Shown one piece after another: positions 1 to 32,831 of a stretch of DNA of 32,831 nt. The number at the start of each line of letters is the position of its first letter. Within the stretch, counting starts at the first letter, position 1. Source of the DNA: Ignavibacteriota bacterium (lineage in GTDB: Bacteria; Bacteroidota; Ignavibacteria; Ignavibacteriales; Melioribacteraceae); contig PAAX01000004.1 of assembly GCA_002698995.1 (NCBI GenBank), positions 1-32,831 on the forward strand, read 5' to 3'. The position numbers and the translations under genes were made by a program. A model generated the notes under the pieces. It did no database searches and was not told where the DNA came from. It saw only the letters and a list, made by a program, of their open reading frames with translations.

Positions 1-91
1 ACACTCAGCTATTGGGTATTTATCTCCGGTTGATTATGAAAATTTATCTTAATTACCTTATTTTTTTGTCTACTTTTTGGGGTAAAGATCA

Positions 92-126
92 TTTGGAATT
101 TGGAATTTGGAATTTGGAATTTGGAA
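92..126. repeat. Heptanucleotide tandem repeat (TTTGGAA)x5
   Basis: Five perfect, uninterrupted copies of TTTGGAA lie just downstream of the last gene of the minus-strand block. The rest of 1-152 is AT-rich and shows no gene or convincing terminator. A short plus-strand reading frame runs through the repeat, but it has no family features and overlaps the end of the serine hydrolase gene. Perfect short tandem repeats of this type can vary in copy number between strains. Confidence 0.95.
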
Positions 127-152
127 TATCAGTTATGGACCTGAATAATCAA

Positions 153-1091
153 TTAATTTCTACCTTTAATCAGTTTATAGACTTCTTCAGCAATTAATTT
201 GAATTTTGGTAATGCTTCATTTTCGGGGATTGGCAAAAAGCATGCAATTATAAATTTCGTTTCACCATCATCATAAATACCAACATCATTAGTCCAATAA
301 GAAAACCATCCGGTTTTATGATAAAACATTGAATTCTGTGGAAACCCTTGAGGAAGTTTTGTTTTATCGAGCTGTCTTCCGAGTAAAGTTTTTAATTGAC
401 TGCTGACCCAATAATTACAAAGTTGATTCTTGTAAACTTTGTACATAAAATCAGCTGCATGAAGAGCAGAAGTCTCGGTACCTCTTACTTTTTTATATTC
501 TTCATCTTCAAATTTTCTGGGTAGGAACTTTCTGGTAACCTCACTTCCAATCCAGCCGTTATCTTTTATTAAACGATTAATATTCTTTCTATCGGCTAAA
601 TCAATTAAACAGTTTGCAGCAGAATTATCACTTCTTGTTATCATTAAATCAAGAAGATAATTAATTGTAACAGTATCTCCATCTGCTAGTAAAGGTCTGG
701 GATCGTTAGGGATTTCTTTTACTTTGTCAACATCGTTTGGGGATTTAATAACATAATCTTGATATAGAGATAACTTACCTTGAGAGACTTGATTTAATAT
801 TTCTGCAGCAACATACATTTTATAAACCGAGGCGGGATAAATAAAATTGTCATAATTAACGCCGCCAAATTTTGGAAGTGCCGAATTCAAATCAATTACA
901 GCAAATGAAATCTGTTCAATTCCATCCTCGCCAACATCAAAGTCTTTATCTAAATCTAATTCTTGAATTATTTGATGAAGCTTCTCTGAAAACTCTTGAT
1001 CTACTTGATAATATTGAGGAATTGACTGCTGAGCCAAAGTTATTCCAATAAAAATGAAAAATAATACAACTGATTTCATAAAATTATACAT
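153..1091 (-). CDS. Secreted class-A-beta-lactamase-fold serine hydrolase
   Basis: An exported protein of about 312 residues with a hydrophobic N-terminal signal ending near TLAQQ. The three serine-hydrolase motifs of the penicillin-binding/class A beta-lactamase fold are visible in order: SVYK (SxxK; the nucleophile Ser codon is at 828-830), SDN within TRSDNSAANCLIDLA, and KTG within YHKTGWFSY. I cannot see a clear omega-loop Glu (ExxxN) of true class A beta-lactamases, so a role in processing peptidoglycan or another amide or ester is as likely as beta-lactam hydrolysis. I chose the ATG at 1091 because AGAGG lies just upstream; ATG 1079 (MKSVV) is a good alternative, and a start at 1115 would put extra polar residues before the signal. 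It is the last gene of the minus block, about 80 bp after the GHL10 genes, so it may be co-transcribed with them. Fold confidence is high; substrate is unknown. Confidence 0.85.
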   Translation of the reverse strand: MYNFMKSVVLFFIFIGITLAQQSIPQYYQVDQEFSEKLHQIIQELDLDKDFDVGEDGIEQISFAVIDLNSALPKFGGVNYDNFIYPASVYKMYVAAEILNQVSQGKLSLYQDYVIKSPNDVDKVKEIPNDPRPLLADGDTVTINYLLDLMITRSDNSAANCLIDLADRKNINRLIKDNGWIGSEVTRKFLPRKFEDEEYKKVRGTETSALHAADFMYKVYKNQLCNYWVSSQLKTLLGRQLDKTKLPQGFPQNSMFYHKTGWFSYWTNDVGIYDDGETKFIIACFLPIPENEALPKFKLIAEEVYKLIKGRN

Positions 1092-1171
1092 CTTTCCTCT
1101 TGATAAACTATTCAAAGATGAATATCAAAAACATTAAGTAAGTTACAAAAATTATGAAATCAGTTTAAAAT

Positions 1172-3061
1172 TTATTTTATCAGCATCATCTTTTTGGTTT
1201 CTACATAATTTCCAGCAGTAATTTTATAAAAATAAACTCCGCTAGAAAGATTACTTGCATCAAAGTTTACTTCATATCTTCCAGCATCTTTTCTCTCATT
1301 AACTAATTCAGCAACTTGATTTCCTAAAATATCATAAACTTTTAGGCTAACAAACTGACTACTCGGTACTGAGTACTCAATACTGGTAGCAGGATTAAAA
1401 GGATTAGGATAGTTTTGCTTCAATAAATATTTGGATGGAGTTCCTTCAGTAAATTCACTTTCTTCAACCGAAGTTACAACTACATCTGGTGAAAGCTTTC
1501 TATTTATCATTATCATAACTGCATCACTTATTAAATGCTTTCCATCTTCTAATTGCGAATTATCTAGCTTAATAACCTTCTGCAGACCTTCTTCTAGGTA
1601 AATAGTAGTAAGTTTTTGCCATCCTTTTTTCTTTGTATTTGATTGATCATAAGTTACGTTAACAGAATCATTAGCACCGTAAATTGTGAAGTCAGCGTTC
1701 TTTGTCCAAATTGTATTTGGAATTGAATATGTGTAGATATCAAAATAAGCCGGAAATTTTACATCAATTGAATATTCAACTGCAGCATATTCACTGTTGG
1801 ATGAATTCCTCAAAATAGTTCCGTCATATCCCGCCATTTGATAGTTATCCCAAGCACCAATTAATTTTGCATTAAGATCAGTTTCGTTAACAATTTCGGC
1901 TTTCGGGCGCCAGATTCCGTTTCTTCCCGGAACTATAGCTTTTTCTTGATAAAAATTATCTTTTAATAAAGTACCTAACTGATCATTATTTTTTCTTAAT
2001 CCTTCATAAAAGAAATAAGCTTCCCCTTTCAATCCTTTTGATCTATTTGCTTGAATGGCTTGAGTTAAGTATGCATCCGACATAACATAAGCATTAGAGC
2101 CGGTTCCAATATTCATTAAAATTCCTGGGAATAAAATATCTAGTTTATCATTTCCAACTTGGTTAACAGCTTGATTTAATTCATATAAATAGCTGTTAAA
2201 ATCATATCGATATAACTGAGGAATAAAATGATCTACAATGTCTTCATCGATCCAAGTTTTTGCATCCTGTAAGTAATTATCATATCCCCATGGATAAATA
2301 CTCGGTGAAGAAGAAACAAAGTGATACTCGCCGTAACTTTTAGTTAATTCTCTAACATCTCTGTACCATTGATTCATTTTATCGGCACGCCATCTTTTCC
2401 AGGCTGAATTATTATAATCGGTTGGAGGAAGATTTCCACTATGATCGGCTTTATAAAGCTCAACAGTAACCGAATCATAGCCTCCTTCAACTGGCATTGC
2501 AGGTATTCGATCAGAAAATTCAACTCCATCTATATCGTAATTATTCAAAGTTTCTTCAACGAGTGAATTTATAAAATTCTGAACATCGGGATTTATTGGA
2601 GACATCCAATCAAAACCATTTTTAGTTGCAATTTTTCCGTCAATGGTTCTACAAGCCCACTCCGGAAACTTTGCGAGAATATGTCCGCCAAAAGGAGCAG
2701 TACCACCAGAATACCAAGAAGCAAATCCATATTCAAACCAAGGATACACTTCAATACCATTTCTATGTGCTTCAATAAGAATTCTTTCAAGCGGATCACG
2801 TCCGTAAAATGTAGTTTCTATTGATTTACCGAATAAAGAATCCATAACAGCACTTGGGTATTGAGTCCAGCCCCCGTTTAATACAACAACCAAAACGACA
2901 TTAGTATTTATGGATTCAAGATAATCCATACCTTTGGCAATATTTTCATCGGTAAATAAGATTTGAGAATCAATGTCGGTTATTTTAACTGCTCTAAATT
3001 CCTGCAATGATTGAGCAGAAATAGTTATAAAAAGAATTAATGTTAGTAAGATTTTTTTCAT
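1172..3061 (-). CDS. GHL10-like secreted protein with golvesin-like domain and T9SS tail (variant signature)
   Basis: A 629-residue secreted protein. Signal peptide is residues 1-16. A TIM-barrel-like GHL10 domain (DUF187/PF02638 type, YngK-like) spans about 20-370, with EAHRNGIEVYPWFEYGF, FPEWA, NGFDW and YFFYEGL. A golvesin-like beta domain covers about 405-510 (WTKNADFTIYG, DQSN..KGW, ISDAVMIMINR), and a T9SS type A sorting domain about 545-629 (LLKQNYPNPFNPATSIEY). It is a close paralog of the next gene upstream, but differs at otherwise conserved places: RAVWLTNV has become RAVKITDI (22-30), and DGVQGDDR has become DGVEFSDR (178-185), replacing one acidic residue with Ser. Those acidic residues are plausible catalytic or ligand residues, so activity may have changed or been lost. 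No good Shine-Dalgarno sequence precedes the start, and a stem-loop separates it from the upstream paralog. The natural substrate of this family is not clear to me. Confidence 0.85.
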   Translation of the reverse strand: MKKILLTLILFITISAQSLQEFRAVKITDIDSQILFTDENIAKGMDYLESINTNVVLVVVLNGGWTQYPSAVMDSLFGKSIETTFYGRDPLERILIEAHRNGIEVYPWFEYGFASWYSGGTAPFGGHILAKFPEWACRTIDGKIATKNGFDWMSPINPDVQNFINSLVEETLNNYDIDGVEFSDRIPAMPVEGGYDSVTVELYKADHSGNLPPTDYNNSAWKRWRADKMNQWYRDVRELTKSYGEYHFVSSSPSIYPWGYDNYLQDAKTWIDEDIVDHFIPQLYRYDFNSYLYELNQAVNQVGNDKLDILFPGILMNIGTGSNAYVMSDAYLTQAIQANRSKGLKGEAYFFYEGLRKNNDQLGTLLKDNFYQEKAIVPGRNGIWRPKAEIVNETDLNAKLIGAWDNYQMAGYDGTILRNSSNSEYAAVEYSIDVKFPAYFDIYTYSIPNTIWTKNADFTIYGANDSVNVTYDQSNTKKKGWQKLTTIYLEEGLQKVIKLDNSQLEDGKHLISDAVMIMINRKLSPDVVVTSVEESEFTEGTPSKYLLKQNYPNPFNPATSIEYSVPSSQFVSLKVYDILGNQVAELVNERKDAGRYEVNFDASNLSSGVYFYKITAGNYVETKKMMLIK

Positions 3062-3093
3062 AGTAATAGTATTTTTTTGTGAGGGGATATATT

Positions 3094-3119
3094 GGCAGTT
3101 ATCAATAATAATAACTGCC
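3094..3119 (-). terminator. Stem-loop between two GHL10 paralogs
   Basis: Perfect 9-bp arms GGCAGTTAT (3094-3102) and ATAACTGCC (3111-3119) with an 8-nt loop lie in the 87-bp gap between the two GHL10 genes. On the minus-strand transcript no clean U-run follows it, so it could be a weak or attenuating terminator, or an mRNA-stabilising intercistronic hairpin, rather than a strong rho-independent terminator. Confidence 0.6.
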
Positions 3120-3148
3120 TTGTTTAATAAATTATCTTATTGCGTTTA

Positions 3149-5032
3149 CTATTTAATAAGCATCATCTTTTTAGTTTCTGTATAATTACCGGCAGTAATT
3201 TTGTAAAAGTAAACTCCGCTTGATAAAGTAGATGCATTAAAATCAATTCGATAGCTGCCAGCATTTTTATTTTCATTTACTAATGATGCTACTTCATTTC
3301 CAAGAACATCATAAACCTTCAAACTAACATACTCACTACTCGGTACTGAATACTCAATACTGGTAGTAGGATTAAAAGGATTAGGATAATTCTGTTCAAG
3401 CATAAATTTAGAAGGAAGATTTTGAGTAATTTCTTTTTCTGAGTCCTCAACTGAAACAATTACATCAGGTGACAATTTTCTGTTTATCATAATCATAACT
3501 GCATCTGCTACTAAGTATTTTCCATTTTCAAGCAGTGAATTATCCAAGGTGACAACAGATTTTAATCCCTCTGAAAATTTAGCTGTCCCTATCTTATGCC
3601 ATCCTTTTAGTTGAAGATTGCTTTGATCAACTATAATTTCCTCATCTCCTTCATCAGAATGGATTATGTACTTAGCATTTTTAGTCCATGGAGTATTAGG
3701 CGTACGATAAGTATAAACATCAAAGTAAGCTTCAAAAGGAACATCGAGCATATATTCTAAAGCAGCAGGATCAGTACTGTTGGTTCTAATTATTGCTCCT
3801 TCAAATCCTTGAATCGGATAAATTTCCCATTCACCAACTCGGGTAACTTTATCATCATCTTCATTAATTAGATTTGCTTTCGGTCTGTATTTGTAACCGT
3901 TTCTATATGGAAGAATAGCTTCATCTTGATAAAAACTCGATTTCAGATATTCACCCAAAGCGTTATTGTTATTTCTCAATCCTTCATAAAAGAAAAAACT
4001 TTCACCTCTGACTAATTTATTTCTATTGGCAAAAAGCATATCTTCTAAAAGTGATTCCGAAATAACATAACTGCCAACCTGCATTAAAACCCCGGCAAAA
4101 AAATCTTCCGGATCATATTGACCTACGTCAGTATAAGTCTGATTTAATGCATAATTATAATTCGACATATCATATTGATAAAGCTGAGGAACAATGTTAT
4201 CTAAAAGATTTTGCTGAGCCCATGCTTTTGAATCTTGTAAGTATTCCCTATAACCCCAATAGTAAGGAGTTGGGGAAACCGACATAATATAATTTTCATT
4301 TCGTGATTTTACAGAATCTCTCCATCTCGCAAGATACTCGGTTAACTTATCAGCTCGCCATTTCATCCAAGAAGTATCAAACTTATTAGTTGGTGGTGAA
4401 TTTCCGTTGTGTTCAGACTTATAAATATTTACCGTAACTTCATCATAGCCCCCTTCAACAGGCATTGCAGGAAGTCTGTCATCACCTTGAACTCCGTCAA
4501 CATCATAATTATCAAGAACTTCCAGCATTAATGAAAGCATATAATCTTGAACTTCGGGATTTGTACCGGCAAGCCAATCAAATCCGTTTTTAACAACCAA
4601 ATTTCCACTGCTGTTTTTTGCTGCCCATTCCGGAAATTCAGCTACAATATGTCCCCCATTTTGACTATAAGAGGAAGAAAATCCGAATTCAAACCAAGGA
4701 ATAACTTCAATTCCGTTTCTATGTGCTTCTATTATTAGTCTTTGCAGGTAATCGCGATTCATATAAGAATTTTCCGGAAGTACTGGAACTCCAAATAATG
4801 AATCCATAATTGCAGATGGATATAATGTATATCCTTTATTATAAACAACAGGAAAAACTACATTTATATTTATTGATGCAAGATAATCCATTGCTTCAAC
4901 AATATTTTGATCCGTAGTTAAAACAGTGCTGGCAACATTTGTTAACCATACTGCTCTAAATTCTTCTTTAATTTGTTGACTATTTATAGATGTGACTGCA
5001 AATAAAATCAATACTAAGAAAAATCTTTTCAA
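3149..5032 (-). CDS. GHL10-family secreted glycosyl-hydrolase-like protein with golvesin-like domain and T9SS tail
   Basis: A 627-residue protein with signal peptide 1-19 and a GHL10/DUF187 TIM-barrel-like domain about 22-370. Signature segments are EEFRAVWLTNV at 23-33, EAHRNGIEVIPWFEFGFSS at 102-120 and DGVQGDDRLPAMP at 179-191. A golvesin-like carbohydrate-associated beta domain covers about 405-510 (WTKNAKYIIHS, DQSNLQLKGWHKIG, VADAVMIMINR). The last ~85 residues are a T9SS type A sorting domain with LEQNYPNPFNPTTSIEY, so the protein is predicted to be exported through the outer membrane and surface-attached or released. The start is TTG (5030-5032), supported by GGAG at 5038-5041 with 5-nt spacing; no ATG is available before the signal peptide. 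It follows the lipoprotein paralog by 11 bp. The family assignment is firm; substrate specificity is not visible. Confidence 0.87.
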   Translation of the reverse strand: MKRFFLVLILFAVTSINSQQIKEEFRAVWLTNVASTVLTTDQNIVEAMDYLASININVVFPVVYNKGYTLYPSAIMDSLFGVPVLPENSYMNRDYLQRLIIEAHRNGIEVIPWFEFGFSSSYSQNGGHIVAEFPEWAAKNSSGNLVVKNGFDWLAGTNPEVQDYMLSLMLEVLDNYDVDGVQGDDRLPAMPVEGGYDEVTVNIYKSEHNGNSPPTNKFDTSWMKWRADKLTEYLARWRDSVKSRNENYIMSVSPTPYYWGYREYLQDSKAWAQQNLLDNIVPQLYQYDMSNYNYALNQTYTDVGQYDPEDFFAGVLMQVGSYVISESLLEDMLFANRNKLVRGESFFFYEGLRNNNNALGEYLKSSFYQDEAILPYRNGYKYRPKANLINEDDDKVTRVGEWEIYPIQGFEGAIIRTNSTDPAALEYMLDVPFEAYFDVYTYRTPNTPWTKNAKYIIHSDEGDEEIIVDQSNLQLKGWHKIGTAKFSEGLKSVVTLDNSLLENGKYLVADAVMIMINRKLSPDVIVSVEDSEKEITQNLPSKFMLEQNYPNPFNPTTSIEYSVPSSEYVSLKVYDVLGNEVASLVNENKNAGSYRIDFNASTLSSGVYFYKITAGNYTETKKMMLIK

Positions 5033-5037
5033 ACTTA

Positions 5038-5041
5038 CTCC
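5038..5041 (-). promoter_or_regulatory. Ribosome binding site that fixes a TTG start
   Basis: GGAG on the minus strand, five bases before TTG at 5032. It overlaps the short gap after the upstream gene's stop. The same layout (GGAG, taa-rich 5-nt spacer, TTG) occurs at 23664-23675 before the HAD gene, supporting real TTG initiation in this genome. Confidence 0.7.
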
Positions 5042-5043
5042 AA

Positions 5044-6168
5044 TTAATTTATCAGCTTAGGAAATTCTACTTTATCCTTATAAATATCTATGAAAAAATC
5101 TTTGTACTTCTTAACTCCTTCGTAAAAGAAATAAACTTCTCCGTTTACACCATATTTTCTATTGATTTCTATTGCTTCGTTTAAATAATTTTCAGGTGCA
5201 TAGTAATCGCCTACTTTAAGAAGTACACCGGGATAAAATTTATTTAAATCTTCTTTACTAATTTGGTCATTAACTATTTCATTAATTGCTGATTCATATC
5301 TTTCAATTTCATAACGATAAACTTGAGGAATTATTAAATCGACATATCCCTCAGAAAGCCAAGTCGGCCAATCCTGCAGGTATTCTTCTTTGCTCCAAGA
5401 ATAAAGACTAGGAGCCATAGAAACAATTATATCTTTGTTATGGGATTTTACCGTTTTATAAATTTTACCCATAAACTTATTTAAAATATCTGCACGCCAT
5501 TGAACCCAGTTCTCATCTCTAAAGTCTTTAGGAGGTTCATTTCCATTATGCATTTCTTTATAAAGATTAACTGTATAGTCATCATAACCGGCTTCAGAAG
5601 GCATAGCAGGAAGTCTGTCATCCCCTTGAATACCATCAACATTATAATTTTGAACTACTTCCATAATAATAGAAAGAATAAAATCTTGTACTTCGGGATT
5701 AAAACCGTTCATCCATTCAAAACCGTTTTTCTGTACTAGATTTCCATCGACATCTTTAGAAGCCCACTCAGGTTTTTTATTGATTAATATTCCGCCGTTT
5801 TCTTCAAAAGATGATGAGAAGCCAAATTCAAACCAAGCTATTACTTTAATATTTCTTTTATGAGCTTCATCAATTAGCTCTTTCAAAGGATCACGTCCGG
5901 TAAAAAGAGTATCAATTTCAACTCCGGTAAATTCCTTCATAATTTTTGAAGGATACGATGTCATTGCTTTATTCCATGTAACGACAAAGATAGTGTTGAA
6001 TCCAAGCTGATCGCATAATTCAACTGTTTCAATAATATTTTCCTTTGAATTCAATGCATCGCTGTCAACATTTGTTAACCAAACACCTCTAACGGCTTCC
6101 ATGTTTTTACTAGAACAATTTAATAGTGTGAAGGATAAAAAAAGAATTGTTAAAAATTTTTTCACCAT
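5044..6168 (-). CDS. GHL10-family lipoprotein (third paralog, catalytic-like domain only)
   Basis: A 374-residue protein whose N-terminus is a lipoprotein signal with lipobox LLNC (Cys18) followed by Ser, which suggests the outer membrane. The rest is one GHL10/DUF187 domain: EAVRGVWLTNVDS near the start of the mature protein, AHKRNIKVIAWFEFGFSSS, DGIQGDDRLPAMP, IPQVYRYE and EVYFFYEGVKKY. It lacks the golvesin-like and T9SS tail domains of its two downstream paralogs, so the three differ in anchoring as well as sequence. It retains the consensus RGVWLTNV and GDDR segments. The start ATG has GAGG at 6073-6076 plus 100, that is 6173-6176, with 4-nt spacing. It lies 14 bp after the small barrel gene and 11 bp before the next GHL10 gene, so all are very likely one transcript. 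A periplasm-facing lipoprotein could finish products made by the secreted paralogs; that is inference. Confidence 0.87.
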   Translation of the reverse strand: MVKKFLTILFLSFTLLNCSSKNMEAVRGVWLTNVDSDALNSKENIIETVELCDQLGFNTIFVVTWNKAMTSYPSKIMKEFTGVEIDTLFTGRDPLKELIDEAHKRNIKVIAWFEFGFSSSFEENGGILINKKPEWASKDVDGNLVQKNGFEWMNGFNPEVQDFILSIIMEVVQNYNVDGIQGDDRLPAMPSEAGYDDYTVNLYKEMHNGNEPPKDFRDENWVQWRADILNKFMGKIYKTVKSHNKDIIVSMAPSLYSWSKEEYLQDWPTWLSEGYVDLIIPQVYRYEIERYESAINEIVNDQISKEDLNKFYPGVLLKVGDYYAPENYLNEAIEINRKYGVNGEVYFFYEGVKKYKDFFIDIYKDKVEFPKLIN

Positions 6169-6182
6169 TTAACCTCAATAAT

Positions 6183-6887
6183 TTATAACCGAATTTGAAT
6201 GCCTGTTCTAAAATCAAATAATTGTATTCCGCTTACATTTTCAATATCAAGTGAAAGTGCCGGCCATAATTCTCCGATAATCAATTTGTAATTAGCACTT
6301 GCGTTAAACCAAACAGGTTCAAAAAGTTTTACGGAAAAATTCACTCCAAGATTAACAGCACCGCTCCAATCAATTTGAGTCTGTGAAGGAACTTGAAGAA
6401 CATCAACTAAAATTTGCGTTGTATCATTTGGATTTACATAAAGAGAATCGAAGTATCCTCCTCTTTTATTTTCCCAATAAAGAAAACCAAATCCAAGATT
6501 TATATCAGACTCAAAAATTTCTGTAGATAAGACTTTCATTCTAGCTTCTACTGAAACTCCGGCAATGGTCAATTCCATATTTAATTTGGGAAGAGGAATT
6601 TCTGCCGTCTGTTCAACATCATTAAAAGTATAACCAACTTTTCTTACAAGTTTATCCTTATTCAGATCCGATAATTTGAAATACTCAAATTTTCCAAGCC
6701 AAGTCCAATTATCACTAATCTGTTTACCAACTAAAAAAGAACCGCCAAAAGCACCGTTAAATCTTTCGGCTAAAGCACCTGTAGGAAGAATGTAATTTCC
6801 ATTGGCTTCAATTATAATTGAATTTTTCTGTGCATTAATTGAAGTAAGGAATAAAGCCGCTATAAATAAAATCTTTATTGTTTTCAT
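6183..6887 (-). CDS. Small outer-membrane beta-barrel-like protein
   Basis: A 234-residue protein with signal peptide (1-19, ending INAQ) and alternating hydrophobic/polar segments rich in Gly and aromatic residues, such as GGSFLVGKQISDNWTWLG, LNLGVNFSVKLF and FRTGIQIRL at the very end, as expected for an 8-10-strand barrel. I do not recognise a specific family. It begins 3 bp after the stop of another barrel gene and ends 14 bp before the GHL10 lipoprotein gene, so it is in the same operon. It could be a porin-like channel or an assembly accessory of the neighbouring envelope system; the sequence does not decide. Confidence 0.7.
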   Translation of the reverse strand: MKTIKILFIAALFLTSINAQKNSIIIEANGNYILPTGALAERFNGAFGGSFLVGKQISDNWTWLGKFEYFKLSDLNKDKLVRKVGYTFNDVEQTAEIPLPKLNMELTIAGVSVEARMKVLSTEIFESDINLGFGFLYWENKRGGYFDSLYVNPNDTTQILVDVLQVPSQTQIDWSGAVNLGVNFSVKLFEPVWFNASANYKLIIGELWPALSLDIENVSGIQLFDFRTGIQIRL

Positions 6888-6890
6888 ATT

Positions 6891-7610
6891 CTAATAATTG
6901 ATTGTGAGTCCAAGTTTGAAAGAAATTTCATTTTCAAATGGGAATTCAGAGAAACCCATTTTGTCTGAAGAAAGAATTTGAGAATAGAGAATTCCCCCTC
7001 CAATACCGAAACCGTCTGTAATAAAATAGTTTAGATCAAGTCCCCCCATAAGAATAAAAGGGTTACCTTGTTTATCGGGAGCAAAATTTCTGAAAGAATA
7101 AGTAAAAGAATAATTTTCAGCCGGATACTGTTTTGTCCAAGTTTCTTTTGCATATAATCTTTTAGTAAAGAAATAAACTCCTCCACCTATAATGGGAGTT
7201 GCAGTAAAGTTTTCTAAAATGTTAAAGTCATAATTGAATGTTAGAACAGCCGGAATAACATCCATCTTCTGCACCGAGCCAATTTCAACAGAAAGATTCG
7301 GATCTGCTTGAAGATCAGAAACTATTTTATTGTAGTAACGGTCATTCCAGAAATTCCATCCCCATCCAAATAATTGATTAGTCTGACTAATTGAGTAAAG
7401 CTTATATCCGCCGGATAAACTAACGGAAAGATTTTCATAAAGATTAAAATTGACTTTAATCATGCCACCAACTGCATCAATATTTTCAACATTTATTCTT
7501 TTGCTCAGCGGCATTGAATAATCAGCTTTAATCTGAATTGATTTTAAAACCTGAGCATTAACAGCAAAGGTTAAAAGTAATATCGATAAGATTACAATTT
7601 GCTTTTTCAT
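6891..7610 (-). CDS. Small outer-membrane beta-barrel-like protein
   Basis: A 239-residue protein with signal peptide (MKKQIVILSILLLTFAVNAQ) and a beta-rich body with strands such as LSVSLSGGYKLYS, TPIIGGGVYFFTKRLY, FGIGGGILYSQIL and a C-terminal ISFKLGLTINY ending in an aromatic residue, all fitting a barrel of about 8-10 strands. No named family is recognisable. It lies 12 bp downstream of the PorV/PorQ-family gene and 3 bp upstream of a second barrel gene. Tandem placement suggests a joint role in the outer membrane, but the two proteins are not obvious close paralogs. Confidence 0.7.
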   Translation of the reverse strand: MKKQIVILSILLLTFAVNAQVLKSIQIKADYSMPLSKRINVENIDAVGGMIKVNFNLYENLSVSLSGGYKLYSISQTNQLFGWGWNFWNDRYYNKIVSDLQADPNLSVEIGSVQKMDVIPAVLTFNYDFNILENFTATPIIGGGVYFFTKRLYAKETWTKQYPAENYSFTYSFRNFAPDKQGNPFILMGGLDLNYFITDGFGIGGGILYSQILSSDKMGFSEFPFENEISFKLGLTINY

Positions 7611-7622
7611 ATTTTATTTCAA

Positions 7623-8555
7623 CTAAATTCCTAATTGTAATGTAAAGCGAGTTATATTTCCCAATCTTCCATAATCAGCAAAAGCAAAATCAAGCATAAG
7701 AGGAATCGGTACCGGAGTATTTATACCAACACCAAAACTGTAAGATTCTTCATCATAAAAGAATTTGTAACCACCTCTTAAAACAATGATATTCTTCCAT
7801 CCAATTTCGGTACCAACATTAACTCTTTCATCACCATCATTTGGATTTACTGCTTCAGCGGAAAGAGTAACTCTGTATTCGGAATCAAAATCACCTAATA
7901 CTTCTGCAGCAGCTCCTAATCTCAATACTGCGGGCATTTTGAATTCATCATTAATGAACTTAGAGTTAACACCAAAATTTTGAATTGTTGCTGCAATTCT
8001 AAGTGAACTTAATCCGGTATAGTAAAGTACACCGCCGTCAAAAAGAATATTATCGGCTTTATAGATGTCAATTTTTTCCTGCACATATTTAAGTTGAACC
8101 CCGAATGAGAATCTGTCTGTAAGCATTCTTGAATATGACAATCCAATCGACATTGCATTAGCATTAAAACTTCCGACAACGTTATAAACTTTTTGACCGC
8201 TTGCAATAACGGTTCTAGGCATTTCTCCATAATCAAGCATAAATAAACCAACACCTATAACACCAAAACCGGTATTGTATGCATAACTTGTAGCATAATT
8301 TTTTATATCTGCAAACCAAGGAGCGTAAGAGATAGACAACGAATGTGAACTCTGCATAAAACCTAATCCGGCTGGATTATTAAAGACAGCAGAGGAATTC
8401 TGATCGGAAAGAGCAATCGAAGCTTCTCCTAGTCCCGCAGTTCTAGCAGTTGCCGGAATGTGAAGGAATGTAAATCCTGCAGTAGCCGTTTTCTTGAATT
8501 CTTGAGCACTTAATAACAAAGGTATAATCAAGAATAAAATTATAAATTTCTTCAT
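7623..8555 (-). CDS. PorV/PorQ-family outer-membrane protein (T9SS-associated type)
   Basis: A 310-residue FadL-like barrel with signal peptide 1-17. The mature N-terminus contains TAGFTFLHIPATARTAGLGEA and the segment SSAVFNNPAGLGFMQ, which together mark the PorV/PorQ family found with type IX secretion substrates in Bacteroidetes and Ignavibacteria. Later strands include GFGVIGVGLFMLDYG, SIGLSYSRML and ITRFTLQLGI. PorV members shuttle cargo with the sorting domain from the translocon. This copy, placed directly after a large secreted protein and a TonB receptor, may be a dedicated partner for those or for the GHL10 proteins (inference). Gaps of 6 and 12 bp to its neighbours support co-transcription. 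Confidence 0.82.
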   Translation of the reverse strand: MKKFIILFLIIPLLLSAQEFKKTATAGFTFLHIPATARTAGLGEASIALSDQNSSAVFNNPAGLGFMQSSHSLSISYAPWFADIKNYATSYAYNTGFGVIGVGLFMLDYGEMPRTVIASGQKVYNVVGSFNANAMSIGLSYSRMLTDRFSFGVQLKYVQEKIDIYKADNILFDGGVLYYTGLSSLRIAATIQNFGVNSKFINDEFKMPAVLRLGAAAEVLGDFDSEYRVTLSAEAVNPNDGDERVNVGTEIGWKNIIVLRGGYKFFYDEESYSFGVGINTPVPIPLMLDFAFADYGRLGNITRFTLQLGI

Positions 8556-8561
8556 AAACTT

Positions 8562-10562
8562 TTATCTCACTATAGCAAATTTGCCAATTTTAGTATTACC
8601 GTTAAATTCAACGTGATAAATGTAAACGCCGCTTTCAACAAACTGTCCGTAATCAGTAACTTGATCCCAAGAGACTATAGCACCATCGCCGGAACCAACT
8701 TCCAAAGTACGTACTAAATCTCCTCTTACTGTATAGATTCTGATTGTACATGGATTTGGAATATTCACAAATTGAATTCTATCCTGTTCACCGGGACGAG
8801 AAAAACCTTCTCCAATTACAAATGGATTTGGTACTACTAAAATTTCATCTAAATTTTGTTTTGGAGGAAGAGTAGCAATAAATGGTTCATCCAATCTATT
8901 AGCAAAAATTGATGATTCCATTGGCGGAATATTATTAACTGTTTGAACTCCGGTCCAATTTGCACGTCCGTTATCATAAGAAGTTATGGCATAATAATAA
9001 CCGTTTCCAATCGAAACCGATTCATCTTTGTAAATGTATTCACTTCCATTAAAGTAAGCAGCATCACTAACAAGAATTGTATCAATTGCCGTCCAAGGTC
9101 CTATTGGTAAATATTCGGATCGGTAAATAATATATCCCGCTAAATCAAATTGTCCGTCATCGGGATCAGGAATAGTTTCTGCGAAATTGTTCCATTTAAG
9201 TACAATTGCCACATCCTGACTTTCGCGGTTATAATCAACAGTAAACTCTGGTGCTGCCGGCGGATCAGGGTGATTCATATTATTATCATAAGTAAATTGT
9301 GCTCTCTTTGCTGTGGCATTAAAAGCTTTTCTTGCTTCTGCATCAATAACATTAGAAGGATTGTTTGCAGGATCGATTACCATTTTATAATTAGGACCAT
9401 CTACCATTTCTGCTACAGCAATTACTATAGAATCTCCGGGATTTAAATCATAAGGACCTACAGACATTAAAGACCACATTCTAGATTTTCTCATGAAATT
9501 TTGATCGGAGAAACTTTCTACAAAATTTGCTGCCAATCTAATATCTTGAAGAACTTCATATTGAGCTTCTCTTGAGCCGATGTTTGTAAAAGGTCCACTT
9601 AAATCAATTGAGTTACTTGCGGCAGACCAACCTTGCTGTCTAACTTTATTAGTTTGTCCATCTTTGTTTGGAGACGCATAAAGAAGTTTAAATCCGGTAT
9701 AAGCCGGAGCTAAATACTCGCCTGTTGCTTCGCCGTCAACTACAGGTCCCATTGTTTGAGAAAGTCCGAATGACTCATTAGAATTCTGTGTTTCATCATA
9801 ATCAAAAGCTCTTCCGAAAACTAATCTATCTACAAAGTTGTAGTTAAATCCAGTATTTCTGGCTCCTGGAGATAGTGAGGGAAAAAGAACTGTCCATGCT
9901 CTGGAATTAGCATGCAGACCATAAGTAATCAAAGAATAAAAATCTTTTAATGAATCAGCAAGAAATTGTCCAGCCGGGATTTTAGTTTTTAATTCATCAT
10001 AGATATTTTTTATAACATATTCATGAATGATATAATTTTCGTCAAGCTGCGATCCGCTCCATTGATGTGAAGTTCTTTTCACTCTTATTGGTAGCATTCT
10101 TCTTATTTGAAATTCGTCATCATAATTAATATTGTATTCCCAAACTGTCTCAACAACTTCCTCTCCTGAAGCGGGATTATCAACAAGCCAATGATTTTCA
10201 ACTTTTCTATTTTTTGTCGCAGTATATTTAGAAGCATTTCCTTCTGCAACTCCACCTGCATATAAAGCCCATTCTTCAACGGAAAGAACAGAATCACCAT
10301 ACATTGCCCCTACATACATTCCGCCTGAAACCATATAAGAAGCCGAACCGCCGATATTTTCACTTATTCTAGTTACATCAAACCCGGGCCAATCAAGACC
10401 AATTCCTCTTTGAGACCAATTGGAAAAAGAAGGACCAACTTTACCTAATCCTATTGTCTGCCAAAGTTTTCCTCTATTAAGAATAATTGATGAAGATTCA
10501 ACTTGAGCATTTAAGCTCAAAGTGAAAATTAAAAGAAGAATAAAAATGATTGTTTTTTTCAT
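8562..10562 (-). CDS. Large secreted protein with fibronectin-like region and C-terminal sorting-type domain
   Basis: About 666 residues from ATG 10562, which I prefer over TTG 10568 because it starts the signal peptide directly (MKKTIIFILLLIFTLSLNAQ). The N-terminal ~420 residues are Gly/Trp/Asn-rich with no motif I can name. About 440-550 looks like a fibronectin-III-type fold (DVAIVLKWNNF, FDLAGYIIYRSE, YYYAITSYDNG). The final ~80 residues (LVVPNPFVIGEGFSRPG ... RIYTVRGDLVRTL ... VESGVYIYHVEF, KIGKFAIVR) form a FlgD-like/T9SS-type C-terminal beta domain, although of the VVPNPF rather than QNYPNPFNP kind. It sits between the TonB receptor and PorV-family genes, a place where a surface partner of the receptor would be expected. 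It has no visible SusD homology (no TPR-type helices). Function unknown. Confidence 0.75.
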   Translation of the reverse strand: MKKTIIFILLLIFTLSLNAQVESSSIILNRGKLWQTIGLGKVGPSFSNWSQRGIGLDWPGFDVTRISENIGGSASYMVSGGMYVGAMYGDSVLSVEEWALYAGGVAEGNASKYTATKNRKVENHWLVDNPASGEEVVETVWEYNINYDDEFQIRRMLPIRVKRTSHQWSGSQLDENYIIHEYVIKNIYDELKTKIPAGQFLADSLKDFYSLITYGLHANSRAWTVLFPSLSPGARNTGFNYNFVDRLVFGRAFDYDETQNSNESFGLSQTMGPVVDGEATGEYLAPAYTGFKLLYASPNKDGQTNKVRQQGWSAASNSIDLSGPFTNIGSREAQYEVLQDIRLAANFVESFSDQNFMRKSRMWSLMSVGPYDLNPGDSIVIAVAEMVDGPNYKMVIDPANNPSNVIDAEARKAFNATAKRAQFTYDNNMNHPDPPAAPEFTVDYNRESQDVAIVLKWNNFAETIPDPDDGQFDLAGYIIYRSEYLPIGPWTAIDTILVSDAAYFNGSEYIYKDESVSIGNGYYYAITSYDNGRANWTGVQTVNNIPPMESSIFANRLDEPFIATLPPKQNLDEILVVPNPFVIGEGFSRPGEQDRIQFVNIPNPCTIRIYTVRGDLVRTLEVGSGDGAIVSWDQVTDYGQFVESGVYIYHVEFNGNTKIGKFAIVR

Positions 10563-10580
10563 ATTCAAAATCTCTATTGA

Positions 10581-13562
10581 CTAAAATCCTATACCAAGTG
10601 TGAAGAAAATCTGCCTTGGAATGTTTCTGTAAATTCTATAAGGAGCGGTTATGTAACTTAAACGGGAAGGATCTCCTCTTTCAGCAACTCCCGCATCAGC
10701 AATTGTAATACCGTCTTCAACCCAAAGTCTAACGTCATCACTTGTTGACATTGGAGTGATCCATTTATTATCAAATAAATTCATAACTCTTAAACCAAGA
10801 ATCAGTTTGATATCGCTTAACATAATTTCTTTAGTAACATTAAGATCAACACTTGATTCAATTGGATATCTTCTATTATAAACAACATCTCTTAAAGTAA
10901 AATCAGTAACATAAGTAAATGGTGTTCCCGATTGAGCTGTGTAAGTCATACTAACTATTAAATTTTCCAAAGGATTAACACCGAATATTGAGAAACCTTC
11001 ATCTTCTCTAAAGAAATATTGAACTAGTGCCCTGAAGTTATGAGTTCTATCCCAAGGAGCTAGAAATTCTCCAGTGTAATCCCTTGTTGAATATCCTCTT
11101 GTATCATCGGGATAAACAATTGATGCACCATAATTACCGCTTGTAGTTTGAGATAAAGAATAACTGAATCTATAAGACCAGTTTTGAATTCTGATTGTTT
11201 CGAATGTTAATTCAAGTCCAACAGTAGAACCGAAAGAATTATTAGCAAAAGACCAATAATAGTAGAGAGGTGAATTATCACTTGCAAATCCCGCAAATTG
11301 ATTTCTACTTCCGGTAAAACTTGCAATATTTTGTCTGCCTATCTGAGTAGTTCTATCATTATAATAAAGCACCATATCCAAACGATGATTATCATCAACC
11401 TGCTGCTGCAGACCAAATTCATAATTAATAGTTTTTTTAGGATCAAGATTAGGATTTCCTAAACCCTGCCAGCCTACCCAAGTTTTTTTCGATAGCGCTT
11501 GAGAAAAAATCGGCATTGAAGCGAAGTGTCCGTATTGAAATCTAAAAGCAGTGCTTTCACCAATTGGGAATGAAATACCTAAACGTGGAAGTAGAATATA
11601 TTTCCATTCAGAGTTCTCTGTTAAAGGACTTCCCAAAGTTCCCGGTCCTTCTGTTCCGGGATACAAAATATTAAATCTATCAAGCGGAACTCCGGTTTGA
11701 AAATTATACGCTTCCACTCTCATACCCACATTTGCAATCATTCCTTCATACTCCATTTTGTCTTGGATATAAAAAGAATAATTAATAGGATATGCCTGGT
11801 AGAAATCTGCAAATCCGTTTCTAGCTACATAAGAGTTTGCCTGGAAACTTGAATTTACACCGTTGTTAAAAAGATCCCAGTAGTAAAATTGAAAACCGGC
11901 TTTTACCAAATGAGTGTTGGAGATTTGATTTGTATAATCTCCTTTTATTCCGAAGTTTTCGGTTCTGCTGTCTTGGTAATAATTTGTACTAAATCCGAAT
12001 GGAGCGCGGAAAAAATCTTTTTCCCACCAGCTTCCTTCTCTAAGTACTGTTCCGGTTGGATCACTTGAAGAGTCAACTCTATCAACTTCAAGTCCATAAC
12101 CTGCCAAATACTTAAATGGAATTTCGTACTGTTCCTGCTGATGCGAAAGATTTAATTGAAAGAATGAGTTATTATTGATTGTATAAACCCATTCTAAGGA
12201 TTGTGCAATTGTTTGCTCTTCCCTAACCGGATCGACAGTTACAAGATATTTTGTTGAAACTCCGGGTGGTGTAAAAGCTAAACCTGACCATCTAATATCA
12301 TCAGAACCCGACCAAATACCTCCGGTGTAGCTTTGGTAACTTCCCATCAATCTAATTTTATGATCTTTAATAGGATTATAAGTTACATTAAGAATGTAGT
12401 TCTGTAATTCCTGAACTTTTTCCGGTGTCGGTAGTCTGGTTGGATTTCTTTTATATTCACCGGAGAGATAAAATTTCAAGAAGTTTGGATCTTTGCCTAA
12501 TGGTCCGCCAAAACCAAAAAGATATCGGGTATACGCATATTGAGTATAATCATAAACTCCTAAAACATTATCATCGCTTGGTTCATGATTTTCTACCCAA
12601 ACTGAATGTGCCCATGCAATTTCTCTGTTAACAAGTTCATCATAAAGCTGCGGGTTACTATTTTTGATTCCGGCATACCTAACATCTAGTTTTAATTCTT
12701 TAATAATATCATCGCGTCTTGCCATCCAATCAGCAAGTTCTCCCCACTTCTGCCATTCGTAATTATTTTTTGAATAGATATAATCACCGTAATGATACTG
12801 CCCTGGAGGTCTGTACTCAACTCTAAATTCACCGTTAAATTTAGGTCCCCCTTCTTTCAAAACTACGTTAACAACACCGGCTTGTGCATTTCCATACTCT
12901 GCAGAAAATCCGCCTGTTATCAATTGAACCTGCTGAACACCAAGAGGATTTACATCATACTTCCATGAATTGTCTGCTTTTTCAGTATCGAAAGAACCGG
13001 GAGCACTTGTATTTGAATTAGACTGGACCAAACCATTTATTTGAAAGCTGACTTCGTAAGAACCGGAACCTCTTACAGAGTAATTACCGGTAGCGTTTTT
13101 CTGAAATCCCGCCGATAAATCGAGTGTTCCTCTTAAGCCTTCTATAGGAGCAGCTTTTATCTGCTCGGCTTCAATATTAGTAGCTGTTGAAGTTCGATCT
13201 TTTACTACTGCCGGTTTTGCAGCGGTAACAGTAACCTGTCCAATTTCGATTGTTTCGTCGGTTAAGGTAAACTCAATATTAGTTGTTCTGTCAATAAAGA
13301 GAGTTACATCAGTTTGAGTTACCTTTCCGTAACCAACCATACTTGCGGTCACATTATATCTTCCTGGAGGAATATTTAATATTATAAACTTCCCATCGAT
13401 ATCTGTTGCCGCACCATAATTTGTTCCATTAATAATCACATTTGCACCGATTAACGGTTCATTTGTTTGTTTATCCTTTACAACTCCAACTAATTTGCCG
13501 TTTTGAGCATAAAGAATTGAACTAAACAAAATTGTTAATATGATTAAAGTTAGCTTTCTCAT
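10581..13562 (-). CDS. TonB-dependent receptor with carboxypeptidase-regulatory-like N-terminal domain
   Basis: A 993-residue outer-membrane transporter. Signal peptide 1-19 (ILYAQ). A CarboxypepD_reg-like domain covers about 22-108 (GKLVGVVKDKQTNEPLIGA, GKFIILNIPPGRYNVTASMV). A plug domain covers about 115-235 (SVRGSGSYEVSFQINGLV, VQLITGGFSAEYGNAQAGVV), and a long beta-barrel follows to the C-terminal ...QIFFTLGIGF ending in Phe. This is the architecture of energised importers of glycans or other large ligands in the Bacteroidetes/Chlorobi group. Unlike SusC loci, the next gene is not a SusD homolog but the large secreted fibronectin-like protein, only 12-19 bp away. In this setting it probably imports fragments made by the secreted GHL10 and phosphodiester glycosidase proteins (inference). 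Confidence 0.9.
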   Translation of the reverse strand: MRKLTLIILTILFSSILYAQNGKLVGVVKDKQTNEPLIGANVIINGTNYGAATDIDGKFIILNIPPGRYNVTASMVGYGKVTQTDVTLFIDRTTNIEFTLTDETIEIGQVTVTAAKPAVVKDRTSTATNIEAEQIKAAPIEGLRGTLDLSAGFQKNATGNYSVRGSGSYEVSFQINGLVQSNSNTSAPGSFDTEKADNSWKYDVNPLGVQQVQLITGGFSAEYGNAQAGVVNVVLKEGGPKFNGEFRVEYRPPGQYHYGDYIYSKNNYEWQKWGELADWMARRDDIIKELKLDVRYAGIKNSNPQLYDELVNREIAWAHSVWVENHEPSDDNVLGVYDYTQYAYTRYLFGFGGPLGKDPNFLKFYLSGEYKRNPTRLPTPEKVQELQNYILNVTYNPIKDHKIRLMGSYQSYTGGIWSGSDDIRWSGLAFTPPGVSTKYLVTVDPVREEQTIAQSLEWVYTINNNSFFQLNLSHQQEQYEIPFKYLAGYGLEVDRVDSSSDPTGTVLREGSWWEKDFFRAPFGFSTNYYQDSRTENFGIKGDYTNQISNTHLVKAGFQFYYWDLFNNGVNSSFQANSYVARNGFADFYQAYPINYSFYIQDKMEYEGMIANVGMRVEAYNFQTGVPLDRFNILYPGTEGPGTLGSPLTENSEWKYILLPRLGISFPIGESTAFRFQYGHFASMPIFSQALSKKTWVGWQGLGNPNLDPKKTINYEFGLQQQVDDNHRLDMVLYYNDRTTQIGRQNIASFTGSRNQFAGFASDNSPLYYYWSFANNSFGSTVGLELTFETIRIQNWSYRFSYSLSQTTSGNYGASIVYPDDTRGYSTRDYTGEFLAPWDRTHNFRALVQYFFREDEGFSIFGVNPLENLIVSMTYTAQSGTPFTYVTDFTLRDVVYNRRYPIESSVDLNVTKEIMLSDIKLILGLRVMNLFDNKWITPMSTSDDVRLWVEDGITIADAGVAERGDPSRLSYITAPYRIYRNIPRQIFFTLGIGF

Positions 13563-13577
13563 AATTGATTTTAATTT

Positions 13578-15020
13578 TTATTTCATCAATAACATTTTCT
13601 TTGTGATTTTTTGATCACCACTTACTAAGCTGTACAAATAAACACCACTTGCTAAATCAGATGCATTAAAAGTAACTGCATGATTACCTGCTGATCTAAC
13701 TTCATCTATTAATGTTGCAACTTCTCTTCCCAGCATATCAGATACTACCAATCTTACATTATCAGATTTGTTTAAGGAGAATTTAATTATGGTACTTGGA
13801 TTAAAAGGATTTGGATAGTTCTGTTCTAATTGGAAATCACTTAAGGATAATTTTTCATCTTCAACATCAACAGTAGTATTATTGAATACAAATACTTTTT
13901 CAGCATAAAGATCAACAACATAAGCAACACCTGCATTGTAATTTAAAGCTACATCAACCGGTGCAACAAATGGAGCACCGTTTTCATCCGGAACGTCCAT
14001 GCTGGTTTGACTAGGAAGGTCATAAACACCAATTGCATTTATTCCATCTAAAGCAAATCCTTTAACCCATTTTCTTGTTGAATCTGTACCAGCTACCCAT
14101 AAATAACCATTTGCGTCAATATCAATTCCATAACCAATTTGATCAATAAATGATAAGAAATCATTAAAATCGATTACTCTTGCCGGGGTATAATCAATAG
14201 CGAAATCTTGTTTTCCACCCTGCCATACTGCAATTCCGCCTGTAATTTGATCAGAAGAAAGTGAATTTCTTGAAGTATAGAAAGGAGTTTCAGTACTGGT
14301 ATAATCACCATCAGCTATTAATGCAACGTCTCTTATTAAATCAATTCCGTTTGTCTGTGGACCGCCCGGTTCCATTTGATTACTGAATCCATTAGCTCCG
14401 GGATTTGAAGGATCGCCTGGAATCCAGTTTCCAAAAGCAGATAATCCCTGTGCAGCTAAAGTATTGCTGAAGTTAAATAATCTTACTGAAGTTCCGAAAG
14501 TAATTCCCGCATAAACAACAGAATCTTTCGAAATATCAATCCCATGGTTAAATGATCCATATCCATATGTAGGTGAAGGTGAACCGACTATTTTAAACAC
14601 TTGGTTTGTATCAGCATTATCATATCTATACATACCGGATAAAGTTAATGGAGCATAACGAGGATAAGGAACTGTAAAAGAAACATAAATTGAACCGTTT
14701 AAAGAAGCGATACCTCTAATTCCGCCAACGTTGCCGCTTAAAGTATCCGAATCACCATTTAAATCGAAATCAATAAATTTTGTTAAAACCGTGTCCCCTT
14801 TATCTGCATAATAGATAGCGTTATGAGCATTTCTATCTAATGCTTTACTAGAAACAACCCATAACCTGCTGTTTTCATCTAAAGTACAATAATATGGTCT
14901 TACCGTATTTGAATCTTCAGCGGGAAAGTGAATAGGATGTGAATAAATCCAGTCTTGTGCTGAAATTGAAACGGAAAGAAAAATAAAGGAGATAATCAAA
15001 TAGTAAAGTTTCTTGCTCAT
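13578..15020 (-). CDS. Secreted beta-propeller-like protein with T9SS type A sorting domain
   Basis: About 480 residues from ATG 15020, chosen because GAGG (15026-15029) lies 5 nt upstream and the signal peptide MSKKLYYLIISFIFLSVSISAQ follows at once. A start further upstream at 15137 would add 39 residues with no export logic. The body has repeated blade-like segments (YCTLDENSRLWVVSS, IRGIASLNGSIYVSF, GYGIDIDANGYLWVAG, NYNAGVAYVVDLY) as in NHL-type propellers. The last ~85 residues carry LEQNYPNPFNPSTIIKFSL and SGVYLYSLVSGDQKITKKML, a T9SS tail. It is the first gene of the minus block, 15 bp before the TonB receptor, so it may bind or sense the substrate at the surface. No catalytic residues are recognisable. 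Confidence 0.78.
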   Translation of the reverse strand: MSKKLYYLIISFIFLSVSISAQDWIYSHPIHFPAEDSNTVRPYYCTLDENSRLWVVSSKALDRNAHNAIYYADKGDTVLTKFIDFDLNGDSDTLSGNVGGIRGIASLNGSIYVSFTVPYPRYAPLTLSGMYRYDNADTNQVFKIVGSPSPTYGYGSFNHGIDISKDSVVYAGITFGTSVRLFNFSNTLAAQGLSAFGNWIPGDPSNPGANGFSNQMEPGGPQTNGIDLIRDVALIADGDYTSTETPFYTSRNSLSSDQITGGIAVWQGGKQDFAIDYTPARVIDFNDFLSFIDQIGYGIDIDANGYLWVAGTDSTRKWVKGFALDGINAIGVYDLPSQTSMDVPDENGAPFVAPVDVALNYNAGVAYVVDLYAEKVFVFNNTTVDVEDEKLSLSDFQLEQNYPNPFNPSTIIKFSLNKSDNVRLVVSDMLGREVATLIDEVRSAGNHAVTFNASDLASGVYLYSLVSGDQKITKKMLLMK

Positions 15021-15135
15021 TGCTGCCTCAATTATATTTAAATAAACTTTTATTATGTCAGAGTAAAACAGATATAACAATCTACCGTAAACTTTATTGG
15101 ACGATGCCAAAATTCTAATTTGAAGGAGTAAATTC

Positions 15136-15155
15136 AACTACATCATTGTGTAGTT
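15136..15155. promoter_or_regulatory. Inverted repeat in the divergent intergenic region
   Basis: AACTACA (15136-15142) and TGTAGTT (15149-15155) form a perfect 7-bp dyad around a 6-bp centre, in the only intergenic space shared by the two divergent gene blocks (15021-15208). It could be an operator for a regulator controlling both directions or a hairpin in a 5' leader. I could not assign -33/-7 promoter boxes with confidence. Confidence 0.45.
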
Positions 15156-15208
15156 TTATTGAACCTCACTATTAGTTAATTTCGTTCCGGTCATTAAATC
15201 AAAGATTG

Positions 15209-16684
15209 ATGGAAATTTTTCAAACAATATTACTTATAAGCGTATTCATTGTAATGGCTCTTTTGATGTTTTTAAGAGTTATACCGGCATTGATAGCTTT
15301 GCCTCTTATGGCAATTCTTATTTCCCTTTTCGGCGGTGTAAATTACCATGATACAATTCAATATGTAATTGGAGAAGGTTCTTTAAAGCTTTTTACTGCT
15401 TATACAATTGCAATGTTTGGAAGTATGTTGAGTGTAATTTTACAGAAAACCGGCGTTGCTGAAAGTTTTATTAAAAGAGGTGCTGAGCTTGCCGGAGATA
15501 ATCCTTGGATAATCGGTATCATTATGCTTGGATTAATTACTATGCTTTTTACTACCTTAGGAGGATTAGGAGCTATTATAATGGTAGCTACAATCGTTCT
15601 TCCTATTATGGCTTCTGTTGGGTTGGGACCAATGACAACTGTAGGGATTTTCCTTCTTGGTCTTAGTATTGGAGGAACTTTGAATGTCGGCAACTGGGCA
15701 GTATATATTGATGTAATGGGATTATCAGTTGCAGAAATTCGTCCTTTTGCTCTTGTTATGTTTTCAATATCATTTATAGCCGCCATTATATATTTAACAA
15801 TTCAATTATATAGAGATGGTCAAGATCTAAATCTTAAAAAAATATCTTTTATTTCATCATCAATAATAATTTTTGCTGCGGCTTTATTCATAATATATTT
15901 TTACGTCTTATCCGATAATCTCAAATTTTACGTTGATGATACTTTATCTTTAATCGGTACAGTGATTAAATATTTGATTGCAATGTCAATTATCACTCTG
16001 TTTATAATTTCTATCTCCAGAGCATTTCAAAATAAAAATGAAATTGATTCAGAAGTACATTGGACTTCATACTTCAGTCCATTAATTCCCCTTTTCTTAA
16101 TTCTCCTTTTTGATATTCATTTTATTGCTGCATTTATAATCGGTTTATTATATGCTTTCATCTCTACTTATAAAAAAGGCAGATTGAATCTATTCATTCA
16201 ATCAATTTTTGAAGGGGGTGGAGTTGTAATGCCTGCAGTTGTTTTGATGTTCGGAATTGGAATGCTGCTTGTTGCTATTATGGGTCCCGGTGTTCAGCTT
16301 GAAAATTACCCAAACGGATGGCCCGTAATCAATTTACTTAAGCCATTATTGACAGAAATTGTACCACAGTCCGGTTTTACTTATGTATTGATTTTTACGG
16401 CTCTTGCTCCTTTAGCTCTTTATAGAGGTCCTTTAAATGTTTGGGGAATGGGCTATGGTTTAGCAGCAGTTTTTTTGGCAAGTGGATTAAATCCAGGTGC
16501 TGTAATGGGATTGCTATTAGCAGTTGGACAAATACAAGGTATAAGCGATCCGACAAACACACATAATGTTTGGCTTGCAAATGAGATGAGAGTTGATGTT
16601 CAGAAAGTATTATGGAATACGATTCCTTATACATGGGTATTAGCATTTTTAGGTTTAGTATTTGCTGCTTTGATGTTTATGTAG
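15209..16684 (+). CDS. Ion-transporter-superfamily permease (citrate/C4-dicarboxylate/gluconate-like)
   Basis: A 491-residue integral inner-membrane protein with about 12 hydrophobic helices. Half-repeat motifs of the ion-transporter superfamily are visible: TTLGGLGAIIMVATIVLPIM with Gly-rich re-entrant character in the first half, and GIGMLLVAIMGPG / APLALYRGPLNVWGMGYGL plus GQIQGISDPTNTHNVW in the second. The last segment resembles substrate-binding hairpins of carboxylate symporters. A small organic acid or sugar acid is therefore the likely substrate, but the exact one cannot be read. The start is ATG 15209; the in-frame TTG at 15206 only adds a residue. It is the first gene of the plus block and precedes the hydantoinase gene by 134 bp holding a repeat. 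It may import the substrate of the hydantoinase and FAD-oxidoreductase genes (inference). Confidence 0.75.
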   Translation: MEIFQTILLISVFIVMALLMFLRVIPALIALPLMAILISLFGGVNYHDTIQYVIGEGSLKLFTAYTIAMFGSMLSVILQKTGVAESFIKRGAELAGDNPWIIGIIMLGLITMLFTTLGGLGAIIMVATIVLPIMASVGLGPMTTVGIFLLGLSIGGTLNVGNWAVYIDVMGLSVAEIRPFALVMFSISFIAAIIYLTIQLYRDGQDLNLKKISFISSSIIIFAAALFIIYFYVLSDNLKFYVDDTLSLIGTVIKYLIAMSIITLFIISISRAFQNKNEIDSEVHWTSYFSPLIPLFLILLFDIHFIAAFIIGLLYAFISTYKKGRLNLFIQSIFEGGGVVMPAVVLMFGIGMLLVAIMGPGVQLENYPNGWPVINLLKPLLTEIVPQSGFTYVLIFTALAPLALYRGPLNVWGMGYGLAAVFLASGLNPGAVMGLLLAVGQIQGISDPTNTHNVWLANEMRVDVQKVLWNTIPYTWVLAFLGLVFAALMFM

Positions 16685-16741
16685 AATATAGATTAAGCAA
16701 AATCAAGATTATGATTAAGATCATAAATAAAATTTCAAAGG

Positions 16742-16780
16742 TCAGTTCGAGTGAGTCGATAAAATCGACGAATCGAGAAC
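16742..16780. repeat. REP-like palindromic repeat (TCAGTTCGAGTGA...GAATCGAGAAC)
   Basis: Ends TTCGAGTGA and GAATCGAGAAC flank an inner hairpin gtcgat-aaa-atcgac. A second copy with the same ends but another centre is at 19785-19815, also in a gap of the same gene block. The repeat ends about 38 bp before the TTG start of the hydantoinase gene and could fold in the mRNA leader. Confidence 0.75.
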
Positions 16781-16818
16781 CGATTAAATATCTAAATGAC
16801 TATTTATTTTAAAATATA

Positions 16819-18978
16819 TTGAAAAGAAAAATTAAAATAGGGATCGATGTTGGAGGAACTTTTACTCACGCAGTTGCAGTGGATGTAAAAGATTATTCAA
16901 TTATTGGTAAAGCATGTGTTCCAACTACTCATAAAGCTTCTGAAGGAGTAGCTAAAGGAGTTGTTGATTCAATGCAGAATTTATTGAGTGAAGCCAATAT
17001 CCATTCCGATGAAGTTATATTAATTGCTCACTCAACTACGCAAGCTACAAATGCACTGCTTGAAGGGGATGTTGCAGTCGTTGGTATAATTGGAATGGGA
17101 AAAGGGATTGAAAAAAATAGAGCCAGAAAAGAGATTAATCTAAAGAATATTGAACTATCCCCAGGTAAATTTTTACAGACAAAATTTAGATTTTATGAAA
17201 CTTCAAATCCAATAAATGAGCAGACTGCTGAAAACCTTATTGATGAATTAATTGCAGAAGGTGCTGAAGTAATTGTTGCATCCGAAGCATTTGGTGTTGA
17301 TAATATAAAGAATGAATTAACAGTTATTAAAACTGCCGAAAGAAAAGGAATATTAGCAACGGCAGCTAGTCAAATTTCTAAATTGTATGGTTTAAGAGTT
17401 AGAACAAGAACTGCAGTAATAAATGCAAGCATGATGCCCAAAATGCTTGAAACGGCAAATATGACCGAAGAATCCGTTCGCAAAAGTGGAATTAAATCAC
17501 CCCTGATGGTTATGCGATCCGACGGCGGAATTATGGATATTGCAGAAATGAGGAAAAGACCGATCTTAACGATGCTTTCCGGACCTGCCGCCGGAGTCGC
17601 TGCTGCTTTAATTTATGCTAAAGTTTCAGATGGAATTTTTCTTGAGGTCGGCGGAACATCAACTGATATTTCTGTAATAAAAAATGGTAAGCCTCAGGTT
17701 AAATCAGCACAAATTGGCGGCAACCGACTTTTCTTAAGAACTCTTGACGTTAGAACATTAGGTATTGCCGGTGGATCAATTCCAAGAATAGATGATAATT
17801 CAATTATAGATGTTGGACCTAGAAGTGCACATATTGCAAATCTTGCTTACACATCATACGAAGATCAAGCAGATTTTTCTGACATCGAACTTGAGAAAAT
17901 TCAACCCCTTAAAGGAGATCCTGCTGATTATCTGAAAATAAAAGTTAAGGGAATTGAAAATAAATCTTATACTTTAACTCCTACTGCTGCTTCTAACTTT
18001 CTTGGATTGGTAAAAGAAGTTGGTCACGGTAAAGCATTTATAAATTCAATAAATACTTGTTTTGAATCTCTTGGTAAAAAATTCAAAAAAGATCCTAAAG
18101 AACTAGCTGAAGAAATATTAAAAATTTCCGCCGAAAAGATAAAACCCGTTATTCACAAACTGGTAAGAGAATACAAATTGGATTCCGATATAATTCAATT
18201 TGTAGGTGGTGGGGGTGGTGCAGAAGCTATTGTTCCATTTACTGCAAAATATTTGGACTATCCTTATAAAATAGCTGAGAATACTGAGGTGATTTCGGCT
18301 ATTGGTGCGGCTCTTGGGATGATTAGGGATTCGGTAGAAAGAACAATAATTAATCCGACTGAGGCAGATATAATTTCATTAAGGCAGCAGGCATCTGATT
18401 CGGTTATTTCTATGGGAGCAGTTCCGGAAACAGTTGAAGTCTCTGTAGAAATTGATTCTAAAAATAAAAAGGTTGTGGCAACTGCCATGGGTACAAGCGA
18501 GCTAAGAACAAAAGAATTGGATATTAAAGAATTGACTGAAGATGAGCTGTTAAATATTTGTGCTGCATCATTTAAAACTTCTGCTGATAATCTTTTAATC
18601 AGCGGAAAGACGAACTTTTTATATGCCGTACTTCTAAAAGAAACAAAATCTCTTTTCTTTGGTTTTGTGAAAAAGGAAAATCAAAAAGTAAGAGTAATTG
18701 ATAAAGAAGGGACTATTAAATTACAGCTTTCACAATGTTTAGTTGAATCTGTAAATAACGGTTCTGTAAAAACTAAAATTAAAGCAATGATTGAAAGCCT
18801 TACTACATTTGGCGATGCGGGGGCTTTACTTCCCGATCTCTATCTTTTAATCGGTGCAAAAATTATTGACTTAAGCGGATTGATGAATGAAAATCAAATT
18901 ATGGCTTTAGTCGATTTAGAGTTATCCAAAATTTCCCCGCAAGATGAAGTAGTAATAATAGCTTCAGAAAAGAAATAG
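16819..18978 (+). CDS. Stand-alone hydantoinase/oxoprolinase family protein (HyuA type)
   Basis: A 719-residue ASKHA-fold ATPase. The N-terminal Hydant_A_N domain begins with [13 protein letters not shown] at 6-18 (phosphate-1 loop) and contains [14 protein letters not shown]. The central hydantoinase domain has [17 protein letters not shown] and [23 protein letters not shown] lies at about 460, and a C-terminal extension from ~520 ([32 protein letters not shown]) belongs to the stand-alone subfamily. HyuA proteins use ATP to open cyclic amides or, in carboxylases, to phosphorylate a ketone or enol. The HyuB partner of 5-oxoprolinases and carboxylases is not present in this window. The start is TTG: an in-frame TAA lies three codons upstream and the ATPase motif begins at residue 6, so no other canonical start fits. 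No Shine-Dalgarno sequence is visible, implying weak or leaderless-like initiation. Substrate unknown. Confidence 0.85.
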
Positions 18979-18981
18979 AAA

Positions 18982-19707
18982 ATGCTAAAAAATAAATATG
19001 ATTACATAGTTTATGGTGCTTCCATAAAAGGTATTGTTAGAAGCATCTCACTTAAAAATGAAGGTAATTCTGTTCTGCTTCTCAATAAATTCGGTTTTAC
19101 TGGGGGAGCAATAACAGAATCACTTAGATTATTAATTGACAAAAATTACCTGAAAAATTTAGATGATCCTATAGAATCAAAAATCTATAAAAGAATTCTT
19201 GATGAGAATTATTCTATCCTTGGTGAAACTGATTATGAATATGTTTTGAATCCGGAAGTAGTAAAAATTATCCTTTTACAATTCATCGAAGTATATGAGC
19301 TTGAACATTTATTTCATGTCGTCCCTTCATCTTTTTCAATTAACCAAGTTGAGTTAGTTGCAAAAGAAGGTTTATTAGCTTTTGAATTTGAAAACTTCAT
19401 TGATGAATCTGATGAAAAGTTGTTAAATCACTTGATGAATAAAGAAGCAAAAAATATCAAAAGATTTTACAATATAATTGTTACCAAACCAGAAAATCTA
19501 TCCTTCTTAAATTTTGATAAAATTGTGAAAAGCATTAAGCTGAAAGATGGAAGATATTTCTTAACTCTGGAAATAAAAGAAGAGAATGAAATTGAAGCTA
19601 ATCACAAAGCTCAAATTTTAGCGGATGAATTAAGTGAATATTTGGATAATTCAAGAAATAGAATTCAACTTCTCCCGACAAGAATTGATGAACTGATAAT
19701 TGATTGA
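18982..19707 (+). CDS. Short FAD-oxidoreductase-like protein with degenerate Rossmann motif
   Basis: A 241-residue protein starting 3 bp after the hydantoinase stop. Its first ~130 residues match the layout of the PF12831-type oxidoreductase encoded 0.9 kb downstream: YDYIVYGASIKG (6-17) in place of YDVIVVGGGIAG, FGFTGGAITES in place of YGFVGGMST, and LNPEVVKIILLQFIE as the usual second-helix segment. The dinucleotide loop is G-A-S-I-K-G, so the central glycine of GxGxxG is lost and FAD binding is doubtful. The remainder is acidic and Lys-rich, and I recognise nothing in it; the C-terminal FAD-binding part (VAGRCIS..) is absent. The frame is intact and tightly coupled to its neighbour, which argues for a retained accessory subunit rather than a fresh pseudogene. 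Confidence in homology is moderate. Confidence 0.65.
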   Translation: MLKNKYDYIVYGASIKGIVRSISLKNEGNSVLLLNKFGFTGGAITESLRLLIDKNYLKNLDDPIESKIYKRILDENYSILGETDYEYVLNPEVVKIILLQFIEVYELEHLFHVVPSSFSINQVELVAKEGLLAFEFENFIDESDEKLLNHLMNKEAKNIKRFYNIIVTKPENLSFLNFDKIVKSIKLKDGRYFLTLEIKEENEIEANHKAQILADELSEYLDNSRNRIQLLPTRIDELIID

Positions 19708-19834
19708 AATACCAGTATCAGTATTAATTCAAAATTCGTATTGAACCGGTATGACATATTTATAGAATTACTTAAATAATCTTATCAGTTCGAGTGAACG
19801 AAGTGAATCGAGAACAAAATAAATTATTATCATA
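19708..19834. repeat. Intergenic repeat remnants (CCGGTATGACA half-unit and TTCGAGTGA..TCGAGAAC copy)
   Basis: About 19711-19755 (ataccagtatcagtatt ... gaaccggtatgaca) resembles the second half of the palindromic units at 23344-23650. 19785-19815 is a copy of the TTCGAGTGA/AATCGAGAAC repeat at 16742. Together they fill nearly the whole gap before the NanE gene. Confidence 0.6.
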
Positions 19835-20542
19835 ATGAATAAAATATTTGAACAGCTAAAAAATAAATTGATCGTCTCATGCCAAGCAGAAGGTGAATCA
19901 CCATTTAATTCTCCAATTGGAGTAACAATGATGGCAAATGCCGCTAAGCTTGGAGGTGCAGCCGGTATTCGTTCCGAAGGAATTGCAAAGACGAAAATGA
20001 TAATTGATGAAGTTAAACTTCCTACAATAGGATTAGTAAAATCATATTTTGAAGATGGCTTTGTTAGAATTACTGGAACTTATAAAGAAGTAGAAGATTT
20101 GATCGCTATTGAATGCGCGATTATTGCAATTGACGGAACTTTTAGATTAAGAGAAAAGCTAAGCGGACCGGAATTTATAAAATCAATTAAAGATAAATTC
20201 AACTGTATTATTATGGCAGATATTTCAACAGTTGATGATGGCTTAGCTTGTTTTGAAGCTGGTGCAGATTGTCTGTCAACAACTTTGAGTGGTTATACTC
20301 TTGAAACTGAAAAATCCAAAACAAACAAACCGGACTTTAAACTTGTTGAAGAGTTATCATCAAAAGTATCAATTCCGGTTTTTGCCGAAGGTAGAATAAA
20401 TACTCCAAATGATGCTTCCGAAATTATGAAACTAGGTGCATGGGGGGTGATTGCCGGAACAGCAATAACAAGACCAAATATTGTAACTCAATGGTATGTT
20501 GATGCAATTAATGAGATTGCAAGACTAAACGACATTAGATGA
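19835..20542 (+). CDS. nanE: N-acetylmannosamine-6-phosphate 2-epimerase
   Basis: A 235-residue TIM-barrel enzyme, the usual NanE length. It interconverts ManNAc-6-P and GlcNAc-6-P in the cytoplasm. Diagnostic segments are IVSCQAEGESPFNSP, AAGIRSEGI, IGLVKSYF (catalytic Lys), AIDGTFRLR, ADISTVDDGLACFEAGAD, STTLSGYT, VFAEGRINTP (catalytic/ligand Glu) and GAWGVIAGTAITRP. All expected active-site residues appear intact. No sialate lyase, ManNAc kinase, NagA or NagB is present in the window, so ManNAc-6-P may arise from a route other than sialic acid, for example by GH94 phosphorolysis plus the phosphohexomutase two genes downstream (inference). Only a weak Shine-Dalgarno sequence precedes ATG. 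Confidence 0.95.
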   Translation: MNKIFEQLKNKLIVSCQAEGESPFNSPIGVTMMANAAKLGGAAGIRSEGIAKTKMIIDEVKLPTIGLVKSYFEDGFVRITGTYKEVEDLIAIECAIIAIDGTFRLREKLSGPEFIKSIKDKFNCIIMADISTVDDGLACFEAGADCLSTTLSGYTLETEKSKTNKPDFKLVEELSSKVSIPVFAEGRINTPNDASEIMKLGAWGVIAGTAITRPNIVTQWYVDAINEIARLNDIR

Positions 20543-20616
20543 AAGACTTAGTGTATAATTATCTTGGTTCTTCAATTATCATATAATAATCAAGATTAAG
20601 AAAGTAGAAAAGAATT

Positions 20617-21924
20617 ATGAAAATTGAAAATAAATACGATGTAATAGTTGTTGGCGGTGGAATAGCCGGAGTGAGTGCAGCAGTAAGAGCCGGTAAAGAA
20701 AAAGCAAAAACTTTATTGATTGAACATTACGGATTCGTTGGCGGAATGTCCACTGCTGGAATGGTTTCCCCATTTATGAAACACCAAGTAAACGGTGATA
20801 CTTTAGTTAAGGGGGTTTTTCAAGATATTGAAAATGAAATGCGTAAAAGAAACGGAATGATTGACAATGGTTTTTATGCAAATACATTTAGAACTGCTGC
20901 GTATCATCTTCTATCAGAAGCAAATTGTTCAATACTCTTTAATAGTGAAATTATAAAAGTAAATAGAATCGATAACAGGATTAATTCATTAACAGTTTTG
21001 GTTGAAAATCAGAAGATTGAAATTGAAGCCGATGTTTTTATTGATACTACCGGCGATGCACAAATTCTATATCTTGGAGATTTCCCTTGGGTTAAAGGAG
21101 ATGAAACTACAGGTAAACTTCAAGCTCTTACTCTTTTCTTCCGGATGGGAAATATTGATATTCAAAAAGCAACAGATTATGTGAAAAATCATAAAGACGA
21201 TTTCTTCAAGTGGATGACCTATGATTTTGATTTTACAAAGATTATTTCAATCGCCGGATATTTCAGCAATGTGAAAAAGGCTATTGAAGAAGGAAGATTA
21301 AATCCGGATGTTGAATATATTTTCTTTACAACGCTTCCTGAAAGTGGAGAAGGTTCATTTAATACTTCAAACATTCTTGGGATGGATGCCTCAACTTCCG
21401 AGAGTTTAACTCAAGCTGAAATGATTGGACGAAATCAAGTTTACCAAGTTGTTCAGATTTTACAAAATGAAATACCCGGATTTGAAAACTCATATTTACT
21501 TGAAACTGCTGTGCAAGTTGGAGTAAGAGAAACACGTCGTGCAGTTGGTGATTACATAGTTACTGGAAATGATATTAAAAACGGAAGTAAGTTTGATGAT
21601 GCAATTGCGCGTGGCTGTTATGGAATTGATATTCATGGTCAAAAAGATGAATCATCACGGATGGAAGATTTGGAAGAAGGTCAATATTATGAAATTCCAT
21701 TAAGATCATTAATCGTAAAGGATGCAGATAATTTATTGGTCGCAGGAAGATGCATTTCTTCAACAAGAGAAGGACATAGTGCATTAAGGATTATGCCTAC
21801 TTCGGCAGCTACAGGAGAGGCTTGTGGAGCATTAGCAGCTTTGGCCTCAAAGAATAGCAGTATAGTTAGAGAAATAAATCCTCAGGAAGTTAGAGAAATA
21901 GTTAAACATAATATAACAGTGTAA
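20617..21924 (+). CDS. FAD-dependent oxidoreductase (PF12831 type)
   Basis: A 435-residue flavoprotein. The N-terminal Rossmann motif YDVIVVGGGIAGVSAAV has GGGIAG at 13-18, followed by LLIEHYGFVGGMSTAGMVSP. Other marks are VFIDTTGDAQILY, the mid-region VGVRETRRAVGDYIVTG, and the C-terminal FAD-contact segment NLLVAGRCISSTREGHSALRIMPTSAATGEACGALA. These are typical of the FAD_oxidored family, cytoplasmic oxidases or dehydrogenases often found beside carbohydrate genes. The reaction cannot be read from sequence; oxidation of a sugar or cyclic amide hydroxyl is plausible. The stop lies 4 bp before the phosphohexomutase start, giving tight coupling. A shortened relative is encoded at 18982-19707. 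Confidence 0.88.
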   Translation: MKIENKYDVIVVGGGIAGVSAAVRAGKEKAKTLLIEHYGFVGGMSTAGMVSPFMKHQVNGDTLVKGVFQDIENEMRKRNGMIDNGFYANTFRTAAYHLLSEANCSILFNSEIIKVNRIDNRINSLTVLVENQKIEIEADVFIDTTGDAQILYLGDFPWVKGDETTGKLQALTLFFRMGNIDIQKATDYVKNHKDDFFKWMTYDFDFTKIISIAGYFSNVKKAIEEGRLNPDVEYIFFTTLPESGEGSFNTSNILGMDASTSESLTQAEMIGRNQVYQVVQILQNEIPGFENSYLLETAVQVGVRETRRAVGDYIVTGNDIKNGSKFDDAIARGCYGIDIHGQKDESSRMEDLEEGQYYEIPLRSLIVKDADNLLVAGRCISSTREGHSALRIMPTSAATGEACGALAALASKNSSIVREINPQEVREIVKHNITV

Positions 21925-21928
21925 TAAG

Positions 21929-23338
21929 ATGAATATAATTTTTGGAACCGATGGATGGCGGGCTTTGCTTGATAAAGAAATCAACAGTGAAACTGTTTCA
22001 ATTGTTGCTCAAGCATTTGCAGATTACCTAAATAATAATTTTGAGAATCCCTCTGCGGCAATTGGATTTGACGGCAGAAAGTATTCTAAAGAATTTGCCG
22101 ATATTTTTGCACAAGTTTTATCTGGAAATCATATTAATGTTTCTCTATCAGTTGCAATTACTCCAACTCCGGTTGTTTCATATTTTATTAAGCATGGAAA
22201 TTTTTCAGCTGGAGCTATGATTACTGCATCTCATAATCCGGCTGAATATAATGGAATAAAATTCAAAGCGAATTACGGTGGTCCATTTTTTACTGAAGAG
22301 ACTCATAAAATTGAAGCGCTTCTTAATAAGTCAGAAATCAAGAAGAGTAAAGATAAAATTGTAATTGAAGATTTCTCTGTTCCCTATTTAAGGCAGATTT
22401 ATAAGTTAGTAGATTTTGATGCAATAAGTAATTCCGGTTTGTCTGTACTTGTTGACTCTATGGCTGGAGCGGGACAAACTCTCTTGCAGGATATTCTATT
22501 AGAAACTGATTTGGAAATTGATACAATTTACGGTGAAGCTGAAGAAGATTTTGCCGGAAGAAATGCTGAACCAATTGAGAAAAATCTTAAAGAACTTTCT
22601 GAGATTTTAAGAAATTCAGATTACTCTATTGGACTCGCAACAGACGGTGATGCAGACCGCTGCGGTGTTATGCTTGATACGGGCGACTGGCTTTCAGCTC
22701 AAGATACTATTTTGCTTTTGAGTGACTTCATTAAAAACGAGAAAAAGATTTCAGGCGGACTTGTAAAAACTTCATCAGTTACTAATAAACTCAAAGAGTA
22801 TTTTGAAAATAAAGATTGCAAAGTTTATGATGATGTTCAGGTTGGTTTCAAATATATCTGCGAAAAGATGATTGAAGCTGATATAGCTTTTGGAGCTGAG
22901 GAAAGCGGAGGTTTTGGCTACAAATATCATATTCCCGAACGAGATGGAATTCTCTCTTCTCTATTTATGATTGAGATGTTAGCTAAAAGCGGATTTAAAA
23001 AACTATCGCAATTAGTTGAATTCAAAAGAAAGAAATTCGGAAAAATTTATTATGATCGAATCGATCATCCATATCACAAAGATGATAGAAATGAATTGCT
23101 TCCAAATTTATTTTCAAAAAATCTCCGCAGTATAAAGAATTTTGAAGTTGAATCAATAATTGAGTTTTACAGCAGTAGAAATATTATAAATGGACTTAAG
23201 TTTAATCTTAAGGGTGGTTCTCGATGGCTTTTGATGAGGTCATCGGAGACTGAACCTTTAGTTAGAATTTATGCTGAAGGAAATTCTGATAAGGAAGTAG
23301 TTGAGTTATTAAATGCCGGAATGGAATTAATAAGTTAA
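21929..23338 (+). CDS. Phosphohexomutase (phosphoglucomutase/phosphomannomutase family)
   Basis: A 469-residue alpha-D-phosphohexomutase with all four signature loops: TASHNP at 99-104 with the phosphorylated Ser101, metal-binding DGDADR at about 240-245, sugar-specificity loop AEESGG at about 325-330, and phosphate-binding RSSETEPLVRIY near 437-448. It moves phosphate between C1 and C6 of a hexose or HexNAc in the cytoplasm. The AEESGG loop resembles glucose/mannose-type mutases, but HexNAc use is not excluded. Next to NanE and GH94 it is well placed to turn a sugar-1-phosphate made by phosphorolysis into the 6-phosphate. It starts 4 bp after the FAD oxidoreductase gene and is followed by a 334-bp gap full of palindromic repeats. 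Confidence 0.93.
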   Translation: MNIIFGTDGWRALLDKEINSETVSIVAQAFADYLNNNFENPSAAIGFDGRKYSKEFADIFAQVLSGNHINVSLSVAITPTPVVSYFIKHGNFSAGAMITASHNPAEYNGIKFKANYGGPFFTEETHKIEALLNKSEIKKSKDKIVIEDFSVPYLRQIYKLVDFDAISNSGLSVLVDSMAGAGQTLLQDILLETDLEIDTIYGEAEEDFAGRNAEPIEKNLKELSEILRNSDYSIGLATDGDADRCGVMLDTGDWLSAQDTILLLSDFIKNEKKISGGLVKTSSVTNKLKEYFENKDCKVYDDVQVGFKYICEKMIEADIAFGAEESGGFGYKYHIPERDGILSSLFMIEMLAKSGFKKLSQLVEFKRKKFGKIYYDRIDHPYHKDDRNELLPNLFSKNLRSIKNFEVESIIEFYSSRNIINGLKFNLKGGSRWLLMRSSETEPLVRIYAEGNSDKEVVELLNAGMELIS

Positions 23339-23343
23339 GAAAA

Positions 23344-23650
23344 TGTAATCCCGGTTTAAGGTGGTTATGACATCAATACCGGAATCCAAAAACATGAATG
23401 AAAGATACCGGTAGTGCTTTCGCAAATCGGTATGACAATTAAAAAAAGATGTCATTCCGGTTTATCAATGCTTTTTATTGATAATACCGGAATCCAAAAA
23501 CATGAATGGAAGTTACCGGTATTGCTTTTGCTAATCGGTATGACAAACTAAAAAAAGATGTCATTCCGGTTTAATGCGGTTTTAGCATTAATACCGGAAT
23601 CTAAAGAAGGAAATTGAGTTACTGGTATTAATTTGTAAGCCGGTACGACA
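23344..23650. repeat. Array of three REP-like palindromic units (TGTCATTCCGGT...ATCGGTATGACA)
   Basis: Unit A is 23344-23437, unit B 23450-23545 and unit C 23559-23650 (94, 96 and 92 bp). Linkers are 12 and 13 bp, attaaaaaaaga and aactaaaaaaaga. Each unit holds two smaller hairpins: CCGGTTTa..ATACCGG in the first half and ACCGGTA..TCGGTAT in the second. The outer ends form an inverted repeat TGTCATtCCGGT/ATCGGTATGACA. The array fills the 334-bp gap between the phosphohexomutase and HAD genes, and no gene is present in it. A half-unit recurs in the hairpin at 32626-32662. Confidence 0.9.
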
Positions 23651-23663
23651 AAACTTATCAAAT

Positions 23664-23667
23664 GGAG
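23664..23667 (+). promoter_or_regulatory. Ribosome binding site that fixes a TTG start
   Basis: GGAG five bases before TTG at 23673, just after the last palindromic repeat unit. The arrangement matches the one before the TTG start at 5032 on the other strand. Confidence 0.7.
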
Positions 23668-23672
23668 TAACA

Positions 23673-24971
23673 TTGAAGAAATTTGTAAATAAAGAAGAAG
23701 CTTTGGTATTAACAGAGAAACTAGGGAATGACTTTACGATAATTAAAAATCCGGATTATGTTTTTCCGGAATACGAAGTTGTTCCAATTGCAGAAAAACT
23801 AACTAATGTTAAAAACGTAACTGCTCTTGTAATGGATATGGACGGAACAACAACAACCACAGAAGAACTTTGTCTGCACTCGTTAGAATATATGATTAGA
23901 AGAATGAGCAGATTATATTCAAAAGAAGAATGGATCGGATTAGATCATGAAAAAGATTTTCCGAATGTAATTGGAAACAGCACAACAAAGCATGTTGAAT
24001 ATTTAATTACTACATATAATAATCTTCTTAATCCGAAAGATGTTTTCAATTCATTTATAGATTCAGCAAGATGGACATTAAAATTCGGTAAAGATCATAA
24101 AAGAAGTGAAGAAGTAAAGCTAAATCTTAAGCAGTTCGGTTTTGGTGAATTAATAAACAATCTTGAAAAAGAATTTGAGTATAATAATCAGTTCGAAGAA
24201 TTATCAAAAACTGATCAAGTCCGCATTGGGATTGACATTTATTATCAGCGCTATCATTTTATCTTACAAAGAATTATGAACGGAGAATCATCAAAAGTTT
24301 CTGAAGAACTCTTTAATGATCCTCACAAACACTTAATTCATCCGATGCAAGGTATTGGTGTTTTTCTCGCTCTTTCAAAAGGATTGCTTGGTGATGAAGC
24401 CGAGAATTTATTTGATAACCTTGCTGCTGATTATAAAATTAAATCCGGAAAAGAATTCCACGGTAATATTAGTTCAATTAAAACTAGACTAAAAGAATTG
24501 GGTAGAAGATTCGAATCAAATCCATTAAAAATTGCTGTTGTTACTTCTTCAATTTATTATGAAGCTGATATTGTATTATCAGAAGTTTTCAAAGTACTTG
24601 TTGAAGAAGTTAATCAACTTTCGATTTCAGCAGAAAAGAAGGAAAAGATCAAATCAGCTTTTTCGAATTACACAGATTTTTATGATACTGTAGTAACTGC
24701 AAGCGATTCAAGTGAAATAAGATTAAAACCTCACCGCGATCTTTACAGTATTGCACTGCATCAGTTGAATGTTCCTAAAAATAAATTCAATGAAGTTATT
24801 GGATTTGAAGACAGCGAAAGTGGGACAATTGCAATCCGTGCTGCCGGTGTTGGACTTTGCTGCGCAGTTCCTTTTGCACAGACATCCGGACATAATCTTG
24901 AAGCTGCATCTCACATCTGCAATGGTGGAATTCCAGAAGTTTTATTAACTCATAATTTATTCATTAAGTAA
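23673..24971 (+). CDS. HAD-superfamily hydrolase or sugar-phosphate mutase, unusually long
   Basis: A 432-residue cytoplasmic HAD protein. Motif I is VMDMDGTTTTTEE with nucleophile Asp55 and Asp57. Motif II is VVTSSIYYEADIVL. Motif III Lys is in IRLKPHRDLYS. Motif IV acids lie in GFEDSESGTIAIRAAG. The order and the GFEDSxxG segment fit the beta-phosphoglucomutase/phosphatase subgroup, normally about 220 residues. Here the cap between motifs I and II is about 230 residues, and a 50-residue N-terminal extension precedes motif I, so this is a distinct large-cap form. Start TTG is supported by GGAG at 23664-23667. It lies 15 bp before the GH38-like gene and is probably co-transcribed with it. A sugar phosphate is the likely substrate; phosphatase and mutase cannot be separated by eye. 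Confidence 0.8.
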   Translation: MKKFVNKEEALVLTEKLGNDFTIIKNPDYVFPEYEVVPIAEKLTNVKNVTALVMDMDGTTTTTEELCLHSLEYMIRRMSRLYSKEEWIGLDHEKDFPNVIGNSTTKHVEYLITTYNNLLNPKDVFNSFIDSARWTLKFGKDHKRSEEVKLNLKQFGFGELINNLEKEFEYNNQFEELSKTDQVRIGIDIYYQRYHFILQRIMNGESSKVSEELFNDPHKHLIHPMQGIGVFLALSKGLLGDEAENLFDNLAADYKIKSGKEFHGNISSIKTRLKELGRRFESNPLKIAVVTSSIYYEADIVLSEVFKVLVEEVNQLSISAEKKEKIKSAFSNYTDFYDTVVTASDSSEIRLKPHRDLYSIALHQLNVPKNKFNEVIGFEDSESGTIAIRAAGVGLCCAVPFAQTSGHNLEAASHICNGGIPEVLLTHNLFIK

Positions 24972-24986
24972 GTCGGTATAATTAGA

Positions 24987-27761
24987 ATGAGAACAGACAA
25001 AGTATTTCATGTAATTTCAAATACACACTGGGATAGAGAATGGCGTTTCCCCTTTCAAAGAAACCGCCAAATGTTAGTCGATATGATTGATTCGGTTCTA
25101 GATATTCTTGTTAAGGAACCAAAATACAGAGCATTTCATTTAGATAGTCAATCAATAGTTTTGAGAGATTATCTTGAAGTAAACCCTCATAAAAAGAAGT
25201 TGATTGTAAAACTAGTTAAAGAAAACCGTCTGCTTATTGGTCCTTGGTATATACTTCCTGAAGAGTTTCAAGTCGGTGGTGAAAATTTAATAAGAAATCT
25301 TTTACTTGGACATAAAGTATGTGCCGAGCATGGTGGTGTTTCTAAAATCGGATATTCTCCTTTTTCGTGGGGACAAATATCTCAGCTTCCTCAACTCTAC
25401 AAAGAGTTTGGAATAAATTTAATAATGTTTTATAGAGGAATAAATTCTATCGATAGTCCTAAAGCTGAGTTTTTATGGGAAGGAGCCGATGGAACTAAGG
25501 CGATATCTTCACGCTTTTCAACTATGCCCCGCTATAATTTTTACTTTTATATATATAGACCCGCAGTTCACAACGAAGGTTTTTATGATGTTGAATATAA
25601 ATGGAGTAAAGGAGGTAAACCTTTTCATTTTGCTGATAAAGAACAGCATGATGAAGATTTTTTCATAATTGAACCTCTTGATAATTATTATGAAGAGAAC
25701 CTAAAAGAATGGGTTGAAAAAATTGTAAATGATCAAGCTGATGATTTTACTACACCCCATGCAATTTGGATGGAAGGTCATGATTCAAGCGGACCGAACA
25801 TAAAGACAGTAAGAATAATTGAAGACATCAAAAAGATATTTCCGGAGATGAATATTAAGCACAGCACTTTGGAAGAATACGCAAAAGCAGTTTTCGAAAG
25901 TGCGGATGAGAAAAAACTCAAGCTTGTAAAGGGAGAAAGAAGAAGTTCTCAGTTTGATAGAAGAAGTGGAAACATGTATGGATACACTACTTCTGCAAGA
26001 ATGTTTCTTAAACAGAAAAACTTTGATGCGGAAAGATGGGTGCAGTTCTATGCAGAGCCATTCAATTCATTTGCCGGAATTCTCGGTAAAGATATTAAAG
26101 ATTATTATTTAGAAAATGCATGGGAAAAAATAGTTCAAAATTCTGCTCATGATTCAATCGGCGGCTGCAGTCTTGATGAAATACATGATGACATGATGAA
26201 CCGATACAAACATTCAATTGAAATAAGTCGAGGAGTTTTTGAGAGAGCAGTCAAATTTATAAGTAACAGAATTGATACCTCTTCTATAGCAGATAATAAA
26301 AGAAAAGATAATATTTTCATTACAGTACTAAATCCAAATAACTATGATAGAAACGAAATTGTAAAAGCTGTTATAGATATTCCAACTGAATTTGATAAAG
26401 GGGATTTTATTGTAACTACTGAAGATGGAACAGTTTTAGAAAAGCAACTTATTAGCTCTAAGCATTATCAGCCTGTATTAGAGCAGATGATTGACCGACC
26501 GATGTATTTTGATATGCAGAGATATGAAGTTTATCTCAATGTTAAAAATATTCCCTCATTTGGTTATAACACTTTTAAAGTAGTACCAAAGAAAAAAGTG
26601 AAAATAGAAAAGAATGAGTTAATCACAGCTAAGAAAGACTCAATTTTGCTTGAAAATGAATTCATCAAAGTAAAAGTAAACTCAAACGGTACTTTTGATC
26701 TTACTCAGAAAGAGATAAATCATAAATTCAAAAACTTGGGCTACTTTTATGATGAAGGAGAAGCGGGTCATGCATGGGTAAATATTCCAACAAAACCCTT
26801 TGTTGATACATTAAAAAATAAAGCAAAGATAAAAGTAATTGAAAATGGAAATCTCTCTTCAACTATTAAGATAAGCAATAAAATAAAGATTCATGAAAAT
26901 CTTACTGAAAGGAAAAATAAATCAAAAAAACTTGTATCGGTTACTATTGATCTATTCTTAACATTAAACAAAGAATCAAGAAGACTTGATATTGTAGTTG
27001 TAGTTGATAATACTGCTGAAAGTCATAGATTAAGAATGATGTTCCCAACCAATCTTAAAGCAAATTCATCATTCGGTGAAGGGCAGTTTGATGTAGTTGA
27101 AAGATCACTCGAAAGACCTTATACTAAAGATTGGGTTGAGCAGCCAATGTATGATTTTCCAATGCACCAGTTTGTTGATTTAACTGATAAGGATAAAGGT
27201 CTGGCAGTTTTAGTTGACGGACTAAAAGAATATGAAGTTTTAAACGATAAGAAAAATACTTTGGCAATAACTCTCTTTAGAGGATTTGAATTTATTATTG
27301 CTCCGAGTTCAAGACAAGATTATACTTATCAAAAAGGATCTCAATGTTTAGGAAAGCAGGAATTTAGACTTTCAGTTTATCCTCACAAATTTGATTGGAA
27401 GAAAGGGGAAGTTTATAAAGAAGCTCTTAACTTTAACAATAGTTTAAGAATTGCTCAAATCGGCTCTGGAAGCGGCGATCTCCCTCTTTCTAATTCTTTC
27501 TTGAAAATTGAAAATGAAAATATTGTATTTAGTTCTTTGAAAAAAGCAGAAGATGAAAAAGAAAACTCATTTGTACTGAGAGTTTATAATCCAACTACCA
27601 AAAAACAGAAAACTAAAATCTCCTTTGCTGAGAAAATTAGATCAGCAAAGCTGGTAACGCTTGAAGAACTTGATATTGAAGAGATAAAATTGAGTGATGT
27701 TAATTCATTTGTGATTGATTTAGAGAAGAAAAAAATTGTAAGTATGAAGTTGGAGTTTTAA
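24987..27761 (+). CDS. GH38 alpha-mannosidase-like protein with replaced nucleophile
   Basis: A 924-residue protein with no signal peptide. GH38 N-terminal domain residues 5-300 include ISNTHWDREWRF (zinc-ligand positions His14, Asp16), FHLDSQSIVLRDYLE, GPWYILPEEFQVGGENLIRN and FGINLIMFYRGI. The middle domain, about 330-420, has TTSARMFLKQ and NSAHDSIGGCSLDEIH. The C-terminal beta domains extend to 924. In active bacterial GH38 enzymes the nucleophile and zinc-ligand Asp lies in GYLPDSFGQ/H; here the same segment reads GYSPFSWGQ, with Phe126 (codon 25362-25364) at the Asp position. The usual GNDHGGP-like segment reads EGHDSSGP. The protein may therefore be a non-hydrolytic relative, a differently acting glycosidase, or a member of a distinct clade. 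It lies 15 bp after the HAD gene, so it belongs to the same unit. Confidence 0.85.
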   Translation: MRTDKVFHVISNTHWDREWRFPFQRNRQMLVDMIDSVLDILVKEPKYRAFHLDSQSIVLRDYLEVNPHKKKLIVKLVKENRLLIGPWYILPEEFQVGGENLIRNLLLGHKVCAEHGGVSKIGYSPFSWGQISQLPQLYKEFGINLIMFYRGINSIDSPKAEFLWEGADGTKAISSRFSTMPRYNFYFYIYRPAVHNEGFYDVEYKWSKGGKPFHFADKEQHDEDFFIIEPLDNYYEENLKEWVEKIVNDQADDFTTPHAIWMEGHDSSGPNIKTVRIIEDIKKIFPEMNIKHSTLEEYAKAVFESADEKKLKLVKGERRSSQFDRRSGNMYGYTTSARMFLKQKNFDAERWVQFYAEPFNSFAGILGKDIKDYYLENAWEKIVQNSAHDSIGGCSLDEIHDDMMNRYKHSIEISRGVFERAVKFISNRIDTSSIADNKRKDNIFITVLNPNNYDRNEIVKAVIDIPTEFDKGDFIVTTEDGTVLEKQLISSKHYQPVLEQMIDRPMYFDMQRYEVYLNVKNIPSFGYNTFKVVPKKKVKIEKNELITAKKDSILLENEFIKVKVNSNGTFDLTQKEINHKFKNLGYFYDEGEAGHAWVNIPTKPFVDTLKNKAKIKVIENGNLSSTIKISNKIKIHENLTERKNKSKKLVSVTIDLFLTLNKESRRLDIVVVVDNTAESHRLRMMFPTNLKANSSFGEGQFDVVERSLERPYTKDWVEQPMYDFPMHQFVDLTDKDKGLAVLVDGLKEYEVLNDKKNTLAITLFRGFEFIIAPSSRQDYTYQKGSQCLGKQEFRLSVYPHKFDWKKGEVYKEALNFNNSLRIAQIGSGSGDLPLSNSFLKIENENIVFSSLKKAEDEKENSFVLRVYNPTTKKQKTKISFAEKIRSAKLVTLEELDIEEIKLSDVNSFVIDLEKKKIVSMKLEF

Positions 27762-27813
27762 CTCATCACTTTTAGTGATAGATGTTAATGGGGAATTATA
27801 TATTAATTCTCTA

Positions 27814-27850
27814 TTTCTCGATTCGTACTAAACACTCACTCGAAATAACA
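27814..27850. repeat. Degenerate left-type REP arm (L1) of the TCGAAATGACA array
   Basis: tttctcgattcg..actcactcgaaataaca matches the L arm of the array with a few changes. It has no recognisable R arm upstream, and 27762-27813 holds only AT-rich sequence with small hairpins (atcact-ttt-agtgat). A 13-bp linker, gagatgtaacctt, separates it from the next unit; that linker closely resembles gaaatgtaaactt at 28407-28419. Confidence 0.7.
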
Positions 27851-27903
27851 GAGATGTAACCTTTGTCATTTCGACGAACGAAGTGAGGAGAAATCTTAGA
27901 AGT

Positions 27904-28206
27904 ATGAAATGAGAACATAATTATTACATTTACATCATTACCAACTGGAATAACAAAGTTCTTTATATAGGAATGACAAACAATCTTAAAAGAAGAATTT
28001 ATGAACATAAGAATAAACTGATTGAAGGCTTTTCAAAGAAATATAATTTAACAAAGCTTGTTTACTTTGAAGAAACTAATGATGTTTTCTCTGCGATAAC
28101 AAGAGAAAAGGAACTTAAGAAATGGAGACGAGAGAAGAAAAATACTTTAATAGAAATGATGAATAAAGATTGGAAGGATTTAAGCGAAGAGTACAATTTT
28201 TATTGA
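27904..28206 (+). pseudogene. GIY-YIG nuclease-family gene with in-frame TGA at codon 3
   Basis: Reading from ATG 27904 gives M-K-stop(TGA 27910-27912)-EHNYYIYIITNWNNKVLYIG, then MTNNLKRRIYEHKNKL and onward to 28206, 100 codons in all. That is the full length and fold of small single-domain GIY-YIG proteins: YYIYI and VLYIG as the two half-motifs, RRIYEH with the conserved Arg, and REKELKKWRREKK with the conserved Glu. Between TGA and ATG 27973 no ATG, GTG or TTG is available. Starting at ATG 27973 removes both half-motifs and leaves 77 residues. The gene is thus either recently inactivated, started at a non-canonical codon such as ATT, read through, or affected by a sequence error. It lies 6 bp after the R1 repeat arm. 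Confidence 0.7.
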
Positions 28207-28220
28207 TTATTAATTATAGA

Positions 28221-28274
28221 ATCGTCCTTTAGATAAATTTAACGGTATAAGTCTTAAATCGTTTAGAGGATGAT
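28221..28274 (+). other. Structured 3' tail between GIY-YIG gene and repeat arm L2
   Basis: ATCGTCCTTTA (28221-28231) can pair with TAGAGGATGAT (28264-28274) with two mismatches or wobbles, enclosing 32 nt that holds further AT-rich complementarity (AAATTTAA, TTAAATC). It lies between the nuclease stop codon and arm L2, so it could be a terminator-like or recognition structure of the element. Confidence 0.4.
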
Positions 28275-28322
28275 AAGATTTCTCGTCGTAAACTCCTCGA
28301 AATGACATGTCGTAACGGAAAA

Positions 28323-28406
28323 TATCATTTCGATGAACGAAGTGAGGAGAAATCCTAAAATCGGCAGAGAGAAGATTTCTCAGTCACAGGCTCCTTCGAA
28401 ATGACA
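28323..28406. repeat. 84-bp REP-like palindrome R2-L3
   Basis: The R arm (tatcatttcgatgaacgaag...gaggagaaatccta) and the L arm (gatttctcagtcacaggctccttcgaaatgaca) surround a short centre. Linkers are 15 bp on the left and 13 bp on the right. The 334-bp gap 28207-28540 holds the tail of the GIY-YIG unit, this palindrome and the next, and no other gene. Confidence 0.85.
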
Positions 28407-28419
28407 GAAATGTAAACTT

Positions 28420-28503
28420 TGTCGTTTCGACGAACGGAGTGAGGAGAAATCTTAATCTTAGCAAAGAGTATATTATTCAGTTGCAGACTCACTCGAAATG
28501 ACA
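28420..28503. repeat. 84-bp REP-like palindrome R3-L4
   Basis: It starts TGTCGTTTCGACGAACGGAG and ends CACTCGAAATGACA, exactly the same length as R2-L3. The centre (agcaaagagtatattattcag) differs from that of R2-L3 while the arms are conserved. It ends 37 bp before the GH94 start codon, so in mRNA it could act as a stabilising or attenuating hairpin. Confidence 0.85.
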
Positions 28504-28540
28504 ACGTATTAAAAGAATTTAAATAAACACAGGATATAAA

Positions 28541-30946
28541 ATGATTAAAAACAAATATGGTTACTTTACTGAGGATCATAGAGAATTTGTTATTACTGAT
28601 CCTCGAACTCCAAGACCTTGGTTTAATTATATGTGGAATCCCAAATATGCGGGATTAATTTCACATACAAGCGGTGGATTCAGTTTCTTTGAAACTCCAC
28701 GTGATAATAGACTTACAAGAATGCGTTACAACTCACTTCCTTGGGATAGACCAGGCAGATATGTTTTAGTTAAAGATACGGATTCAAATGAATATCATTC
28801 TTTAAGCTGGGCTCCTACAATCGATAAAAAATATGATCAGTATGAATGCCGTCATGGACAAGGTTATACAAAGATTACTACTGAAGTTAATGAGATTGAA
28901 GGATCAATCAATTACTTTGTTCCAACAGATGCTAATGCTGAAGTTTGGCGCGTTAAGTTAAAAAACAAAAGCAATAGAAAAAGAAATCTTGAAATTTATT
29001 CTTTTGTAGAATTGATGATGGGTAATGCACTTAATGATATTATCAATCAGCCGAATGATAAACATTTTACCGATATTAAATTCAATAAAGAACATGAAAC
29101 TCTTGTCTGCACAAGGCGTTACTGGGTATTGAATAAAAAAGTATCGGTAGCACAGCCTAACATTGACTGGAAATTTTATGCATTGTTTACTTCGACTTTA
29201 CCAGTGACCGGATTTGACGGTAGTTTAGATAAATTTATCGGTAGATGGAGATCAGAAGCAAATCCAGAAGCAATTGAAACCGGAAAGATGAACAATACTG
29301 AAATTACTGCCGGTGATCCCGTTGCAGCTCTTCAATCAAAGATTGAAATTAATCCTAATGAGGAAATTGATTTTGCAATTGTATTTGGAATTGCAGATAA
29401 AGAAGCTGGCAATCCTTTTGAATCTATAAACTGGGATGAGTTGAAAGATTTAACAAACCTTGATAAAAAGTTTGAAGACTTAAAATCATACTGGGATAAT
29501 TATCTTTCAAAAGTTAAGGTTGAAACTCCAAACGAAAAAGTAAATGCAATGCTGAATGTCTGGAATCAGTATCAAGCCGCAGTAACATTTGATATGGCAA
29601 GAAATTCCGGTTATTATCATGGCGGACTTTTATTCGGTACCGGAATGCGTGATCAATTTCAGGATATTCTCGGAACTGTAATTCCTCATCCAAAAAGAGT
29701 TAGAGCAAGATTACTAAACGCACTCCGATTCCAATTCAATAATGGTTCAACTCTTCATAACTTTTTTGTTTATACAGATTACGGCGAAAAAACTAATCAC
29801 TCCGATACTCCCCTTTGGATTCCTTTTGGGATTATTGAGTATCTGAATGAAACCGGAGATTTTTCAATTCTTGATGAAACAGTAACTTACTATGATGAAG
29901 GAAAAGGTTCTGTTTATGAACATATGATAAAAGCTTTAGATTTCTGCATCTCCGCAACTACTGAACGCGGAATGCCTAAAATGATGAACGGTGACTGGAA
30001 CGATACTCTTGATCACGTTGGTCCCAAAGGAAATGGAGAAACTGTATGGGGAGCTTTCTTCTTGGCTTACGCTTTAAAAAAATCATTTGAATTGCTTGAA
30101 TATAAAAATGATAAAGAGACATTAGACCGCTGGACAAAAGCTTACAATCAATTGAATAAAGTTACAAACGAATACTGCTGGGACGGTGAATGGTATTTAA
30201 GAGCATTTAGAGATAATGGAATACCAATCGGTTCAAATAAAGATGAACAAGGAAAAATTTTCCTCAATGCACAAAGCTGGTCTGTAATTTCCGGTTTAGC
30301 TGTAAAGGAAAGAGCTGATAAAGCATTAGAATCATCGGTAAAATATCTTGAAACTCCTTATGGAATGCAGATATGCTGGCCTTCGTTCACAAAGGTTGAT
30401 GACACTGTAGGATTAATAAGCAGATGTGTTCCGGGAAAGAAAGAGAATGGAGCTGTATTTAATCATGCTTCGTCTTGGTTTATTCTTGCATCAATTATAA
30501 ATGGTGATGTGGAAACTGCTTTCAGAATTTATCAAAAAATGCTGCCCTTAAATTCTTCTGTTGATAATGACAAATACGAAATTGAACCTTATGTATTTGC
30601 TGAATATATAACAAGTCCTGATCACGAAACACAAAACCAAGCAAGCCATTCATGGTTAACCGGTACTGCTGTTTGGATGTATAGAATTGGTCTTGATCAT
30701 ATAATTGGATTTAAAACTTCATTGAAAGGAATAACAATAAATCCTAATATTCCATCCGATTGGAAAGAATATAAAGCTTCGAGAGTTTTTAGAGGAAAAG
30801 AAATTAATCTTGTTGTTAAAAATCCAAATGGAAAGAATAACGGCATTTCAGAATTCATAATTAATGGAAAGAAGTCTGAATCAAACTTTATTGATGTATC
30901 TTTATATTCTGAAGAAAAATTAAATGTTGAAATAACATTAGGATAA
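28541..30946 (+). CDS. GH94 disaccharide phosphorylase (cellobiose/chitobiose phosphorylase-like)
   Basis: An 801-residue cytoplasmic enzyme, the usual length for cellobiose and N,N'-diacetylchitobiose phosphorylases. The N-terminal GH94 beta-sandwich covers about 5-280 (GYFTEDHREFVIT, TPRPWFNYMWN, YECRHGQGYTKI, NLEIYSFVELMMG). The (alpha/alpha)6 catalytic domain, about 310-720, contains GTGMRDQFQDILG, LHNFFVYTDYGEKTNHSDTP and NGDWNDTLDHVG (DWND at 485-488, carrying the general acid). Phosphorolysis of a beta-linked disaccharide would give an alpha-sugar-1-phosphate plus a free sugar. No signal peptide, consistent with intracellular action. Which disaccharide is used cannot be read from sequence. 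Neighbouring NanE and phosphohexomutase point to an amino-sugar substrate (inference). AGGA stands 8 nt before ATG, and the next gene starts 3 bp after its stop. Confidence 0.9.
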   Translation: MIKNKYGYFTEDHREFVITDPRTPRPWFNYMWNPKYAGLISHTSGGFSFFETPRDNRLTRMRYNSLPWDRPGRYVLVKDTDSNEYHSLSWAPTIDKKYDQYECRHGQGYTKITTEVNEIEGSINYFVPTDANAEVWRVKLKNKSNRKRNLEIYSFVELMMGNALNDIINQPNDKHFTDIKFNKEHETLVCTRRYWVLNKKVSVAQPNIDWKFYALFTSTLPVTGFDGSLDKFIGRWRSEANPEAIETGKMNNTEITAGDPVAALQSKIEINPNEEIDFAIVFGIADKEAGNPFESINWDELKDLTNLDKKFEDLKSYWDNYLSKVKVETPNEKVNAMLNVWNQYQAAVTFDMARNSGYYHGGLLFGTGMRDQFQDILGTVIPHPKRVRARLLNALRFQFNNGSTLHNFFVYTDYGEKTNHSDTPLWIPFGIIEYLNETGDFSILDETVTYYDEGKGSVYEHMIKALDFCISATTERGMPKMMNGDWNDTLDHVGPKGNGETVWGAFFLAYALKKSFELLEYKNDKETLDRWTKAYNQLNKVTNEYCWDGEWYLRAFRDNGIPIGSNKDEQGKIFLNAQSWSVISGLAVKERADKALESSVKYLETPYGMQICWPSFTKVDDTVGLISRCVPGKKENGAVFNHASSWFILASIINGDVETAFRIYQKMLPLNSSVDNDKYEIEPYVFAEYITSPDHETQNQASHSWLTGTAVWMYRIGLDHIIGFKTSLKGITINPNIPSDWKEYKASRVFRGKEINLVVKNPNGKNNGISEFIINGKKSESNFIDVSLYSEEKLNVEITLG

Positions 30947-30949
30947 AAA

Positions 30950-32590
30950 ATGAAAAAACTAGTTTTAGTTTTCTTGTTGGCGCTATCAATAAGTGCACAA
31001 TCAATAACTTGGAATGAGATAACCGGCAATTATATACTCCCCGGCTCAGTTCAAGTATTTGAAGGAACGCGTGTTAGTCCTGCTTTGAAAATCTGGTATA
31101 TCAAAGTTGATATGAGCGATCCCGATATTGCAATTAGACCATATATAAGCGGTACAAATAAAATTGTTCCTACTTTCACAAATGATGTTGGGGCTTATGC
31201 TGCTGTAAACGGTGGATTTTTCGGCGGTTCAACATCCTATTCAGCGGTTGTTTATCCTAATGAAGTTAAGGCCGAAAATGTTCCAGCTGTGACAAGAAAC
31301 AGTCAATCCTATCCGCTGATAAGAAGTTTCTTTGGAATGGATTTCAACAGAAATCTATCTGTCGATTGGATATATCATTTCGGAAATAATGTTGAAGATA
31401 TTTATACATTTGAAGAACCACTTCCTTATATAAATAATGATCCGACTCCCAAATCGGCACCAAGCAAATCAAACGGAAACCCATACGACAGTTTATTAGT
31501 TGGAATCGGGGGTGCTCCAACCTTGGTTAAAAATGGTACGGTTAACGTGACTTATAATGAAGAAATTATGTGGGGATCGGGAGTAGGAAACACAAACAGC
31601 GATCCGAGAACTGCAGTCGGTTATACTGCAGATAATCATGTAATATTATTAACTGCCGATGGTCGTCAACTTGGAAGCGCCGGGGTGAGTTTACCTGAAC
31701 TAGCTCAAATAATGATTGATTTGGGATGCGTAGAAGCTATGAATCTTGACGGCGGCGGCTCAACACAAATGGCTGTCGGAAATTCTTACGTTAATACTCC
31801 TTCTGAACAAAGAGCAGTGCCAACAATTTTAGCTGTCGTACATTCGGATTCATTAAATCTCCCTAAAGAACCAAAGTTTGAGAGAATAATCGATACCGGA
31901 GATCCTGATGCAGAAGAAGGAGGAAGCGGATGGTTTGCAACTGCAAATTCCGGTTTCTACGGAGGGACACCTTCTCTTCTTAATGCAATTGGTGACGGAA
32001 GTAATTACTACAGATTTCATGCTAATCTTCCTGCCGAAGCTGAATATGAGGTTTACGGATGGTGGGTCGCTTCAAGCAATAGAGCAAGCGATACTCCTTT
32101 TATCATTTCTCATAAAGATGGTTTAGATACTGTAAGAATGAATCAAACTATAAATAACGGACAGTGGGTTTATGTAGGTACATATACCTTTGCTGGAAAT
32201 GAATCAGAGTTTGTTGAAGTTTCAAATGCAGCTACAACCAACAACTACGTTGTTGCTGATGCAGTCAGATATTTGACTTACGATGATATTACCGTTGATG
32301 TAAAAAATGAATTAGCTTCTTATCCCTCTAGTTTTTTATTGAGACAGAATTACCCTAATCCATTTAATCCAACGACAAGTATTGAGTATTTGGTACCTAG
32401 TAATGAGTACGTTAGTTTAAAAGTTTATGATATTCTCGGGAATGAAATAACAACTTTGGTAAATGAACAGAAATCTGCTGGAAATTATAGTATAGAATTT
32501 AATGCTGAAATGCTTTCGAGTGGAATCTATATTATCACAATGAATTCCGGTGGATATACACAATCTATAAAAGCTCAGTTGATAAAATAA
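30950..32590 (+). CDS. Secreted phosphodiester glycosidase-like (NAGPA domain) protein with golvesin-like domain and T9SS tail
   Basis: A 546-residue secreted protein. Signal peptide 1-17 (ALSISAQ). A NAGPA/DUF2233 (PF09992) domain covers about 25-305, with AAVNGGFFGG, GAPTLVKNG, DPRTAVGYTADNHVILLTAD and MNLDGGGSTQMAV. This family includes the uncovering enzyme that removes GlcNAc from GlcNAc-1-P diesters, so cleavage of a sugar-1-phosphodiester is the best guess. A golvesin-like domain covers about 310-445 (IIDTGDPDAEEGGSGW, YEVYGWWVASSNRA, NGQWVYVGTYTF, VVADAVRYL). The T9SS type A tail is about 460-546 (LLRQNYPNPFNPTTSIEY). The golvesin plus T9SS ending is shared with the GHL10 proteins of the opposite block, linking the two halves. 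It is the last gene before a terminator-like hairpin at 32626. Confidence 0.88.
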   Translation: MKKLVLVFLLALSISAQSITWNEITGNYILPGSVQVFEGTRVSPALKIWYIKVDMSDPDIAIRPYISGTNKIVPTFTNDVGAYAAVNGGFFGGSTSYSAVVYPNEVKAENVPAVTRNSQSYPLIRSFFGMDFNRNLSVDWIYHFGNNVEDIYTFEEPLPYINNDPTPKSAPSKSNGNPYDSLLVGIGGAPTLVKNGTVNVTYNEEIMWGSGVGNTNSDPRTAVGYTADNHVILLTADGRQLGSAGVSLPELAQIMIDLGCVEAMNLDGGGSTQMAVGNSYVNTPSEQRAVPTILAVVHSDSLNLPKEPKFERIIDTGDPDAEEGGSGWFATANSGFYGGTPSLLNAIGDGSNYYRFHANLPAEAEYEVYGWWVASSNRASDTPFIISHKDGLDTVRMNQTINNGQWVYVGTYTFAGNESEFVEVSNAATTNNYVVADAVRYLTYDDITVDVKNELASYPSSFLLRQNYPNPFNPTTSIEYLVPSNEYVSLKVYDILGNEITTLVNEQKSAGNYSIEFNAEMLSSGIYIITMNSGGYTQSIKAQLIK

Positions 32591-32625
32591 GTTAGCTGAT
32601 AATTCCACATCTATAAATTTATTTC

Positions 32626-32670
32626 AATTCCGGATTCCGATATTTATAGGGATACCGGAATTTTATTTTT
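32626..32670 (+). terminator. Rho-independent-like terminator built from a repeat half-unit
   Basis: AATTCCGG (32626-32633) pairs with CCGGAATT (32655-32662), extended by attcc/gggat pairing, and is followed by TTATTTTT. It ends the plus-strand block 36 bp after the last stop. The sequence (attccggattcc...ataccggaatt) is a relative of the CCGGT palindromes at 23344-23650. Confidence 0.75.
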
Positions 32671-32704
32671 AAATAGAGTTTATAATTGGGACTTGGTAAT
32701 TTTT

Positions 32705-32831
32705 CTACATTTGTTGTCCAAACAAAAAGTGAACGAATGTACAAACTACATTCGTTGTCCAAACAGAAAGTGGACGAATGTACAAACTACATTCGTTGTC
32801 CAAACAGAAAGTGGACGAATGTACAAACTAC
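32705..32831. repeat. 41-bp tandem repeat, three full units and start of a fourth
   Basis: Units start at 32705, 32746 and 32787, and a fourth begins at 32828 where the window ends. Units 2 and 3 are identical; unit 1 differs at three positions (tTg, aaa, gAa). Within each unit TACATTCG and CGAATGTA are inverted arms, with an inner tgtcc/ggac pairing around aaacagaaagt. The units are head-to-tail without variable spacers, so this is not CRISPR. No gene is visible in 32591-32831. Confidence 0.95.

Follow-up and report, generated by a model that had tools for sequence, protein, structure and literature searches.

The CGTC-tagged REPs are, in the part of the published survey drawn on here, small palindromes with a CGTC or TGTC tag, an AT-starting stem of 8 to 9 bp, a loop of 4 to 5 and a short tail that is mostly CCA, and they are arranged mostly as HH dimers (tags outside), with some intragenic units (Di Nocera et al. 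2013, PMC3733652). The same part of the survey places them in five phyla, with hosts that include alphaproteobacteria, Chlorobi and Bacteroidetes, counts dRS3 of Neisseria and RPE-4 and RPE-6 of Rickettsia among their members, and states that they "apparently lack a dedicated transposase" (PMC3733652).

Several other systems resemble the one described below in some of their features. The REP/RAYT systems (REPINs, REPtrons) likewise consist of small palindrome pairs with terminal tags, gene-bearing copies beside gene-free ones, but the RAYTs are HUH tyrosine transposases, whereas the enzyme here is a GIY-YIG nuclease. The palindromic elements of Rickettsia sit in frame inside coding genes. Free-standing GIY-YIG homing endonucleases share with the present unit a catalytic domain and insertion at preferred sites; the unit here, however, has palindromic ends of its own and gene-free derivatives. 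Finally, the Ssn proteins, reportedly the subject of a study by Chenal et al. in Nature Communications in 2025, are said to be small, site-specific GIY-YIG single-stranded nucleases paired with repeats. The repeat on which the Neisseria member acts reportedly has hundreds of copies, and the study is said to be about cleavage specificity and transformation.

Here we describe an array from an Ignavibacteriota bacterium in which a GIY-YIG gene lies between inverted REP-like repeats. We propose, with a probability of roughly 70%, that such a REP pair and its own GIY-YIG nuclease form a mobile unit comparable to REP/RAYT, with gene-free pairs alongside.

Results

A GIY-YIG gene between inverted REP-like repeats

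The array lies at 27840-28503 of the window, by which we mean the whole stretch of 32,831 nucleotides that was analyzed, between two genes that we take to be GH38 and GH94, names given at the first reading of the sequence. Its order is L1, 13 bp, R1-gene-L2, 15 bp, R2-L3 (84 bp), 13 bp and R3-L4 (84 bp). The features are as follows.

27840-27850, minus strand: L1 arm (TCGAAATAACA), a solitary outer half-repeat (sequence)
27864-27895, plus strand: R1 REP-like repeat with outward TGTC tag, upstream end of the gene-bearing unit
27913-28206, plus strand: GIY-YIG nuclease frame, 97 codons (Pfam match, AlphaFold2 model)
28277-28307, minus strand: L2 REP-like repeat with outward tag, downstream end of the gene-bearing unit
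28323-28406, no strand: R2-L3 unit without gene, 84 bp (sequence, folding)
28420-28503, no strand: R3-L4 unit without gene, 84 bp (sequence, folding)
23404-23601, no strand: second, gene-free REP array of a different type, with TGTCATTCCGG and CGGTATGACA ends (REP calls in the window)

Rereading the sequence bore out the layout given in the initial annotation, both in its arms, linkers (13, 15 and 13 bp) and two units of 84 bp and in its placing of the arms as inverted ends of a gene-bearing unit at 27864-28307. The 11-bp arms of that account are present, but they are the outer part of longer REP-like halves (27864-27895 and 28277-28307) and not whole repeats. With up to three mismatches allowed, TGTCATTTCGANGAACGRAGTGAGGAGAAATC matches three times in the window, each time inside the array; 100 shuffles yielded 0.00 on average. 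Chance was rejected as an explanation on the basis of these shuffles and of the control ORFs described below. Folded on themselves as single-stranded DNA, the unit at 28323-28406 reaches a z of -2.88, with 0 of 200 shuffles equally stable, and that at 28420-28503 a z of -1.87, with 9 of 200. The two halves that flank the window gene, each folded alone, are no better than shuffles (34 of 200 and 191 of 200 as stable), and scans for promoters and terminators did not exceed shuffles. The second array, at 23404-23601, resembles in type the repeats that flank the GIY-YIG gene of locus L003, and an isolated REP call at 10733-10761 looks like chance.

The window arms read TGTC-ATTTC..GAAAT, and the repeats have GAAATC at the end, followed by TT or CT. 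They have the TGTC tag and the AT stem start in common with the CGTC REPs, but their stem is of 5 bases, their loop is long and their tail is not CCA, which departs from the stem, loop and tail of the definition, and we therefore call them CGTC-like. Arms of several relatives (L058, L076, L079, L086 and L087, for example), by comparison, have the tag, a stem of at least 8 bp, the CCA tail and the tags-outside dimer.

The product of the open frame carries the GIY-YIG domain claimed for it (PF01541, 61.1 bits against a cut-off of 22.6), and Y7, Y18, G20, R28 and E65, which we take to be the conserved catalytic residues of GIY-YIG nucleases, are invariant among 39 aligned sequences. An AlphaFold2 model of the window protein has a mean pLDDT of 94.6, and a fold search of the PDB returned UPF0213 (1zg2) as the sole match at E 0.001 or better. 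The proposed GIY-YIG ORF is thus present, but ahead of the domain it offers no ATG that could serve as a start: after the ATG at 27904 comes a single codon, AAA, and then an in-frame TGA at 27910. The frame is open from 27913 to 28206. Because this ATG is cut off by a TGA one codon on, the window copy is probably decaying or has an unusual start, and, to judge from its frame, it is probably no longer properly expressed. Phage records searched with the window protein at 1e-5 gave no match, and phage carriage of the gene was rejected on that ground.

The enclosing gap in relatives is short and free of the array

If the array had entered an existing gap, as the initial annotation supposed, orthologous GH38-GH94 gaps could be expected to include empty sites, and this is what we find: in all 13 of the 13 relatives that keep the pair, the gap is 14-109 bp long and without array, as against 782 bp in the window by the same measure. 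These 13 come from 29 relatives' GH94 loci after exclusion of 15 without a GH38 match and of L111, which has a fragmentary, distant match; L101 is counted although its GH38 match is only partial. On the gap sequences the array is best read as an insertion. Because the GH38 part is only about 44-60% identical between the window and the 13 relatives, exact insertion ends cannot be drawn in them. The gap of L099, otherwise short, contains another repeat-like stretch (gtgctcttggtgactcagtgg..gcactaagacactcag).

REP bracketing is concentrated in one GIY-YIG clade

A profile, A1, was made from four home-genome genes picked once their flanks had been seen, which makes the repeat-flanked side the point of entry into the clade. 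From 529 relatives matched by A1, the best 80, taken on protein similarity only and with titles from many phyla, were then scored with a REP caller defined by YGTC[A/G]T, five stem bases, a partner within about 50 bp and then C. This 5-base-stem caller replaced an earlier one with 8-bp stems that missed short-stem types such as that of the window; it was set after 20 flanks had been read and is therefore tuned on part of the same loci. Ten of the 80 loci were left out because they lacked 300 bp on both sides. Among the 70 counted, an outward REP lies within 300 bp upstream in 52, downstream in 55, on both sides in 44 and on any side in 65, which leaves 26 loci without the two-sided arrangement and 5 without any called REP in that range. 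At the two-sided loci the median gap between the nearest upstream repeat and the domain is 34 bp, and that between the stop and the nearest downstream repeat is 19 bp; REP density is 5.5 per kb near the nuclease genes versus 0.18 far from them.

Control ORFs, scored with the same caller, bear on the possibility that intergenic REPs simply gather, perhaps as terminators, wherever a small intergenic gene stands. The cited part of the survey describes REPs as mostly intergenic, as such neutral company would have it (PMC3733652), but against the 44 of 70 nuclease loci only 1 of 562 control ORFs of at least 100 aa has outward REPs on both sides (34 on either side), and when the controls are restricted to non-overlapping ORFs at a distance of more than 1 kb, the counts are 0 of 284 at that length and 1 of 171 at 50-130 aa. 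Lower-scoring GIY-YIG genes, moreover, are mostly without REPs, and we regard chance company as very improbable.

The dependence on score emerges from a wider set of 179 hits, obtained after 16 of 195 distinct hits had been dropped for want of 300-bp flanks; this set includes hits in the 80 loci and is therefore not independent of them. At least one outward REP is found at 105 of 114 hits of at least 120 bits (63 of them on both sides), 13 of 38 at 90-120 bits, 4 of 15 at 70-90, 2 of 5 at 50-70 and 1 of 7 below; the 9 remaining best-scoring homologs have no outward REP within 300 bp. Ten named genomes contain 18 further copies, mostly lower-scoring, and an outward REP accompanies only 4 of them. 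REP bracketing is therefore concentrated in one GIY-YIG clade, and bracketing as a general habit of GIY-YIG genes was rejected because lower-scoring genes mostly lack REPs. The expectation that small GIY-YIG genes lie between R and L arms is true for the clade, across phyla, with an arm sequence that differs by lineage. The counter-case named with it, homologs showing no association, is seen among GIY-YIG genes outside the clade and, within the 114 best homologs, in 9.

Individual loci illustrate the arrangement. L163 has three tandem REP-gene-REP units, and among 5 of 29 matching plasmid-collection records inspected by eye, 4 carry palindromes of a similar kind that flank the gene on both sides (Neisseria gonorrhoeae, Sinorhizobium meliloti, Shinella and Sinorhizobium sp. 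K101), the Rhizobium tumorigenes record having one downstream only. The gonococcal homolog is 53.2% identical over 79% of the query, with CGTCATTCCCGC..GCGGGAATC repeats on both sides; we presume that it is the published Ssn gene and that its repeats are dRS3/NTS. In L128, from Sinorhizobium meliloti, the stretch right after the nuclease gene, together with a REP, recurs upstream, perhaps as the remains of a second unit.

A search of 97 relatives' genomes located the nuclease in 57, with internal stops in 18 of 125 matches. These counts weigh on a different account, in which nuclease and repeats have a settled host function, limiting or steering DNA uptake or recombination, and the bracketing exists for that reason and not for movement. 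The two-sided repeats of the gonococcal homolog agree with such a function, as does the behavior of Ssn, which is reported to cleave repeats in single-stranded DNA and to modulate transformation, but the patchy distribution, the internal stops and the variable presence and orientation described below look selfish. We consider a host function in place of movement unlikely; the host-function and selfish-element readings can, however, both be true together.

Repeat type follows nuclease lineage

The two REPs of a unit have their 5-base stem in common in 34 of 73 cases, compared with a shuffled mean of 13.0 and a shuffled maximum of 24. When loci are labeled by stem type or absence of a REP, the labels require 56 changes on the nuclease tree, versus a shuffled mean of 101.8 and 0 of 200 shuffles as low, on a tree that derives from a short alignment and to which near relatives contribute. 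Repeat stem type thus follows the nuclease tree, save for ATCCC, ATCTC and ATGCT, which do not cluster on it (ATCTC and ATGCT are rare). Across the 97 relatives, REP and nuclease counts correlate with a rho of 0.54 for a pattern of two stem types and with relatedness left in. Exceptions are 4 genomes with at least 20 REPs but no nuclease at threshold and 7 with the nuclease and at most 4 REPs.

Other GIY-YIG genes and repeats of the home genome

The home genome has 15 GIY-YIG matches, of which four, those behind A1, belong to the window clade; a fifth gene, at a tRNA gene, matches A1 weakly. An outward YGTC-AT palindrome lies upstream of three of the four clade members, and downstream as well in two of these, each with a different sequence. 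The TGTCATTTCGA arms are carried by the window gene alone among these members; among the other three, L001 has a different repeat and the remaining two have YGTC-AT palindromes of another sequence, in one of them called upstream only. The repeat around L001 (C33), CTCGATACGCTCGCAAGCTCGC.., is not scored by the caller and may represent yet another tag type.

The exact window-type repeat occurs in 20 copies in the home genome, and a reversed control pattern in 0. Outside the window it forms two gene-free, tags-outside dimers (L281 461-525 and L282 441-517), both in frame and at the same place in two different genes, in which they resemble the Rickettsia palindromic elements; the portion of the literature examined gives no nuclease partner for the latter. 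The C-terminal part of the L281 and L282 genes resembles that of the gene at window positions 30950-32590, which is without insert, and this shared part (NPFNPTT motif) is presumably a type IX secretion sorting domain.

The caller found no REP at any of the home genome's four Y1_Tnp (Y1/HUH) transposase loci, and mobilization by HUH/RAYT in this genome was rejected for that reason. Several small GIY-YIG genes (L005, L007, L008, L010, L011 and L015, on C14, C16, C36, C16, C15 and C17) lie at tRNA genes, the tRNAs being Cys, Leu (two in tandem), Met, Ser and Arg, and several of these ORFs adjoin partial tRNA copies, as in homing into tRNA genes.

Presence and orientation vary at an orthologous site

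In Bradyrhizobium, best matches in 146 genomes returned 30 loci for one intergenic site, one being the query locus itself; the preceding gene is presumably groEL. The nuclease gene is forward at 8 of these loci, reversed at 5 and absent from 17. With tags read at up to one mismatch each, the 17 gene-free loci include one dimer (L242), five single hairpins with both outward tags and three without tag. At L229 and L242, neighboring sequence recurs in a longer inverted copy that borders the hairpin or dimer, as if by fold-back synthesis. The forward gene-bearing alleles L221, L222, L226 and L239 have in common, as judged by eye, some 30 promoter-like bases outside the upstream REP, and the gene-bearing unit may therefore extend past the REP.

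A tree of the flanks comprises 25 rows, L224, L235, L245, L248 and L250 having been left out because they have no usable right flank. On this tree the sisters L234 and L249 (100/99) carry the gene in opposite orientations, and the gene-bearing L230 falls within a 100/100 clade alongside the gene-free L231 and L232. The latter two retain a GGAATG(A/G)CG scrap and, by their sequence, may be losses. The three states require 8 changes compared with a shuffled mean of 9.9 (23 of 200 shuffles as low), on a tree in which 11 of 22 inner branches are unresolved and gains and losses are not polarized. A target-site duplication sought by eye at this site was not found. In Winogradskyella, the unit is present in the query only: the other 29 loci (66 genomes with a match) are without a REP within 900 bp, and the next gene aligns within 168 bp in 26 of these 29.

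The claim of mobility finds backing in this varying presence and orientation at orthologous sites of both genera, but neither cleavage nor a target-site duplication nor a transposition event was seen. Among the lines of evidence for movement, the Bradyrhizobium intergenic site is the strongest.

The same site also bears on whether the nuclease is a guest and not the mover. REPs would in that case be older and spread by other means, and a free-standing GIY-YIG homing endonuclease would cut REP dimers and be copied into them by repair. Identity to the query unit is 84-95% for forward units (query excluded) and 70-74% for reversed ones, so that the cassette differs while the site is constant, as expected of a homing parasite. 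The existence of REP-rich genomes without the gene, and the homing-like habit of small home-genome GIY-YIG genes at tRNA genes with partial tRNA copies, point the same way. Gene-free dimers, however, also look like insertions, even inside genes; the one other enzyme type tested, Y1/HUH, is untied to REPs (0 of 4 home-genome loci); and stem type follows the nuclease tree. We hold a homing guest to be possible but somewhat unlikely, and the one point that separates it from a mobile unit of REPs and nuclease is whether gene-free pairs, too, are moved by the nuclease.

Discussion

Taken with the association, the variation at orthologous sites supports the suggestion that an autonomous element stands beside non-autonomous, ends-only copies, with a GIY-YIG enzyme in place of a RAYT. 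If the REP pair and its nuclease do form a mobile unit, that unit would be an inverted pair of REP-like repeats, each with its YGTC tag outside, an AT-starting stem and its tail inwards, in which the nuclease gene replaces the spacer. The nuclease most likely recognizes its own REP hairpin, probably in single-stranded form, at a fork or during uptake, and cuts it. Repair templated by another copy, with the REPs as homology arms, would then copy the unit, and the same repair could swap or invert the cassette between the REPs or collapse the unit to one hairpin; recombination between the short direct GGAAT repeats of two hairpins, for example, would leave a single hairpin with two tags. Gene-free dimers would be the non-autonomous copies. 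We infer REP recognition, cleavage, the copying route and movement of the unit from the arrangement of genes and repeats, and single-stranded cutting is suggested by analogy with the Ssn family.

Because its enzyme is not of the HUH type, this system would work like REP/RAYT without being a member of it. With Ssn, which reportedly cleaves single-stranded DNA sequence-specifically at the cognate repeat, it has small GIY-YIG proteins and repeats in common. If the Ssn family does, as reported, pair nucleases with repeats, the pairing is not wholly new; what is added here would be the bracketed unit, its limitation to one clade, its correspondence to CGTC REPs and the evidence of movement at the level of single sites. 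Literature searches joining GIY-YIG with "repetitive extragenic palindromic" or with dRS3 found no such paper within a scope that left out bioRxiv and most subscription papers, and broader searches gave no paper joining GIY-YIG nucleases and REPs among the matches listed.

No enzyme for the CGTC REPs is reported in the cited part of their survey (PMC3733652), whereas the repeats described here bracket a GIY-YIG gene, and we regard the clade as a candidate partner for these repeats. We would give even odds to the wider proposal that the clade supplies the mobilizing enzyme for the CGTC REP superfamily, dRS3 and RPE-4/6 among them. This would make a second REP system of independent origin. Its hairpin pairs would be spread through a site-specific nuclease together with the repair machinery of the host instead of an HUH transposase, and every lineage of the nuclease would have a hairpin of its own.

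The repeat family is widespread, and the clade provides a likely partner for it. A nuclease that lies inside the repeat pair, is matched to it by lineage and varies between genomes makes the question of an enzyme for CGTC REPs directly testable. If our proposal is true, REP-like systems would have arisen with at least two unrelated enzymes, and the spread of REPs would be linked to cleavage and repair.
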